From Flavobacteriaceae bacterium (GTDB lineage Bacteria; Bacteroidota; Bacteroidia; Flavobacteriales; Flavobacteriaceae), in NCBI GenBank assembly GCA_028284745.1, contig JANQRC010000009.1:1-64000 (forward strand): 64,000 bases of DNA, given 5' to 3'. This document shows positions 1 to 64,000 of the stretch, in pieces (the stretch's first letter is position 1; every line of letters begins with the position of its first letter). A model generated the notes under the pieces. It saw only the letters and a list, made by a program, of their open reading frames with translations, was not told where the DNA came from and did no database searches. The position numbers and the translations under genes are program-made.

Positions 1-399
1 AAGACCTATCTCTAGCCAAGCTGGTAATCCCCCATCGAGTACTGCGATGTCTTTATGGCCCATTGCCTTGAACATCCACCAAACTCTTGGGCTAGAATAC
101 ATGCCCAAGCGGTCATACACAACGACCTTACTGCCTTGGTTTATTCCTAATGCTTGTGCGGCAACTGAAAAATGCGCTGCGTTGGGAAGCATGTTCGGCA
201 ATGGGCTTTCTGTGTCTGAGAACTTTTTCTTGATATCAAAAAAGCGAGTCTTCGGAATTTGAATGTCTGGAAAAGGAATGTCCCTCATATTACCTACCAC
301 TTTGGGGATGGTCGCATCTAAGATCACAAGGTCTTCATTTTGAAGATGCTCATGAAGCCAAGAAACGCTGACCAGAGAAGATTCGAAAAAGTTTTCCAT
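1..399 (-). CDS. Sulfurtransferase (rhodanese family), N-terminal part, cut by window edge
   Basis: The reading frame is open from an ATG at 399 down to base 1 (133 codons), so the C-terminal half lies outside the window. The visible half is a rhodanese-like domain: it has a VVVYDRLG strand-loop near residue 95 and a VLDGGLPAW segment near residue 122, both typical of the inactive first domain of two-domain 3-mercaptopyruvate/thiosulfate sulfurtransferases (SseA type). These cytoplasmic enzymes move sulfane sulfur from a thiol donor to an acceptor through a cysteine in the second domain, which cannot be seen here. The gene lies downstream of the terminator that ends the DksA-like gene, so it probably has its own promoter. 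Confidence 0.85.
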   Translation of the reverse strand, partial: MENFFESSLVSVSWLHEHLQNEDLVILDATIPKVVGNMRDIPFPDIQIPKTRFFDIKKKFSDTESPLPNMLPNAAHFSVAAQALGINQGSKVVVYDRLGMYSSPRVWWMFKAMGHKDIAVLDGGLPAWLEIGL

Positions 400-410
400 A
401 TTCTATCAAA

Positions 411-441
411 AATAAAAAAAGCGTCTATGATAGACGCTTTT
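411..441 (-). terminator. Rho-independent terminator after the DksA/TraR-like gene
   Basis: A perfect 7-bp stem (421-427 with 431-437, loop of 3) is extended by four A:T pairs and followed on the minus strand by a run of seven T. It lies 24 bases past the stop of the DksA-like gene and before the start of the sulfurtransferase gene. Confidence 0.85.
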
Positions 442-464
442 GTTGTACCTCTTCTATGCAGTTC

Positions 465-857
465 TTATTTCTGCATGTTCTTTGCCTCGATGCTCAGCGT
501 TGCATGCGGCACCAACTTAAGACGCTCTTTATTGATCAACTTCCCCGTAACGCGACATACGCCATAGGTCTTGTTCTCGATACGGATCAACGCATTTTTA
601 AGGTCGCGGATAAACTTCTCTTGGCGAATGGCCAATTGCATGTTACGCTCTTTGCTCATCGTCTCTGAGCCTTCTTCAAAGGCTTTGAAGGTAGGTGCCG
701 TATCATCGGTACCATTGTTACCATCGTTCATGTACGCGCTCTTTAACAACTCGAGGTCGTTTTGTGCGTGCTCTATCTTTTCTTGTATGATCTTCTTGAA
801 CTCAGCTAAGTCCTTATCTGAATATCTTACTGCTTTTTTGCCGGCTGTTGTTCCCAT
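465..857 (-). CDS. DksA/TraR family transcriptional regulator with degenerate zinc finger
   Basis: This 130-residue protein has the DksA/TraR layout: a coiled-coil N-terminal part (about residues 12-95) followed by a C-terminal region starting YGVCRVTGK. DksA-type proteins enter the RNA polymerase secondary channel and modulate initiation, in many bacteria together with ppGpp. The usual four zinc cysteines are not kept: only Cys101 is visible, and the second C-x-x-C pair is replaced (LVPHATLSIEAK). The fold is therefore probably stabilised without zinc, as is common in flavobacterial members. It starts six bases after the ileS stop and is probably co-transcribed with ileS; a strong terminator follows. 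Confidence 0.88.
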   Translation of the reverse strand: MGTTAGKKAVRYSDKDLAEFKKIIQEKIEHAQNDLELLKSAYMNDGNNGTDDTAPTFKAFEEGSETMSKERNMQLAIRQEKFIRDLKNALIRIENKTYGVCRVTGKLINKERLKLVPHATLSIEAKNMQK

Positions 858-863
858 TTTATT

Positions 864-3800
864 TTAATGTTTTTGTATGAGCAATTTCGTGCTTACTTCA
901 TCGAACGCAATTTCTGTTCCGTTTTCGACTATTTCAGACAATTCTAGGGAAGCGGTTAGCGTTTCATTCTTGATGTAGGTCAGGTTTTTTGCTACTGCTT
1001 CTTCCACGACACCATCTTTTTGCAAAGTGATGTCGATCTTGTCTGTTACTTCAAAACCAGAATCCTTACGCAAGTTTTGGATCCTGTTGATCAACTCTCT
1101 GGCGATGCCTTCTTTTCGAAGTTCGTCAGTAATGTGGACGTCCAATGCCACGGTCATTCCTCCTGAGCTGGCCACTAGCCAACCTTCGATATCTTGTGAA
1201 GTGATCTCTACTTCATCAAGTGTCAAAGTAATATTTTTTTCATTAATGTCAAGCGTAATTTCCCCCGTCTGCTCTATTTTTTGGATATCTTCTTGGCCAA
1301 GTTGCTGAATTTCAGCGACTACCAATTTCATATCCTTGCCAAATCTTGGCCCTAACCTCTTAAAGTTTGGCTTTATCTGCTTGACCAATATTCCCGATGC
1401 ATCGTCGATCAGTTCAACTTCCTTCACGTTCACTTCAGACTTGATCAAGTCGGCAACGGCTTCGATCTCTTGCTTTTGTTGCTCTTCGAGCACAGGGATC
1501 ATGATACGTTGCAACGGCTGTCGTACTTTGATCATCTCTTTTTTCCGTAGCGAAAGTACCAAGGACGATATACTCTGGGCATTTTCCATCTTGCGCTCTA
1601 GCGCTTTGTCTATGAGCGTTTCGTCGGCCTTTGGGAATTCAGCTATATGTACGCTTTCAAAATCTTCCTTCTTGGTGGCTCTGTTCAAGTCTTGATATAG
1701 CCTGTCCATAAAGAATGGAGCAATAGGCGCACTGAGTTTGGCAACATTCAGCAGACAAGAGTACAACGTCTGATAGGCCGAGATCTTATCTTGTTGATAG
1801 TCGCCTTTCCAAAAACGTCTTCTGCTTAAACGTACAAACCAGTTGCTGAGATGCTCTTGTACAAAGTACGAGATGGCCCTTGTTGCCTTGGTGGGTTCGT
1901 AGTCAGAATATGCTTCGTCTACACGTTTGATCAACGAATGAAGCTCTGAAAGGATCCATCGGTCGATCTCTGGTCTTTCAGTAGCGGCAACATCTTTCTC
2001 TGTATAGTTGAATTCATCGATATTGGCATATAGACTGAAGAAAGAGTAGGTGTTGTACAGCGTGCCGAAGAACTTTCTTCGCACCTCGGTGATACCGTCT
2101 AGGTCGAACTTTAGGTTATCCCAAGGATTGGCATTGCTGATCATGTACCAACGCGTAGCATCAGGGCCATGTTCTGCCAAGGTAGTGAATGGGTCTACGG
2201 CATTGCCCAAACGCTTGGACATTTTTTGGCCGTTCTTGTCGAGCACCAGTCCATTAGACACCACATTCTTGTACGCCATAGAGTCGAACACCATGGTAGC
2301 AATGGCATGCAATGTATAGAACCATCCGCGTGTTTGATCTACGCCTTCGGCGATGTAGTCTGCTGGGAAAGCCCTCCCTTCATCTATCTTTTCTTTGTTT
2401 TGGAAGGGATAGTGCCATTGTGCATACGGCATACTGCCTGAATCGAACCAAACATCGATCAGGTCGCTTTCGCGCTTCATCGGTTTCCCTATAGGTGAAA
2501 CCAGTATGATCTTATCTACGATGTGTTTATGAAGGTCTACCTTTTCGTAGTTCTCTTCGGTCATGTTGCCTACTTCAAAGGACGCATAAGGGTCTTCGGT
2601 CATAAGGCCCGCTTCTATAGCCTTGGCAATTTCTGTCTTCAATTCTTCTACAGAACCGATGATGCGGGTTTCCTTGCCATCTTCTGTTCTCCAGATAGGT
2701 AGTGGGACCCCCCAGAATCGAGAGCGTGACAAGTTCCAGTCGTTAGCATTGGCCAACCAGTTGCCAAAGCGGCCTTCGCCCGTAGCTTTTGGTTTCCAGT
2801 TAATGGTCTGATTCAACTCGAACATACGGTCTTTGACCGCTGTTGCTTTGATGAACCACGAGTCTAGCGGATAATACAGTATGGGTTTGTCGGTACGCCA
2901 GCAATTAGGGTAGCTGTGCACATACTTTTCAACCTTGAAAGCTTTGTTCTCCTCTTTTAATCGAATGGCCAGCTCTACATCTACTGACTTTTCAGGAGCG
3001 GCGCCATCGTCATAATATTCATTCTTCACATACTTGCCGGCCAATTCTGCCATCTCTGGACGAAAGCGCCCCTGCAAGTCTACCAAAGGCACCAGCTTGT
3101 CATTGTTGTCCATGACCAACATAGGTGGTACTTCGGGCGACGCTTCTTTGGCCACTTTGGCGTCATCAGCGCCAAAGGTAGGGGCCGTGTGTACGATTCC
3201 TGTACCGTCTTCAGTGGTCACGAAATCCCCAGCAATCACACGAAACGCGTTTTCGGGGTTATCGTGAGGCAGTGTATATGGAAGCAACTGCTCGTACTTG
3301 ATCTCTACGAGGTCTTTTCCTTTGCATTCAGCTATTATCTTGAAAGGAACCTGCTTATCCCCCTTTTTGAAGGTTGAAAGTACTTCTTCATCTTCAACTT
3401 CTATGAAGTTCTTGCCAGCAAATTGCTTCCCTACCAATGCCTTTGCAAGCACCACGTTTATCGGCTTGAATGTATATTGGTTGAACGTCTTCACCAGCAC
3501 ATAATCGATCTTGGGCCCAACCGTCAACGCCGTATTGGAAGGCAGCGTCCAAGGTGTGGTGGTCCATGCCAGGAAATGAATGTTTCCATGGTTCTTTAAG
3601 AAATCTGGCAAGGTCTCATGTGTTGCTTTGAACTGTGCCACCACTGTGGTATCCGAAACATCCTGATAGGTGCCTGGCTGGTTCAGCTCGTGCGAGCTCA
3701 AGCCTGTGCCTGCCTTTGGCGAATAGGGTTGAATGGTATACCCTTTGTACAGCAGGTCTTTGTCATAGATCTGCTTCAGCAACCACCAAACACTCTCCAT

Positions 3801-4265
3801 GTACTTAGACTTGTAGGTGACGTAGGGATCGTCCATATCTACCCAATAGCCCATCTTACGTGTTAGGTCGTTCCAGACATCGGTATAGCGCATTACTGCT
3901 TTTTTACACGCCTCGTTGTACGCTTCGATGGTGATCTTCGTACCGATATCTTCCTTGGTGATGCCGAGTTCTTTTTCAACACCCAGTTCTATGGGCAATC
4001 CGTGTGTATCCCAGCCTGCTTTTCGCTTCACCTGAAAGCCTTTCATGGTCTTGTAGCGAGGAAAGATGTCTTTGATCGTACGTGCCAATACATGGTGTAC
4101 GCCAGGTAGGCCGTTAGCGGAGGGAGGGCCTTCGAAAAAGACGAAAGGGGTATTGCCTTCTCTAGAGGAAACACTTTTTTCAAAAACGCCTTTTTCTTCC
4201 CAGTACTGAAGTATTTGTTCGGCTATCTTTGGCAGGTCTAATCCTTTGTATTCGGTGAACTTCAT
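864..4265 (-). CDS. ileS: Isoleucyl-tRNA synthetase
   Basis: Cytoplasmic class I aminoacyl-tRNA synthetase that charges tRNA-Ile with isoleucine. The class I signature appears as GLPGVHHV near residue 53, and the second catalytic motif as KMSKRLGN near residue 680; the insert between them holds the editing domain. At about 1133 residues with a KMSKR motif and no C-terminal cysteine zinc finger, it resembles the longer eukaryote-like (type 2) IleS that Bacteroidota usually carry; that subtype call is an inference. The open frame extends seven codons upstream, but MKFTEYKGL at 4265 matches the usual N-terminus. The DksA-like gene follows after six bases. Confidence 0.97.
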   Translation of the reverse strand: MKFTEYKGLDLPKIAEQILQYWEEKGVFEKSVSSREGNTPFVFFEGPPSANGLPGVHHVLARTIKDIFPRYKTMKGFQVKRKAGWDTHGLPIELGVEKELGITKEDIGTKITIEAYNEACKKAVMRYTDVWNDLTRKMGYWVDMDDPYVTYKSKYMESVWWLLKQIYDKDLLYKGYTIQPYSPKAGTGLSSHELNQPGTYQDVSDTTVVAQFKATHETLPDFLKNHGNIHFLAWTTTPWTLPSNTALTVGPKIDYVLVKTFNQYTFKPINVVLAKALVGKQFAGKNFIEVEDEEVLSTFKKGDKQVPFKIIAECKGKDLVEIKYEQLLPYTLPHDNPENAFRVIAGDFVTTEDGTGIVHTAPTFGADDAKVAKEASPEVPPMLVMDNNDKLVPLVDLQGRFRPEMAELAGKYVKNEYYDDGAAPEKSVDVELAIRLKEENKAFKVEKYVHSYPNCWRTDKPILYYPLDSWFIKATAVKDRMFELNQTINWKPKATGEGRFGNWLANANDWNLSRSRFWGVPLPIWRTEDGKETRIIGSVEELKTEIAKAIEAGLMTEDPYASFEVGNMTEENYEKVDLHKHIVDKIILVSPIGKPMKRESDLIDVWFDSGSMPYAQWHYPFQNKEKIDEGRAFPADYIAEGVDQTRGWFYTLHAIATMVFDSMAYKNVVSNGLVLDKNGQKMSKRLGNAVDPFTTLAEHGPDATRWYMISNANPWDNLKFDLDGITEVRRKFFGTLYNTYSFFSLYANIDEFNYTEKDVAATERPEIDRWILSELHSLIKRVDEAYSDYEPTKATRAISYFVQEHLSNWFVRLSRRRFWKGDYQQDKISAYQTLYSCLLNVAKLSAPIAPFFMDRLYQDLNRATKKEDFESVHIAEFPKADETLIDKALERKMENAQSISSLVLSLRKKEMIKVRQPLQRIMIPVLEEQQKQEIEAVADLIKSEVNVKEVELIDDASGILVKQIKPNFKRLGPRFGKDMKLVVAEIQQLGQEDIQKIEQTGEITLDINEKNITLTLDEVEITSQDIEGWLVASSGGMTVALDVHITDELRKEGIARELINRIQNLRKDSGFEVTDKIDITLQKDGVVEEAVAKNLTYIKNETLTASLELSEIVENGTEIAFDEVSTKLLIQKH

Positions 4266-4340
4266 AAGCGTCCTTTCGGGTTTCATGCTGTAAGGCTGCG
4301 AAATTAAGGATTTTGGGTGAAAAAAGTGAACCTATGTAAC

Positions 4341-4369
4341 TGAAAAAAGCCCTCATTATGAGGGCTTTT
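4341..4369 (-). terminator. Rho-independent terminator after the small T9SS cargo gene
   Basis: The stem gccctca/tgagggc (4349-4355 with 4359-4365) has a 3-base loop and is followed on the minus strand by six T. It lies between the T9SS cargo gene and ileS. The flanking A and T runs are symmetrical, but only minus-strand genes are adjacent. Confidence 0.85.
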
Positions 4370-4389
4370 GAGCGTTATTGAAAATGAGC

Positions 4390-5181
4390 TTAGCCAACTA
4401 TGAACTTCTTGCTCAATCTTCCTTTTTCGGTTTCTATATGAGCTATGTAGATGCCTTTAGGGCCTTTTACAGAAACCTCTAGTGTGTTCTGGGCAAGGTT
4501 GTCATTTCTCGTAGAGACCATTCTTCCTAGAAGGTCATAGACCATTAATTTTTTGATGCGTACATCTGAGGTATTGATCAACCATAATTTTTGTGTCTGA
4601 AGGTCATAATGCACTTGAAAACCGTTCTTCTGAAGATCTGTTGCAGAAAGTGTTTGGCTAGCATCGAGAATCTCTAGCGAGAATCTATCTTCAAAATTAC
4701 CTACACCGATCGCGGTCTGGTAATTACCCTCTCTTAGATTGTGCTCGGTCCCGTGAAGGTTATCTAGCAAATACACCTGAAAGGTATCCGGAATATTCTC
4801 TAGTGCATCTATCATAAAAGTGGCTTTGCCACCTGATTTGATATCAGCACCGATCTTCGCGTTGAAGCGATCATGAATGGGTTCGACTGCTTGAATAACA
4901 TAGCGCCCTTGTTCTATCGTCCAGAAGGCATCGTTGAGTTGATCGTCTATAAGTGCTCCTTCGTATCCGAAATCCACTCCGTCTGTAGTTCCCTCAATAA
5001 ACGCAAGCATCAGCTGACGATGAAACCCTCTATTGTCTTCAAAGCCCAAACGCACACGGGGCACTTGGTCTTCAGTGTTAATATTTTTAGGGGCCGGGTT
5101 GGCAAAGGCTTGGCCAAAACTTAAGATAAGTAAGCAGATAAATACCCAGGCTCTGGTTTGAGAAATCTTTAGTGTGCGCAT
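4390..5181 (-). CDS. Small secreted protein with T9SS type A sorting domain
   Basis: From the ATG at 5181 the 263-residue protein begins with a Sec signal peptide (hydrophobic stretch WVFICLLILSFGQAFA). It ends with a type IX secretion C-terminal domain: the LMVYDLLGRMV strand, then GIYIAHIETEKGRLSKKFIVG-type final strands. Such domains take proteins across the outer membrane, where they are usually cleaved and the cargo is released or anchored. The middle (about residues 30-180) is not recognised; it contains predicted beta-strand-rich segments and no catalytic motif that I can see. The frame is open 22 codons further upstream, but those codons precede the signal peptide and are unlikely to be translated. 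It has its own terminator downstream. Confidence 0.8.
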   Translation of the reverse strand: MRTLKISQTRAWVFICLLILSFGQAFANPAPKNINTEDQVPRVRLGFEDNRGFHRQLMLAFIEGTTDGVDFGYEGALIDDQLNDAFWTIEQGRYVIQAVEPIHDRFNAKIGADIKSGGKATFMIDALENIPDTFQVYLLDNLHGTEHNLREGNYQTAIGVGNFEDRFSLEILDASQTLSATDLQKNGFQVHYDLQTQKLWLINTSDVRIKKLMVYDLLGRMVSTRNDNLAQNTLEVSVKGPKGIYIAHIETEKGRLSKKFIVG

Positions 5182-5330
5182 AATGGTATGGTCATGTGGG
5201 CAAATAATTACGCTACAAAGAAAGTCGTAGATGTTTTTCGACAGCAAAATAATCTACTAAGAGCAGACAATTATCGCCCATCAGCATTTTGGGAGCATCT
5301 TGGCGGGAATTCTTGTAGTTTAACGACCGA

Positions 5331-7739
5331 CTAGAAGCTATACTTTAGCGATGCTATGAAATTCCTGCCCGCTGATGCAATTCCTGAGGAGTAGGTACGA
5401 TAGCGCTGGTCAGTGATATTCTCTATCGCTATGGTGGTGGTTAGACGATTCGCAAAATTGTATTGGCCCCTGATATTTAGCGTGTACCAAGATGGTGAGT
5501 ATGGGTCTCCGTTCTGGTCCAAAGCGTATAAGAAAGGTTTGTTTTGCTCTGATGGAGCCAGCTGGTCGAATGTGATCTCTCCGTTGTAGTTTGCAAATAG
5601 GTCTAGTTTTAACCGATGGTTGTCCCATATAAGGTGGGTATCACCAAAAATTGGGGGAGCATGCCTCAACGAGGCATTCGTGCCATCTTCTTGCTCTTCA
5701 TCCCCGCCCGTATAGCTTACCTTGGAAGCTAGTTTTAATCGATGGCTTAACGTAGCATTCACCCCTGCTTCAAAACCATAGACACGTGCCTTCGCCGCAT
5801 TCTGAATGGCAAATACGTTGCTTAGCTCTCCATCGTATAAGATCTCTCGCTCTCCATTCAAGGTAAATGACCTTCGCACAAGGGCATCATCAAGAAACGT
5901 ATAATAGGTGGCAAGTTCGATCTTCACTTTTTCAAAATTCAACCCGACACCTACTTCGCCATTGTATGCGTACTCGGGCCTAAGGTCTGGGTTGGGCACG
6001 ATGACGGCGCCTGGCTCAGAATCAAATATCTTTCCTATGTCATCAATGTTGGGGGCTCTAAAGGCTGTTGAGAAGTTAAGTTTCCATTGGATGGCCTGAT
6101 TGGGTGACCAGTTGAGACCAAAGCTTCCCGTTAGAGCGCCCGTACTTACTTTAGCTTGCTCGAACGGAAGATTGAAAAAGGCATTGTTCTCGTCAAAATC
6201 TGCATTTGCCAACACATAGTTGTATCGCAACCCTCCTTGTAGGCTTAGGTTGCGCACGGGTTTATACAGGTAATTTGCATACACTGCCATTGATTGCCAA
6301 TCGGACCCATCTGGATAGCGCGTAGACGTGGGTTGTGTTGTGTTGTCAATGATCGAAATGTCTTCACCCTTCGAGAAGACATTGTTCAGCACATATTCGG
6401 CTCCATAATATAATTTAGAGGTAGGCGAGAGTTTCTTCTCCAGGTCTAGATTGGCAGAATAGGCGTCTACCTGTTCTTCCCTGCTAGTACGTATGTCTGC
6501 TTGAAAATCCCGATCGTTGCGACTTTCTTCAAAATACTGAAGAGCCGTGGTGAGTCGAAGCTTATCGTACCAATCATTGCTCTTCCTGTTCTCTACGCGC
6601 AGATTGGTCATCAACCACCGCTGCGGGCCATAGAACCATTCTGCGGATCTGGGCAACCCGTCTTGATGACGGATCAACCTATCGTAACGTGGGTAGTCGG
6701 TCGTTTCTGTGTAGTATAACCCAAAGCCAAAATTCCACCGGTCGTTCGGCACAAACTCTATCTTTTGCATGAAGTTGGCCTGATCGTAGCCCGTGGGCCT
6801 TTGTACTTTGGGATCATCATTTTCGACTATGCGATCCACACCACCTTCGGTCACTACATACTCTGGTCGCAGATACTCATCAGGCCCATGAGACCCCATC
6901 ACAAGGTCATCAAAGTCTGAAAAGGTAATGCTGGAAACAAATGCCCACTTGTTAAAGCCCAAAGAGAAGTCGGCATGGGCCGTTTTCTCATTGTTGGCTG
7001 TAGCGTGTCTTATAAAGGCGTTACCGTTAAATATGGGCTTGCCATCTGCCGACAAGGTTGGCCTCAGCGTGAAAAAGCTCATGGCGCCACCAACGGCATC
7101 ACTGCCATAGATGGTAGATCCCGGACCTAGGATCACCTCTGTGCTACTGACAGAAAAAGGGTCGATAGAGATCACATTCTGAAGGTTTCCGCTTCTGAAA
7201 ATCGCGGTATTCATACGAACACCATCTACGCTTATAAGCAGGCGATTGGCAGAGAACCCTCTGATCATCGGGCTACCTCCCCCTTGTTGGCTTTTTTGAA
7301 CAAAGACCTTCCCACTGCTACTCAACAGGTCGGCAGCAGTCTGAGGGTTCGCAAATTGTACGTCGGCCCTATTTATGCTCACCACCTGATGACTCACCTC
7401 TTCTTTTCGCTGCTTCCATTTTGTAGCAGAAAGTACTACTTCATCCAGCAAACGTGTTTCTGCTTTCAGATAGACCACGTTCCCAGCATGCTCAATGTCA
7501 CTCTTGACGAACTCTTGCTGAACATGTGATATGTGGTCGAATATGATCTGTTCTTCACTTCCAAATTGTGAAATATCCACTTGTCCCCTAACATTAGTGG
7601 TCGCAAACTTTTCTTGCGAACGGTTGAATACTGCCACATCTGCAATAGGCAAGCGGGTGTCTACGTCTATAACACTTATCTTTTGCGAATGCCCAAAAGT
7701 GATTATAAAGAGTGGTATGAAGAAAAGATGGTTTCTCAT
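5331..7739 (-). CDS. TonB-dependent outer-membrane receptor, possibly heme/iron
   Basis: The protein (about 802 residues from the ATG at 7739) has a signal peptide, an N-terminal CarboxypepD_reg-like beta-sandwich (about 22-95), a TonB plug (about 115-235) and a 22-strand barrel ending in aromatic Phe (SLKYSF). The plug contains GGGSPMIRGFSANR and VDGVRMNTAIFR, followed by GPGSTIYGSDAVGG, which in my recollection are typical of hemoglobin/heme and siderophore receptors rather than SusC-type glycan importers. No SusD partner is next to it. The substrate is therefore a guess; iron or heme is the best one. It lies downstream of recO on the same strand, 38 bases away, and may belong to the same transcript as porZ-recO. 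Confidence 0.9.
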   Translation of the reverse strand: MRNHLFFIPLFIITFGHSQKISVIDVDTRLPIADVAVFNRSQEKFATTNVRGQVDISQFGSEEQIIFDHISHVQQEFVKSDIEHAGNVVYLKAETRLLDEVVLSATKWKQRKEEVSHQVVSINRADVQFANPQTAADLLSSSGKVFVQKSQQGGGSPMIRGFSANRLLISVDGVRMNTAIFRSGNLQNVISIDPFSVSSTEVILGPGSTIYGSDAVGGAMSFFTLRPTLSADGKPIFNGNAFIRHATANNEKTAHADFSLGFNKWAFVSSITFSDFDDLVMGSHGPDEYLRPEYVVTEGGVDRIVENDDPKVQRPTGYDQANFMQKIEFVPNDRWNFGFGLYYTETTDYPRYDRLIRHQDGLPRSAEWFYGPQRWLMTNLRVENRKSNDWYDKLRLTTALQYFEESRNDRDFQADIRTSREEQVDAYSANLDLEKKLSPTSKLYYGAEYVLNNVFSKGEDISIIDNTTQPTSTRYPDGSDWQSMAVYANYLYKPVRNLSLQGGLRYNYVLANADFDENNAFFNLPFEQAKVSTGALTGSFGLNWSPNQAIQWKLNFSTAFRAPNIDDIGKIFDSEPGAVIVPNPDLRPEYAYNGEVGVGLNFEKVKIELATYYTFLDDALVRRSFTLNGEREILYDGELSNVFAIQNAAKARVYGFEAGVNATLSHRLKLASKVSYTGGDEEQEDGTNASLRHAPPIFGDTHLIWDNHRLKLDLFANYNGEITFDQLAPSEQNKPFLYALDQNGDPYSPSWYTLNIRGQYNFANRLTTTIAIENITDQRYRTYSSGIASAGRNFIASLKYSF

Positions 7740-7777
7740 GAGCATCCAAAGCAATTTCCTTGCTTTTCACCTATGTT

Positions 7778-8497
7778 CTATTGCTTAAAAACCTCGTTGA
7801 GTATCACTAGTGACCTGGGCTTCTTGAAGCCGTGCAAATGTAGCTGAAAATAGTGAATCAAGGTATTGAGCAAAGCCTTTCGTTTATCGTTGGTCAACTT
7901 AAGTGATGAAATTGCATCAAAATCTGTGCCCAACAGCTCTTTAAAGCCTTTTAATTCTTCGCCTGCTAAAAAACCATGGTACGGTCGATGTTCAACAAAA
8001 ACGGCTTCTTGAAGGTCAAAAAATGGAAGGTGTAGATGCTGGTCATCAGGAGAGAACCCTAGATAGCGTGTCAGTTTTAGCAAGAAGACAAGATGAAAGT
8101 CAGCGACCTGATCATGTGCATTCAACCAACGCAGCGAGGTCTCTAGGAATTGAAACAAACTCACATTGGTCTCTTCTTCTTGTATTGACATCGAAAGCAC
8201 CTCGGCCAAAAAGGTCGCAATGGCTCCTTTGCTGAAGTCTGTCTGGATGCTATGAAATGCTTCAACTACACTAGCGTCTCGTATAAACCCTAATGAAGTA
8301 TTGCTCTTGTCGGAGACTGCGATCTCTAGCAATGTAAGATGTTGAAAGTATGCTGCCTTGAGCTTTCCTTTCTTACTGGATAATATTCCCTTTAAAAGGT
8401 AGGACCGAATCCCCAGCTGTCTTGTGAAGCATTTTACGATGAGACTGGTATCGCCATATCGTATGCTAGAAAGCACCAGTGCATGCGTGTTGATCAT
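7778..8497 (-). CDS. recO: DNA repair protein RecO
   Basis: This 239-residue cytoplasmic protein matches RecO: an N-terminal OB fold (THALVLSSIRYGDTSLIVKC onward, about residues 4-80) and a helical C-terminal region. RecO works with RecR (and RecF where present) to displace SSB and load RecA on gapped single-stranded DNA. The zinc-binding cysteine cluster of some RecO proteins is absent. Its ATG overlaps the porZ stop by four bases (ATGA type), so translation is probably coupled to porZ. I recall recO next to porZ in other flavobacteria, which supports both calls. Confidence 0.93.
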   Translation of the reverse strand: MINTHALVLSSIRYGDTSLIVKCFTRQLGIRSYLLKGILSSKKGKLKAAYFQHLTLLEIAVSDKSNTSLGFIRDASVVEAFHSIQTDFSKGAIATFLAEVLSMSIQEEETNVSLFQFLETSLRWLNAHDQVADFHLVFLLKLTRYLGFSPDDQHLHLPFFDLQEAVFVEHRPYHGFLAGEELKGFKELLGTDFDAISSLKLTNDKRKALLNTLIHYFQLHLHGFKKPRSLVILNEVFKQ

Positions 8498-10791
8498 CTA
8501 ACGACCATTACTTTTTTGATCGTGCTATCTTCACCATCTTGCGAGCTCACCAGCACAAGGTATACTCCTGATGCAACCCTGTGCCTGCCAAATGCGGTCA
8601 AGTCCCATTCTATGCTTCCGCCTTCCGAAGTTGTCTCAAACACTAGGTTGCCTTCTATATCTGTGATCTTGACATTGGCCCTTGAAGTAAGGCCTGCAAT
8701 CGTCAAGTTGCCTGCAAATCCAGGTCGTACAGGATTTGGATATGCGTACACTTCTGAAAGGTCATCACTTGGGTCAGTGGCCGTACCGCTAAATGAAAGC
8801 ATTCCTCGATTGGTAGCAATGAAGACCTCACCCGTGAGGCCATCGATCTCTATGTCATTGATGTTGTTTGAAGGCAACGGCGAGTTATCTTCTGTAAATT
8901 GATGAATGGTCTCTTGCCCATCAGGAGAGAAATAGAAGATCCCCGAATCTACCGTACCTACCCATTTGTTGTTTGAGCCGTCGACTTCAATATCTGTGAT
9001 AAACTGTTGGAACAACAGCTCGCTGGCCTCACCGTCATCTAAGATTATGATGGGCTGGGGCTCTGGAAGGTTTTCGGGGTCGAAGAAGTTTGCGGTATTG
9101 AACAACACTCTTAGCCCTGCTGAAGTTCCTATCCACAACCTACCATTGTTGTCTAATGCCAATGTGCGGACATTTACATCGGGGAGGCCTTCTTCTCCTA
9201 TAATTCTAAATCGACCTGCCTCGGCATTACCCTCATTGAAACCGACCAGCCCATTGGCTTCAGCTCCAAAAAACAGCGTGTTGTTACTGGTTGTTATAAT
9301 GTTGCTACAACCGTTATTTGATTCGATAAGCACATCGTCTGCATCAAAACCTCGGAAGCTACCATCGGTTCTTCTCACCACAAGGTCATATCGAACTCTA
9401 TGGGCCTGAGAAACAGTAAACCAGTAGTCCCCATTGTCAGCAAAGACTCCATCACCAACCCTGTAATCCATATTGTTATCATTATTGGGGTCTGTATCTT
9501 CAATTTCAGGGGTGTTCATGCCATTGAACAGTGCCGCCGGGGTATTATCTTGGAGCTCAAGAAGCCCTTCGTGATATGACCCTATGTAAAGATGTGTCTC
9601 ATCATTAGGGTCAATACTGATCGAAGACAGAACGCGTGCATTAAATGCATCTGCAAATGGAATCGTCTCCCATATACCCTCATTGAGTATGCTTATGCCA
9701 AATTCGTTGAGCCCCCCTAAGGCAAATGGATTATAGAAAAGATTGTATTGCCCAAACACTGCCCATAGTCGCTGAGTGGCCTTCTTTATAGCAAAGCCAT
9801 TATTTCTCAATGGTCCTGATGGGTGTATTTCTTCCACCATTGCAGTATTGAGGATCGATGTCTTAAGAATCCCAAACTCGGTGGTGCCCAGAAAGAGGTC
9901 ATTCCCTACGGAAATTGCCGTGGTGAACGTTACTTCGGGGTATTCTATAAAACTATCTATGTTAAGCACTTCTTGAAAGTCGGCATCATATACATACACT
10001 TGATCATCGGTGGTGAGCACTAAAAAGCCATCGCTGACCTCGACATCAAGTATCTGACGTGGAAGCTGTGTCAATACAGAGAAGGTGGTGCCATCGAAAG
10101 AAACAATCTGTCTCGAAGTGTCGCCCAGATACACCAATCCATTGAACGTTGTCACTGTGGTGTAATCTCCTACTCTGATACGCTGCCACTGGTCGAAATC
10201 TATGAGGTCATCATTCATTACAGGGGCTGCATACAAGCCATCATTAGTGGCTGCATAGATAAAGTCGTTGGTAATGGCCGTCTGCCTCACCTGCACCTGA
10301 GCTCCATTTTCACCAATGAAATACGTGTCATCAAACTCTAGCTCATTGATATCATAAAGCGATATGCCAAAGTCTGAAGCGATGTATATGAAGTCTCCGT
10401 ACCTTAAAAAGTGGTTGATCTTCTTGACACCTGGAGATATGGTAACCTTCTCTAGAATGTCTACCACTTGCAAGACATCTTGTGTGTCTTCGGTATAAAC
10501 TTGGAAAGAACCGTCCTCGTGCCCAAGTACAAGTCGGTTGGTCTCAATGTCAAACAAAGAGGTGGTTATTGTCTTTCCGGACAGTCCATTGACTGAAGAT
10601 ATTTTTGACAATTCGCCCAGTTCGTTGTAGGTAAAGAATGCATTTTCAGCACTTGCGTATATCATTTGGTCACCAGAAGAAATGTCTTTGATGTTGTTGT
10701 AGGAGTAATAGCCCGTCCAATTTTCGGTTTCATTTTGCGCAAAGCAAGCAAAGGGCACCCATAAAAGGGCAATGAGCATTTTTTTGGTCAT
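8494..10791 (-). CDS. porZ: PorZ, type IX secretion system surface component
   Basis: The 765-residue protein has a signal peptide (MLIALLWVPFACFAQ), two seven-bladed beta-propeller regions with repeated 'two-component regulator propeller' blades (for example LWIGTSAGLRVL near residue 555 and VFIATNRGMLSF near 660), and a C-terminal T9SS-type domain beginning VYAYPNPVRPGF and ending TIKKVMVVR. This is the PorZ layout. In Porphyromonas, PorZ is part of the surface attachment complex that hands anionic lipopolysaccharide to the sortase PorU. In flavobacteria without A-LPS the ligand may differ. Start chosen at the signal peptide; a terminator of the upstream gdhA lies just before it, so porZ should have its own promoter. 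recO overlaps its end. Confidence 0.9.
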   Translation of the reverse strand: MTKKMLIALLWVPFACFAQNETENWTGYYSYNNIKDISSGDQMIYASAENAFFTYNELGELSKISSVNGLSGKTITTSLFDIETNRLVLGHEDGSFQVYTEDTQDVLQVVDILEKVTISPGVKKINHFLRYGDFIYIASDFGISLYDINELEFDDTYFIGENGAQVQVRQTAITNDFIYAATNDGLYAAPVMNDDLIDFDQWQRIRVGDYTTVTTFNGLVYLGDTSRQIVSFDGTTFSVLTQLPRQILDVEVSDGFLVLTTDDQVYVYDADFQEVLNIDSFIEYPEVTFTTAISVGNDLFLGTTEFGILKTSILNTAMVEEIHPSGPLRNNGFAIKKATQRLWAVFGQYNLFYNPFALGGLNEFGISILNEGIWETIPFADAFNARVLSSISIDPNDETHLYIGSYHEGLLELQDNTPAALFNGMNTPEIEDTDPNNDNNMDYRVGDGVFADNGDYWFTVSQAHRVRYDLVVRRTDGSFRGFDADDVLIESNNGCSNIITTSNNTLFFGAEANGLVGFNEGNAEAGRFRIIGEEGLPDVNVRTLALDNNGRLWIGTSAGLRVLFNTANFFDPENLPEPQPIIILDDGEASELLFQQFITDIEVDGSNNKWVGTVDSGIFYFSPDGQETIHQFTEDNSPLPSNNINDIEIDGLTGEVFIATNRGMLSFSGTATDPSDDLSEVYAYPNPVRPGFAGNLTIAGLTSRANVKITDIEGNLVFETTSEGGSIEWDLTAFGRHRVASGVYLVLVSSQDGEDSTIKKVMVVR

Positions 10792-10842
10792 GAGACAAAT
10801 TTAGCTTTTTATCCATAACGAACACTTTTAAGAAATAATATG

Positions 10843-10870
10843 AAAAAAGCCTTCTAAAAACGAAGGCTTT
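10843..10870 (-). terminator. Rho-independent terminator after gdhA
   Basis: The stem agccttc/gaaggct (10848-10854 with 10862-10868) has a loop of about 7 and is followed on the minus strand by a T run. It lies about 30 bases beyond the gdhA stop and separates gdhA from porZ. Confidence 0.83.
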
Positions 10871-10897
10871 CATGTATACTGGGTCCAAGAAGATCTT

Positions 10898-12238
10898 CTA
10901 TACCACTCCTTGAGCAAGCATGGCGTCTGCCACTTTTACAAAACCAGCAATATTGGCGCCTTTCACGTAATTGGTGAAGTCTCCTTCTTTGCCATAGGTC
11001 ATACTTGCCTCGTGGATGTTGTTCATGATTCCTTTTAGTCTATCATCGACCTCTTCCCGGGTCCAGCTATACCTAAGAGAATTCTGAGCCATCTCGAGGC
11101 CAGATACCGCCACTCCTCCTGCATTGGAGGCTTTCCCTGGAGCAAAAAGGATCTTATTATGCAAGAAGACCTCTATGGCCTCTGGTGTGCTTGGCATATT
11201 GGCTCCTTCGCTCACACAGACACATCCATTGTCTACGAGTTCTTGGGCTGCCTTCCCGTCAAGTTCGTTCTGTGTGGCGCAAGGGAGTGCAATGTCACAA
11301 GGAACGCTCCATGGTTTTTTGCCTTGGTGGTATTCTGCTGAAGGGTATTTGTCGAGATACTCATGTATCCTAGCTCTTTTCTCGTTCTTTAGCATCATTA
11401 CATACGCTAGTTTTTCTTCATCTATGCCATCTTTATCGTAGATATAGCCTGAAGAATCCGAAAGTGTCACTACTTTTCCGCCAAGCTGTATGGTCTTCTC
11501 TGCAGCATACTGAGCCACATTTCCTGATCCAGATATCGCCACGGTCTTGTCTTGAAAACCTTGGCCCTTGGTCCTTAGCATATTTTCAGCAAAGTACACA
11601 TTGCCATAGCCTGTAGCTTCGGGGCGTATCAGCGAACCTCCCCATGACATTCCTTTTCCGGTAAGCACTCCTGTAAATTCGTTCTTGAGTCTTTTGTACT
11701 GGCCAAACATATAGCCGATCTCTCTGCCGCCTACACCGATGTCTCCGGCGGGAACATCCTTATTGGGTCCAATATGCCTGAACAGTTCGCTCATAAAGCT
11801 CTGGCAGAAACGCATCACCTCATTGTCTGACTTTCCTTTTGGGTTGAAGTCAGAGCCTCCTTTTCCGCCTCCCATAGGCAATGTGGTCAAACTATTCTTG
11901 AAGACCTGTTCGAAAGCTAGGAACTTGAGAATGCTCAGGTTTACCGAAGGATGAAAACGAAGCCCTCCTTTGTAGGGGCCGATAGCCGAGTTCATTTCTA
12001 TTCTGAAACCTCTGTTCACCTGAATCTCTCCCTGGTCGTCGATCCACGGAACACGAAACATCAAAACACGTTCAGGCTCTGCCATTCTTAATAGAATATT
12101 CTTCCCGTGATAGATTTCGTGCTGCACGATGTAGGGTATCACTGTTTCGGCAACTTCGCGCACGGCTTGTAAAAATTCCGGCTCATTTTGATTCTTGTCT
12201 TCAACAAGTTTCATGAAAGCATTGATCTTGTTTTCCAT
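10898..12238 (-). CDS. gdhA: NADP-type glutamate dehydrogenase
   Basis: This 446-residue cytoplasmic enzyme interconverts 2-oxoglutarate plus ammonium and glutamate. The catalytic lysine loop is PMGGGKGGSDFNPKG (about residues 122-136), the substrate region YKGGLRFHPSVN precedes it, and a Rossmann domain with AISGSGNVAQYA (about 235-246) follows. Length and the GSGNVA fingerprint fit the hexameric, mostly NADP(H)-dependent biosynthetic class. A promoter with a TATATTTG element lies about 55 bases upstream and a terminator follows, so it looks monocistronic. Confidence 0.96.
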   Translation of the reverse strand: MENKINAFMKLVEDKNQNEPEFLQAVREVAETVIPYIVQHEIYHGKNILLRMAEPERVLMFRVPWIDDQGEIQVNRGFRIEMNSAIGPYKGGLRFHPSVNLSILKFLAFEQVFKNSLTTLPMGGGKGGSDFNPKGKSDNEVMRFCQSFMSELFRHIGPNKDVPAGDIGVGGREIGYMFGQYKRLKNEFTGVLTGKGMSWGGSLIRPEATGYGNVYFAENMLRTKGQGFQDKTVAISGSGNVAQYAAEKTIQLGGKVVTLSDSSGYIYDKDGIDEEKLAYVMMLKNEKRARIHEYLDKYPSAEYHQGKKPWSVPCDIALPCATQNELDGKAAQELVDNGCVCVSEGANMPSTPEAIEVFLHNKILFAPGKASNAGGVAVSGLEMAQNSLRYSWTREEVDDRLKGIMNNIHEASMTYGKEGDFTNYVKGANIAGFVKVADAMLAQGVV

Positions 12239-12292
12239 TGAAAAAATCAGGTTTGTTTAGAAGATATACAATTTGTAGATTGAAAAGTAATG

Positions 12293-12327
12293 CAAATATA
12301 CGTTTTCCTAAAAATAAAGTGCTCAAA
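12293..12327 (-). promoter_or_regulatory. Bacteroidota-type promoter of gdhA
   Basis: On the minus strand TTTG (12324-12327) is followed after 23 bases by TATATTTG (12293-12300), matching the TTTG...TAnnTTTG consensus of the primary sigma factor in this phylum. The spacer is at the long end of the usual range. Confidence 0.5.
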
Positions 12328-12420
12328 ATTTACAATACCGCAAACATGGAGGGAAGGGCTATTCAACAGGATCACAAAAAGCCATAGACCACAATTATTT
12401 AGAGATTTACTACATTTTAT

Positions 12421-12450
12421 TTTGAACATATACCCCTTTTCATATATTTG
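12421..12450 (+). promoter_or_regulatory. Bacteroidota-type promoter of the THC0290_0291 gene
   Basis: TTTG (12421-12424), an 18-base spacer, then TATATTTG (12443-12450). The predicted transcript would begin near 12456, leaving a leader of about 30 bases before the ATG at 12489. It is divergent from the gdhA promoter. Confidence 0.6.
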
Positions 12451-12488
12451 CCCAGACGAACCCCGAAATTCGTTAACCTACTTGATAA

Positions 12489-13280
12489 ATGTTTAGGCTA
12501 AAGAAAATACTTTGTTGTATTTGGTTGGGACTCTCCATGAGCTATGGTTTCTCTCAATTAGGATTCTCGCATGAGCTTGGCTTCATCGCGGGACCTGCCC
12601 CTTTTCAATCAGACTATGGCCAACGCTACGATTGGGAAACCAATAAGGGCAATTTAGGCTTTAAGGCAGCACTCATACATTATCTGAACTTCTCGTATCA
12701 GAGCGAATGTGATTGCTACACGACCTATACCTATTTCAACGATCACTTCAAGATAAGGAATGAGATCTCTTACTTTTCATCCAAGCTAGACCATTTTGGG
12801 GAATTTGCCGAGAAAGACAACGTTGGTGGGCGTTTCCTGAGAGATGAAATGAACGGAAAGACCACTGTCTACGGTATCGGAACACAGCTGGAATTCTTCC
12901 CCAGGAGCGTAAGGGACTACGAAAACGGTGGGTTTCTGTTTTCTCCCTATGGGAGTATTGGTGTGAAGTTCAACTACTTTGTCCCTGAGGTAGATGTAGA
13001 TTACAGCAATATTGGGGAAGGGTCCTTTTTGGGCACCAAGTTTGGCCCGCAATACATCTCTGAGGAATCAGATACAACACTCTCATTTACTGCCAGTGCT
13101 GGGTCACGATTCAAGCTATCAACTCTTTCGGACATCGTGGTCGAGGCCAAGTGGGAATATTTTCTGTCTAACTGGGTCGATGGTGTGAACCCAGACGAGA
13201 CGATCTACCCCGAGAACAGGGCTAATGATTGGATGTTCTTCATAGGGGTTGGTTATATCTACTATCTAGATTTCCAGTAA
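12489..13280 (+). CDS. THC0290_0291 family protein, probable outer-membrane beta-barrel
   Basis: The 263-residue protein has a signal peptide (hydrophobic residues 7-22, ending near YGFSQ) and alternating aromatic beta-strands throughout, with the N-terminal block GFSHELGFIAGPAPFQSDYGQR that I associate with the flavobacterial THC0290_0291 family. Its C-terminal strand ends in Phe-Gln, as in small barrels. No function is established. It is transcribed alone and away from gdhA, with the promoter listed above. The family call rests on recall of the N-terminal pattern. Confidence 0.72.
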   Translation: MFRLKKILCCIWLGLSMSYGFSQLGFSHELGFIAGPAPFQSDYGQRYDWETNKGNLGFKAALIHYLNFSYQSECDCYTTYTYFNDHFKIRNEISYFSSKLDHFGEFAEKDNVGGRFLRDEMNGKTTVYGIGTQLEFFPRSVRDYENGGFLFSPYGSIGVKFNYFVPEVDVDYSNIGEGSFLGTKFGPQYISEESDTTLSFTASAGSRFKLSTLSDIVVEAKWEYFLSNWVDGVNPDETIYPENRANDWMFFIGVGYIYYLDFQ

Positions 13281-13291
13281 TCCTTCACATC

Positions 13292-13325
13292 AAAAAAAAA
13301 AGACTTCACAACATTGTGCAAAGTC
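13292..13325 (-). terminator. Terminator after the cystathionine gamma-synthase-like gene
   Basis: An imperfect hairpin (GACTT-CACA paired with TGTG-CAAAGTC, 13302-13325) is followed on the minus strand by about ten T (13292-13301). It lies between two convergent genes and points to the minus-strand one. Confidence 0.65.
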
Positions 13326-13351
13326 CTCGCTTTGAATTTTCTCTTTGTTTT

Positions 13352-14491
13352 CTAACCGATCGCCTGCGCTAGGTCGGCAATAAGGTCATTGATGTCCTCA
13401 ATTCCTACGCTTAGGCGGATCAACGAATCGACCACCCCTGTTTTCTCTCGCTCTCCCCTTGGAATGGAAGCGTGTGTCATACTTGCCGGGTGGCCAGCCA
13501 AAGATTCTACGCCGCCCAACGATTCGGCCAAGGTGAATACGTTCAAGTTCTCAACGATACGAATGGCCTCAGCATAATCATTCCCTTTGGCCACAAAAGA
13601 GACCATGCCTCCAAAGTCGTCCATCTGTCTCTCGGCGATCTCATGATTGGGATGGTCTTCAAAACCAGGCCAGTATACGCTCTCGACCTTTGGATGGTCC
13701 TTCAAATATTCAGCTATCGCCTTTCCATTCTCACAATGGCGTTGCATGCGTACATGCAAGGTCTTGATACCGCGCAATACCAAGAAGCTGTCCATGGGGC
13801 CGCATACCGCTCCGCTCGCATTCTGCAAGAAATACAGTTGGTCGGCAAGTTCCTTGTCCTTTACCACCAAGGCACCCATGACCACATCACTGTGACCTCC
13901 CAAATATTTAGTGGCAGAGTGCATTACGATATCAGCCCCTAGGTCTAAAGGGCGTTGCAGATATGGTGTGGCAAAGGTATTATCTACCGCCAAGAGAATA
14001 TTGTGTTTCCTCGCCACTGAAGCCACTGCCTCAATATCGATGATATTCATCATGGGGTTGGTGGGCGTCTCTACCCAGATCAACTTGGTATGCTCATTGA
14101 CATAGTCTTCGATCGCCGAAGCATTTTCCATGCCTGTGAAGTGAAACTTTATTCCAAAGCCTTCAAAAACCTTGGTGAACAAGCGGTATGACCCTCCGTA
14201 CAGGTCATTGGTAGAGATCACTTCATCGCCTGGCCTCAATAGCTTGATCACGGCATCAATGGCTGCCAAGCCACTGCCAAAGGCAAGGCCAAACTTCCCG
14301 TTTTCTATACTAGCGAAAGCATTTTCCAATGCTTTGCGCGTTGGGTTGTGCGTTCGGCTATACTCAAATCCCTTGTGGCCGCCCGGCGTGGTTTGCGCGT
14401 AGGTAGATGTCTGGTAGATGGGTGGCATCACAGCACCATAGGCTTTGTCGTGCTCTTGGCCACCATGTATTGTTCTCGTGTTGAATTTCAT
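13352..14491 (-). CDS. PLP-dependent trans-sulfuration enzyme (cystathionine gamma-synthase/lyase)
   Basis: From [11 protein letters not shown] (start near 14491) the protein has about 379 residues, the normal length of the Cys/Met-metabolism PLP family. Visible landmarks are the PPIYQTSTY segment, the phosphate-binding FGSGLAAI near residue 80, and the PLP lysine in [12 protein letters not shown] near residue 200. The family includes cystathionine gamma-synthase, cystathionine beta- and gamma-lyases and O-acetylhomoserine enzymes, which residue inspection alone does not separate; the overall pattern looks most like cystathionine gamma-synthase/lyase. The frame stays open upstream to a TTG, but that extension is basic and unlike the family. 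It is divergent from the DUF3298 gene. Confidence 0.88.
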
Positions 14492-14601
14492 AGCCTCTGG
14501 ACTCATGTATTTCTTCTTAAAAGCTCGACAAAAGTACCGTTTCCTTTTGGGGTTTCCAACCAAGCGAGTACATTAGCTTTACATTTAAACCCTAGTTGAA
14601 A

Positions 14602-15330
14602 ATGAAGCGATCCTTCTGCCTTGTTCTTGTTTTGCTCACCATTAGTTGTGCAGAAGAACATGCCCTTACATTCGTACCTGTTGAATATCATGGCGAAACT
14701 TGTGAAGAATGCCCTGTGATCGAGGTGAATATTCCCGAAGCGGTAAGTGATGACAGCGTTTCTGCCAGCATCAACGCTTCACTGAGAGAGGTAGCCATCG
14801 CGACACTAAGTCTTGTTGAAGAGGGCGATGCAAACACGATAGGAGAGGCCATTGAGCAATTCAGGGCGCAGTATGAAGACTTGAAAGAGGATTATCAACA
14901 AGCCGCGCCTTGGGAAACCACCGTTGACGGAGAGGTTTCTTATAAAAGCGACCGTGTCATTTCTGTGCGTATGGAATCCTACTCGTTTACGGGCGGGGCA
15001 CATGGGTATGGCGCTACTTCATTTGTGAATTTTGATGCCAAGACTGGCGAACAGCTACAGGTCGAAGCACTCTTCAAGGATGCCAAGGGCTTTGCCTCTC
15101 ACTGTGAAGAACTTTTTCGCAAGCAAGAGGGGATTCCGGTAGATGAGAACATCAATGCCACAGGGTTCTTCTTTGAAGGTGATACCTTTCATCTGCCCGA
15201 AAACATCGGTTTCACTGAAAAGGGATTGCTGCTTGTTTACAATGCCTACGAAATTGCCTCGTATGCAGACGGGCAGAGACGATTAGAGGTCATTTATGAA
15301 GATGCAGACCCTTTTCTTACCAAGCGATAA
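14602..15330 (+). CDS. DUF3298/DUF4163-type lipoprotein
   Basis: The 242-residue protein starts with a lipoprotein signal (VLVLLTISCAEEH, Cys near residue 17). It continues with a DUF4163-like region (about 30-120) and a DUF3298-like C-terminal domain marked by SYSFTGGAHGYGATSFVNFD (about residues 130-150), the same module found in RsiV-type anti-sigma factors. Here there is no cytoplasmic domain, so it is a periplasmic or outer-membrane-attached lipoprotein of unknown role. A TTG six bases upstream is in frame, but the ATG at 14602 is the likelier start. Confidence 0.78.
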   Translation: MKRSFCLVLVLLTISCAEEHALTFVPVEYHGETCEECPVIEVNIPEAVSDDSVSASINASLREVAIATLSLVEEGDANTIGEAIEQFRAQYEDLKEDYQQAAPWETTVDGEVSYKSDRVISVRMESYSFTGGAHGYGATSFVNFDAKTGEQLQVEALFKDAKGFASHCEELFRKQEGIPVDENINATGFFFEGDTFHLPENIGFTEKGLLLVYNAYEIASYADGQRRLEVIYEDADPFLTKR

Positions 15331-15380
15331 CGGTCGCATAAATAGTCTTTTTGATGCCGTTTATGCTTTGTTGGGCATAG

Positions 15381-16859
15381 CTATTTTTCTCCAGTTTCTA
15401 TTTCGATTATTTCTTTTCCGTACATTCCAAGGTACTGAGCAAGTAACTTTTCATAAACTTTATATCCATCATCAATATTTGTAAAAATCAATAACCCTTG
15501 TTTTGTCTTTGGAAAGATAAAGACAATAGTCTGAACTCCATTATCAGAACCTCCATGTGAAAGTGCAAAGTTACCGTCTTTAAAATCGTATTTTTCAAAA
15601 CCTAGTCCAAAATGCTTTCCTTTTTGCGAACTCACTTGGTTGGATTGCATTTCTTTGAATATTGATTCAGATAAACCATATCCATTCAAAACTGCGGTTA
15701 AAAACTTTCCATAGTCTTCAACTGAAGTAAGTAGATCATCAGCACCATTTGCCACTTTTCTTCGATAGGTTACTTTATAGCTTTTTACTTCTCTATCGTA
15801 GCCCAAAGCCAATCTCTGTTCGTCTATAGTATCATCCCAAACATAATGGGTGTCGTTCATCTTTAGAGGCATAAAGATCAATTCAGTTGCAAGCTGGTCA
15901 AGAGGCTTATCAAACTTGTTTTCAATAATCTTTCTCAAATATTCAAAACCCTCTCCTGAATATTGATATTTAGTGCCAGGTGTGAATTGGAACTTCAATT
16001 TTTCGTCTCGCCAGTTAGGAAAGCCTGTTTGGTGACTTAGTATGTGCCTTATTGTTATTTGCTTATGCCTTGCGTCATTTTTTAAGTCAGGGTCAGTCCA
16101 ATATTTATGAACAGGTTCGTCTAAACTTAGTTTATTTTGACTGATTAACATCAAGGCCAGATAGGCAGTTACGGGCTTTGTTAATGAAGCAACGTTGAAT
16201 ATGGTATTTATAGACGCTCTTCCTTTTCCATTATGACTACCTATTACTCTTACTTGCTCTAGTTGGCCATCGTCAATTATGCCAAGTCCAAGAGCAGGTA
16301 TATTATTATCAATTAACCACTGCTTAAGTTCGGATGAGTTGAACAAGTTTGCACTTTCTATTTCTTTTTTATTCTTATGGTTAAAACTTAAACTCCTTTT
16401 TAATTTCCAATCATCGTTCTCCAACATCCACAGATGATCAAAATCCGCAGAGCTCGCAAATTTTTCTTTACCGCCATTTATAGTCTCATAAAAATTATGG
16501 ACGCCCTTTTGGATGGCACCGTATAAACTTCCATTATCATAAAGCGGATAAATCTTAGTTGAGCTATCTATTAATTCTCTCCTTGATTGATAATCCTCAG
16601 GCGATCTGCACAATCCATTCTTGAGAGCATTCAAAAATTCAGCTTTATCTTGCTTCCCGCCTTTATCGTGAAAAAATTCAAAGTCATGAGTCAAAATATC
16701 TTCAAACTGACTTATGTTGCAGGTATTAAAACCAACGCTGAATAAAAGACTATCTTTTTTAATGATCTCTTTATATAACTCGAAGTCGTTAGTGATTTGT
16801 GCTTTAGAACTGGAAATTGTTAGTAGAAGGGAAACTAAAACAATACGTTTATTTTTCAT
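15381..16859 (-). CDS. Serine hydrolase (beta-lactamase class C fold) with N-terminal NTF2-like domain
   Basis: After a signal peptide (residues 1-20) comes a DUF4440/NTF2-like domain (about 25-160) and then a class C beta-lactamase-type domain (about 175-480). The catalytic SxxK is SLTK in NVASLTKPVTAY, the Tyr motif is YSG in KYQYSGEGF, and the third motif is SHGGSDNG. Such enzymes are usually periplasmic esterases, peptidases or D-aminopeptidases rather than antibiotic-resistance enzymes; the substrate cannot be predicted. The gene is richer in A and T than its neighbours, which hints at recent acquisition. It is convergent with the DUF3298 lipoprotein gene. Confidence 0.85.
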   Translation of the reverse strand: MKNKRIVLVSLLLTISSSKAQITNDFELYKEIIKKDSLLFSVGFNTCNISQFEDILTHDFEFFHDKGGKQDKAEFLNALKNGLCRSPEDYQSRRELIDSSTKIYPLYDNGSLYGAIQKGVHNFYETINGGKEKFASSADFDHLWMLENDDWKLKRSLSFNHKNKKEIESANLFNSSELKQWLIDNNIPALGLGIIDDGQLEQVRVIGSHNGKGRASINTIFNVASLTKPVTAYLALMLISQNKLSLDEPVHKYWTDPDLKNDARHKQITIRHILSHQTGFPNWRDEKLKFQFTPGTKYQYSGEGFEYLRKIIENKFDKPLDQLATELIFMPLKMNDTHYVWDDTIDEQRLALGYDREVKSYKVTYRRKVANGADDLLTSVEDYGKFLTAVLNGYGLSESIFKEMQSNQVSSQKGKHFGLGFEKYDFKDGNFALSHGGSDNGVQTIVFIFPKTKQGLLIFTNIDDGYKVYEKLLAQYLGMYGKEIIEIETGEK

Positions 16860-16923
16860 CTAGTGAAGCTGTTTTCAAGGTCAGACGAGTATCCTTACTA
16901 TTTGTTACTGCGGTCTGTCATGA

Positions 16924-17382
16924 TTATCTCCCAGCTCTTCGCAATGCTAAAATGTATCCAAGGTGGATGCCTTCATGAAAGTTGTTGAACTCAATGGCGT
17001 TCTCAGCATTTTTGATCACTGTCTTTGTCGAGGTGGTGTATTCCTCATATTCCTTAAAAATCCCATTTGACAGATCTTCTTGTGTCTTCTCCAAGGTCGA
17101 AAAGAGCAGGCGGCTCACCTGGTCAACATCGTCTTTGGTTGCTTCTTTTTCTGGTCTGGTGCCCTTTTTATAGGTTAAGATAAACTCCTCTGAAACCATA
17201 GGCGTCGAACCTGATCTCTTATATACCAGGATCTGCTGGGTTGCCACGCAGTGAGCAATGTTCCAAAAGATATTGTTGTTGAAACCTTCAGGAATTCGAT
17301 TCAATTCTTCTAAGGGAAGGTCTTGTAGAAAATAGTAGAATATCTTTCGATTTTGAAGCGCAATGTGAAAGGCGTAATCCAT
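16924..17382 (-). CDS. DinB family protein
   Basis: The 152-residue protein looks like a DinB/YfiT four-helix bundle: it has an early helix ending in NNIFWNIAHCVATQQ (His near residue 44) and a late FNNFHEGIHLGYI (His near 136 and 140), together giving the three-histidine metal site of the superfamily. Members include metal-dependent thiol transferases, but for most the substrate is unknown. It stands alone, divergent from the ArsC-like gene. Confidence 0.85.
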   Translation of the reverse strand: MDYAFHIALQNRKIFYYFLQDLPLEELNRIPEGFNNNIFWNIAHCVATQQILVYKRSGSTPMVSEEFILTYKKGTRPEKEATKDDVDQVSRLLFSTLEKTQEDLSNGIFKEYEEYTTSTKTVIKNAENAIEFNNFHEGIHLGYILALRRAGR

Positions 17383-17497
17383 GTTGTAAATTTTTGAGAA
17401 AGATAGGTCTTTCTCCAGAAATGGTTTTTCTTTGCAATACAGAATTATCAGAGAAGTTCTGTTTTACCCTCACCCAAAGCTGTGCTTGCAGTTTTGA

Positions 17498-17515
17498 CCT
17501 CTCCCTCGGGAGAGG
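17498..17515. repeat. Short perfect palindrome in a divergent intergenic region
   Basis: cctctccc and gggagagg (17498-17505 and 17508-17515) form an 8-bp stem around two bases. It lies between divergent DinB and ArsC-like genes and resembles, in its ctc-ccc/ggg-gag core, the hairpin at 37153-37170. It may belong to a dispersed intergenic repeat family. Confidence 0.5.
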
Positions 17516-17574
17516 CAGCAGTGAAAATTCTGGGACAAGCCCCCGAGACATCATTTAAAGTGAAACTCATCCTC

Positions 17575-17928
17575 ATGAAAAAGATCTATCACCTTGCCGC
17601 TTGCAACACCTGTCAACGCATCATCAATGAACTCCAACTACCGGCGGGTTTTGAACTTCAAGAAATAAAGACACAACCCATGACTGAAACGCAGGTCGAC
17701 CAGATGAGATCGTTGGCCGGAAGCTACGAATCCTTGTTCAGCAAACGTGCACAGTTATACAAGCAGCGCAATCTAAAGGAGCAGCACCTAAGCGAAGACG
17801 ATTTCAAAGACCTGATCTTAGAACACTACACCTTTTTAAAGCGTCCTGTGATCATCATAGGCGATCAGATCTTTGTGGGCAACAGCAAAAAAGTGGTCGA
17901 AGCCGCCAAACAAGCCATTCATCCGTAA
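17575..17928 (+). CDS. ArsC/Spx-like thioredoxin-fold protein
   Basis: The 117-residue protein starts at MKKIYHLAACNTCQR; the open frame extends upstream through a palindrome but without a plausible start. It has the CxxC of the ArsC/Spx family near residues 10-13 and the C-terminal RPVIIIGDQIFVG motif common to ArsC-like oxidoreductases. The family includes glutaredoxin-linked arsenate reductases and the transcription factor Spx; with no arsenic genes nearby, arsenate reduction is not supported by context. Its stop overlaps the start of the EamA transporter by one base (TAATG), so they probably form an operon. Confidence 0.83.
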   Translation: MKKIYHLAACNTCQRIINELQLPAGFELQEIKTQPMTETQVDQMRSLAGSYESLFSKRAQLYKQRNLKEQHLSEDDFKDLILEHYTFLKRPVIIIGDQIFVGNSKKVVEAAKQAIHP

Positions 17929-18821
17929 TGAACAAGCGAACGCTTGCACTGCTCGCAGCCTTCGGTGCCAGCCTGATCTACGCACTGAACCACACCATTG
18001 CCAAAGGCATCATGCCTACCTATATCAAACCCTTTGGGTTTATCTTTTTACGGGTAACCGGAGCGACGCTCTTGTTTTGGATCATCTCCATTTGGGCTCC
18101 CAAAGAAAAAATTGCCAAGAGTGATTGGTTGCGCATCATTGCGTGTTCGTTGTTCGGAATGGCCATCAACATGCTCATGTTCTTCAAAGGGTTAGAGCTT
18201 TCTACGCCGATCAACAGTTCGGTGATGATCACCATATCACCTATATTGGTGTTCATCCTCTCTGCTTTCTTGATCGGCGAGAAGATCACCTGGCTTCGTG
18301 CGCTGGGCATTGCATTGGGTTTTGCTGGTGCGCTGGGCTTAATCCTCTTTGGAAAGGAAACTAGAGCCGACGCGCCCAATATTCCCCTAGGCAATATACT
18401 ATTCATTATTAACGCTTCGTCTTATGCTGTGTATTTGGTCTTGGTGAAACCATTGACCGCAAAATACCATTCGTTCACCTTGATGAAATGGTTCTTTCTC
18501 ATTGCGGTCTTCATCAACTTTCCGATCACCATCTCAGAGTTTACGGAGGTAGAGTGGCAAGCACTGCCTGTACAGGTCATCTGGAAAATGGCCTATGTGG
18601 TGGTCGGCACAACCGTACTCACCTATTTACTGAATATTTTAGCTTTGCGCGAATTGAAGGCATCGACCATTGGCGCCTTTATCTATCTTCAGCCTTTGTT
18701 GGCCATCATCTACGCGATCGCCGTTGGTGCCGATTCCTTGAACCTGGTAAAAGTAGTCGCTTCGATCCTGGTCTTCTTGGGAGTCTATTTGGTGACCAGG
18801 CAAGTGGAGAAGAAAGTTTAA
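17928..18821 (+). CDS. EamA/DMT family transporter
   Basis: The 297-residue inner-membrane protein has about ten hydrophobic helices in two EamA halves (about 5-140 and 155-290). An NHTIAKGIMP segment near residue 22 and an internal QPLLAIIYA segment near residue 260 are typical drug/metabolite exporter features. Substrate unknown. It overlaps the upstream ArsC-like stop by one base and its own end overlaps the convergent thioesterase gene by four bases. Confidence 0.88.
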   Translation: MNKRTLALLAAFGASLIYALNHTIAKGIMPTYIKPFGFIFLRVTGATLLFWIISIWAPKEKIAKSDWLRIIACSLFGMAINMLMFFKGLELSTPINSSVMITISPILVFILSAFLIGEKITWLRALGIALGFAGALGLILFGKETRADAPNIPLGNILFIINASSYAVYLVLVKPLTAKYHSFTLMKWFFLIAVFINFPITISEFTEVEWQALPVQVIWKMAYVVVGTTVLTYLLNILALRELKASTIGAFIYLQPLLAIIYAIAVGADSLNLVKVVASILVFLGVYLVTRQVEKKV

Positions 18822-19300
18822 TCCCGATCTAGGTCCACAGGTCTTTTGGCGTGCTTACGTGTGTCTTCTTTGGTGAGGACCCTAAAACTATCAGGCCGAT
18901 CTACTTCATCCAATAACGCATAAACTTCTCTGGGCAATGGGATCAACTTGCGTTCTTTCAAATCTATCCACGCTCCCATCATTTCGTAATGGGCAAAGTT
19001 TCTTCCTTTATGGTCATAGAAGTTCTGGGTGAATTCGAAGAACATCCCGTCTTCGCTAAGGCCTGTCAGTTCTAAAGAAACCTTCACCGGCTTTCCTGAA
19101 AACACTTCTTTGAAGAAATAGATGTGCTCGTAGAACACTACGGGACCAATGTTGTGCTTGGCCATCATACGTTGGTCGAATCCATGTTTATTGAGAAAGC
19201 CCATCCGTGTGTGAGCAGCGTATTCGATATAGGTCTTATTCGCTAGATGACGGTTGGCGTCTAGATCGTTCCAGCGAATGTCAAATTCTTTGAGATACAT
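18818..19300 (-). CDS. Acyl-CoA thioesterase, hotdog fold
   Basis: The 160-residue protein from MYLKEFDIRWNDLDANRH has the hotdog-fold catalytic motif D-x-D-x-x-x-H (D near residues 12 and 14) of 4-hydroxybenzoyl-CoA thioesterase-like enzymes, which cleave acyl-CoA or acyl-ACP thioesters in the cytoplasm. A seven-codon upstream extension is open but unlike the family. The acyl substrate is not predictable. It is convergent with the EamA gene, overlapping by four bases. Confidence 0.88.
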   Translation of the reverse strand: MYLKEFDIRWNDLDANRHLANKTYIEYAAHTRMGFLNKHGFDQRMMAKHNIGPVVFYEHIYFFKEVFSGKPVKVSLELTGLSEDGMFFEFTQNFYDHKGRNFAHYEMMGAWIDLKERKLIPLPREVYALLDEVDRPDSFRVLTKEDTRKHAKRPVDLDRD

Positions 19301-19531
19301 AGGTGAAGTTTTGAATGTCAAAAGTAAGGAAAAGTAGTCCGCAAGAACACATCTCAGAATCTAATGTCCTTGACCATCTTTAGTGAAACTGACCCATGCA
19401 TGCGATCCACTTCTCTTTTCAGTTCGAAGATATTCTCGATCCTTCTGGCAAATTTCAGTGACATCTTGGGGTATGGCATCAGGGCAAGGAAAAAGCGATC
19501 ACGAAAACTCCGCAGCCTGTAACGGCATGAA

Positions 19532-19564
19532 AAAAGGCCGCCCCGAGTACTGGGGCGGCCTTTT
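19532..19564. terminator. Strong bidirectional-looking terminator
   Basis: A 13-bp perfect inverted repeat (19532-19544 with 19552-19564, loop of 7) has a GC-rich core ggccgcccc/ggggcggcc flanked by A and T runs. It lies 6 bases after the stop of the minus-strand 76-residue gene, whose transcript it should end. Confidence 0.9.
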
Positions 19565-19570
19565 ATTGTT

Positions 19571-19801
19571 TTAGTCAACGAGTGGCCGGCCTTTCAACCG
19601 TTTCTCGATCTTTTGCTTTTTAACGGTGAGTCGCTTCATCAAGTCCATAAGGTTCGCATCTTTGGTCTGCTTGTAAATTTCATTGACGCCTAAGACGTAC
19701 TCCTTTAGTTTACGAGCGGCCACGATACGGTCGCTAGTCGTCTTGATGGACAGCTTCTGCTGTTCGTAGGCTTCTGCCTCCAAAACTATGTTGGTATTCA
19801 T
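19571..19801 (-). CDS. Conserved-looking small protein, function unknown
   Basis: This 76-residue protein is acidic at the start and strongly basic at the end (RLTVKKQKIEKRLKGRP). It looks helical, and it has no signal peptide or membrane segment. A very strong terminator directly follows its stop, which supports a real, well-expressed transcript. I believe similar short proteins occur in other Flavobacteriaceae but cannot name a family. It is divergent from the YheT-like hydrolase with a 107-base AT-rich gap. Confidence 0.7.
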   Translation of the reverse strand: MNTNIVLEAEAYEQQKLSIKTTSDRIVAARKLKEYVLGVNEIYKQTKDANLMDLMKRLTVKKQKIEKRLKGRPLVD

Positions 19802-19908
19802 ATATTGAAATTTTTGATAAATTTAATTTGCACAATTTACAATTTTTGTTAAACCTTGGTTAAAGTCTTTTCGACAAAAAATTCTTTTTAATTATTCTTC
19901 CATAAATA

Positions 19909-20871
19909 ATGCCTATACTACCCTCTCGCTATTCACCACCTCATCTATTTAGGAATGGTCACTTTTCTACCATCTATGCGGGACTGATCCGAAAAGTGAG
20001 CGGTGTTTTACAAACAAGGGAGCGTATCGCCTTGCCCGACGGAGATTTTTTGGACATCGATTGGAGTTATTCATCGCAAAAAACCGATAAGGCGATCATT
20101 CTTCTACATGGTTTAGAGGGAAATGGACAACGGCCATACATGACGGGCTCTGCAAAACTCTTCAATCAAAAAGGGTTTGATGCCGTCTGCGTGAATCATC
20201 GCAGTTGCAGTGGCGAGCCCAACGAACTTTATAGGTCTTATCATTCTGGTGCGACCGAAGATGCCGAAGCTGTCATTGAACATGTGCTTTCGCTAGACAC
20301 ATACGAAACGATCATCCTGAAAGGATTTAGCCTTGGCGGAAACATGACTTTAAAGTACCTGGGCGAACGTGATTTGCTTCCTGAGCAGATCAAAGCAGCG
20401 ATTGCCATCTCTGTCCCTTGCTTTCTGTATGGCTCCATGCTTGAGATCCACAAACGGAAGAACTTCTTGTATGCCAAACGGTTCAAAAAGAATTTGAGCG
20501 CAAAGCTGCGTTGGAAGCAGGCTCGATTCCCAGAAAAGGTGAATGACAAAGACCTCAAACACATCAAAACACTAAAAGACTTTGATGACTTTTATACCTC
20601 TAGGGCACACGGCTTCGAAGATGCATTGGACTACTACGAAAAGGCACATTGCCTTCAGTTCTTGCACAACATCAAAATCCCCACGTTGTTGATCAATGCA
20701 CAGAACGATTCGTTCTTGTCACCAAAATGCTTTCCCATCGAAAAGGCCAAAGCCAACAAGAGCCTGTTTCTGGAAATGCCCAAGTACGGAGGTCATGTGG
20801 GGTTCTACGACAAGAACAACGTTTATTATAACGAATGGCGTTCTATCGATTTTGTTGAAGAATTCATCTGA
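19909..20871 (+). CDS. Alpha/beta hydrolase, YheT/ABHD family
   Basis: The 320-residue cytoplasmic protein has the YheT-family N-terminus (PPHLFRNGHFSTIYAGL). The oxyanion strand is ILLHGLEGN near residue 65, the nucleophile elbow is GFSLGGNM (Ser near residue 144) and the catalytic histidine is in GGHVGF near residue 297. Members are carboxylesterase-like hydrolases with poorly known substrates. The cytochrome c lipoprotein gene follows 35 bases downstream on the same strand. Confidence 0.88.
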   Translation: MPILPSRYSPPHLFRNGHFSTIYAGLIRKVSGVLQTRERIALPDGDFLDIDWSYSSQKTDKAIILLHGLEGNGQRPYMTGSAKLFNQKGFDAVCVNHRSCSGEPNELYRSYHSGATEDAEAVIEHVLSLDTYETIILKGFSLGGNMTLKYLGERDLLPEQIKAAIAISVPCFLYGSMLEIHKRKNFLYAKRFKKNLSAKLRWKQARFPEKVNDKDLKHIKTLKDFDDFYTSRAHGFEDALDYYEKAHCLQFLHNIKIPTLLINAQNDSFLSPKCFPIEKAKANKSLFLEMPKYGGHVGFYDKNNVYYNEWRSIDFVEEFI

Positions 20872-20906
20872 GAATTCAGTATCTTGGTATGATAAAACCA
20901 ATTCGA

Positions 20907-21395
20907 ATGAAAAACATACTCCCAGCTGTATTGACCCTCTTCTCTTTTATGATGATCTCCTGTGGTGGTGGAGAGAAGAAAGAGAAATTCACCTATCAGA
21001 CTCAAAAGCAAAAGAACACATCCAACAGCAACGATAATGCAAAGACCATTCCTGTAGATATGGACAACCAAGGGATTGGCCCAATCAAGGATTTTACATT
21101 TGAAGATAGTGTGAACCAAGAACTAGCTAGCATAGGCGAAGGAGTATTCAAGGCCAAGTGTACCGCCTGCCACAAACCGGCCCAGAAATTCATTGGCCCG
21201 CCTATGAAAGGTATCTATGAGCGTCGAAACCCGACCTGGGTGATGAACATACTGTTGAATCCAGACGAGATGCTACAGAAAGACCCTGTCGCCAAAGCTC
21301 TACTGGAAGAATACAACGGAGTGCTCATGATCAATCAAAACCTTACTGAAGACGAAGCCAGAGCTTTGGCCGAGTATTTTAGGACCATAAAATAA
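20907..21395 (+). CDS. Lipoprotein c-type cytochrome
   Basis: From the ATG at 20907 the protein (162 residues) begins with a lipoprotein signal peptide (MMISCGGG). A low-complexity Lys/Gln/Asn/Ser linker to about residue 55 follows, then a single class I cytochrome c domain. The heme attachment site is CTACH near residue 92, and the probable axial methionine is in GVLMINQNLT near residue 142. It would act as a periplasmic one-heme electron carrier tethered to a membrane. No oxidase or reductase gene is next to it, so its partner is unknown. Six upstream codons are open but the lipoprotein signal favours the second methionine. Confidence 0.87.
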   Translation: MKNILPAVLTLFSFMMISCGGGEKKEKFTYQTQKQKNTSNSNDNAKTIPVDMDNQGIGPIKDFTFEDSVNQELASIGEGVFKAKCTACHKPAQKFIGPPMKGIYERRNPTWVMNILLNPDEMLQKDPVAKALLEEYNGVLMINQNLTEDEARALAEYFRTIK

Positions 21396-21660
21396 TCTTC
21401 GCCTTTTGCTTCAATTCAAAACGATCGCCGAATACCGTAAGGCGATTCATACTTCACCCCCCTAAGCAACCGTATTTTGATATTTTGCGATGGCGAAGAT
21501 GTTAGAATCGATCAACATGCCATAAGGTGAGAACTCGATTTATCTTGATGCTCACCTTTTATCCATATCAAGTTTATCATTTGTTCTGACGGAATTATCA
21601 TTTCAACAGTATTTATTGGGCGCAAGAGTTTAATTAGCCAAAAATTATAAATACCATTTC

Positions 21661-22764
21661 ATGTTGAGAAAACGAATCCTCAAAGTCGTCAAATGGGTGT
21701 TTATCACATTTGCAAGCTTATTCATTATTGTCTTTTGCTTTGGTCTGTGGTTCAAGGGCCTTATCCCCCCTAAGGATGTAACAATAGAAAACTCTCAGGC
21801 AAAAGACCTACCGTACCTCTCACAGAACATTCAACCCTACAAGGGAAAGATCCTGGCGATGGTGACAAGTACCGACATCATGGGAAATAGTGAAAAAAGC
21901 ACCGGATATGAATTGACAGAGCTAGCACGTGCCTATTATGTGTTTAAGGCAAATGGTTTTGAAGTAGATATCGCTAGTCCCTTGGGAGGTAGACCTCCCG
22001 TTGTGATCGATGACGAGGACATGGGCGCATATGACTTTGCTTTCTTGAACGATACTGTTGCCCAATCCAAAACAAACAATACTATTCCGATAAAAGACGT
22101 CGTGGCAGGAAACTATGAGGCCATCTTCTTTGCAGGAGGAAAAGGGGCCATGTTTGATTTCCCAGAAAACAGGAGCATCCAGTCAATCATAAGAAACATG
22201 TACGAATCAAATAAAGTAATCGGTGCCGTGTGCCACGGCCCTGCAGCCTTGGTCAATGTTCGGTTGGGCAATGGTGATATGCTTTTACAAAACAAAACCA
22301 TAAGCGGCTTTACCAATGAAGAGGAACTGCTTCTGATACCTGATGCTGCAACGATATTTCCTTTTCTTCTACAGGACAAACTGACTGAGCAAGGAGCGCA
22401 TTTTAGCAAAGGAGCCATGTACTTGGAAAAGATCAGTCATGACAAGAACATCATCACAGGGCAAAATCCATGGTCTACATGGGCCTTGGCAGAGGCCATG
22501 GTCAAACAGCTTGGCTACACACCAAAGCAACGAGAGGTCACTGCAGAGGAAAATGCAGTACGAGTGCTAAATGTATACGAAGCAGAGGGAAAGCAAAAAG
22601 CCAAGGAAATGATCTACCAAATGTCAGCAGTGGAGAACAAGCCTTTGGGCAGGATCCTCATAGCAAAACACAGTATCATTGCCATGATGAAGGGAGAGCT
22701 TGGTCGCTTCGTCAATCTTGTGGGACTAACTGCCTATGCAAAGAAAATATCCAAAAGCAAATAA
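21661..22764 (+). CDS. Membrane-anchored DJ-1/PfpI family protein
   Basis: The 367-residue protein has one N-terminal membrane helix (about residues 9-30) and then a DJ-1/PfpI glutamine-amidotransferase-like domain (about 60-290). The nucleophile elbow is GAVCHGPAALVNV near residue 182, preceded by the FFAGGKGAMFDFP strand. Superfamily members include glyoxalase III/chaperone-type enzymes (Hsp31) and proteases; the exact reaction is not evident. It is followed after 29 bases by a membrane AraC regulator on the same strand, suggesting a regulated pair. A 265-base region upstream has no gene. Confidence 0.84.
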   Translation: MLRKRILKVVKWVFITFASLFIIVFCFGLWFKGLIPPKDVTIENSQAKDLPYLSQNIQPYKGKILAMVTSTDIMGNSEKSTGYELTELARAYYVFKANGFEVDIASPLGGRPPVVIDDEDMGAYDFAFLNDTVAQSKTNNTIPIKDVVAGNYEAIFFAGGKGAMFDFPENRSIQSIIRNMYESNKVIGAVCHGPAALVNVRLGNGDMLLQNKTISGFTNEEELLLIPDAATIFPFLLQDKLTEQGAHFSKGAMYLEKISHDKNIITGQNPWSTWALAEAMVKQLGYTPKQREVTAEENAVRVLNVYEAEGKQKAKEMIYQMSAVENKPLGRILIAKHSIIAMMKGELGRFVNLVGLTAYAKKISKSK

Positions 22765-22793
22765 AGATCTCTACATTTGGAAAAAATAGGTCA

Positions 22794-23849
22794 TTGAGTT
22801 TAGCAGACATTCTTCTGATAGTGATTAGTAGTGCCGGTCTTTTGCATGGGGGCTTGCTTGCCTTTTATCTATGTTTTTTAAAGAAGAAAAGGATGCTGAC
22901 CAATCTCTTACTAGGGTTGGTCTTTGTCTTTATGGCCTTCAGGATAGGCAAATCGGTCTTGTTGAATTTTGGCAGTGACTTGGAGCCCGTGTTCATCTTC
23001 ATCGGTCTGGCATTCTTACTGCTAATTGGTCCTTTGCTGAGATGGTATGTTGAGGGAATGACCAAACCCGATCATAAGGTCGGCAAATATCAACTCTTAG
23101 AATTGGCACCCTTTATGCTCGTGTTTCTCGCAAGCATTTTCCTTGTTGAAGATAATTTGGATATCAACGATGAGCAGGTCATCATCATTTTTGGCAGCAC
23201 GTTGATCTTCATATACCTACATTTTGCATTCTATATTGCTGTTGCTGGTTGGTCGTTAAACCGAGCAAAGAGCTTCTATCGGCATGCGTTGCAAACAAAA
23301 TCTCAGAAAGCCATATTCTCTTGGCTAAAAGTGTTGATCTTAGGCTTTGTGATCATCTGGATATCCTACTTTTTGAACATCATCGAGGATACCGTACCCT
23401 ACATTGCTGGTCCTGTAGTATACTCTGCTGTTGTCTATTTTTTAAGCTATAAAGCCTTTCAGCTGAAAATAACAGATATTGACGGCGACGTGTTCAAAGA
23501 GAATGACGACAAAACATTGTTCAGCAAACTATCCGAGCTGGTTGTCAGAGAAAAATTATATCTCGAAACTGACCTGTCGCTCTCAAACTTGAGCAAATTG
23601 ATTGGAAAGAGTACCCAAAAGACATCCGAGGTGATCAATCAATACGCCAAACGAAACTTCAATGATTTCATTAATCACCACCGTGTCAATGACGCAAAGG
23701 AAAAGCTTGTGGACCCAAAGTCAAAAAACCTGACAATTGCTTCAATCGCCTTCGACACAGGTTTTAGCAGTCTGTCTTCTTTCAACAGCGCATTCAAAAA
23801 ATTTGAGAAGACAACACCTTCCGAGTATAGGAAGAACAACCAAGGCTGA
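22794..23849 (+). CDS. Membrane-bound AraC family regulator (start uncertain)
   Basis: Sequence shows about seven hydrophobic helices followed by an AraC-type DNA-binding domain (about the last 100 residues, with INHHRVNDAKEKL and IASIAFDTGFSSLSSFNSAFKK typical of the two HTH motifs). Flavobacteria have many such sensors joined to AraC domains. There is no ATG near the expected N-terminus; TTG at 22794 (LSLADILLIVISS...) is the best-placed candidate, 29 bases after the PfpI-like gene. The longer frame reaching back to 22470 lies inside the PfpI gene and does not look coding. Likely regulates the neighbouring PfpI-like gene. Confidence 0.82.
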   Translation: MSLADILLIVISSAGLLHGGLLAFYLCFLKKKRMLTNLLLGLVFVFMAFRIGKSVLLNFGSDLEPVFIFIGLAFLLLIGPLLRWYVEGMTKPDHKVGKYQLLELAPFMLVFLASIFLVEDNLDINDEQVIIIFGSTLIFIYLHFAFYIAVAGWSLNRAKSFYRHALQTKSQKAIFSWLKVLILGFVIIWISYFLNIIEDTVPYIAGPVVYSAVVYFLSYKAFQLKITDIDGDVFKENDDKTLFSKLSELVVREKLYLETDLSLSNLSKLIGKSTQKTSEVINQYAKRNFNDFINHHRVNDAKEKLVDPKSKNLTIASIAFDTGFSSLSSFNSAFKKFEKTTPSEYRKNNQG

Positions 23850-23911
23850 GTTCCTTGCCTGACGAACCCTACCATGAACATCGTTCTTCGTCTTGTAAAA
23901 AAGTCGCCGCT

Positions 23912-24562
23912 TCATCGTTCAGGAGATCGAGCTACACCGCCCGTGGTTTCCACGAGGTCGATACAGCCTTTTTGTTGTCCAGGTATCGGTCTATAATACA
24001 GGATGTTCTCGCCGACCAACTCACTTTGTCGATATCCCCAAATGGCCAGTCCTCTGATATTGCTCAGCGCAACGAACATTGCGGTTTCATCTGGCAAAGT
24101 AGCCTCTTCGTCTTTTTCCACGGCTTCGATATACGGGCCTAGACTTTGGAAGAGTTCCTTCTCCTCTTCTTTCGTCTTCTTTAAGGTGGAGGCTAACAGT
24201 GGTTCGATGTCTTCTGTCTTCAACTTAGACAACAGTTCCTTCCCTGAGTCTGCCAAGAGCTTAGTACCAAAGGCTCCAAAAAACTGTTTGGCCATTTGCT
24301 GCTCTTCGAGCTCAACGACTTCGGCAATATATTGATCCACAAACTTATGTACGTTCGCATCGAGCGCGCCTGGCAGGGTTTCGGTTGCTGGCAATAGCAT
24401 GTCTAGCGTCTTCCGCAGCAGGCTCCCTTCTTCCTCAGAAAAAAACACTGGGACCCAAGGTTCTCCGGTCTGGCAACTTTGTAAAATGCTAAGGGCTGTT
24501 GGCGTGGCCACCAAAAGCCCGAAAGACAATCCGATATTCTTTAATGCTTCTCTTCTTTCCAT
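23912..24562 (-). CDS. Gluconate 2-dehydrogenase subunit 3 family protein
   Basis: The 216-residue protein starts with a Tat-like signal (MERREALKNIGLS, with a twin arginine) and then a stretch ending in ALSILQSCQ that could also be a lipoprotein cleavage site. The rest resembles the small subunit 3 family of gluconate 2-dehydrogenases, which helps export and assembly of a GMC flavoprotein. Its partner is the GMC gene 10 bases upstream, which is frameshifted here. Together they would form a periplasmic sugar or sugar-acid dehydrogenase. It is convergent with the AraC gene. Confidence 0.85.
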   Translation of the reverse strand: MERREALKNIGLSFGLLVATPTALSILQSCQTGEPWVPVFFSEEEGSLLRKTLDMLLPATETLPGALDANVHKFVDQYIAEVVELEEQQMAKQFFGAFGTKLLADSGKELLSKLKTEDIEPLLASTLKKTKEEEKELFQSLGPYIEAVEKDEEATLPDETAMFVALSNIRGLAIWGYRQSELVGENILYYRPIPGQQKGCIDLVETTGGVARSPER

Positions 24563-24572
24563 TTCGCAAAGG

Positions 24573-26287
24573 TTACAGGTTCATCTTTTTCAATTCTTCA
24601 ACGGCATGGTTCGCCGCTCTGGCGGTCAATGCCATGTAGGTCAGTGATGGGTTCTGGCAACCTGCAGAGGTCATTGCTGCTCCATCTGTGACATACACGT
24701 TAGGCACGGCATGTATTTGGTTGAATTTACCAAGCACTGAGGTTTTAGGGTCGCGGCCCATACGAGCCGTACCCATTTCGTGGATTCCCAAGCCGGGTGC
24801 CCCAATATCATCTTGTGGTTGTATTTCTGTGAATCCTGCTCTATCTAACATTTCCATGGCCTGTGCGATCATATCCTTGCGCATGTCCGTTTCGTTCTGT
24901 TTGAATTCCGCATCGAATGTGATCGTCGGCAAGCCCCAATGGTCTTTCTTATCGTAATCCAAGTACATACGGTTTTCGTGGTACGGAAGGGTCTCGCCAA
25001 AACCATTCAGCCCTAAACGCCAAGCGCCTGGTTCTGTGATGGCCTGGGTCAGATCTTGCCCGTAGCTTAGCTCTCTGACCAGAGCAGTCCAGTCTTCTCG
25101 GCTGGCACCACCTTGATAGCCATACCCCCGTAAGAAATCTTTGGCATCGGTATCGCCGCCTAAATTCCTGAATCTTGGGATGTAGATACCATTGGGTCTG
25201 TTTCCTGTGTAATACCTGTCTCCAAAACCATCGTATCGCCCCGAAGCGCCCGCCTTAAAATGGTGATCCATCACATTATGGCCTAATTCACCCGAATCGT
25301 TCCCCATGCCAGCTGGAAAACGCTCGCTCTTCGATTGCAACAGAATGCTTGTTGAAGCAATCGCAGAGGCACAAAGGAAGATCACTTTGGCCTTGAATTC
25401 GACAGTTTCCTTCGTCTCGGCATCGATGACCTTGACGCCTGTAGCTCGTTTTTTATCCGTATCATATGCTACCTCATAAACGATAGCGTTAGGACGAAGC
25501 GTCATATTCCCAGTTGCCTCAGCCGCAGGAAGCGTAGAAGAGTTGCTACTAAAATATGCTCCAAACGGACAGCCTCGCATACAACGATTTCTGTATTGGC
25601 AATTGCTTCTACCTAAGCCTGGCTTCGTACCTTCAGTAATATGTGCCGTACGACCAATGGTCAACACACGATCGTTGTAGTTCTGTGCGATGTTTTCTTT
25701 CAGGTGTGTTTCCACACAGTTCAACTCCATAGGCTTAAGAAACTTACCATCTGGCAATTGGGGAAGTCCTAGATTCTCACCACTTACCCCTATGTATTCC
25801 TCGACATGATCATACCACGGTTTTAGGTCTGCATACCTGATGGGCCAATCTACAGCGATGCCTTCTCTGGCATTCGCCTCAAAATCGATGTCGCTCAAGC
25901 GATAGCTTTGTCTGCCCCACATCAAGGACCGTCCGCCCACATGATAGCCACGCATCCAATCGAAACGCTTATCCTCGTTATAGGGATGGTCGATATCATC
26001 AACAAACATATGGCTATGCCCCTTGTACGTAGTGTAGCCGGTGCGATGTTGTTTTTCTTGGCGAGCAACGTCCTCGCGTGTGGGTTGCCCTGCATTGGGA
26101 AAGTCCCACGGGTCCTTGTGCATGTGCTTATAATCTTCTACGTGTCTGACATCGGACCTCGTTCAAGGACCAAGGTCTTCAAACCTTTCTCGCAGAGTTC
26201 TTTGGCGGCCCAGCCACCACTTATGCCTGTGCCTACAACAATGGCATCGTATTCCTTTTGGGGAGAATTATAATAGAAAACACTCAT
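24573..26287 (-). pseudogene. GMC family oxidoreductase, broken by a one-base frameshift
   Basis: The gene should start at the ATG at 26287, with YDAIVVGTGISGGWAAKELCEKG giving the FAD-binding GxGxxG. This frame hits a stop about 45 codons in. The rest continues in another frame from about 26156 to 24573 and contains the GMC C-terminal domain, including GLGIHEMGTARMG and NVYVTDGAAM. Restoring one base near 26152-26157 turns the junction into ERG-x-DVRHVEDY, the usual sequence of this family. As written, one nucleotide is missing, so the gene is either a recent pseudogene or carries a sequencing or assembly error. The intact protein would be a periplasmic sugar dehydrogenase subunit paired with the downstream subunit 3. 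Confidence 0.85.
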
Positions 26288-26386
26288 GAATATAAAGGTT
26301 GGTCAATTGGGTTCTTCACTCTAAAAATAAAATTAGGTAACTACTTACAAGTTTACACCAAAAATGCGAAAAAAATATAATTTTTG

Positions 26387-26740
26387 CTAATACCCCCTTG
26401 ACACTGTATCAAAGCCTCTTTTATTTATTTCATAATAAATTGATATTAAGCCAACCATAAACGATGCATTCTGGTATTGGAACTTTATAAAGAATGATGC
26501 GATTGATAGTGATACGCCTATTACTAATAATGAAATTGCAGTTTTGTTTTTGTGGGATGGAGCCACATATGTACCCGAAAAAATAAATGCAGCACCAGAT
26601 AAAAAACCAACAAAGATATTTGTAGCTATAGAATCTGGAAAAATACCACTTAAAACTAAAAATATTCTTTGTAAAAAGTAAGTTACAATTATAGAAATAA
26701 AAGCTACTGGTAATACCAAAATCCATCTTATAATATTCAT
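26387..26740 (-). CDS. Small membrane protein, function unknown
   Basis: This 117-residue protein has about four hydrophobic helices (near residues 5-25, 30-55, 65-85 and 90-108). It is very AT-rich, like the neighbouring insertion element and unlike the flanking chromosome. I do not recognise a family. It lies just outside the left inverted repeat of the element, so it may be a leftover of an earlier insertion or a native gene of unusual composition. Confidence 0.55.
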   Translation of the reverse strand: MNIIRWILVLPVAFISIIVTYFLQRIFLVLSGIFPDSIATNIFVGFLSGAAFIFSGTYVAPSHKNKTAISLLVIGVSLSIASFFIKFQYQNASFMVGLISIYYEINKRGFDTVSRGY

Positions 26741-26839
26741 AGGCTATATTTTAGAAATGCCCAAGCTCAAAGCAAATATTATAAATGAAAGAAGCGTGAG
26801 CTTGTAGCCTATTTGCTAATAGAGGTTCTGACAAAACCT

Positions 26840-26905
26840 TGCAACACAAATAGTAAAACCCACGCCTATAGCATGAGCATTAACTACTTTAATTCTGTGT
26901 TGCTA
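26840..26905. repeat. Imperfect long hairpin inside the element's left end
   Basis: gcaacaca near 26840 and tgtgttgc near 26898 form an 8-bp perfect stem around about 50 bases that contain a further agta/tact pairing. It lies between the left end and the rhuM stop and could be a terminator-like or end-associated structure. I see no integron attC core sites in it. Confidence 0.4.
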
Positions 26906-26976
26906 AATGAAACAGTCAGATTTCTATTAACAGAATAAAGGCTAACGCTTTATTTTTATATTTTATCGTTTCAAAT

Positions 26977-28083
26977 CTACATATTTTCTTTTGGATCCCA
27001 GTCTATTCCCTTTTTCAATTTTTTATTAAAATCAGAAAGGTTTTGTTTTTCTTTTGATTCTTCTTTTGGCAATTCTCCTGTTGTAGATATAATACCTGCA
27101 ACCTTATCAAAATCAGATTTGAAATTTTTATCTTGAATAGGTCTAAATTTCTCATACTCTTTTTCAGCAAGTTTCTTAGCTACTTTAGCAGATATTCTTC
27201 CTGAATCTTTTAGTATATCATATTCATTAAAATCTAAAAATAAATCAAGCCTCTCAACCCAATCTTTCATCTTTAAACCTTTCCTTCTTCGAGCCATATT
27301 TTCAGCAAAGTCTAAATACATTGATACTACTCTATTTAGTTCAGAAATTTCTTCTTTTTTTAAATAGTTTTTAGCAATTGAAACATCACTCTTATATATT
27401 TTCCCACCTTTTTTTTGATTCTTCCAATGAGTAAGTCCCATAAATGGTTTTTTGGCATTTGCACGTTCATATACTAATTCAGCAGCAGTATGATGTGTAA
27501 TAGCCCAATGCAATTTATTCTGAACAGTAGCATAAAAATCCTTTGTTATTTTTGCATTTGGGTCATAATCTAAACTACAGTCTTTATATATATCTGTAAT
27601 TTTTGAGTAAAATCTTCTTTCAGATGCGCGTATCTCACGTATCTTCTCTAATAACTCATCAAAATAATCTTTACCAAAAAATGTTTTTCCTTGCTTTAAT
27701 CTTTCATCATCTAAAGCATATCCTTTTACAAGATATGCTTTAAGTATTTTCGATGCCCAAATTCTAAATTGGGTTGCTTTTTGAGAATTAACCCTGTAAC
27801 CAACAGATATAATCGCGTCAAGATTATAAAACTCTACCATGTAAGTTTTTCCGTCATTCCCAGTTGTTGCATTTTTTGCAACAACTGAATCTTTATCCAA
27901 CTCTCCCTCTTCAAAAATGTTTTTCAAATGTCTTGAAACACCTGATTTGTTAATATCAAATATTTCAGCCATTGATTTTTGTGTTACCCAAACAGTTTCA
28001 TTTCCAAGTATAACTTGTATCTTAGTTTCTCCATCATTCCCTTGATAAAAAAGAAAATCAGTATATTTTTCTAAACCACTCAT
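26977..28083 (-). CDS. rhuM: RhuM family protein
   Basis: The 368-residue protein from MSGLEKYTDF matches the RhuM (Rhs-linked 'virulence protein') family: an N-terminal part containing VWVTQKSMAEIFDINKSGVSRHLKNIFEEGEL (an HTH-like segment, about 28-60), then EFYNLDAIISVGYRVNSQ near residue 85, and a long helical C-terminal half (about 130-345). The molecular function is unproven; rhuM genes are frequently found near restriction-modification systems and mobile elements, so a defence or regulatory role is possible. The open frame extends 14 codons upstream to 28125, but a near-palindrome at 28099-28122 and the usual N-terminus favour 28083. AT-rich; probably a passenger of the IS1595 element. 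Confidence 0.82.
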   Translation of the reverse strand: MSGLEKYTDFLFYQGNDGETKIQVILGNETVWVTQKSMAEIFDINKSGVSRHLKNIFEEGELDKDSVVAKNATTGNDGKTYMVEFYNLDAIISVGYRVNSQKATQFRIWASKILKAYLVKGYALDDERLKQGKTFFGKDYFDELLEKIREIRASERRFYSKITDIYKDCSLDYDPNAKITKDFYATVQNKLHWAITHHTAAELVYERANAKKPFMGLTHWKNQKKGGKIYKSDVSIAKNYLKKEEISELNRVVSMYLDFAENMARRRKGLKMKDWVERLDLFLDFNEYDILKDSGRISAKVAKKLAEKEYEKFRPIQDKNFKSDFDKVAGIISTTGELPKEESKEKQNLSDFNKKLKKGIDWDPKENM

Positions 28084-28098
28084 TTTTTGTTTTTTAAA

Positions 28099-28122
28099 GG
28101 TAGGGTACAAATTGTACCTACC
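28099..28122. promoter_or_regulatory. Near-palindrome between transposase and rhuM
   Basis: ggtagggtacaa and attgtacctacc (28099-28122) form a symmetrical site of about 24 bases with one unpaired G. It overlaps the transposase stop and sits 16 bases before the rhuM ATG (28083), where an operator would act; a weak hairpin terminator is the alternative. Confidence 0.5.
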
Positions 28123-29035
28123 CATTGATTAATTCTTTATAAGTTATTCTATTTTCAATTTGATGCAGAAATATGTCAAGTCTTAATGAATCTGCAAAGA
28201 CTCTGGTATTATATCTAAACACAAATTCATCTACATATTTTTGTAAATGTTTTTTTGATGTAAAATGATATATTCCAAAAATACCACGCTTGAGCAATGA
28301 CCAAAAACCTTCTATAGTATTTGTATGAATTCTGCCATTTACGTATTCGCCTTGATTATGCTTCACTATACTATGATCATAAATTCTACTAACTCCTTTA
28401 TAACCTAACCATTCATCAGTATAAAGTTTTGCACTCTCCTTGACTTTTTTTACTATCTCTCTAGTAAGAGTTTCTGATTTTACATCTGTAACCTTTTTAG
28501 CAGAAAGTAAACCATTTCGTTGAACCATCCCTACAACTGGAGTCTTGTCTTTGGAGCTTCTACCTTGTGAGCCTTTTACCTTTTTATTGGCGTGTCTATT
28601 TTTATTTTTCCCACCAATATAAGTTTCATCTGCTTCAACTTCATTTTCCAATTTAGTGTTAGAGTAATCGCCGAAGCAATTTCTAATCCTTTGAAGCATA
28701 AACCAGGCGCTTTTTTGTGTAATATTTAAGTCTCTACTTAACTGTAAAGATGAAATTCCTTTTTTATGAGAAGTAACTATCCATATAGCTAAAAACCACT
28801 TTTGTAATGGCATTTTAGTATTATCAAAAATAGTATTAGTCTTTACATTAAAGTATTTTCCAGTATTCTTACACTTGTATCTATTACCTTTACAATTATA
28901 TACCTTAGAAGTAGCATCAAAAGGACTAATTACATTACCATTCCAGCGTAATTGTTCTAAATGATTAATACAGGTTTGCTCATCAGGAAAAGCATTAATA
29001 AGGTCTAAAACTGATTTTACTTCTTTATTGAACAT
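28118..29035 (-). CDS. IS1595-family transposase
   Basis: The 305-residue protein has an N-terminal cysteine-containing region (VYNCKGNRYKCKNTGKYF, a degenerate zinc ribbon near residues 40-60), an HTH-like segment (SSLQLSRDLNITQKSAWFML) and the DDE/N-type core: EADETYIGG near 135, YTDEWLGY near 215 and NTIEGFWSLLKR near 247. The start at 29035 (MFNKEVKS) is preferred over 29056 because a good promoter lies just upstream. No frameshift is seen and the catalytic acids are present, so it may be active. rhuM follows 34 bases downstream of its stop. Confidence 0.9.
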   Translation of the reverse strand: MFNKEVKSVLDLINAFPDEQTCINHLEQLRWNGNVISPFDATSKVYNCKGNRYKCKNTGKYFNVKTNTIFDNTKMPLQKWFLAIWIVTSHKKGISSLQLSRDLNITQKSAWFMLQRIRNCFGDYSNTKLENEVEADETYIGGKNKNRHANKKVKGSQGRSSKDKTPVVGMVQRNGLLSAKKVTDVKSETLTREIVKKVKESAKLYTDEWLGYKGVSRIYDHSIVKHNQGEYVNGRIHTNTIEGFWSLLKRGIFGIYHFTSKKHLQKYVDEFVFRYNTRVFADSLRLDIFLHQIENRITYKELING

Positions 29036-29055
29036 TGTTGTAGTATTTGACCACA

Positions 29056-29101
29056 CAAATATAAGAAGTTAATTACACTAAAACAAATTTAATTAGTGTA
29101 A
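29056..29101 (-). promoter_or_regulatory. Transposase promoter embedded in a palindrome
   Basis: On the minus strand TTTG (29084-29087), a 20-base spacer, then TATATTTG (29056-29063) gives a textbook Bacteroidota promoter. The -33 element lies in the loop of a 9-bp inverted repeat, ttacactaa/ttagtgtaa (29073-29081 with 29093-29101), which looks like an operator that could repress the transposase. Confidence 0.62.
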
Positions 29102-29167
29102 AATTATATATAATTACCTAAAATTAATTTTCTACTTTTAGGAGGTGTATTTTGTCAAACCTCTGAC

Positions 29168-29181
29168 CGAAAACGTTTTCG
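29168..29181. promoter_or_regulatory. LacI-type operator upstream of the sugar cluster
   Basis: cgaaaacgttttcg is a perfect 14-base palindrome 39 bases before the ATG of the first sugar-cluster gene and 4 bases outside the right end of the IS element. It matches the general LacI/GalR-family operator layout (a CG-centred palindrome such as aaaacgtttt). No regulator gene lies in the window, so a distant LacI-family protein would have to bind it. The spacing to a TAACTTTA element just downstream (TAnnTTTG with one mismatch) suits a promoter-proximal site. Confidence 0.6.
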
Positions 29182-29219
29182 TGTCTTAACTTTAACAGAA
29201 TCCATGTTAATTCTCTGAT

Positions 29220-30197
29220 ATGAATCGAAGAATCTTTGTTAGAAATGCCGCCATGGCTAGTGCTGGAATTAGTTTTTTTGGCCTTGCCGCTTGCGGAAAA
29301 GAAAAAAAAGAAAAGAGCATTAGTGTTCATAAAGAAACACCCATGAAAGGCCCTTTCTTCAGACTTTCACTTGCCCAATGGTCGATTCATAGAATGATTC
29401 GTGAAGAAGGGCTCGATCCCTTCGAATTTGCCGCCAAAGCCAAAGGTTGGGGGTTTGAAGGGCTAGAGTATGTGACGCAACTTTATGAAAAGACCCTTGA
29501 AAAGCCTAATGGCATAGACCTGTTTGTTAGGGAGTCCAAGCTGCGTAGCGCGGATCAAGGAATGAAAGACCTGATCATTATGGTAGACCATGAAGGGGAT
29601 CTGGCTGTTTTGGATGAAGGGGAACGAAACAAGGCTATTGACAATCATAAGAAATGGATGGACGCAGCAGCAGCGATGGGCTGTCACTCCATTCGCATCA
29701 ACCTCTTTGGCACCAACGATCCAGAGGAATGGAAGCCAGTAAGTATCGACTCTTTAGGAAAGCTAGGTGAGTATGGTGAAAAAATAAACGTTGCTGTCCT
29801 AGTAGAAAACCATGGTTGGCTCTCCTCTAATGGGCAGTTACTGTCTCAAGTAATGCGCCAAGTGAATCATCCCTATTGTGGCACGCTTCCCGATTTTGGC
29901 AACTTCTGCATCAAACGAAAGGACGGTTCTCGTTGGGGCGAATGTGAAGAAGAATATGAGCGCTACAAAGGCATGGAAGAGATCATGCCCTTCGCTAAAG
30001 CAGTAAGCGCAAAATCCTATGACTTTGACGATGCAGGGAACGAGACGACCATAGACTACGAACGCATGCTTCGTATCGTTAACAGCTTTGGATATAAAGG
30101 ATTCATCGGCGTAGAATATGAAGGCAAACGATTATCTGAAGAAGAAGGAATCCTAGCCACTAAAGATCTTTTGATAAAAGCTGCACAATTTGCATAA
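29220..30197 (+). CDS. Exported TIM-barrel sugar isomerase/epimerase-like protein
   Basis: The 325-residue protein starts with a Tat-like twin-arginine motif (NRRIFVRNAAMA) and a hydrophobic run ending GLAACGKEK that could also be a lipoprotein cleavage site. The rest is a xylose-isomerase-like TIM barrel: ENHGWLSSNGQ near residue 197, PDFGNFC near 223 and GVEYEGKRLSEEEG near 302 give the metal-binding acidic and histidine positions of the hydroxypyruvate-isomerase type. It should act outside the cytoplasm on a sugar or keto-sugar. It heads the carbohydrate cluster downstream of the palindromic operator. Confidence 0.85.
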   Translation: MNRRIFVRNAAMASAGISFFGLAACGKEKKEKSISVHKETPMKGPFFRLSLAQWSIHRMIREEGLDPFEFAAKAKGWGFEGLEYVTQLYEKTLEKPNGIDLFVRESKLRSADQGMKDLIIMVDHEGDLAVLDEGERNKAIDNHKKWMDAAAAMGCHSIRINLFGTNDPEEWKPVSIDSLGKLGEYGEKINVAVLVENHGWLSSNGQLLSQVMRQVNHPYCGTLPDFGNFCIKRKDGSRWGECEEEYERYKGMEEIMPFAKAVSAKSYDFDDAGNETTIDYERMLRIVNSFGYKGFIGVEYEGKRLSEEEGILATKDLLIKAAQFA

Positions 30198-30224
30198 ATC
30201 GCTTAACTAACTGTCCTAACCATC

Positions 30225-31451
30225 ATGAACAAGACCAAACAATTTCAACTTTCCCTAATGATGTTCCTAGAATTCTTCATCTGGGGCGGTTGGTTTGTCA
30301 CACTCGGCACTTTTTTGGGCAATAACCTGAATGCTACCGACGGACAAATTGCCCAAGCATTCTCAACACAATCTTGGGGAGCCATCATTGCGCCCTTTAT
30401 CATTGGTCTGATCGCCGATCGCTTCTTTAACGCAGAACGGATCCTGGGCATCCTACACCTTATCGGCGCAGGGTTCATGTATCTGATGTCCCAGACCACA
30501 GATTTTGGCATCTTCTACCCATACGTATTTGGGTATATGGTGGCCTACATGCCCACCTTGGCTTTGGTAAACTCTGTGGCTTTCAACCAAATGAATGACC
30601 CCGCCAAGCAATTTCCCTTCATCAGAGTCTTCGGGACCATCGGATGGATCGCAGCAGGTTGGATCATCAGTTTGGTCTTTGCATGGGATGCTGCCGAAAG
30701 TATTCAGCAAGGCATGTTGAAGAATACATTTTTAATGGTCTCCGTAGCTTCAGCGGTTTTAGGTCTTTTTAGTTTCACCTTGCCCAAGACACCGCCAAAA
30801 GGAAAGGGAGAGAAAGCAAGTATCTCTGATATCCTAGGTCTTGACGCATTATCGTTGTTGAAAGATCGAAACTTCTTGATATTCTTTATCTCTTCTGTGT
30901 TGATCTGTATCCCGTTGGCGTTCTATTATCAAAACCTCAGTCCTTTTTTAACGGAGTTAAAAGTTGAAAACTCGACCGCCTGGGCTTCTGCAGGTCAAAT
31001 ATCCGAAGTACTGTTCATGCTTTTGCTCCCATTCTTCTTTAAACGATATGGATTCAAGACCACCATCGTCGTGGGAATGTTAGCTTGGGCTGTGCGATAT
31101 ACCCTATTCGCATATGGTGATGCCGGTGAGTTGTTCTTCATGCTTGTCCTCGGAATCCTGCTTCATGGCATTTGTTATGACTTCTTCTTCGTTTCAGGCC
31201 AGATCTACACAGATAGTAAAGCGGGTGAGAAGCACAAAAGTGCCGCACAAGGGCTGATCACCTTGGCAACCTATGGCGTAGGGATGCTTATCGGGTTTTG
31301 GGTCGCTGGGAAGATCTCTGGTGAATTCACCAATGCTACTGGCGCGCATCAATGGGGAAGCATCTGGATCTACCCTGCCTTTTTCGCTGTAGGTGTAATG
31401 ATCATTTTTGTACTACTTTTCAAGAACGAAAAAATCAAATATAAGGCATGA
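30225..31451 (+). CDS. MFS transporter, nucleoside-permease-like
   Basis: The 408-residue inner-membrane protein has about twelve helices. Its N-terminus (MMFLEFFIWGGWFVTLGTFL) and the loop IADRFFNAERILG resemble the nucleoside:H+ symporter (NupG) branch of the major facilitator superfamily, which Bacteroidota often keep in sugar or glycoside operons. Given its neighbours, import of a glycoside or sugar derivative is likely. It overlaps the following Gfo/Idh/MocA gene by four bases (ATGA), so the two are probably translationally coupled. Confidence 0.87.
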   Translation: MNKTKQFQLSLMMFLEFFIWGGWFVTLGTFLGNNLNATDGQIAQAFSTQSWGAIIAPFIIGLIADRFFNAERILGILHLIGAGFMYLMSQTTDFGIFYPYVFGYMVAYMPTLALVNSVAFNQMNDPAKQFPFIRVFGTIGWIAAGWIISLVFAWDAAESIQQGMLKNTFLMVSVASAVLGLFSFTLPKTPPKGKGEKASISDILGLDALSLLKDRNFLIFFISSVLICIPLAFYYQNLSPFLTELKVENSTAWASAGQISEVLFMLLLPFFFKRYGFKTTIVVGMLAWAVRYTLFAYGDAGELFFMLVLGILLHGICYDFFFVSGQIYTDSKAGEKHKSAAQGLITLATYGVGMLIGFWVAGKISGEFTNATGAHQWGSIWIYPAFFAVGVMIIFVLLFKNEKIKYKA

Positions 31452-32596
31452 AGCGAAAGCTACGCATGGGGATGATCGGTGGAGGGATAGGCTCCTTCAT
31501 CGGAGATGTGCACCGAAAAGCTGCCGCCATTGATGGCATGATCGAGCTGGTCTGTGGTGCTTTCAGTAGCACAGCAGAGAAATCCAAAAGATCTGGTGAG
31601 ACCTTGTTTCTGCCTCCTGAAAGATGCTATGGTTCATTTGAAGAAATGATCCAAGCAGAAAAAGTACTGCCAGAAGGCGAACGCATGGACTTTGTGGCTA
31701 TCGTGACGCCTAACCACATGCACTTTGCCCCTGCAAAATTAGCGTTGGAAAATGGTTTTCATGTGGTTTGTGACAAGCCCATGACGCTGACCATTGAAGA
31801 AGCTGTGGAACTAGAAAAATTGGTGCAGCGCAGCGGACTCCTCTTCGCATTGACACACAACTATCCCAATAGTCCCATGACCAAGCAAGCCAGGGCCATG
31901 GTCAACAACGGAGAACTTGGCAATATCAGGAAAGTAGTTGTGCAATATCATCAAGGCTGGTTATCAACAGCTGTTGAAAAGTCCGGGCAAAAACAGGCGG
32001 CATGGCGTGTAGACCCAAAAAAATCGGGAATCGGTGGTGCTTTAGGGGATATCGGCACTCATGCCGAAAACCTTGTTGAACATGTAACCGGCCTGCAGAT
32101 CTCTGAGTTGGCCGCAGATCTAGGAAGGTTTGGCCAAGGTCGTGTTTTAGATGATGATGGCAATCTGCTGCTTCGCTTCAACAATGGTGCAAAAGGCATC
32201 ATGTCGTTCTCTCAGATTGCTACGGGTGAGGAAAATAGCCTCTCAATCAAAGTATATGGTGAAAAGGGAAGCTTGGAATGGCATCAAGAAAACCCAAATG
32301 CATTGATCGCGCGATGGTTAGATAAACCCAAGCAGGTCTTCACACCCAATGGGAACGATCTACATCCTGAAGCTGTTGCGGCTTCACGAATTCCTTCCGG
32401 ACACCCTGAAGGGTATCTGGAAGCGTTTGCCAACATTTACAAGAACTTTGCACTACATCTTAGTGCTCGATCAGAAGGGAAAGAAGAACCGACCATACAA
32501 TACCCCACCGTAAGCGATGGTGTGCGTGGTGTGAAATTCATTCATGTCGCGGTTGAAAGTGACAAAAACAATGCCTCTTGGGTCAAAATGAACTAG
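31448..32596 (+). CDS. Gfo/Idh/MocA family sugar oxidoreductase
   Basis: The 382-residue cytoplasmic protein has an N-terminal Rossmann domain (MGMIGGGIGSFIGDVHRKAA, residues 7-26), the conserved VCDKPMTLTIEEA with the catalytic-region lysine near residue 110, and a C-terminal domain with GIGGALGDIGTHAENL near residue 197. Such NAD(P)-dependent enzymes oxidise sugars at C2, C3 or C4. In a cluster with a DUF1080 protein and TIM-barrel isomerases, oxidation at C3 of a glycoside is a reasonable guess. It has no signal peptide. It overlaps the permease gene. Confidence 0.88.
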   Translation: MKRKLRMGMIGGGIGSFIGDVHRKAAAIDGMIELVCGAFSSTAEKSKRSGETLFLPPERCYGSFEEMIQAEKVLPEGERMDFVAIVTPNHMHFAPAKLALENGFHVVCDKPMTLTIEEAVELEKLVQRSGLLFALTHNYPNSPMTKQARAMVNNGELGNIRKVVVQYHQGWLSTAVEKSGQKQAAWRVDPKKSGIGGALGDIGTHAENLVEHVTGLQISELAADLGRFGQGRVLDDDGNLLLRFNNGAKGIMSFSQIATGEENSLSIKVYGEKGSLEWHQENPNALIARWLDKPKQVFTPNGNDLHPEAVAASRIPSGHPEGYLEAFANIYKNFALHLSARSEGKEEPTIQYPTVSDGVRGVKFIHVAVESDKNNASWVKMN

Positions 32597-32626
32597 TCCA
32601 TATTTTAGAGTCTTATTTAAGAGAAC

Positions 32627-33160
32627 ATGAAAAATTGCGAGAACTGTAAAAACGAAATCGAAGATAATTTGATTTGCAGCATATGTGACTACCCATTAGC
32701 AGGGACAAAAAAGGAGCAAGCAAAATTCGTGGCAGATCAAATAATTAAGAAGAGTGATGTTGAAGAAGCCATTGAAAAGCTCAAAAAAAGTAGACTGATC
32801 CTATTCATAGTGGGAGGATTCTATATTCTCTTCCCATTTGTAAGATTCTTTATCAATCCAATTTTTGATCTCGCTAGTTTGTTAGAAATTGCCATAGGTG
32901 TCTTTTTTGTCATTTTTGGATTATTGTCTTTCAAAGCCCCTAAGATCGCCCTACTAGTACCTCTAACACTAATTACATTGTACTATTTGCTTCTATTAGT
33001 TGTGTCTCCTATTCATCTGGTTCAAGGATCTATATGGAAAGTAATTGTGTTTTCTGGATTGACCTATGGGTTGTTAAGTGTGATCAAAGCTGATAAGATT
33101 TTAAAGAAAAACCCATATCTAGCTTCCATTCTTGGATTTGGTAAAATACGCAACTTGTAA
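32627..33160 (+). CDS. Zinc-ribbon membrane protein, function unknown
   Basis: The 177-residue protein begins with two CxxC pairs (CENC at residues 4-7, CSIC at 17-20), a small zinc ribbon. A lysine-rich helix (40-58) and about four membrane helices (60-80, 85-108, 112-132 and 140-158) follow. It looks like a cytoplasmic metal-binding head on an inner-membrane bundle. No family is recognised. Its base composition is more AT-rich than its neighbours and it is an odd member of a sugar cluster, so it may be a later insertion. Only 3 bases separate its stop from the next gene. Confidence 0.6.
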   Translation: MKNCENCKNEIEDNLICSICDYPLAGTKKEQAKFVADQIIKKSDVEEAIEKLKKSRLILFIVGGFYILFPFVRFFINPIFDLASLLEIAIGVFFVIFGLLSFKAPKIALLVPLTLITLYYLLLLVVSPIHLVQGSIWKVIVFSGLTYGLLSVIKADKILKKNPYLASILGFGKIRNL

Positions 33161-33163
33161 ATT

Positions 33164-34216
33164 ATGAAAACCATCAAAGGACCCGCCATATTTCTTGCCC
33201 AATTCGTCGATGACAAACCACCCTTCAACACATTGGAAGGCATGTGCCAATGGGCAGCCGACCTCGGTTATAAAGGCATTCAGATCCCAACTTGGGAAAC
33301 TTTCCTCATCGACTTGGACAAAGCCGCCGAAAGCCAGACCTATTGTGACGAGCTCAAGGGCACCATCAATTCGTATGGTTTGGAGATCACCGAATTATCT
33401 ACCCACCTACAAGGACAACTGGTAGCTGTACATCCTGCCTACGATATCATGTTCGATAATTTTGCCCCTGACGCTGTAAAGGGCAACCCAAAAGCAAGGA
33501 CCGAGTGGGCTGTGAAAACCGTTAAAAAAGCCGCCATCGCCAGCAGAAGGCTCGGATTGAATGCCCATGGCACATTTTCGGGCGCACTCTTGTGGCATAC
33601 CTTCCATCCTTGGCCACAACGCCCTGCAGGTCTGGTAGAAATGGGATTCGAAGAATTGGCAAAACGTTGGTTGCCTATTCTAAATACATTTGATGAGAAT
33701 GGTGTAGATGTCTGTTATGAAGTGCATCCTGGTGAAGACATTCATGATGGCGACACTTTTGAACGCTTTTTGGAAGCTGCCGGAAATCACAAACGCGTGA
33801 ACATTCTCTATGACCCTTCGCACTTTGTACTACAACAGCTAGACTATATCGAGTACATCGACCATTACCACGAATTCATCAAAGCGTTCCACGTAAAAGA
33901 TTCCGAATTCAATCCCACCGGGAAAAAAGGTGTCTTTGGCGGATACAACGATTGGGGAGATCGTGCAGGTCGCTATCGCTCTCCCGGTGACGGGCAGATC
34001 GATTTCAAGACCGTTTTTTCCAAACTGACCCAGTATGGCTGCGATGTCTGGGCTGTGATGGAATGGGAATGCTGTATCAAAAGCCCAGAACAAGGTGCCA
34101 GAGAAGGTGCTCCCTTCATCCAAAGTCATATCATAGAAGCTACACAAAAGGCCTTCGATGATTTTGCAGGTGCCGATATCGATAAAGAACAGTTAAAGAA
34201 AATCCTTGGATCGTAA
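33164..34216 (+). CDS. Cytoplasmic TIM-barrel sugar isomerase/epimerase
   Basis: The 350-residue protein has no signal peptide and is a xylose-isomerase-like TIM barrel. Metal-binding candidates are EVHPGEDIHDGD near residue 187, DPSHFVLQ near 218 with HVKDSEF near 243, and MEWECC near 304. It is related in fold to, but clearly different in sequence from, the exported TIM-barrel protein that heads the cluster. Family members epimerise or isomerise sugars and keto-sugars. Possibly acts after the Gfo/Idh/MocA dehydrogenase. Confidence 0.85.
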   Translation: MKTIKGPAIFLAQFVDDKPPFNTLEGMCQWAADLGYKGIQIPTWETFLIDLDKAAESQTYCDELKGTINSYGLEITELSTHLQGQLVAVHPAYDIMFDNFAPDAVKGNPKARTEWAVKTVKKAAIASRRLGLNAHGTFSGALLWHTFHPWPQRPAGLVEMGFEELAKRWLPILNTFDENGVDVCYEVHPGEDIHDGDTFERFLEAAGNHKRVNILYDPSHFVLQQLDYIEYIDHYHEFIKAFHVKDSEFNPTGKKGVFGGYNDWGDRAGRYRSPGDGQIDFKTVFSKLTQYGCDVWAVMEWECCIKSPEQGAREGAPFIQSHIIEATQKAFDDFAGADIDKEQLKKILGS

Positions 34217-34226
34217 TTCATCCCAC

Positions 34227-35027
34227 ATGAAAAAAATAACCCTCTTTATTGTTACGGCATTGCTGTTGTCGTGCCACGATCAAGCTCAAGAAAAAGATTC
34301 GACGACGTCAGACTCAACTCAGCGGCAAGAGACGGGAAAAGAACCTACCGACCCTAAAGACACCGAGGTCTGGGAGCCCGAACCTGCCAAGATCTCTTTC
34401 GGCGAACACAACATTCCTTCTGATGCGATCATCTTATTCGATGGGAAAAGCCTGGACCCATGGCAAAGTGCAAAGCATGAAGGGCAACCTGCCGATTGGA
34501 TCATGAACGAGGATGGCAGTATGACGGTTCGGGACAAGTCTGGCGACATTCAGACCAAAGAAAACTTTGGAAGTATTCAGCTTCACATCGAATGGAAGAA
34601 TCCCTCGGAACCAAGAGCCGATGGGCAAAATCGTGGGAATAGTGGCATCTACCTGCAAAATCGCTACGAAGTGCAAGTGTTAGACAGTTATGGTGACAAT
34701 CGCACCTATTCCAATGGGCAGGCTGGGTCTGTATACAAGCAGCACGCGCCACTGGTCAATGCTAACAAGCCTTCGGGTGAATGGCAGACATATGACATTA
34801 TCTTTCATGCCCCCAAGTTTGATTCCGAAGGGACAAAAGTTAGAGCTGCCAGACTAACCGTTTTGCATAATGGCGTGTTGGTACAGGATCATGCCGAGAT
34901 CTTGGGCACTACCGAATATATTGGTTTGCCTAAGAACATCGCTCATGGTGATGCCCCGATAAAACTGCAAGACCACAGTGACAACAGTGGGGTTTCTTAT
35001 CGAAATATCTGGGTGAGAAAACTGTAA
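34227..35027 (+). CDS. DUF1080 lipoprotein (3-keto-disaccharide hydrolase-like)
   Basis: From the ATG at 34227 the protein (266 residues) has a lipoprotein signal (LLLSCHDQ) and a disordered Ser/Thr/Glu linker to about residue 50. A DUF1080 concanavalin-like domain follows, with ILFDGKSLDPWQS near 70, NRGNSGIYLQNRYEVQVLDSYG near 145 and PIKLQDHSDNSGVSYRNIWVRKL at the end. DUF1080 proteins are now linked to cleavage of 3-keto-glycosides. Seven upstream codons are open and overlap the preceding gene, but lack a lipoprotein signal. Its place next to a dehydrogenase and isomerases supports a keto-glycoside pathway. Confidence 0.86.
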   Translation: MKKITLFIVTALLLSCHDQAQEKDSTTSDSTQRQETGKEPTDPKDTEVWEPEPAKISFGEHNIPSDAIILFDGKSLDPWQSAKHEGQPADWIMNEDGSMTVRDKSGDIQTKENFGSIQLHIEWKNPSEPRADGQNRGNSGIYLQNRYEVQVLDSYGDNRTYSNGQAGSVYKQHAPLVNANKPSGEWQTYDIIFHAPKFDSEGTKVRAARLTVLHNGVLVQDHAEILGTTEYIGLPKNIAHGDAPIKLQDHSDNSGVSYRNIWVRKL

Positions 35028-35031
35028 GATG

Positions 35032-35060
35032 TTTGCTTTTCGGGTGAATGCTTACCTTTG
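35032..35060 (+). promoter_or_regulatory. Bacteroidota-type promoter of yicC-gmk-nadD
   Basis: TTTG (35032-35035), a 17-base spacer, then TACCTTTG (35053-35060), 20 bases before the yicC ATG. It separates this operon from the sugar cluster that ends at 35027. Confidence 0.65.
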
Positions 35061-35080
35061 CATTCTTTAATTGAGATTGC

Positions 35081-35941
35081 ATGATCCTATCAATGACCGG
35101 CTTTGGGAAATCTGCCGTTCAACTTCCCAACAAAAAAATAACGGTTGAGCTTAAGTCACTCAACAGCAAGAACCTAGACCTCAATGCACGCATTCCAAGC
35201 TTGTATCGTGAAAAGGAGTTACAAATGCGAAATAAGATTGCCAAGTCGTTGGCAAGAGGCAAAGTAGATCTAGGTCTTTATGTAGAGGTCACAGGCCAAG
35301 AGACTTCTACGCAAATAAATCAAAACATCGTTGAAACCTATATAGATCAATTAGCCGCTGTTTCGCCCGATGCTGAAAGGGTCGAGTTGTTGAAGATGGC
35401 CGTACGAATGCCAGATGCCTTAAAAACAGCGCGTGAAGAGATCGATGAGACCGAATTCCAATCGATAAACAATGCCTTAGACAAGGCCATTGAGGCCATC
35501 ATCAAGTTCAGGACCGACGAGGGTGAAGTACTAGAAAAAGACTTCAAACTACGTATTGCGAACATTGCCAAGCTGCTAGAAGAAGTGATACAGATGGATC
35601 CCGAAAGGATCACCCATGTGAAAGAACGTCTTCAAAAGGCCGTTGCAGAACTAAAAGAACGGGTTGATGAGAATCGCTTCGAGCAAGAGTTGATCTACTA
35701 CCTAGAGAAATTTGATATCACCGAAGAGAAGGTACGGTTAGACAATCACCTGAAATACTTCATGACCACCTTAGACTCTAGAGATTCTAACGGAAAGAAG
35801 TTAGGGTTCATTACCCAAGAGATCGGTCGCGAGATCAATACCATCGGCTCTAAGGCCAACTATGCGCCTATGCAGCAGTTGGTAGTGCAGATGAAAGACG
35901 AGCTAGAAAAGATCAAGGAACAACTGTTAAACGTGCTTTGA
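35081..35941 (+). CDS. YicC/YloC family endoribonuclease
   Basis: The 286-residue cytoplasmic protein starts MILSMTGFGKSA, the invariant N-terminus of the family, and ends with DSRDSNGKKLGFITQEIGREINTIGSKAN (about 245-272), the most conserved block. Family members are endoribonucleases. Its stop TGA overlaps the gmk ATG by one base, so the two genes are translationally coupled; a promoter with TACCTTTG precedes it. Confidence 0.95.
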   Translation: MILSMTGFGKSAVQLPNKKITVELKSLNSKNLDLNARIPSLYREKELQMRNKIAKSLARGKVDLGLYVEVTGQETSTQINQNIVETYIDQLAAVSPDAERVELLKMAVRMPDALKTAREEIDETEFQSINNALDKAIEAIIKFRTDEGEVLEKDFKLRIANIAKLLEEVIQMDPERITHVKERLQKAVAELKERVDENRFEQELIYYLEKFDITEEKVRLDNHLKYFMTTLDSRDSNGKKLGFITQEIGREINTIGSKANYAPMQQLVVQMKDELEKIKEQLLNVL

Positions 35942-36528
35942 TGTTTGAAGGGAAGCTCATTGTATTCTCAGCGCCTTCAGGCAGTGGCAAGACCACCATC
36001 GTAAGGCATCTGCTAAAGCAAGAACATCTAAACTTGGCCTTCTCGGTCTCTGCGACCTCTCGCGAACCTAGAGGTACCGAACAACATGGCAAGGACTATT
36101 ATTTCATATCGCTTAAAGATTTTAAACAGCACATCAAGAACGAGGATTTTTTAGAGTGGGAAGAAGTTTACCGCGACAATTTCTACGGTACCTTAAAAAG
36201 TGAAGTGGAACGCTTGTGGGCCCAGGGCAAGCATGTGATCTTCGATATCGATGTTGCTGGCGGTCTGCGCATCAAAAGAAAGTTTCCTGAGAAAACGTTG
36301 GCGGTCTTCGTGAAACCACCAAGCATCGACGAGCTGAAGATCCGGCTCAAAAAGAGGAAGACCGAAAGCGAAGACAAGATTAACATGCGCATTGCCAAAG
36401 CATCCGTTGAGCTGGCCACAGCGCCACAGTTCGATCATGTCATCAAGAACTATGACCTTCAAGCTGCTTTGAAGGAGTCTGAAGAACTGGTAGCAAACTA
36501 TCTGAACGTGGAAAAAAAAGAAGTTTGA
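35941..36528 (+). CDS. gmk: Guanylate kinase
   Basis: The 195-residue cytoplasmic enzyme phosphorylates GMP to GDP with ATP. The P-loop is SAPSGSGKTT near residues 9-18, followed by SATSREPRGTEQHGKDYYF (GMP-binding region) and the FDIDVAGGLRIK Walker B-like segment. Start set at the ATG at 35941, which overlaps the yicC stop as TGATG; a TTG one codon earlier is in frame. Its own stop overlaps the nadD start. Confidence 0.96.
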   Translation: MFEGKLIVFSAPSGSGKTTIVRHLLKQEHLNLAFSVSATSREPRGTEQHGKDYYFISLKDFKQHIKNEDFLEWEEVYRDNFYGTLKSEVERLWAQGKHVIFDIDVAGGLRIKRKFPEKTLAVFVKPPSIDELKIRLKKRKTESEDKINMRIAKASVELATAPQFDHVIKNYDLQAALKESEELVANYLNVEKKEV

Positions 36529-37106
36529 AAAAGGTTGGGCTATATTTTGGCACGTTCAACCCGATTCATGCGGGCCATTTGATCATTGCCAACCACATGG
36601 CCGAGCACAGTGCGTTAGATGAGGTATGGTTGGTCGTTACGCCGCACAACCCGCACAAGAAAAAAAACGCCCTGTTAGATGACCACCATCGTTACGAAAT
36701 GGTCTACCAGGCCACGAAGGATTTCGATACATTGAAACCGAGTGACATCGAGTTCAAACTGCCTCAGCCCAACTACACAGTAAATACGCTTGCCCATTTG
36801 CATGAGAAATACCCTGACTATGATTTCTCGTTGATCATGGGCGAAGACAATCTGAAGAGCTTCCACAAATGGAAGAATTACGAAACGATCCTAGCACACC
36901 ACCATATTTATGTATATCCAAGGATATCAGAAGGAGTGGTCGAGACACGATTCGACGACCATCCTAAGATCCACAGGATCGATGCCCCGATCATTGAAAT
37001 CTCTTCGACAATGATCCGCAAGAACATAAAGAGCAGGAACAATGTCCGCCCTTTGTTGCCATATGAAGTATGGAAATATGTTGATGAGATGAATTTCTAC
37101 AGGTGA
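36525..37106 (+). CDS. nadD: Nicotinate-nucleotide adenylyltransferase
   Basis: The 193-residue cytoplasmic enzyme makes nicotinate adenine dinucleotide in NAD synthesis. The nucleotidyltransferase motif is GTFNPIHAGHL (residues 9-19, with the HxGH signature), and the ISSTMIRKN motif is near residue 165. The start codon is TTG, overlapping the gmk stop as TTGA; no ATG is better placed. This strengthens the reading of yicC-gmk-nadD as one coupled unit. Confidence 0.94.
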   Translation: MKKVGLYFGTFNPIHAGHLIIANHMAEHSALDEVWLVVTPHNPHKKKNALLDDHHRYEMVYQATKDFDTLKPSDIEFKLPQPNYTVNTLAHLHEKYPDYDFSLIMGEDNLKSFHKWKNYETILAHHHIYVYPRISEGVVETRFDDHPKIHRIDAPIIEISSTMIRKNIKSRNNVRPLLPYEVWKYVDEMNFYR

Positions 37107-37107
37107 A

Positions 37108-37170
37108 ACACCCCTCTTGGTCTCCCCCAAGGATAATTAACACCCCTCTTGGTCTCCCCTCAAGGGGAGA
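37108..37170. repeat. Tandem pair of a 20-base repeat with hairpin, between convergent genes
   Basis: The 20-base unit acacccctcttggtctcccc occurs at 37108-37127 and again at 37140-37159, 32 bases apart. The second copy is followed by caaggggaga, which with tctcccc forms an 18-base hairpin (37153-37170). It lies between nadD and the nuclease gene and may serve as a shared terminator. The ctc-ccc core resembles the palindrome at 17498-17515. Confidence 0.7.
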
Positions 37171-37173
37171 AAG

Positions 37174-38235
37174 TTATTGTGTAAATTCTTTGATCAAATA
37201 GATGTATACGGGGAAGTGGTCGCTATACCCCCCTGTAAATTGCCCATCTGCAAAACTTCGGAAAGGATATCCCTTGAATCGCCCTCTTTTGTTCGCCAAG
37301 AAATTCTTGTTGTAGATGCCTGCTTTGTAGAAACGGTAGCTTGAAAAGTCTTTCTCGAGCAATGGCGCTGTCACAATGATCTGGTCAAAAAAGTTCCAGC
37401 CGTCACGATAGGCATTGCTGCCCAGCCCGTCTTTTGCCATTTGCTCCATCGGGTTGTATAGGTCTGTCCCTTTGGCCTTGCTTCGCTTTCTCTTGGTCTT
37501 TAGTACTTCCTTCAAGCTCACATTAAAAGGATCGTCATTCAGATCGCCCATGGTGACCACCTTAGCTTCAGGGTTTAGCGCCTGCAATGAGTCTATGATG
37601 CGTTTGTTCAGCTTTGCAGCTGCCACTCTTTTCGCCCTGCTTCGCGCCTCACCGCCTCTTCGCGACGGCCAGTGGTTGACGATAAAATGAAACTCTTCAT
37701 TATCTATGAACCCGGAAACCAACAGTTGGTCTCTGGTATACACCCGCCTACCGCTTTGGTCGTCATAGATCAACAGTTCGTATTTTTTAGATGAAATAGG
37801 GATAAAGAAATCCTTCTGGTACAACAAAGCCACGTCGATGCCTCTTCGATCGGGAGAATCAAAGTGGACGATCCCATATTTTTTCGATCTCAGTGCTGGG
37901 TCGTTGACCAGGTCCTCGAGCACTTGATGGTTCTCGATTTCGGCAACACCGACAACAATCGGTGAATTAGGGGTCATGTCTGTACCAATACCGGAAATCA
38001 CTTTGGCCATGTTCTTCACCTTCTGCTCGTAGACCTCAGACGTCCATCTGTCCCTGCCTGTGGGTGTTCGGTCATCGTCATACGTCACTGGGTCGTTAAT
38101 GGTGTCAAAAAGATTCTCTACATTGTAAAAAGCGACCGTATGCAGCAAGTACTGTTTTTTGTCTTTAGCGGTACTTTGCGAAAACACTACGGAAATCGTA
38201 AAAAATAAGGTAATCAGTGGAATGAAATTCTTCAT
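37174..38235 (-). CDS. Exported EEP-fold nuclease/phosphatase (paralogue 1)
   Basis: The protein (353 residues from the ATG at 38235) has a signal peptide (hydrophobic FIPLITLFFTISVVFS) and an endonuclease/exonuclease/phosphatase domain over nearly its whole length. EEP landmarks are YNVENLFDT near residue 35, VAEIEN near 88 (catalytic Glu), DRRGIDVALL near 122, VNHWPSRRGG near 175 (catalytic His), GDLNDDP near 218 and YSDHFPVYI near 343 (catalytic Asp-His). Such enzymes cleave phosphodiester bonds in DNA, RNA or phosphate esters. It should act in the periplasm or at the surface. It is divergent from the TonB receptor gene and a paralogue of the gene at 43462-44427. Confidence 0.88.
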   Translation of the reverse strand: MKNFIPLITLFFTISVVFSQSTAKDKKQYLLHTVAFYNVENLFDTINDPVTYDDDRTPTGRDRWTSEVYEQKVKNMAKVISGIGTDMTPNSPIVVGVAEIENHQVLEDLVNDPALRSKKYGIVHFDSPDRRGIDVALLYQKDFFIPISSKKYELLIYDDQSGRRVYTRDQLLVSGFIDNEEFHFIVNHWPSRRGGEARSRAKRVAAAKLNKRIIDSLQALNPEAKVVTMGDLNDDPFNVSLKEVLKTKRKRSKAKGTDLYNPMEQMAKDGLGSNAYRDGWNFFDQIIVTAPLLEKDFSSYRFYKAGIYNKNFLANKRGRFKGYPFRSFADGQFTGGYSDHFPVYIYLIKEFTQ

Positions 38236-38385
38236 TTTCTTTAGGTTTGTCATAATTGAATGTTATGCTTCTGTAAACAAAATAGCAAAACACTTGCCAA
38301 AAGTATGCGATAAATTTGAAAATGCTAGTTTTGTAAGGTTTGATAATATTTTGTTAAAGTTCAAAGCTAACTTAATAGACCATAC

Positions 38386-41202
38386 ATGATCAATAAATAC
38401 TATTACTGTTTTGTTGTGTTCTTCTCGTGTGCAATGACGACCATTGCGCAAGACACAATTGTCAAGGGGTCTGTGGTAGATGCTGCCGGAGATGTATTGG
38501 AAGATGTCTCTGTAGCCATCGCCAATACCGACACCTCTGCGATGTCTGGTTTTGATGGCACATTTACCTTAACAGGCGATGTAGCCTCAGGCGAACAATT
38601 GCTTGTTCTGGTGAAGGTCGGATACCAGACCTTGACATACCCCATTACTGTTGAAAGCGGCCAGTTGCTATCGCTAGATCCCATCACCATGGAACTAGAG
38701 TCTGCTTTTACCGAAGAATTATTGACCGTTACACTATCGGATGACCAGATAAACGATGAGTCTGGTATCGCTGACAACGTTTCTGGGCTACTTCAAGCCT
38801 CAAGAGATGTCTTCTTGAGCTCTGCCGCTTTTGATTTTAGTGGTGCATTCTTCAGGGTTCGTGGGTACGACTCTCAAAATGCCACGGTGATGATCAATGG
38901 CATCGAGATGAACAGAGCTTTCAGCGGTCGTCCGCAATGGAACAACTGGGGTGGTCTCAACGACGTGACCCGAAATCAAGAATTGGCTAATGGCCTAACA
39001 CCTTCTGATTATACTTTTGGAGGTGTGCTAGGTTCAACCAACATCAATATGAGAGCATCTAAATATCGTCAAGGCGGACGTGTGTCGTATGCATCCTCCA
39101 ACAGAAGTTACACCAACCGTATCATGGCCTCGTATTCTAGCGGGCTTAGGTCAGACGGATGGGCCTTCACACTATCTGCAGGAAGAAGATGGGGAGACGA
39201 AGGTTTTGTGGATGGTACGTTGTATGACGCCAATTCATTCATGACCTCTATTGAGAAAGTAATGGGCAATCACAGTTTGAACTTCACATCGATATACACA
39301 CCCAATCGAAGAGGTGTGCGCTCTTCCAACACACAAGAAGTGATCGACCTAAGAGGTATTCGTTACAACTCGAACTGGGGTTATTTTAAAGGTGAAAAGC
39401 GAAACTCGCGCATTCGCGAGATCGATGAGCCCATCGTGATGCTGAACCACTATTGGGATATGGGCGAGAATACCCAACTAAACACCAATGTGGCCTATCA
39501 ATGGGGTAGTTTTGGCAATCAGCGTTTAGACAATAATGGGACCAGAGCCGTAACCGATGCATCAGGGCAAGTCTCTTTTGTAGGTGGTGCGGTAAATCCT
39601 TCGCCAGCATACTATCAAAGGCTTCCCAGTTTCTTTTTGCAAAACGATGACCTAGAGGGGGCTTTCTTAGCACAACAAGAGTTCGTAAACAACGGACAGT
39701 TGAACTGGGATGCTATTCTAGAAGCCAACCAAAACTTGGCTGCCCAAGGTGGAAATTCATTGTATGCACTCACTGAAGATCGCTCTGACGACAAGACGCT
39801 TGCAGTGAGCACGATCTTTACTTCCGATGTCACAGATAACATTACCCTAAACGCCTCAGTAAGCTACCGCAATTTAGAATCTGAGAATTTTGCCAATGTC
39901 GTAGACCTTCTAGGAGGAACAGGCTATCTGGATGTCAATCAATTCTTAGCAAATCCAGTTCTTGCTCCTAACGATGCCAACAACCCATTCCGTACCGTTG
40001 GTGTAGGCGACCGTTTTCGTTACAATTATGTGATCGATCAAGACGTTATTGGTGGTTTTGCCCAGGCGCAATTCAAATTCAAGAGATTTGATTTCTTCTT
40101 AGGAGGAAATGTTTCGCACACTTCCTTTCAGAGAGAAGGACTTTTTAACAACCCTAGATTCCCAGGTTCTTTAGGAAAAGGAGAAGAGGAAAGCTTTACA
40201 AACTATGGCGTAAAAGGTGGGCTTAGCTGGAAGGTCTCTGGCAGAAATATCATCACAGCAAATGCTGGCTATCTCACAGAGGCTCCTACGCTTCGCAACT
40301 CATACTTGAATGCAAGGGAAGCTAACAATCTGGTCCCAGACCTCCAAGATGAGAAGATCACCACGGCAGACCTTACCTATGTCTACCGCTCCCCATTGGT
40401 CAAGGCTAGAGTAACAGGCTACTATACACTATTTGAAGATGCCACCGATGTTTCCTTCTTCTTTGCTGAATTCTCTCAAGGAAGTGGTTTTGTACAAGAG
40501 ACGGTCACCGGAGTAGACAGAAGGCACATTGGTGCTGAGATTGGTCTGGAAGCACAAGTAACACCTACCATCAAAGTAAAAGGGGTTGCGGCCTTGGGGC
40601 AATTCACCTTTGATAAAGATTCAGACAACGTGTTCATAACCACTGATTCTGAAGAATTGTTAGACAATACCAATCAAGATCGAATTCTTGCTGGTGTCAA
40701 TGCAGAATTAGGCCCGGCCGCCATTAAAGATTACCGTGTGGCCAATGGCCCACAAAATGCTTATTCCGTGGGCTTTGAGTACCGAGACCCCGATTTTTGG
40801 TGGTTTGGAGCGACCGCAAATTTCTTTACGCATTCTTACATAGATATCGCTCCAGGATTACGTACGGAATCCTTTTTCCTAGATGCTGATGGGCTGCCCA
40901 TCAACAATGTAGATCCCGCTATAGCCCGCTCATTGTTACAGCAACAACGCTTAGATGACTATATGCTTGCCAACCTGGTAGGTGGAAAATCATGGAAAGT
41001 TGGTGATTACTTTATCGGGCTCTTTGCTTCGATCAACAATGTGTTTGCCAAAAAAGTGCAGACCGGCGGCTTTGAGCAATCCAGAAATGCCAATTATAAT
41101 AGCCTGCTTGAGGATGTGCAGAGTGGCACACCCTTGTTCGGGCCACGCTTGTTCAGTGCCAACGGTACTACGTATTTTGTCAATGTAAACTTTAGATTCT
41201 AA
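38386..41202 (+). CDS. TonB-dependent receptor with N-terminal carboxypeptidase-like domain
   Basis: The 938-residue protein has a signal peptide (residues 1-22), a CarboxypepD_reg-like beta-sandwich (about 23-105), a TonB plug (about 130-240, with FFRVRGYDSQNATVMINGIEM) and a barrel ending NVNFRF. No SusD lipoprotein follows; instead a DUF5689 lipoprotein gene starts 21 bases downstream, which is a different kind of partner. The substrate is unknown; with two EEP nucleases bracketing the locus, products of nucleic-acid or phosphodiester breakdown are the best guess. The DUF5689 gene is probably in the same operon. Confidence 0.9.
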   Translation: MINKYYYCFVVFFSCAMTTIAQDTIVKGSVVDAAGDVLEDVSVAIANTDTSAMSGFDGTFTLTGDVASGEQLLVLVKVGYQTLTYPITVESGQLLSLDPITMELESAFTEELLTVTLSDDQINDESGIADNVSGLLQASRDVFLSSAAFDFSGAFFRVRGYDSQNATVMINGIEMNRAFSGRPQWNNWGGLNDVTRNQELANGLTPSDYTFGGVLGSTNINMRASKYRQGGRVSYASSNRSYTNRIMASYSSGLRSDGWAFTLSAGRRWGDEGFVDGTLYDANSFMTSIEKVMGNHSLNFTSIYTPNRRGVRSSNTQEVIDLRGIRYNSNWGYFKGEKRNSRIREIDEPIVMLNHYWDMGENTQLNTNVAYQWGSFGNQRLDNNGTRAVTDASGQVSFVGGAVNPSPAYYQRLPSFFLQNDDLEGAFLAQQEFVNNGQLNWDAILEANQNLAAQGGNSLYALTEDRSDDKTLAVSTIFTSDVTDNITLNASVSYRNLESENFANVVDLLGGTGYLDVNQFLANPVLAPNDANNPFRTVGVGDRFRYNYVIDQDVIGGFAQAQFKFKRFDFFLGGNVSHTSFQREGLFNNPRFPGSLGKGEEESFTNYGVKGGLSWKVSGRNIITANAGYLTEAPTLRNSYLNAREANNLVPDLQDEKITTADLTYVYRSPLVKARVTGYYTLFEDATDVSFFFAEFSQGSGFVQETVTGVDRRHIGAEIGLEAQVTPTIKVKGVAALGQFTFDKDSDNVFITTDSEELLDNTNQDRILAGVNAELGPAAIKDYRVANGPQNAYSVGFEYRDPDFWWFGATANFFTHSYIDIAPGLRTESFFLDADGLPINNVDPAIARSLLQQQRLDDYMLANLVGGKSWKVGDYFIGLFASINNVFAKKVQTGGFEQSRNANYNSLLEDVQSGTPLFGPRLFSANGTTYFVNVNFRF

Positions 41203-41223
41203 AAAACTTAATTAATACCTATC

Positions 41224-43398
41224 ATGAAAAAACAATTATTCACCAAGTTTCTTTTTGGTCTTATGGCCATTGCTGTGCTCTCCTGTGTAGAGGACGACGA
41301 CTTCAATCTTATTGACGTAGGTATCGGACAAGACCCTATAGTAAATGGCAGGTTAACTTCTATAAGTGCTGTTCAAGAGCTGTTTGTTGCAGACCAGGTT
41401 ACTACGATCGAAGATGATATTGCCATAGAAGGCTATGTGATCTCTTCGGACGAAGCAGGGAACTTTTTTGAAGAACTCTTCATACAAAGTTCGGCCGACG
41501 GTAACGATGAGAGCAATCGTGGTATTCGCGTAAGTGTCAACGTGCGCTCGCTATTCGGCCAGTTTGAAGTAGGAAGAAAAGTATTTGTAGAGTTAGAAGG
41601 ACTTGCTATTGGCGAAGATGGCGGTGTATTGACCATTGGAAAGCCCGATGGCAACGAAGTTGGCCAAATAGAAGAATCAGAGATCAATTCGCGTATCAAG
41701 CGTTCAACAGAAGTAGCCACCATTACTCCCAAAGAAGTTACACTGAGTCAATTGACCGATCAGGATCTATACACGCTTATCACACTTCCTTCTGTACAAT
41801 TCACAGAAAGCGAGATAGCCCTTACGTACGCAGGGGAAGAGACTGATGAATTTGATGGGGAGAGAACCTTAGAGAGCTGTAGTATGGACGGAGGCTCTAT
41901 CAAGCTTTTCACCAGTACCTTTGCTGATTTTAAAAGCCTTGACCTTCCTGATGCTTCTGGGTCGATAACCGCAGTATACTCAAAGGATTTCTTCGGCGAG
42001 GAAAACATCTTGACCATCCGAAGCACTGAAGACCTAGACTTCTCAGGAGAACGCTGTGAACCATCCCTATTGAATCCTAACATAGAAGCTACTACAACTT
42101 TTGACGCCATCCGAGACGCATTTATCAATTCAGGTGGTGACGAGTATGTAGAATTTAGTCCTGACGCTTCTGAATTGATCATCGAAGGTTATGTCATCTC
42201 CAGCGATGAAAAAGGCAACCTCTTCGAGGAAATATATGTGCAAAATACACCGGGCACTCAAGACCTGGGAGCTAATGACCCTCGACTTGGGTTCAGAATT
42301 TCTGTAAATGCTAGAGACACCTATCAGACCTACGAAGTAGGGCGAAAGGTCTATATAAGACTTAACGGGTTGGCAGTAGGTAGAGATGGCGGCGTGGTAA
42401 CCATTGGTTATCCCAATGTATCTGAAGTGCAGGAGATTCCAGAAAGTTTGATGACAGAGTTCGTCGTTCCGGGAGAAGAAATCGCAACACTCGAGCCATT
42501 GATAGGTACAACGGTCGATTTTGACGAAGACGATCTGGGCACCTTGGTCCAATTAGAGAACACGCAGTTCTTATTAGAAGAATTAGGTCTTACCTTTTCT
42601 GGTGAAGCCACAGATGAGTTTGATGGTGAGCGTACCTTGGAAAGTTGTGGTGATGATGGAGGTTCCATCCAATTATTCACCAGTACTTTTGCCGACTTCA
42701 GTCTGTTAACACTGCCAGAATCTTCAGGCACCATAACAGCCTTGTACACAAGAAACTTCAACAATAGTCAAAGTATTCTTGTCATCAACGACCCTGATAC
42801 CGATATCTCTTTTGCTGGTGAGCGCTGCGACCCACCAATCTTAGATTGTGGCGTTGCTGCTGGCGAAGGTGCCAACACCTTATTCAGTGAAGACTGGGAA
42901 AGCTTTGGTAGTGGTGATGTATCTGGCAATGGCTGGACCAACTATGCCCAGGCCGGATCCCAGCTATGGGAAAACTATTCTTCTGGAGGAACCAATGCCT
43001 CTTTGGGTGTGTCTGCAAGAGTAGGTTCTTTCCGATCAGGTGATGAGAGCACTATCGTTTGGCTGATATCTCCAGCGGTAGACTATAATGCCCAAGATGG
43101 AGAAGTACTCACCTTCCAGACCTCTAACAGTTTTGCCGATGGTAGTGAGCTAGAGGTGTTGTTCTCCAACGACTGGGATGGTACAACTGCTGGAATTACC
43201 AATGCCACATGGTCGCTACTTTCGCAAGCCGGCGTTGTAAGCGATGACCAATTCTTCGGCGATTGGGTGACTTCTGGCAATGTAGACCTTTCTTGTGCTG
43301 AGGGAACAGGATATGTCGCCTTCAAATACACAGGTAGTGGCAATGAGGATTTTGACGGAACCTACGAGTTAGACGAGATCAATATCACCGCTAACTAA
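41224..43398 (+). CDS. Lipoprotein with two DUF5689 domains and a C-terminal jelly-roll domain
   Basis: The 724-residue protein starts with a lipoprotein signal (LMAIAVLSCVEDDD, Cys near 20). It has two consecutive DUF5689-type units, about residues 45-285 and 286-540, that share near-identical segments such as TDEFDGERTLESC, GGSI-LFTSTFADF and FAGERC/FSGERC. A C-terminal choice-of-anchor-like domain follows (about 555-724, with LFSEDWESFGSGDVSGNGWTNY and DEINITAN). It is probably a surface-exposed partner of the TonB receptor, holding or binding substrate. DUF5689 function is unknown, and no enzyme motif is visible. Confidence 0.85.
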   Translation: MKKQLFTKFLFGLMAIAVLSCVEDDDFNLIDVGIGQDPIVNGRLTSISAVQELFVADQVTTIEDDIAIEGYVISSDEAGNFFEELFIQSSADGNDESNRGIRVSVNVRSLFGQFEVGRKVFVELEGLAIGEDGGVLTIGKPDGNEVGQIEESEINSRIKRSTEVATITPKEVTLSQLTDQDLYTLITLPSVQFTESEIALTYAGEETDEFDGERTLESCSMDGGSIKLFTSTFADFKSLDLPDASGSITAVYSKDFFGEENILTIRSTEDLDFSGERCEPSLLNPNIEATTTFDAIRDAFINSGGDEYVEFSPDASELIIEGYVISSDEKGNLFEEIYVQNTPGTQDLGANDPRLGFRISVNARDTYQTYEVGRKVYIRLNGLAVGRDGGVVTIGYPNVSEVQEIPESLMTEFVVPGEEIATLEPLIGTTVDFDEDDLGTLVQLENTQFLLEELGLTFSGEATDEFDGERTLESCGDDGGSIQLFTSTFADFSLLTLPESSGTITALYTRNFNNSQSILVINDPDTDISFAGERCDPPILDCGVAAGEGANTLFSEDWESFGSGDVSGNGWTNYAQAGSQLWENYSSGGTNASLGVSARVGSFRSGDESTIVWLISPAVDYNAQDGEVLTFQTSNSFADGSELEVLFSNDWDGTTAGITNATWSLLSQAGVVSDDQFFGDWVTSGNVDLSCAEGTGYVAFKYTGSGNEDFDGTYELDEINITAN

Positions 43399-43430
43399 AA
43401 AAATAAGCAGCCTTACTGTTTTCAAAATTA

Positions 43431-43460
43431 AGAAAGCCTCGCAATTAGCGAGGCTTTTCT
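43431..43460. terminator. Bidirectional terminator between the DUF5689 and second nuclease genes
   Basis: The 9-bp stem aagcctcgc/gcgaggctt (43434-43442 with 43448-43456) has a 5-base loop and A/T runs on both sides. It lies between convergent genes and can end transcription from either. Confidence 0.85.
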
Positions 43461-43461
43461 C

Positions 43462-44427
43462 TTATTGTTTTTTCAGTTGAATGAACACGGGGAAATGGTC
43501 GCTGTATCCGCCTAGATACTTGCGTCCCACAAAGGTCCGGAAAGGATTGCCCTTGTATCGACCTTCCCACTCTGCTAAAAAGCGGTCGTTAAACACATCC
43601 GCGTGCGCAAAGCGATGTGTTCCTTTTTCAGTTTGAAAGAAGTTATGCGTGAAGATGATCTGGTCGAAGAGATTCCAGTCTCCCTTGTAATTCAAGCTTC
43701 CTTTAGAGTACGACAATAAGGTCTCCATAGGATTGTACAGGTCTTCACTGACCAAATGCTCTTTGATGCTCTCGCTAAAAGGGTCATCATTGAAGTCGCC
43801 CATGATCACGATCTTGGCATGCGCTTCCTCGTCTTGAATATTTGTGACGATCTCTTGCGCCTTCTTAGCCGCCGTAATACGCTTGTGCTTCGTTTCATCA
43901 GCACCGTTGCGTCTAGATGGCCAATGATTCACCAGTACGTGAATACGTTCGCCGTTAAGTTTTCCTGTTACTTCAAGGATGTCCCGTGTATGGTCGGGCC
44001 GTCCTACCTCATCCACCAGGTCAAGCGAATGCACCTCAGAGTGCTGGACATCAAAATATCGTTTCTGATAGATCAAGCCTGTGTCGATTCCGCGTTCGTC
44101 GGGAGAATCGTAATGTACCACCCCAAAATCTTTCTTCCTCAAATATTTGCTCTGCGCAAGGTCTTCGAGCACTCTCTTATTTTCAATTTCAGCAACCCCC
44201 ACAATTGCAGGAGCCTTCTTGGCAGCATCATACCCGACACTAGAGATGGCCTTCCCCAATTTATAGATCTTCTTTTCGTAACGCTTCTTGTTCCACTTCT
44301 TCTTTCCCTTTGGCAAAAAATCATCATCCAGCGTGTACGGGTCATCTTTCGTGTCAAACAGGTTTTCCAAATTATAAAATGCAATGGTATGGAGGTGCTT
44401 GCGGTCTTTCTTGGTCAATGAACTCAT
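43462..44427 (-). CDS. EEP-fold nuclease/phosphatase (paralogue 2), no signal peptide
   Basis: The 321-residue protein has the same landmarks as the paralogue at 37174-38235: FYNLENLFDT near residue 17, VAEIEN near 73, VNHWPSRRNG near 160, GDFNDDP near 203 and YSDHFPVFIQ near the end. Catalytic residues look intact. It starts MSSLTKKDRKH without a signal peptide, unlike paralogue 1, so it probably stays in the cytoplasm. It is divergent from hflX; the two paralogues bracket the TonB-DUF5689 pair. Confidence 0.87.
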   Translation of the reverse strand: MSSLTKKDRKHLHTIAFYNLENLFDTKDDPYTLDDDFLPKGKKKWNKKRYEKKIYKLGKAISSVGYDAAKKAPAIVGVAEIENKRVLEDLAQSKYLRKKDFGVVHYDSPDERGIDTGLIYQKRYFDVQHSEVHSLDLVDEVGRPDHTRDILEVTGKLNGERIHVLVNHWPSRRNGADETKHKRITAAKKAQEIVTNIQDEEAHAKIVIMGDFNDDPFSESIKEHLVSEDLYNPMETLLSYSKGSLNYKGDWNLFDQIIFTHNFFQTEKGTHRFAHADVFNDRFLAEWEGRYKGNPFRTFVGRKYLGGYSDHFPVFIQLKKQ

Positions 44428-44544
44428 CAACTATTAGGCTTGGTGTATCTCGCAAAATACAAGATCTTGCTAACTTTGCTGCCTAAGGCAGATTTATCAT
44501 TAAGGAATCTTTGTCGAGGAGGTATTCGTTTTATTGAACTATTC

Positions 44545-45753
44545 ATGCTAGAAGAAAAGAAAATAGATTATGAGAAGGCGGTGCTGGTAGGCATCATCAA
44601 CAGAGAGCAGAATCAGGAAAAGCTCAACGAATACCTGGACGAGCTCGAATTCCTTACCTATACTGCTGGCGGAAGAGTAGTGAAACGCTTTACGCAACGC
44701 ATGGATGTGCCCAACCCAAAGACCTTTATCGGAACGGGAAAGATGGAAGAAGTACAAACCTTTGTTGAGGAAAACGAAATTGGCGCTGTGATCTTTGATG
44801 ATGAACTCACTCCTGCCCAGCAAAAAAACATAGAGCGTACACTACGTTGTAAGATCATTGATCGCACCGGGTTGATCCTCGATATTTTTGCACAACGAGC
44901 ACAAACCAGCTATGCTCGCACGCAGGTCGAGCTTGCCCAGTACGAATACTTACTACCAAGGCTTGTTGGCCTTTGGACACACCTGGAACGCCAACGAGGT
45001 GGTATCGGAATGCGCGGCCCGGGTGAAACAGAGATCGAGACCGACCGCCGTATCGTTCGTGACCGAATTGCTTTGTTGAAAAAGAAGTTGGCAAAGATCG
45101 ATCGCCAGATGGAAACCCAACGTGGGAATCGTGGAGCGCTGGTGCGTGTCGCCTTGGTAGGATATACCAATGTTGGAAAATCTACACTCATGAACACCAT
45201 TAGCAAGAGCAAGGTTTTTGCTGAGAACAAGCTTTTTGCTACACTAGACACGACAGTTCGCAAAGTTGTCATCGGCAACCTTCCCTTCTTGCTGAGCGAC
45301 ACTGTTGGCTTTATAAGAAAATTGCCCACTCAGTTGGTAGAAAGCTTCAAAAGTACCTTGGATGAAGTACGAGAGGCTGATCTACTGCTACACGTAGTAG
45401 ACATCTCACACCCCAATTTTGAAGAACATATTGCTTCGGTAAATCAGATCTTGAGTGAGATCGATCGTGCCGATAAGCCTTCGATCATGGTCTTTAATAA
45501 GATCGATGCCTACAAACCGCAAGATTTTGATGATACAGATCTTATGATAGAGCGAAGTTCGAAACACTTCTCACTAAACGAATGGCAACAGACCTGGATG
45601 AGCAAAATGGGCGATGATGTACTCTTCATTTCAGCCTTGAGCAAGGAGAATCTGGAAGACTTTAGGAAGAGAGTATATGATAAAGTGCGTGGTATCCATG
45701 TCACACGCTTTCCGTACAACCATTTTCTCTATCCTGAAGAATATGTAGAATAA
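44545..45753 (+). CDS. hflX: HflX, ribosome-associated GTPase
   Basis: The 402-residue cytoplasmic protein from MLEEKKIDYEKAVLVG has the HflX glycine-rich region (GGIGMRGPGETEIETDRR, about 150-168) and the GTPase motifs: GYTNVGKSTLMN (G1, near 208), DTVGFIRKLP (G3, near 252) and FNKIDAYK (G4, near 317). HflX rescues stalled ribosomes by splitting them. The open frame extends 35 codons upstream, but that part is unlike the family. A TAACTTTG element (44471-44478) and a small hairpin (44479-44491) lie in the leader, without a clear -33 box. Confidence 0.95.
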   Translation: MLEEKKIDYEKAVLVGIINREQNQEKLNEYLDELEFLTYTAGGRVVKRFTQRMDVPNPKTFIGTGKMEEVQTFVEENEIGAVIFDDELTPAQQKNIERTLRCKIIDRTGLILDIFAQRAQTSYARTQVELAQYEYLLPRLVGLWTHLERQRGGIGMRGPGETEIETDRRIVRDRIALLKKKLAKIDRQMETQRGNRGALVRVALVGYTNVGKSTLMNTISKSKVFAENKLFATLDTTVRKVVIGNLPFLLSDTVGFIRKLPTQLVESFKSTLDEVREADLLLHVVDISHPNFEEHIASVNQILSEIDRADKPSIMVFNKIDAYKPQDFDDTDLMIERSSKHFSLNEWQQTWMSKMGDDVLFISALSKENLEDFRKRVYDKVRGIHVTRFPYNHFLYPEEYVE

Positions 45754-45868
45754 AAAAGCCTGGCTTTAGTAGTTGGTCATTCCGAACTTGTTTCGGAATC
45801 TCATAATGGTTTAGATGAGATACTGAAATGAATTCAGTATGACACTCTTTGCTAGAGCCAGACTCTTT
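45754..45868. terminator. Terminator-like stem whose loop holds a palindromic repeat
   Basis: An outer stem pairs aaaagcctggctttag (45754-45769) with ctagagccagactcttt (45852-45868) with few mismatches, as expected for a terminator shared by the convergent hflX and DUF3078 genes. The loop contains a 68-base inverted repeat (45776-45843) that begins gtcattccgaacttg and ends aattcagtatgac; each arm carries its own small hairpin. This resembles the dispersed palindromic repeats found between genes in many Bacteroidota. Confidence 0.7.
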
Positions 45869-45886
45869 AAATGACTTCCTTTCCTT

Positions 45887-46831
45887 TTAGAAAGAATAGT
45901 TCAACCCTAGCAGCCAATAGGTCTGAAGGTCATTGTCTACATTGTCGAAGCTAGGCTCTGGCTCTGATGGCGTGACCACAGGATCGAAGTTGTCCAATGC
46001 GAAGTTCAACGCTTCCATCGTGTTGCTGCGCAAACCGAAGTCAAAACCTACACCAATGCTCTTCCAAAGGGTATATCCAAAAGAGTTGATCCATGTCCAG
46101 TTAGAATAATCACTTTCCTCATAGCTCTGGAACAAAGACAAGTTACTTTTAAAGCTTATCTGGCCGATCTGGCGTGTATAATCTGCAAAGACCTTGGCGC
46201 CAAGTGACGAGTTGAACACCGTATCCTCATCTGCGAACACAAAATTGTAGTTTAACGGATGAATGGTGACGATCAGGTTGTCGATAGGCGTCCAAGTTGC
46301 ACCCACACCAACATCTAGATAGCCTGGGTCGTTGAAGTTGTTGAGAATTGTAGTGCGATATTCTGCCAACCCCGAGATGGCCCACTTTTCACTTAACCTT
46401 CTACCATACAATGAAGAGATGTTAAAGACATCGGTGGCTTCACGGAAGCCTTCCTCTTCCTCAACCACATCTTTGTCGTCAAACTTTACCCATGTAAGGT
46501 TTACGTTGGCTGCATTGCGCCAGAAGAATTTCTCGCGCTGTAGGTTGGCAAAGCCATTTACCGTGAAGCCTATATTTCCTGATGAAACGTTTGGCGATCC
46601 TTGTGCATACCAATTGTTGAATTCGGATAAGCTGAAACCAATCGTACCAAAAGCACCTGTTTTCCAGCCTGGAAGTGCATCTATCTGCGCTTGAAGTGCA
46701 TCTACCTCTGCCTGAAGCTTCGCAATAGAGTCTTTCTTTGGCGCTTGTTTTGCTTTCAATTCTTCGGCTGTCTGAGCAAAGGAAATCGTTCCTGCCAACA
46801 GCATGCTTGTGAAAATCAATTGTGTTTTCAT
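45887..46831 (-). CDS. DUF3078 family protein, probable outer-membrane barrel
   Basis: The protein (314 residues from the ATG at 46831) has a signal peptide (IFTSMLLAGTISFAQ), a coiled-coil (SIAKLQAEVDALQAQIDAL, about 33-55) and a beta-rich DUF3078 region with GAFGTIGFSLSEFNNWYAQG near residue 60. It ends in Phe (LLGLNYSF), as outer-membrane barrels do. Function unknown. A TATTTTTG element (minus strand, 46853-46860) lies just upstream of the start, without a clear -33 box at normal spacing. Confidence 0.83.
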   Translation of the reverse strand: MKTQLIFTSMLLAGTISFAQTAEELKAKQAPKKDSIAKLQAEVDALQAQIDALPGWKTGAFGTIGFSLSEFNNWYAQGSPNVSSGNIGFTVNGFANLQREKFFWRNAANVNLTWVKFDDKDVVEEEEGFREATDVFNISSLYGRRLSEKWAISGLAEYRTTILNNFNDPGYLDVGVGATWTPIDNLIVTIHPLNYNFVFADEDTVFNSSLGAKVFADYTRQIGQISFKSNLSLFQSYEESDYSNWTWINSFGYTLWKSIGVGFDFGLRSNTMEALNFALDNFDPVVTPSEPEPSFDNVDNDLQTYWLLGLNYSF

Positions 46832-46922
46832 ATCGAACGTGTTTTTCGCGCGCAAAAATAGGCAAACATTTCAATTATGAAATACGAATAGAAGGGGAAA
46901 TCAGATTATCGACGAATGGCAG

Positions 46923-47429
46923 CTACCGTCTTTTAAATAGCGGAACAGAAGAACAGGCTTCTCCGTACATAACACTCTTGGCTACTTTGTGGATCTTCTC
47001 GGTGGCCATGATGTAAGCGTTCTGAGGCACTGGCTTGTTGCTACATCCTTTGATGATCACAGGTCTATCTTGAAATTCGGAAACATCCAGATCAGCAATG
47101 ACATCCTGGTAAATAGCGGTTTCGAGCATTTCTAGCTCTCCAACAACCACTTTCTTTGTATAGGGCGAAAGTTGTGTGGCGATCAGCATAAAGGCCCAGC
47201 CCGGCACAATGGCATCCGTAGAGCACGTCAGGGCAACAAAGGCATCCTGATATTGTTGCCAATCATGTTCCTTTACATGGCTTCTAAATTCTTTTTCTCG
47301 TAGGATCAATCCCTCAAACAACCAATCTTTGATATCAAATAGTATGCGCTCCCCGTCTGGATAGTGCTCTTCAAGATCAAAAGTAACCAACTTGCTTTGC
47401 GCAACTCTATTTATGATTTCTTCTGCCAC
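46923..47429 (-). CDS. DUF2480 family protein
   Basis: The 168-residue cytoplasmic protein matches DUF2480, recognised by the N-terminus (EIINRVAQSKLVTFDLEEHYP), the central AIVPGWAFMLIATQLSP and the C-terminal FQDRPVIIKGCSNKPVPQNAY segments. Role unknown; in flavobacteria it is usually next to Fe-S assembly genes, as here, where it ends a run of minus-strand genes starting with sufE. A Cys in KGCSNKPVP and another in GEACSSVP are visible. Confidence 0.86.
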   Translation of the reverse strand: MAEEIINRVAQSKLVTFDLEEHYPDGERILFDIKDWLFEGLILREKEFRSHVKEHDWQQYQDAFVALTCSTDAIVPGWAFMLIATQLSPYTKKVVVGELEMLETAIYQDVIADLDVSEFQDRPVIIKGCSNKPVPQNAYIMATEKIHKVAKSVMYGEACSSVPLFKRR

Positions 47430-47440
47430 AAGCTCGAATG

Positions 47441-48019
47441 TTATTCTTTTGAATAGGTAAGGTCTTCAACAGAGACTGTCATTTCAGTCGTAAGCTGCTT
47501 TATTTTATCGGTTTCTGTGCCCTTTAGTTCGTTATAGCGCTCCATACCTACTCTCAACACCTTTTTCTCCATCTTCTTCTGCACTTTAGCAAGCTCTTCT
47601 GCAGTAAAAGACTCAGAGTCTTTTCTGGCTAAGAGCTTTTGTATCTTTTTCAGCTTGTAGGTACTTGGGTCCTGTACGGGCTCTAGCCTGAGTGAGGCGC
47701 GCAAGGCTCCCATCTGAGGAATCACTTCTATAAGATAGATTTTTCCCGCTTCTACATTTGCCTCTACGAAAGACTTGTTCTCTGCCTTGGCCCAGAACAA
47801 GTGTTCTCCTGGCTCGCATTCGTATCGTAGGTATTTTGGCCCGTTAAATCTCCCTATGACCTTTTCTCCATCAAAATATGTGAACTTGATAGCTGCTCCC
47901 AAGGCTTTGGCCCGTGCAAATATGACCACTGCTTTGTCTGCCGGTGCTGGTGCTATTTCTTGGGCTGTTGCGATCGAAAATTGTAATAGGCTTATGAGCC
48001 CTAATAACATGTACTTCAT
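47441..48019 (-). CDS. DUF2846-type exported protein
   Basis: The 192-residue protein has a signal peptide (LLGLISLLQFSIATAQ) and a small beta-sandwich with LRYECEPGEHLFWAKAENKSFVEANVEAG near residues 70-100, typical of the DUF2846 family. The last 70 residues are charged and helical (KMEKKVLRVGMERYNELKG). It should be periplasmic. Function unknown. It sits 16 bases from the sufT-like gene and 11 from the DUF2480 gene, so is probably in the same operon. Confidence 0.75.
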   Translation of the reverse strand: MKYMLLGLISLLQFSIATAQEIAPAPADKAVVIFARAKALGAAIKFTYFDGEKVIGRFNGPKYLRYECEPGEHLFWAKAENKSFVEANVEAGKIYLIEVIPQMGALRASLRLEPVQDPSTYKLKKIQKLLARKDSESFTAEELAKVQKKMEKKVLRVGMERYNELKGTETDKIKQLTTEMTVSVEDLTYSKE

Positions 48020-48035
48020 GGTGTGTATTTATGGG

Positions 48036-48365
48036 TTAAAGTAATCCTAGTTCTAACTTAGCCTCTTCACTCATCAGGTCCTGTGACCAAGGTGGGTCGA
48101 AAGTGATCTCTACCTCCGCGTCTTTTACTTCTTTTATAGATTTGACCTTCTCCTCAACCTCAACAGGTAAAGTCTCGGCAACAGGGCAATTCGGGGTGGT
48201 CAAGGTCATCAAGACTTTCACATCATAATCTTCATTGACAAAAACGTCGTAAATCAGTCCTAGTTCATAGATGTCTACGGGAATCTCGGGGTCATAGATC
48301 GTTTTTAGAACCCTCACGATCTTTTCACCTAGTGCTTCAGTATCTATGGTTATGGTATCACTCAT
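48036..48365 (-). CDS. SufT-like Fe-S assembly protein (DUF59/MIP18 family)
   Basis: The 109-residue cytoplasmic protein has the MIP18/DUF59 fold signature: TIYDPEIPVDIYELGLIYDV (residues 18-37), the conserved TTPNCPVAETLP with the reactive cysteine near 60 and the C-terminal FDPPWSQDLMSEEAKLELGLL. Such proteins help mature Fe-S proteins and are common beside suf genes. It starts one base after the sufE stop, so is probably co-translated. Confidence 0.92.
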   Translation of the reverse strand: MSDTITIDTEALGEKIVRVLKTIYDPEIPVDIYELGLIYDVFVNEDYDVKVLMTLTTPNCPVAETLPVEVEEKVKSIKEVKDAEVEITFDPPWSQDLMSEEAKLELGLL

Positions 48366-48366
48366 G

Positions 48367-48789
48367 TTAGTTCAGTTGTGTTTGATATGCTATTGCATAT
48401 AGCTTTAGTTGTTTGATCATCGATACTAGGCCGTTAGCCCTAGTGGGCGATAAATGCTCCTTTAGTCCAATCTCGTCAATGAATGCTGTATCAGCATCAA
48501 TGATGTCTTGTGGGTGTTGGTCAGAGAACGCTCTAATCAAAATGGCAATGATCCCTTTGGTAATGATGGCGTCACTATCTGCGGTGAACTTTAATTTGTC
48601 ATCTTCCATCGCAGCATGTACCCAAACCTTGCTCTGGCATCCTTTGATCAGATGATCATCTATTCTATATTGTTCTTCGATCAGCGGCAAGGACTTACCC
48701 AGTTCGATCATATATTCATAGCGTTGCATCCAATCATCGAACATGGAAAACTCATCTACGATATCGGCTTGTATCTCTTTGATAGTCAT
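48367..48789 (-). CDS. sufE: SufE, sulfur acceptor
   Basis: The 140-residue cytoplasmic protein accepts sulfur from SufS and delivers it to the SufBCD scaffold. The active-site cysteine is in LIKGCQSKVWV near residue 51. It ends one base before the SufT-like start and has a clear promoter upstream, so it heads an operon of sufE, sufT-like, DUF2846 and DUF2480 genes. Confidence 0.94.
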   Translation of the reverse strand: MTIKEIQADIVDEFSMFDDWMQRYEYMIELGKSLPLIEEQYRIDDHLIKGCQSKVWVHAAMEDDKLKFTADSDAIITKGIIAILIRAFSDQHPQDIIDADTAFIDEIGLKEHLSPTRANGLVSMIKQLKLYAIAYQTQLN

Positions 48790-48805
48790 TCAAAATGATT
48801 TGACG

Positions 48806-48836
48806 CAAAAATACGATAAGATTTACGGGGAATCAA
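48806..48836 (-). promoter_or_regulatory. Promoter of the sufE operon
   Basis: On the minus strand TTG (48834-48836), a 20-base spacer, then TATTTTTG (48806-48813), a good fit to the Bacteroidota consensus, 16 bases before the sufE ATG. It overlaps the end of the upstream lipoprotein gene. Confidence 0.6.
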
Positions 48837-49248
48837 CAGTTTCGGAGAGCTTCAATACATAGTCGACCAAAGGTTTTAGTTCTTTGGGCGGATTACCATG
48901 ATCGAAGCTGTTGCTTTGATAGGTCTTCCCGTTTACTTCAACAGTGATAGACGCTATTGTAGCCCCGTCGTAATGACTCCTAGTGCTTGTAGGTTCTAAT
49001 TCCGTAATGATCTCAGGGTCTATCTCTACCACAAGTCTCTTCAATTGCTTCCATTGAGAAGCCTTACAGTCATACTTCTCTTTGTCTGTTTTTCTCCCTC
49101 TCTGTACCAAGATCTCATCTTCAAGAAGTTGGGACTTATAATAGAATCCTCTGGATACTGCTTCGTAGGATACAGAAGCCAGCGCGATATCTTCTTGCGG
49201 ACAACCCCCAGCAACTAACATCAATAACAGTCCGTATAGTATTTTCAT
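48823..49248 (-). CDS. Small lipoprotein, function unknown
   Basis: The 141-residue protein begins with a lipoprotein signal (LLLMLVAGGCPQED, Cys near 16). The rest has alternating strands, with LKRLVVEIDPEIITELEPTSTRSHYDGATIASI near the middle. I do not recognise a family. It lies between sufS and sufE on the same strand, but a promoter for sufE overlaps its end and it probably has its own or shares that of sufS. Confidence 0.65.
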   Translation of the reverse strand: MKILYGLLLMLVAGGCPQEDIALASVSYEAVSRGFYYKSQLLEDEILVQRGRKTDKEKYDCKASQWKQLKRLVVEIDPEIITELEPTSTRSHYDGATIASITVEVNGKTYQSNSFDHGNPPKELKPLVDYVLKLSETVDSP

Positions 49249-49292
49249 CTTCTTTTAGTTACTGTTGAAAGAAAAATAAGAGGCTAAACTCA

Positions 49293-50507
49293 TCAGGTTA
49301 GCATCATCTTGGCTTTCTTTACTGCCGCTACCAAAGCATCGATCTCTTGCTTGGTGTTGTAAAAAGCAAACGAGGCTCTGACCGTCCCAGGAATCTGATA
49401 GTAATCCATGATGGGTTGTGCACAGTGATGCCCAGTTCTGACAGCTATCCCTAATTTATCTACGATCGTACCTATATCATAGGGATGGATGCCTTCGATA
49501 TTGAAAGAAATGACCGAAGTCTTATTCTTAGCAGTGCCATAGATCTTCAATCCTTCTATTTCTAGTAGTTTTTTAGTTCCATATTCGAGCAATTCATGCT
49601 CGTAATGGGCAATGGTGCCAAAGCCAATAGCGTTCATATAGTCGATGGCTGCTCCGAAGGCGATACCGCCACAAACATTAGGTGTTCCGGCCTCGAACTT
49701 GTGTGGCAATCCTGCATAGGTGGTCTTTTCAAAAGTGACCGTCTCAATCATCTCGCCGCCACCTTGATAGGGTGGTAACTTTTCTAGCCATTCCTCCTTG
49801 CCATACAACATCCCCATCCCGGTCGGGCCACACATCTTATGAGCTGAAGCCACATAAAAATCTACATCTAGTGCCTGCATATCTGGCTTGACATGCGGGC
49901 ATGCTTGTGCACCGTCGACAAGCACCGCTGCGCCAACTGCATGAGCCTTTTTGATAATCGTTTCAATGGGGTTGATCGTTCCCAAGGCATTCGAGATATG
50001 ATTGCAGAACACCAATTTGGTGTTTGCCGAAAGGAGTTCTTCATAAGCATCCATGCGAAGTTCCCCCCGGTCGTTCATAGGAATCACTTTGAGTGTAGCT
50101 CCTGTCTGCTCGCAGAGCATTTGCCAAGGTACAATGTTAGAGTGGTGTTCTAGGGCCGAAACGATCACCTCATCACCTTTCTTCAACAAGGAGCCAAACC
50201 CATGCGCCACCATATTGATGCTGTGCGTAGTTCCCGAGGTAAAGATGATCTCGTAAGGTTTGGCGGCATTGAAATGCTCTTGGACCTTCACACGTGCTTG
50301 CTCGTACGCATCTGTAGCTTCCTGACTCAAGGTATGTACGCCTCGATGGATGTTCGCATTGTAACGTGAATAATAATCTACTATTACATCCATTACTTGC
50401 TTCGGTGTCTGTGAAGTAGCTGCATTATCGAAATATACCAATGGTTTTCCATTGACTTCTCGTTTCAGGATCGGAAAGTCTTCTCGTATCTTTTGTACAT
50501 CTAACAT
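49293..50507 (-). CDS. sufS: SufS cysteine desulfurase
   Basis: The 404-residue cytoplasmic PLP enzyme removes sulfur from cysteine as a persulfide that SufE accepts. The PLP lysine is in ASAHKMCGPTGMG near residue 223 and the persulfide cysteine in RTGHHCAQP near 361. A start four codons upstream (50519) is possible, but a TACCTTTG element (50524-50531) would place the transcript start close to 50519, so 50507 is preferred. sufE follows on the same strand after one interposed lipoprotein gene. Confidence 0.95.
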   Translation of the reverse strand: MLDVQKIREDFPILKREVNGKPLVYFDNAATSQTPKQVMDVIVDYYSRYNANIHRGVHTLSQEATDAYEQARVKVQEHFNAAKPYEIIFTSGTTHSINMVAHGFGSLLKKGDEVIVSALEHHSNIVPWQMLCEQTGATLKVIPMNDRGELRMDAYEELLSANTKLVFCNHISNALGTINPIETIIKKAHAVGAAVLVDGAQACPHVKPDMQALDVDFYVASAHKMCGPTGMGMLYGKEEWLEKLPPYQGGGEMIETVTFEKTTYAGLPHKFEAGTPNVCGGIAFGAAIDYMNAIGFGTIAHYEHELLEYGTKKLLEIEGLKIYGTAKNKTSVISFNIEGIHPYDIGTIVDKLGIAVRTGHHCAQPIMDYYQIPGTVRASFAFYNTKQEIDALVAAVKKAKMMLT

Positions 50508-50783
50508 TGCTGTCTGCATATGACAAAGGTACTACGAATTTGTTTGTCAGTTTGTGTACCTTTAGAACGGTTTAACGTTTCTAACAAAAGTTTTGAAAGC
50601 CCATGATCGGCAATCACGATCTTAAAGGTCTAAATAATGAAACGAACATGAATCTTTTGATCAAAAACTATACGTAGCAGCATGCTTAAAATAAATTCAT
50701 GAAAGAACGAGTGTAACGAGTGGTTGCATGGACTCTTAAATTTTTAAATACATTATGTTCAGCAGTGAAAAAATTTCAGATAC

Positions 50784-52142
50784 ATGAAAAAGGTGAAAAA
50801 ATTTGTTGGATATGGTCTTTTAACCCTTATCGCTCTCATTGGAATTGTTGCGTACATGAACTATCCAAAACTAACCATCCTTTCTGGCTATTCTGCAAAG
50901 AGCATGGCTTCTTCTGTGTTTGTAGCGCATCGCACTGCCGAATTTACCGATGCGCACGACAATAACTTTGCTCCTGTGAATTTGGCAGATGATCGTGTTG
51001 ACAAACAAGCCAGATCCGCAACCGCCTCTGTATTTGGACTGATGGAACGTACCGCGATCTACCGAGATGGTTTGGGCGCCGTGTTGGTCACCGATGATTT
51101 TGATGCTGATGCTCCCTACCTTAAGCCTGATAGAAAACGTACCAAAGATCTACGCCCAACGCCTTATCCCTATGGCGATATGCCACAAAAGGACACTCTC
51201 TTCCCTGAAGTAGATCATGACTATCTAAATAAGGTTGTGGATACCGCCTTCTTCAATAATGATACCAGGAGAACGAGAGCTGTGCTGGTCATCTATAAAG
51301 ATCACATCATCGCCGAAGAATATGCTGATGGTTATGATGAAAGCTCATTGTTTCTGGGCTGGTCTATGACGAAAAGCATTTTATCGACTTTCTACGGAAT
51401 TCTTGAACATCAGGGCAAGATGGACATCATGCAGAAGGCGCCTATCGATGAATGGAAAGATGATGAACGAAGCGAGATCACCATCAATGATCTACTGCTG
51501 ATGAACAGTGGCCTGGAGTGGATAGAGGACTATGGCAGCATCTCAGATGTGACCCGAATGTTATTCGAAGCCAAAGATGTAACCACCCCGCAGATCTTCA
51601 AAGAAGCTTCACACAAACCTAGCGAACATTGGAACTATTCATCTGGCACCACAAACCTATTGTCTGGCATCCTCAGAAAGCAGTTTGATACGCATCAGGC
51701 ATATTTAGACTTCCCGTATGAAAACTTGATCGACCGTATTGGCATGTATAGCATGTTGCTAGAGGCTGATATGAGCGGAAATTACATCGGGTCTTCCTAC
51801 AGTTGGGGGACGATTCGAGATTGGGCCAAGTTTGGACTTCTATATCTCCATGAGGGTAATTGGAATGGTGATCAAGTCTTCAGTGAAGAGTGGGCGAAGT
51901 ATGTAAGTACACCTGCGCCTAATGCGGGCGGACAATACGGTGGGCACTTTTGGCTGAACCGCGGGCCAGATAACTTTATGCCGCGTGTGCCCAAAGACGC
52001 CTATTCGGCCAACGGGTTTCAGGGACAACGCGTAGTGATCGTACCTTCTAAAGACCTGGTGATCGTACGCTTTGGTCTCGCCGAATGGCCCGACTTTAAT
52101 TTCGACCAGTTTTTAGGAGGGGTTTGTGAGGCTGTGAAGTGA
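50784..52142 (+). CDS. Serine hydrolase (class C beta-lactamase fold) interrupting the suf cluster
   Basis: The 452-residue protein has an N-terminal membrane or signal segment (FVGYGLLTLIALIGIVAYM, about 5-24) and then a class C beta-lactamase-type domain (about 150-450). The SxxK motif is SMTK in GWSMTKSIL near residue 195, the Tyr motif is YSSGTTN near 287, and a late block contains GFQGQRVVIVPS. Probably a periplasmic esterase or amidase. It lies on the opposite strand between sufS and sufD, which are adjacent in most flavobacteria as far as I recall. A 276-base gap before it shows no other feature. Confidence 0.86.
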   Translation: MKKVKKFVGYGLLTLIALIGIVAYMNYPKLTILSGYSAKSMASSVFVAHRTAEFTDAHDNNFAPVNLADDRVDKQARSATASVFGLMERTAIYRDGLGAVLVTDDFDADAPYLKPDRKRTKDLRPTPYPYGDMPQKDTLFPEVDHDYLNKVVDTAFFNNDTRRTRAVLVIYKDHIIAEEYADGYDESSLFLGWSMTKSILSTFYGILEHQGKMDIMQKAPIDEWKDDERSEITINDLLLMNSGLEWIEDYGSISDVTRMLFEAKDVTTPQIFKEASHKPSEHWNYSSGTTNLLSGILRKQFDTHQAYLDFPYENLIDRIGMYSMLLEADMSGNYIGSSYSWGTIRDWAKFGLLYLHEGNWNGDQVFSEEWAKYVSTPAPNAGGQYGGHFWLNRGPDNFMPRVPKDAYSANGFQGQRVVIVPSKDLVIVRFGLAEWPDFNFDQFLGGVCEAVK

Positions 52143-52211
52143 TTTTAGAGTTACGACTTCATATATTGTCTATGCTCGAAATGACTGGGAGCTTATCTCA
52201 GCAATACTTTT

Positions 52212-53528
52212 CTACAGGTCAAACCCAATATTGATACCGAGCTTGTTAGCGATCAACCTGTTGATGCGTGATTTTACCTGTGGGATCTTCACGCTTTCTA
52301 AGACATTGTTAGCGAAGGCATAGGTCAATAGTCCTTTGGCTTCCTTTTCGGGGATGCCTCGTGTCTTCAAATAGAACAACGCATCACCATCCAATTGGCC
52401 AATGGTGCAGCCGTGCGAACACTTCACATCATCTGCAAAGATCTCTAATTGAGGCTTGGTGTTGATGGTCGCCCTGTCATCTAGCAAGATGTTATTGTTC
52501 TGTTGAAAAGCATCGGTCTTTTGCGCTTCCTTCTCTACCAGGATCTTCCCATTGAACACACCAGTACTGCGGTCGGCATAGACGCCTTTGTACTCCTGGT
52601 GGCTCTCACAATTGGGTTGCGCGTGATGTACCAGGGTGTAATGGTCCACATGCTGCTTGTCTCCGATCAGGGTAATCCCTTTCAGAGTAGACATGATACG
52701 CTCGTCCTTATGGTAGAAGTTCAAGTTGTTGCGCGTCATGTTTCCACCAAACGAAAAGGTATGTACGGAGACATGGCTGTCGCGCTTCTGGGAGATATAG
52801 GTGTTATCGACCAGCGAGGCAGTTTGTACATCATTTTGGATCTTGTAATAGTCGATAATCGCACGCTTGTTGGCAAAGATCTCGGTGACGCAGTTGGTCA
52901 GGATCGGATTCTCAGTCAGGCTTTGGTGACGCTCAATTACCTGCACATGACTATTCTCATCGACCACGATCAAGTTTCTGGGCTGAAGCAGCAACGAGGA
53001 TTCTTTGCCTGTGGCGAAGTGAATGATCTGGATGGGCTTCTCTACCACCTTTCCTCTTCCGATATGGATGTAGGCCCCTTCTTTGGAAAAGGCGGTGTTG
53101 AGCGAAGTCAGGCTTTCGTCCTTCTCGGCAACTTTATTGAAGTAGTTTTCGATCAGGATGCGGTACTTGGGCTTGGTCAGAGCAGCAGACATCAAGCAAA
53201 CATCTATCCCATCATGTGTAGTTTGTGATAAATGTGAACTGTATGCCCCATCGATAAAGACTATCTTGTAGCTGTCGATATCATGAATGAAGTATTTCTT
53301 CACTTCACGATATTCTAGCGCAGTTTCTTCTTTCGGGAATACGCTATAATCATGCTTCAATACATTATTGAGCGACGTATACTTCCAAGCTTCTTGCTTC
53401 TTGTTCGGGAAGCCTTTGTCTTCAAAGTTCTTTATGGCTGCTATGCGTTCTTCATGAACGGGCGCTTCAACATCTACCTTGTTCTCAAAGGCCATAAAGG
53501 ATGATATGAGCTTTTCTTTTAGTTCCAT
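52212..53528 (-). CDS. sufD: SufD, Fe-S scaffold subunit
   Basis: The 438-residue cytoplasmic protein (from MELKEKLIS) is a beta-helical SufD: it contains FADDVKCSHGCTIGQLDGDALFYLKTRGI near residues 370-400, the most conserved block with the catalytic-region histidine, and DDRATINTKPQLEIFADD before it. SufD works with SufB and SufC to assemble clusters. The start at 53528 is preferred over 53558, since the extra residues are unlike the family. It is downstream of sufC on the same strand. Confidence 0.95.
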   Translation of the reverse strand: MELKEKLISSFMAFENKVDVEAPVHEERIAAIKNFEDKGFPNKKQEAWKYTSLNNVLKHDYSVFPKEETALEYREVKKYFIHDIDSYKIVFIDGAYSSHLSQTTHDGIDVCLMSAALTKPKYRILIENYFNKVAEKDESLTSLNTAFSKEGAYIHIGRGKVVEKPIQIIHFATGKESSLLLQPRNLIVVDENSHVQVIERHQSLTENPILTNCVTEIFANKRAIIDYYKIQNDVQTASLVDNTYISQKRDSHVSVHTFSFGGNMTRNNLNFYHKDERIMSTLKGITLIGDKQHVDHYTLVHHAQPNCESHQEYKGVYADRSTGVFNGKILVEKEAQKTDAFQQNNNILLDDRATINTKPQLEIFADDVKCSHGCTIGQLDGDALFYLKTRGIPEKEAKGLLTYAFANNVLESVKIPQVKSRINRLIANKLGINIGFDL

Positions 53529-53642
53529 GGGTTTCTTGTTTGAAGTTTTTGGTTTCAAGTTTCGTCCTTAAACTTAATTCCTTTGTACTCCTTCTTATTC
53601 AAATACTTCATGAAGCTCGCAATTCTACCATAAACTTTTCCG

Positions 53643-54395
53643 CTATGCGGAAGTTTCTTGCTTGATCCAGTCGTACCCTTTCTCTTCCAGCTCGTGGGCC
53701 AACTCTTTTGAGCCTGATTTCACGATCTTGCCATCATGTAATACATGCACATAGTCGGGCACGATGTGGTCTAGCAAACGCTGGTAGTGTGTGATCACCA
53801 CTACGGCATTGTCCTCGCCTTTTAGTTTGTTGACACCATTGGCCACGATGCGTAAGGCATCGATATCGAGCCCGGAATCGGTCTCATCTAGAATGGCCAA
53901 CTTTGGCTCAAGCATTGCCATCTGAAAGATCTCATTACGCTTTTTCTCACCACCAGAGAATCCTTCGTTCAACGAACGTGACAAGAACTTGCGGTCGATC
54001 TCTAACAGCTCTGACTTCTCACGGATCTTCTTCAACATCTCGTTGGCGGGCATGTCTTCCAGGCCTTGTGCCTTTCGGGTCTCGTTGATGGCTGTTTTGA
54101 TAAAGTTGGTCACAGAAACTCCTGGGATCTCCACAGGGTACTGAAATGACATGAAGATGCCTTTATGAGCGCGCTCATCGGCTTCAAGTTCGCTGATGTC
54201 CTCACCTTCGAGATAGATCTCTCCTTCGGTGACCTCATATTCTTCTTTACCAGCGATCACCGCTGAAAGTGTACTCTTGCCCGAACCATTTGGTCCCATG
54301 ATAGCGTGTACTTCGCCGGCTTTTACTTCAAGGTCGATTCCTTTTAGAATTCCCTTATCCTCAACAGAGGCATGTAAGTTCTTTATCGTTAGCAT
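53643..54395 (-). CDS. sufC: SufC, Fe-S assembly ATPase
   Basis: The 250-residue cytoplasmic ABC-type ATPase has Walker [10 protein letters not shown] (near 35-43), the signature [15 protein letters not shown] near 148 and Walker [13 protein letters not shown] near 170. It drives the SufBD scaffold. It follows a short lipoprotein gene (5 bases between them) that separates it from sufB, an unusual interposition. Confidence 0.97.
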
Positions 54396-54400
54396 CGGTC

Positions 54401-54814
54401 TTATTCTTCAGATTTTATAATGATGGTCTCGTCTGCATTTGTAGCAGGCGAGACCGATACAATTTCTTTGATATCTATAATTTCTGGCCAACCTTCTTGA
54501 CCTTCAGGTTTTTTACTGATCGTGCCGCGAACTGTCACCGGAATCATATCGAAGTCTTCCTTCTTCATCAATTTCACTTTTCCGTTAAGTTCATGCATCT
54601 TTTCATTGATCGTCACCCCATATACTTTCTGGCCTGTATTGAGCACTGCTGCATCTGCCATATACAGGAACTCGCCAGAAACGGTGGTCAGGCCATTGGT
54701 TGCTTCTGTAGCAATTTCTGTCTGAGGCTTTTCTTGCTGGCTGTTGTCTGCATTTTTTTTGCATGAGGAAAGCAACAAGACAGCGCTGAACAGTATGTAA
54801 ATCATTTTCTTCAT
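54401..54814 (-). CDS. Lipoprotein interposed between sufB and sufC
   Basis: The 137-residue protein begins with a lipoprotein signal ([13 protein letters not shown], Cys near 18). A linker follows, and from about 40 on there is a beta-rich domain with [13 protein letters not shown] and [13 protein letters not shown] that looks like a small OB-fold of the tRNA_anti type; this is inference. It sits 10 bases after sufB and 5 before sufC and must be co-transcribed. A surface or periplasmic lipoprotein in the middle of a cytoplasmic Fe-S operon is odd; whether it functions with SUF is unknown. Confidence 0.75.
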
Positions 54815-54824
54815 TTGAATAGAT

Positions 54825-56273
54825 TTATCCGACCGATCCTTCTAACGAGATCTCCAGTAGTTTTTGTGCTTCAACAGCAAACTCCATGGGAAGCTTGTTC
54901 AATACTTCCTTGCTAAAGCCATTCACGATCAGGGCAATGGCTTTCTCGGCATCGATGCCGCGTTGATTACAATAGAATATTTGATCCTCACCGATCTTGC
55001 TGGTGGTGGCCTCATGCTCTATCTGTGCAGACTTGTTCTTCGTTTCTATGTACGGGAACGTGTGCGCACCGCATTGGTTGCCCATCAAGAGCGAGTCGCA
55101 CTGAGAAAAATTTCGCGCATTCTCAGCGCGAGAACTTACCTGTACCAAGCCACGATAACTGTTCTGTGATCTTCCTGCAGAAATTCCCTTGGAAATAATG
55201 GTACTCTTGGTGTTCTTCCCCAAGTGCACCATCTTGGTGCCCGTATCCGCTTGCTGGTAGTTGTTGGTCACAGCGATCGAATAGAACTCGCCGACCGAAT
55301 TGTCACCTTTCAAAACACAGGAGGGATACTTCCAGGTCACTGCCGAACCGGTCTCTACTTGCGTCCATGATATTTTTGCATTGGTCTCGCAAAGGCCTCG
55401 CTTGGTCACAAAGTTGAATACGCCGCCATTACCTTCTTTATCGCCAGGGAACCAGTTTTGCACCGTAGAATATTTGATCTCGGCATCGTCTAGTGCGATC
55501 AGCTCTACCACAGCGGCATGCAATTGGTTCTCGTCGCGAGACGGCGCCGTACAACCTTCCAAGTAACTTACATAGCTTCCCTTATCGGCAATGACCAGTG
55601 TACGCTCGAACTGTCCTGTGCCAGCTTGATTGATTCGGAAATATGTAGATAGTTCCATAGGGCAACGTACTCCTTTTGGGATGTAGCAGAACGAACCATC
55701 AGAGAATACCGCTGAGTTTAATGCTGCGTAGAAATTATCACGCTGCGGAACCACTGTCCCTATATGGTTCTTGACCAATTCGGGATGTTCTTGGATTGCC
55801 TCAGAAATAGACATGAAGATAATCCCTTTCTCGGCAAGCGTCTCTTTGAATGTAGTGGCCACAGAGACCGAATCGACCACAACATCCATCGCTACACCGG
55901 CTAATTTCTTCTGCTCGTCTAACGAGATCCCTAGCCTGTTGAAGGTCTCCAACAATTCTGGGTCTACCTCATCCAAGCTGTCATACTTGGGTTTGCTGTT
56001 AGGTGCCGAATAATAGGATATTGCTTGGAAATCTGGCTTCTCGTACATTACATTGGCCCATTCTGGCTCTTCCATCCCTTTCCAAATACGAAATGCTTCC
56101 AAGCGCCATTCGGTCATCCATTCAGGTTCGTTCTTCTTGGCAGAAATGGCGCGGACGATATCCTCATTGAGACCTACGGGCAACGTATCGGATTCGATAT
56201 CTGTGTAGAATCCATATTCGTACTCCTTGTTTTCGAGGTCTTTTTCTAGATCTTGCTCTGTATACTTGTTCAT
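54825..56273 (-). CDS. sufB: SufB, Fe-S scaffold subunit
   Basis: The 482-residue cytoplasmic protein (from [13 protein letters not shown]) matches SufB: it has [22 protein letters not shown] near residue 235, [19 protein letters not shown] near 360 and [18 protein letters not shown] near 440, the conserved blocks of the core. With SufC and SufD it builds Fe-S clusters. Two codons upstream (TTG) are open; the ATG at 56273 is preferred. sufA lies upstream after a 71-base AT-rich gap. Confidence 0.97.
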
Positions 56274-56344
56274 TAACAATAGTTTCTAGTTTAAAGTTTA
56301 AAGCCTAAAGAGTGTTTTACTTTGTGCTTTACACTTTGAGCTTT

Positions 56345-56674
56345 TTACAATGAAAAACTTTCACCACAACCGCAAGTTCGTTGTGCATTTGGGTTGTTGA
56401 ACACAAATCCTTTTCCGTTCAATCCACCAGAATATTCCAAAGTAGTTCCTACGAGATATAGGAAGCTTTTCTTGTCGACTATGATACGCACATCGTTGTC
56501 TTCGAACACTTTGTCATCTGCTGCGTGGGTGTCGTCAAAATTTAACTCATAAGACAGACCCGAGCATCCGCCGCTCTTAACGCCAACACGGATATAGTCC
56601 TTAGTGGCATCAAAGCCTTCTTCAGTCATTAACTGTACAGCTTTGGTCTTTGCTGAATCTGATACCTTGATCAT
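56345..56674 (-). CDS. sufA: SufA/IscA-type Fe-S carrier
   Basis: The 109-residue cytoplasmic A-type carrier has the three conserved cysteines of the family: KSGGCSGLSYEL near residue 33 and TCGCGESFSL at the C-terminus. It passes Fe-S clusters from the scaffold to target proteins. It heads the suf operon, with a promoter just upstream. Confidence 0.94.
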   Translation of the reverse strand: MIKVSDSAKTKAVQLMTEEGFDATKDYIRVGVKSGGCSGLSYELNFDDTHAADDKVFEDNDVRIIVDKKSFLYLVGTTLEYSGGLNGKGFVFNNPNAQRTCGCGESFSL

Positions 56675-56703
56675 CTTTAACTAGATTGTTTAAAAATAGT
56701 ATG

Positions 56704-56736
56704 CAAAAATACAACATAGAGACCGAATCACGGCAA
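56704..56736 (-). promoter_or_regulatory. Promoter of the suf operon
   Basis: On the minus strand TTG (56734-56736), a 22-base spacer, then TATTTTTG (56704-56711), 29 bases before the sufA ATG. No Fur- or IscR-like palindrome is obvious around it. Confidence 0.5.
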
Positions 56737-56805
56737 TGGCTAACATTTATATAACGAATTGCTGTATCGGTTTTTCCTATGAAGTTATCTGACGAAAAAC
56801 TTTTG

Positions 56806-58755
56806 TCAGTCTTTCACAAATTTGAAAACGTGCTTGTCCCTAGATGAAATGATCTCTAGGAAATATAGCCCCGGTGTAAATTCTGAGATGTCCACAGAGG
56901 ATTCGTCAAAGCTTTTGATGGTCTTGCCCGTTGAGTCATAAATGGTCTTCGCTGAAGTTTCAATGCTATTGGGCAACTCGATAACTAGTCTTCGAGATGC
57001 TGGGTTGGGATATATTTTGATGTCCTCAGAAAACAATGGGTCCTCGCTGCCTAGTGTAACTGTGTTGTTCTTTGAGACGATGTCGTTGGCAGGGTCAAAG
57101 ACCACTGAATTCACCATAAAAGTCACAGGGACATTATAGGCTTGGCCATTGTTGGTATGATTCAAGACAATGTCTAACGATTCTCCCGATGTTCCTTGCA
57201 ACTGCAGGGGTAATTCCATCTCAAAAAAGTCTACGCTGGTAGGAACGGAGGTGTTCTGTGAAATGGTCATGCCCAATTGGTCGGCGGCATGTTGATTCCA
57301 TTCTATTTGATACGATGGATAGCCTTCGCCATACACCCAATCGTTGAAGAATTCGCCTAGCTGCATCCCCGACTGCGTTTCCATGTGTTGGATGAAGTCT
57401 GGGGTTCTTGCATAGCCATAGGCAAGACCGTTGTCATTCAGGTAGTTTCTGATGCCTTGATAAAAATCTACATCCCCTAGTTTTTTGCGAAGCATGTGCA
57501 ATACCATCGCTCCCTTGTTATAGCTTAAGCGGCCGCTAAAGATGCGACCAATACTGGTCGTGTCGCTATCTGAAAGGTACACGGTACCTCCTGCGCTCGA
57601 AGTAATGCTATTGGTGCGTTGCTGCTTCCAGGTATTGAACTGCGCTTGCCCATCTAGATCTTCGATGACAAGACCTGACAAGTAGGTCGCAAAGCCTTCA
57701 TTCAACCAAATATCCTTCCACGACCCACAGGTTATCTTGTTGCCAAACCATTGATGTGCCAACTCATGTGCTATTAAATTCCTACTGTAATTTCCCATGA
57801 AAGAGACCGTTGTGTGTTCCATTCCGCCGCCAAAACCAAACTGGGCATGCCCGTACTTCTCATCGTTGAAGGGATAATCCTCAAAGAGATTCTGGAATAG
57901 GCCCATCATCGAAATGGTTATAGGTGTGCTATTTTGTGCTGTGCTCAACGATTCTGGATAGACGTAATTTACAATTTCGAAAGGCTTGGACCCCGAGGTC
58001 ACGCTCTCGGTGTATACTTCATAGTCTGTCACTGCAATGGCTATCAAATACGCTGGTATGGGATATCGGTGTTTATAGTGCGTCGTCCTAGTAGTGCCAT
58101 CATCATCCAGGGATTGTTGTAGCCCGTTAGAAACAGCAACATAAGGCCTGTTGGTCGGCGTGTGTTTTGATGGTGTGGTCAGGTACACATCAATACTATC
58201 GACCTTGTCGTTAAGGTCTTGCTTGCAAGGCCACCAATCCCTGGCGCCATAGGGCTCGGACAATGTGTAGACGACAGGCACATTGTTAGCTCCGTGGGTC
58301 GAAGCCGTGAAACCTCCTTGGCTGGTTACCGGAACTCCTTGATAGTGAATGCTCAGAGAATCTAATGTCCCTGTATTTAATGTCGTCGGCAGGTTAACGA
58401 TCACTTCATCGTTGGTGTTCTGAAAAAATGGAAGGATGTTTCCTCGCTGTGCGACAGATGTGACGATCAACTGGTCATTTAGATCGAAGGTAATGGTAGT
58501 CATATCCTGCCTTGCCTCAAAATAGGAGGTAACGATGCCCTCCATAAATAGGTTCGCAGGATCCAGCTCGAACTCCAAACGGTGGTACTTCAAGTCGTAG
58601 TTCACCGTGTTCGAGTTTCGTTGGAACTGCATTTTGGACTTCGCCGTGCGCGCTTCACGGTCATACAACGCGAGTAGGTCCTTATTTTCTTGGGCAAAAG
58701 TTATTGTTCCGAAGAAGCCTAAAAACCCTAGTAAACTGATTTTCAGGTAGTTCAT
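56806..58755 (-). CDS. Secreted M1 family aminopeptidase with T9SS sorting domain
   Basis: The 649-residue protein has a signal peptide (ISLLGFLGFFGTITFAQ) and the M1 gluzincin catalytic domain. The exopeptidase motif is GGMEHTTVS near residue 305 (GxMEN variant), and the zinc site is HELAHQWFG with NEGFATYL near 330-360. A C-terminal T9SS type A domain begins IKIYPNPASRR near 565 and ends HVFKFVKD. It is a zinc aminopeptidase probably released or displayed at the cell surface. It is divergent from thiL. Confidence 0.93.
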   Translation of the reverse strand: MNYLKISLLGFLGFFGTITFAQENKDLLALYDREARTAKSKMQFQRNSNTVNYDLKYHRLEFELDPANLFMEGIVTSYFEARQDMTTITFDLNDQLIVTSVAQRGNILPFFQNTNDEVIVNLPTTLNTGTLDSLSIHYQGVPVTSQGGFTASTHGANNVPVVYTLSEPYGARDWWPCKQDLNDKVDSIDVYLTTPSKHTPTNRPYVAVSNGLQQSLDDDGTTRTTHYKHRYPIPAYLIAIAVTDYEVYTESVTSGSKPFEIVNYVYPESLSTAQNSTPITISMMGLFQNLFEDYPFNDEKYGHAQFGFGGGMEHTTVSFMGNYSRNLIAHELAHQWFGNKITCGSWKDIWLNEGFATYLSGLVIEDLDGQAQFNTWKQQRTNSITSSAGGTVYLSDSDTTSIGRIFSGRLSYNKGAMVLHMLRKKLGDVDFYQGIRNYLNDNGLAYGYARTPDFIQHMETQSGMQLGEFFNDWVYGEGYPSYQIEWNQHAADQLGMTISQNTSVPTSVDFFEMELPLQLQGTSGESLDIVLNHTNNGQAYNVPVTFMVNSVVFDPANDIVSKNNTVTLGSEDPLFSEDIKIYPNPASRRLVIELPNSIETSAKTIYDSTGKTIKSFDESSVDISEFTPGLYFLEIISSRDKHVFKFVKD

Positions 58756-58847
58756 ATCTGAATTTTACTTAAAGATACATTTTTAGGGCGAAACGTCTCT
58801 GAATGCCTCAATTTCATCATGTTGATCTGCCTTCATAACTTTGCACC

Positions 58848-59894
58848 ATGATCGAAGACAAAACTCCTAAGCGCACAACATTGACCGACCTTGGTGAATT
58901 TGGCCTTATCAAACACCTTACGGAAAAGTTCATGGTATCGCATCCTTCAACAGAAAAGGGAATTGGTGACGATGCAGCAGTTATTGCCCCAGAAGAAGGC
59001 AAGAAGCTAGTGGTCTCTACCGACCTTTTGATCGAAGGTGTGCATTTCGACCTATCGTATATGCCCTTAAAGCACTTGGGGTACAAAGCCGTGATGGTGA
59101 ACCTGTCGGACATCTATGCCATGAATGCCAGCGCCACCCAAATAACTGTTTCTTTAGCGGTGTCTGATCGTTTTCCCTTAGAAGCTCTAGAAGCCTTGTA
59201 CGAAGGAATCGCTTTGGCCTGTAAGATCTATAATGTAGATCTTGTGGGTGGTGATACAACTTCATCTACCAAAGGAATGTTGATCTCGGTAACTGCCTTA
59301 GGTACAGCCAAGCCAGCTAGCATCGCATATAGAAGTGGTGCAAAGCCCAACGACCTGTTGGTCGTTACAGGTGATCTTGGAGGCGCCTACATGGGATTAC
59401 AGATATTAGAGCGTGAGAAGGAGGTCTTCAAAGTGAACCCTAACAATCAGCCAGACCTTGACCAATATACCTACATCATCGAGCGTCAACTAAAGCCAGA
59501 GGCACGCAAGGACATTGTCGAATTACTAGAAAAATTAAACGTAAAACCTACTGCAATGATCGATATCAGTGATGGTCTTTCTTCCGAAATACTACACTTA
59601 TCGGAAGCATCGGGAGTGGGTTGCGATCTATATGAAGAGAAAATCCCCCTAGACCCGCAAGTCATTTCCACTTGCGAAGAATTCAATATGAATAGTTCGG
59701 TGCCTGCATTGAACGGTGGCGAAGACTATGAATTGCTTTTCACCATCTCACAAGAGGATTTCCAAAAGATAAAAGGCAATCCCAACCTGACCGTAATCGG
59801 ACATATGACCGAGAAACCCGAAGGCAATCACCTGATCACGAGAATGGGGGCAAAAATTCCCTTGAAGGCACAGGGTTGGAATGCGATCAACTAG
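58848..59894 (+). CDS. thiL: Thiamine-monophosphate kinase
   Basis: The 348-residue cytoplasmic enzyme phosphorylates thiamine phosphate to thiamine diphosphate. Conserved blocks are GIGDDAAVI near residues 42-50, VSTDLLIEGVHFDL near 62, VNLSDIYAMNA near 84, GGDTTSS near 139 and IDISDGLSSEI near 243. A TAACTTTG element (58836-58843) lies so close to the ATG that the transcript may be nearly leaderless. Its end overlaps the convergent small gene by four bases. Confidence 0.95.
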   Translation: MIEDKTPKRTTLTDLGEFGLIKHLTEKFMVSHPSTEKGIGDDAAVIAPEEGKKLVVSTDLLIEGVHFDLSYMPLKHLGYKAVMVNLSDIYAMNASATQITVSLAVSDRFPLEALEALYEGIALACKIYNVDLVGGDTTSSTKGMLISVTALGTAKPASIAYRSGAKPNDLLVVTGDLGGAYMGLQILEREKEVFKVNPNNQPDLDQYTYIIERQLKPEARKDIVELLEKLNVKPTAMIDISDGLSSEILHLSEASGVGCDLYEEKIPLDPQVISTCEEFNMNSSVPALNGGEDYELLFTISQEDFQKIKGNPNLTVIGHMTEKPEGNHLITRMGAKIPLKAQGWNAIN

Positions 59895-60142
59895 CTAGCG
59901 CGAAGCGTAACAGCCCTTCTTTTTTTGTAGACCTTCGAAAGTGTATCGTTGATCTCTTGAAGCTGAGGAGTAAGGTCTACAATATTTCCCTTAATATCAA
60001 CAGTAGCTCTCTTGCCACAGCATGAACATTGATACTCATGTACGTGGTCAGTGATTTTTTTTGACTGAAGATAGTTATGTCTGAAGAGTTTGCATAGCAT
60101 CTTTCCAAATACAAAGTTGGTCTTGATAGTAGTAGGTTCCAT
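59891..60142 (-). CDS. Small CxxC protein, DUF1660-like
   Basis: The 83-residue protein has CSCCGK near residue 40, a probable zinc-binding CxxC-type pair, with CKLFRHNY before it. It also has a conserved-looking LTPQLQEINDTLSKVYKKR tail. It resembles the DUF1660 family, which is often annotated in phages and also occurs on flavobacterial chromosomes; the match is from memory and weak. Function unknown. It overlaps the thiL end by four bases. Confidence 0.6.
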   Translation of the reverse strand: MEPTTIKTNFVFGKMLCKLFRHNYLQSKKITDHVHEYQCSCCGKRATVDIKGNIVDLTPQLQEINDTLSKVYKKRRAVTLRAS

Positions 60143-60210
60143 AAGGGGGCTTGTTTTGGTTTCGTTATCGATTTGGGAGTTTAAAAGTATACATATTTTA
60201 CGGTAAAAAC

Positions 60211-60987
60211 CTAATTATCAATGAAGTTTTCGATGAAAATGTTGTGATCCGCCTGATTTTCGATGTGAAGCATGTGCCCGCCTTCTAAAACTTGGAATCT
60301 TGTCTGTGTGCTTTCTGCTATCTTTTGAAGTTGCTGCCAGTCTATGAAAGGATCCTGTTTCCCAGCAATAATGAGCTTTTCACCTTGGAAGCCATTCAAG
60401 ACCTGAGTCCTGTCTTTTCGAGACTTCATTCCTTTTAACGCCGCGATGATCCCTTTTCGAGATGTCTTTATCGCTTGTTGTTTCACAGTCGCGATCTTGT
60501 CTCGAAATCGGTCTCTATTACTCGGGCTGAATAAGTTTTCTATCGAAATATGCACAAAGTTCGCTGTATTGTGCTTTACAGCTTCTATGGCCCTTTCTCT
60601 ATTCGCCTTTCGTTCGGGCGAGTCAGCTTCAGGTGTCGAGGTCAGCAAACATAGCTTTGCTATTTTCTCAGGGAATAATTCTGCAAAGGCCAATGCCACA
60701 TAGCCTCCCATAGAATGACCAACAAAACTTGCCTTTGCTACACCTAAATGGTCTAATACAGAATGAACAGCTTCCGCCATCATTTCCATGGTATGAACTT
60801 CTTCAAAAAAAATTGTCTCTCCATGGCCCAACAGATCGATCGTAATAATGCGATGGTTCTCTACCAATGAAGAAACTAGATCACCCCACATGGTGGTGTC
60901 CTCTAAAAATCCGTGTAAGAGCACTACGGGGGCTCCCTTGCCCGACACTTCATAAAAAATAGAGCCCTTCTTGTATGATATCTTCAT
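60211..60987 (-). CDS. Alpha/beta-fold hydrolase
   Basis: The 258-residue cytoplasmic protein has the oxyanion strand VVLLHGFLEDTTMW near residue 22, the nucleophile elbow GHSMGGYVA (Ser near 93), the acid in GKQDPFIDW near 217 and the histidine in EGGHMLHIE near 240, a complete catalytic triad. The arrangement fits the 2-succinyl-enolpyruvyl-type/haloperoxidase-like esterases, but the substrate is unknown. Its promoter overlaps that of brnQ in a palindrome and the two genes are divergent. Confidence 0.9.
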   Translation of the reverse strand: MKISYKKGSIFYEVSGKGAPVVLLHGFLEDTTMWGDLVSSLVENHRIITIDLLGHGETIFFEEVHTMEMMAEAVHSVLDHLGVAKASFVGHSMGGYVALAFAELFPEKIAKLCLLTSTPEADSPERKANRERAIEAVKHNTANFVHISIENLFSPSNRDRFRDKIATVKQQAIKTSRKGIIAALKGMKSRKDRTQVLNGFQGEKLIIAGKQDPFIDWQQLQKIAESTQTRFQVLEGGHMLHIENQADHNIFIENFIDN

Positions 60988-60994
60988 TTTCTAC

Positions 60995-61033
60995 TATCTT
61001 TTGCAAAGATATCCAACCTATGAACAACACAAA
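60995..61033. promoter_or_regulatory. Overlapping divergent promoters in a palindrome
   Basis: tatctttTGCaaagata (60995-61011) is a perfect 7-bp palindrome with a TGC centre. For the minus strand TATCTTTG (61004-61011) with TTTG (61030-61033) 18 bases away is a promoter for the alpha/beta hydrolase. For the plus strand TATCTTTTG (60995-61003) is a close -7 match for brnQ. The -33 box of the hydrolase lies inside the first codons of brnQ. Confidence 0.55.
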
Positions 61034-62282
61034 GCGTGTCTTTATCACGGGCTTTGCACTCTTTTCGCTCTTCTTCGGTGCGGGCAATCTCATTCTTCCA
61101 CCATTTCTAGGATTCAAGGCAGGCTCGGATTGGCTTTGGGTGGGGTTGGGGTTTATGCTATCTGCTGTTATGCTTCCGTTGCTGGGCATCCTTGCTCACG
61201 CCCGTTTGCAAGGCACCATGTTGGATTTTGGCAAGAAGGTCTCTCCTGGTTTCGCGTTGATCTACTGTCTGGTCGTTTATGCCATCTCACTGGCGTTACC
61301 CGCGCCCAGAACCGCTTCAGTAACACACGAAATGGCCATTGCTCCTTTTCTTGGCGGGAATCCTTGGGGTACGAGCAGCATCTATTTCGCATTGGTACTG
61401 GTCTTTGTGTTGAATCGCTCCAGGATCTTGGACATCATCGGAAAGCTTTTAACCCCATTGATCGGTCTGATCTTGCTAACCATTATTGGTGTTGGCATTC
61501 TTTCTTTTGAAGGAACAGCAGTTCCTACGTTCCCTTCACCAACAGTCAACGGACTGTTAGAAGGCTATCAGACCTTTGATGCCATTGGTGCCGTAGTGAT
61601 CGGTGGAGTGATCATTATTTCACTGGATCTTAAAGGATCGACTTCCTTTGAAGAGAAAAGACAACTCATCACCAAAGCCGGACTTATTGCTGCATTAGGC
61701 TTGTTGGTCATTTACATTGGCCTGGTCTATCTGGGGGCGCATTTCACCTCAGCTTCTGAAAAAATCACTAGGGCCCAGCTTTTATCAAGTATCAGCGCCA
61801 AAACACTAGGAAATATCGGGAATACTTTTTTAAGTGTACTCGTGGCACTGGCATGCTTCACTACAGCCGTAGGCATTATCACTGGGGCTTCAGATTTTAT
61901 GAAAGGGCTCTTTAAAGAGTCGAGAACCGCATACACTGCAACGGCCATTACAGGCTGCTTGCTAGGTGTTGTGATGGGTCAGTTTGATGTGCACTATATC
62001 ATTGATGTGGCTGTACCAGCTTTGATGTTCATCTACCCCATTACCATTGTGTTGATCTTGTTGAATTTACTTTCTGACACCTGGGGGTCAAAGCAAGTCT
62101 TCAGGGCTGTGGTGGTTACTGTCATCCTGTTTAGCATTCCCGATTTTTTATCTGCTGTGGGTATGGCCGCTGAAATGCAACCTATTAAAGATATCATACC
62201 GCTAGGGAACCATGCCATGGGGTGGGTATTGCCTTCAGCAATTGTTTTCGTACTGTCGCGGCTTCACCACAGGTATTTGTAG
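61020..62282 (+). CDS. brnQ: BrnQ branched-chain amino acid carrier
   Basis: The 420-residue inner-membrane protein from MNNTKRVFITGF has about twelve helices and the LIVCS/BrnQ signature FGAGNLILPPFLGFKAG (residues 18-34) near the N-terminus. It imports leucine, isoleucine and valine with sodium. Upstream in-frame codons exist (to 60975) but overlap the hydrolase gene; 61020 is the family start. Its promoter is shared in a palindrome with the divergent hydrolase. Confidence 0.93.
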   Translation: MNNTKRVFITGFALFSLFFGAGNLILPPFLGFKAGSDWLWVGLGFMLSAVMLPLLGILAHARLQGTMLDFGKKVSPGFALIYCLVVYAISLALPAPRTASVTHEMAIAPFLGGNPWGTSSIYFALVLVFVLNRSRILDIIGKLLTPLIGLILLTIIGVGILSFEGTAVPTFPSPTVNGLLEGYQTFDAIGAVVIGGVIIISLDLKGSTSFEEKRQLITKAGLIAALGLLVIYIGLVYLGAHFTSASEKITRAQLLSSISAKTLGNIGNTFLSVLVALACFTTAVGIITGASDFMKGLFKESRTAYTATAITGCLLGVVMGQFDVHYIIDVAVPALMFIYPITIVLILLNLLSDTWGSKQVFRAVVVTVILFSIPDFLSAVGMAAEMQPIKDIIPLGNHAMGWVLPSAIVFVLSRLHHRYL

Positions 62283-62416
62283 GTGCCGATATACATAGAT
62301 CAAAATCACAGTTCAAGTACCCTATACGACGTTTCAACTTGATTCCTCTTTATTTTTCACATCATTGGTAACATCTTTGAGCAGTTCATTCATCAAAAAT
62401 CTTAAAACCAACCATC

Positions 62417-62839
62417 ATGACACCCAATGAAGTCTTCTCATCAGCAGGAATGATCGCCATGCCCATGTGGGCATTGATGATCCTCTTGCCCAAATGGAAA
62501 GTAACTCGATTCCTTATCGATCACAAGATCATTCCCGTACTGCTTTCTATAGTATATGCTATTTACATTCTTCTCAGCCTTCAAGGTGGAGGCGGTTTAG
62601 ACTTCGGCAGCTTAGACTCAGTTATGGCGCTATTCACCCAGGAAAATGCCGTCTTGGCCGGATGGGTGCATTATCTGGCCTTTGACCTTCTGGTCGGGAT
62701 GTGGATGCTTGACCAGAACAAAGCATTGAAGATCCACCCGCTACTCATGGCACCTTGTCTTTTGGGGACATTCATGTTAGGGCCTGTGGGTTTCTTACTC
62801 TTCATGATCATCAGAACGTTTAAAGTACAGCAAGCATGA
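62417..62839 (+). CDS. ABA4-like membrane protein
   Basis: The 140-residue inner-membrane protein has four helices (about 10-25, 40-55, 80-98 and 110-130) and matches the ABA4-like (DUF4281) family, with FTQENAVLAGWVHYLAFDLLVGMW near the centre. Plant members are needed in neoxanthin synthesis; bacterial ones are of unknown role, and a carotenoid link is only a suggestion. It overlaps the next gene by four bases (ATGA), so is translationally coupled to it. Confidence 0.82.
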   Translation: MTPNEVFSSAGMIAMPMWALMILLPKWKVTRFLIDHKIIPVLLSIVYAIYILLSLQGGGGLDFGSLDSVMALFTQENAVLAGWVHYLAFDLLVGMWMLDQNKALKIHPLLMAPCLLGTFMLGPVGFLLFMIIRTFKVQQA

Positions 62840-63636
62840 GCTATTTGAAGAACATATTTCATACCGTACGACGGGAGAGTCCTATACTGCACGGCATCGT
62901 CATGATCCACTTTGTATTTGCCATTGTTAGCATCCTAGGCCTCTTTGTCGATGACCGAATGCTGATGGGGGTCAACGTTTGGGTCAAACCTCTCAAATTC
63001 TGTGTCTCTGGAGGTATCTACATCATGACTGTCGGGTATCTTACCACGCTGTATCCGTATTCCAATAGAAAACGAAACATCATCAACAACCTAACTTCTT
63101 GGACATTGCTGTTCGAAATCGGGATCATCGTCTATCAAGGGGCGCGAGGTGTGCCGTCGCACTACAATCAATCTAGCCTTTTTGATGGATTGCTCTTTGC
63201 CGCCATGGGCATCTTGGTTGCCGTTAACGTACTGATCATGGCCTTTCTTGCTTTTGACACAATTCGTCTGAAAATGAAGGTCCAAAGACCTGTTCAAATT
63301 GCCATCCTCATGGGCTGGGTCATCATGTTGGCGGGCAGTTGGGTAGGTGGGCAAATGATCGGACAGATGGCCCACAATGTGGGTGTGCCCGATGGCGGTG
63401 CTGGACTTCCTTTGGTGAATTGGAGCACTGTTGCCGGCGACTTGCGCGTGGCACACTTCTTCGGATTGCATGGCATTCAGATAATTCCGTTATTCGCAGT
63501 AACGCTTTCAAAGCGATGGGATACACACACTAGGAACCTGCTTGTTGCTGTGGTTATCTTTGGGCTAGTGTATGCTTCTTGGATCGGATTCACATTCTAT
63601 CAAGCAAAGCAAGGAATGCCATTCATAAAGCTGTAA
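62836..63636 (+). CDS. Multi-pass membrane protein, function unknown
   Basis: The 266-residue inner-membrane protein has about seven helices and no recognised catalytic motif. Histidines (IHFVF, AHFFGLHGIQII) sit in or near helices and could bind heme or a metal, but this is conjecture. It is coupled to the ABA4-like gene by a four-base overlap and is two bases from the next gene, a probable kinase, so all three seem to form one operon. Confidence 0.75.
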   Translation: MSYLKNIFHTVRRESPILHGIVMIHFVFAIVSILGLFVDDRMLMGVNVWVKPLKFCVSGGIYIMTVGYLTTLYPYSNRKRNIINNLTSWTLLFEIGIIVYQGARGVPSHYNQSSLFDGLLFAAMGILVAVNVLIMAFLAFDTIRLKMKVQRPVQIAILMGWVIMLAGSWVGGQMIGQMAHNVGVPDGGAGLPLVNWSTVAGDLRVAHFFGLHGIQIIPLFAVTLSKRWDTHTRNLLVAVVIFGLVYASWIGFTFYQAKQGMPFIKL

Positions 63637-63638
63637 TT

Positions 63639-64000
63639 ATGATCTTCAACAAACAAAGACGTATCAAATACCTCGGCTTCAATGACGTTTGGTTCATGGT
63701 CATTGGAATTTTCATTCTCAGCCTTATCACGGATTTTCTATTCAACAGCAATTCATTCACACGGTTTCCGCTTCGTTATGCGCTCATCAATTGGGGGATA
63801 TCGTTATTCTATTCCACCTGCGATTGGTTCATCTTAAGAACAGTGATGATCCTATTGCGTAAACGATATCCCAACATCAAGGATGATGCTAAACGTATCA
63901 CGGTCTTTTTCTTCTCGATCATCAGTGTGGTAATTCTCATGGATTATTTGGGAGGACAATTGTTTGAGGTCATTTTTACGGAAGCAAACTACGATTATCA
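63639..64000 (+). CDS. Probable LytS-type sensor histidine kinase, N-terminal part, cut by window edge
   Basis: The frame is open from an ATG at 63639 to the end (120 codons and two bases). The first 120 residues have three or four membrane helices (about 17-35, 48-80 and 92-112) with a charged loop LLRKRYPNIKDDAKRI. This layout is typical of the membrane part of LytS/YehU-type histidine kinases of Bacteroidota, which pair with LytTR regulators. The kinase domain would lie outside the window, so the call is tentative. It starts two bases after the stop of the preceding membrane gene. Confidence 0.6.
   Translation, partial: MIFNKQRRIKYLGFNDVWFMVIGIFILSLITDFLFNSNSFTRFPLRYALINWGISLFYSTCDWFILRTVMILLRKRYPNIKDDAKRITVFFFSIISVVILMDYLGGQLFEVIFTEANYDY

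Follow-up and report, generated by a model that had tools for sequence, protein, structure and literature searches.

A CGTC-type REP dimer in the probable loop of an hflX–DUF3078 terminator of a Flavobacteriaceae bacterium appears to be a rare, tolerated insertion

The first 64,000 nucleotides of contig JANQRC010000009.1 from a Flavobacteriaceae bacterium (hereafter, the window) carry a nested hairpin structure at positions 45754–45868 (Table 1). The hflX-type GTPase gene on its left runs on the plus strand and ends at 45753, the DUF3078 gene on its right runs on the minus strand and ends at 45887, and the two genes therefore converge. An outer stem of 13 contiguous base pairs, three of which are G-U, is formed by CTGGCTTTAGTAG in the left arm and TTGCTAGAGCCAG in the right arm. 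It encloses, in the 5' to 3' direction, the trinucleotide TTG, a 68-nt inverted repeat (45776–45843) and the pentanucleotide ACTCT. The inverted repeat consists of two 29-nt arms, which are 76% complementary and separated by a 10-nt spacer, and each arm forms its own hairpin with an 8-bp stem and a 5-nt loop (45779–45799 and 45820–45840). This arrangement of a 68-base repeat with two inner hairpins inside an outer stem was proposed in an earlier sequence-only reading and is confirmed here by sequence and folding: the full structure has an energy of -43.3 kcal/mol (z -4.81), and none of 200 shuffled sequences is equally stable.

Table 1. Features of the hflX–DUF3078 region (positions in the window)
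Feature	Position	Strand	Description
hflX-type GTPase gene	44440..45753	+	ORF; Pfam GTP-bdg_N, GTP-bdg_M, MMR_HSR1; ends directly before the structure
A6 run (plus strand), T6 terminator tail of minus-strand transcripts	45752..45757	-	AAAAAAGCC; many terminators of relatives share this left edge
Outer (terminator) stem, left arm	45760..45772		folding, flank-pairing screen
First REP palindrome	45776..45804	+	8-bp stem, 5-nt loop, GTC tag facing out; 47.9 bits, E 2e-10
Spacer of the REP dimer, 10 nt	45805..45814
Second REP palindrome, inverted	45815..45843	-	GTC tag facing out; 43.4 bits (copy among the model's sources)
Outer (terminator) stem, right arm	45849..45861		folding, flank-pairing screen
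Weak T-rich tail of plus-strand transcripts	45862..45868	+	ACTCTTT
DUF3078 protein gene	45887..46855	-	ORF; Pfam DUF3078

The outer stem displays the features of an intrinsic terminator, namely a GC-containing 13-bp helix located directly after a gene and followed by T6 on the minus strand. The bidirectional terminator suggested by the sequence-only reading holds only in part today: the T6 run serves the minus strand, but on the plus strand the stem is followed only by ACTCTTT and its lower part contains mismatches. The lower right arm, with this ACTCTTT, deviates from the family pattern GGCTTTTTT. When the 68 nt are deleted in silico, the remaining sequence folds into a simple hairpin whose 13 bp close a loop of 8 nt, TTGACTCT, at about -20 kcal/mol on either strand. 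A simple terminator scan, which accepts only loops of 3–8 nt, makes no call at 45754–45868, and a search of the window against Rfam returns no family at the gathering threshold.

A covariance model of the single palindrome (R1), built from 23 copies, finds 41 matches at E<=1 and 30 at E<1e-4 in the source genome, where the source copies match by construction. The 30 stronger matches were grouped into 24 sites, and the 11 others (E 0.003 to 0.96) were left out as sites. The first palindrome of the window is the top-scoring match in the genome, its own copy being included in the model. Pairing is kept in 97.8% of the cells of the 23 copies, a figure biased upward because the copies were partly selected for palindromicity, and five of the eight pairs have changes on both sides. 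In the source genome, a second repeat, with a GC-rich palindrome and CGGGCT, is found near REPs at L154, L158 and L160, and one perfect-stem REP (L139, G000:C32:56829-56857) lies within a reading frame that stays open for 1005 codons or more.

The palindrome is most similar to the CGTC-tagged REPs described by Di Nocera, De Gregorio and Rocco (2013; PMC3733652) in Bacteroidetes and other phyla. According to the accessible passages of that paper, these REPs are for the most part head-to-head dimers, seem to lack a dedicated transposase and prefer intergenic places near 3' ends; their tag is often TGTC and their usual tail is CCA (PMC3733652). The window element shares with them the outward-facing GTC tag (with C or T before it in the majority of copies), the 8-bp stem that starts with A-T pairs and the 5-nt loop (8–9 bp and 4–5 nt in the CGTC superfamily), as well as the arrangement in inverted pairs with GTC outside, the intergenic location near 3' ends and the lack of an associated transposase. 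A CGTC or TGTC tag is carried by 174 of 204 REPs of relatives (among the matches listed) and by 18 of 30 in the source genome; the two window copies read GGTC and TGTC. Unlike the usual CCA of the paper, the tail here is mostly CTC (23/30 in the source genome; 134/204 in relatives, among the matches listed), and the passages of the paper that could be consulted do not name Flavobacteriaceae as a host family. The window element is a head-to-head dimer, same-type dimers being a minority of the 24 source-genome sites and 40 of the 202 elements in relatives' loci (among the matches listed). Mixed pairs of a REP and another palindrome were seen at L141, L155, L156 and L161, without a systematic count. 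Taken by its sequence, the element fits the head-to-head dimers of this already published class.

A REPIN is an inverted REP pair with an associated RAYT transposase. Like the REPINs with RAYT transposases in the available parts of PMC8049555 and PMC6006769, the window element is an inverted REP pair that can be folded into one long hairpin. Unlike them, it resides in a genome (rated 97.8% complete) that has no match to the Y1 transposase family PF01797. Across 119 genomes, REPs at E<=1e-7 are present in 29 (among the matches listed), PF01797 in 41 and both in 13. The association is not significant (13/29 genomes with REPs versus 28/90 others among the matches listed, Fisher P 0.19; counts read by hand from two tables). 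A Y1 transposase was therefore rejected as the mover, as it was not found in the source genome and has no significant association with REPs in relatives. A strict REP-dimer pattern was also abandoned: applied to 397 family genomes it matched the window site only, because the pattern was narrow; R1 found REPs in the 29 of 119 genomes (among the matches listed).

By hflX, the nearest named relatives belong to the Flavobacteriaceae, Flagellimonas among them. Neither the 40 relatives nor the 397 family members examined include a genome of the same genus, and the exact empty site was therefore not seen. A convergent DUF3078-type gene follows hflX in 54 of 110 loci including that of the window, and in 40 of the other 53 its product is at least 57% identical. 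The spacers of these 40 relatives were inspected for the best hairpin anywhere in them with at least 10 bp and a loop of at most 8 nt (counts read by hand). Such a small-loop hairpin is present in 37 of the 40, and in 32 of the 34 with a spacer of at most 350 nt. Many of these terminators read AAAAAAGCCC...GGGCTTTTTT, and the left side of the window structure, AAAAAAGCC, matches that edge. The stems cannot be aligned between species, so the relatives reveal the position and form of the terminator and not a base-exact empty site. Since 37 of 40 relatives carry an ordinary small-loop terminator, the insertion of the REP dimer into a terminator loop is well supported by sequence comparison. The suggestion that the repeat sits in a terminator loop with the stem pairing kept is borne out by these continuous hairpins between the same two genes; the opposite outcome, relatives without a continuous outer hairpin, was not found.

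That an outer stem is not sufficient proof of loop insertion is illustrated by L277 in G060. This site lies downstream of a gene that we take to be aspS-like. Of 23 genomes found for its genus, 22 were read beyond the upstream gene's stop codon (L292 was left out). The REP is present in G060 and G458, and an ordinary AAATCCTGC-type terminator is present in 18 of the other 20, the exceptions being L304, with another insert, and L308, which is different. The left arm of this terminator cannot be recognised in the REP carriers, where the outer stem picked up by the screen is another one, formed between the last part of the aspS coding sequence and sequence inside the insert. L277 was accordingly dropped as a nested case, its outer stem not being the ancestral terminator of its relatives. 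After the aspS-like gene of G459 (L304), a different insert of ~36 nt separates AAATCC from GGATTTTTT, at a position occupied in the sisters by a short terminator loop.

In principle, the window stem might likewise have arisen with the REP or after it, e.g. through a template switch in which one flank was copied in inverted orientation, and would then not be an old terminator. L277, with its 18 of 20 REP-free congeners bearing an ordinary terminator with another stem, provides a similar case. In the window, however, the stem contains GC pairs, shows the A6/T6 edge known from terminators of the relatives and occupies the same spacer, and neither of its arms lies within a coding sequence, which makes such a late origin quite unlikely.

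In the source genome, only the window site (L137) among the 24 REP sites has an outer stem, and just one of 552 swapped pairs of flanks from these sites pairs as well as the true flanks of the window site. Several other copies adjoin separate terminators (L138, L143, L151 and L158). The screen was extended to 203 elements, i.e. the 24 source-genome sites and 179 elements from relatives (among the matches listed), which were retained out of 202 after removal of those too near a locus end or in a repeated context. An outer stem of at least 13 contiguous base pairs is found in four of the 203 (among the matches listed), compared to 20 of 5075 swapped flank pairs, a control count raised by some composite-repeat flanks; the nested class is therefore small. 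The four are the window site, L183 in G021 (15 contiguous pairs), L213 in G043 (14 contiguous pairs) and L277. In the spacer that corresponds to L183, G264 of the same genus carries a terminator with a small loop; for L213, the same is true of G444, while the downstream region of G445 differs and is uninformative. The predicted empty sites of the nested cases fold into simple hairpins. Judged by these sequences, three nested cases stand and L277 falls. In G060, the locus L212 (G060:C8:792610-795143) carries REPs every 233–344 nt inside direct repeats of 195–300 nt.

Of the 62,886 intergenic bases in 80 named hflX loci, 403 belong to terminator loops. After weighting for gene orientation, chance alone would place about 1.5 of the intergenic elements in loops, and three are seen (Poisson P 0.19; 0.065 if four are counted). 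Because the terminator finder errs on the side of caution, the real expected number may be larger. These figures suggest that loop insertion occurs at a rate that would need no targeting. The REPs of relatives avoid divergent spacers (5/140 among the matches listed versus 111/467 background regions), which agrees with the preference for 3' ends reported earlier (PMC3733652, as far as its accessible text goes). In the source genome, 4 of 24 sites fall in divergent spacers by crude ORF calls, which weakens the avoidance there. The idea that the repeats favour terminator loops is not supported by this comparison: 23 of 24 source-genome sites have no outer stem, which is the lack of terminator preference named beforehand as evidence against it, and loop insertions over the 203 elements are close to the chance rate.

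A directed process, e.g. an enzyme that acts on single-stranded or extruded hairpin DNA and guides REP dimers into hairpin loops, could be invoked because the relative-supported nested cases come from three genera, because the accessible passages of PMC3733652 report REP dimers nested in palindromes in three other bacteria, and because of the excess of outer stems over swapped flanks (4/203, among the matches listed, versus 20/5075). It is nevertheless very improbable, given that a single source-genome site in 24 is nested, that three supported cases fit an expectation of 1.5, and that PF01797 was not found in the source genome and is not tied to REPs across the 119 genomes (Fisher P 0.19, among the matches listed). 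A rare and tolerated insertion, rather than a targeted one, is what the sequence data suggest.

At equilibrium, the outer stem forms with a probability of 0.964 with the REP pair, 0.992 without it and 0.946 on average with shuffled inserts. The stem forms nearly as well around shuffled inserts, so the repeat needs no special property, and the folding model predicts that most inserts of 68-nt length would be tolerated. Self-folding of the insert as the cause of stem survival was rejected at equilibrium on the same comparison (0.964 versus 0.946). The composite might instead have been kept for exceptional strength as a terminator or insulator separating hflX from DUF3078, as its full structure is more stable on the plus strand than the predicted empty site (-43.3 versus -20.0 kcal/mol). 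Yet relatives manage with plain terminators, and the REP adds little to the outer helix itself (-23.1 when it is present, -21.2 at the empty site and -22.9 for the mean of shuffled inserts). The insulator idea of the sequence-only reading draws on the fold and has only a slim chance of being correct.

The sequence evidence thus makes it likely that a REP dimer of a known class inserted into the loop of the native hflX/DUF3078 terminator and was tolerated since both arms remained intact. An ordinary intrinsic terminator, common to convergent hflX and DUF3078 genes, would have predated the REP at this exact site, and a CGTC-tagged head-to-head dimer would have entered its short loop. With both arms spared, the terminator could still function, presumably with a strong U-tract on the minus strand and a weak one on the plus strand, and the insertion would then have survived selection. 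REPs settle mainly in the spacers that follow genes, most of them beside terminators or elsewhere and a few in loops by chance. The anatomy of the site, the class of the REP, the ordinary terminators of relatives between the same genes and the rarity of nesting are observed directly. The observation is sound and its explanation is an ordinary one.

REPs or REP dimers nested in larger palindromes have been reported in A. variabilis, T. roseum and H. neapolitanus (accessible passages of PMC3733652). As in the window, a REP dimer lies inside a larger palindrome there, but each of those families has one recurring surrounding palindrome, whereas the surrounding stems here are unrelated native terminators. 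A literature search, conducted mostly without subscription papers, found no report of REPs in native terminator loops.

The part most worth following is the loop of G269. L281 of this genome has the same outer arms as L213/L280 of G043, but its loop content is inverted and 50 nt shorter: 46 of 47 aligned bases match in the flipped orientation and 34 of 43 in the unflipped one, and the 50-nt deletion merges the REP pair into one. Eight other REPs common to both genomes keep their orientation. At another site shared by the two genomes, a CTGAACTTGTTTCAG-type palindrome in G043 (L355) corresponds to a CCTGCGAAGGCAGG-type palindrome in G269 (L348), as if one REP type had been replaced by the other. 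A REP dimer between terminator arms might behave as an invertible cassette, in which hairpin-driven strand switching turns and shortens the enclosed DNA and the arms are preserved by selection; this idea is tentative and, on balance, unlikely. If true, terminator loops would be long-lived shelters where REPs get turned round and whittled down. G043 and G269 offer a natural case of arm-enclosed DNA inverted between close relatives, usable for the study of hairpin-driven inversion, and the nested sites together give relative-checked examples of a short repeat that appears to have entered a native terminator with its stem unbroken and with no targeting needed.
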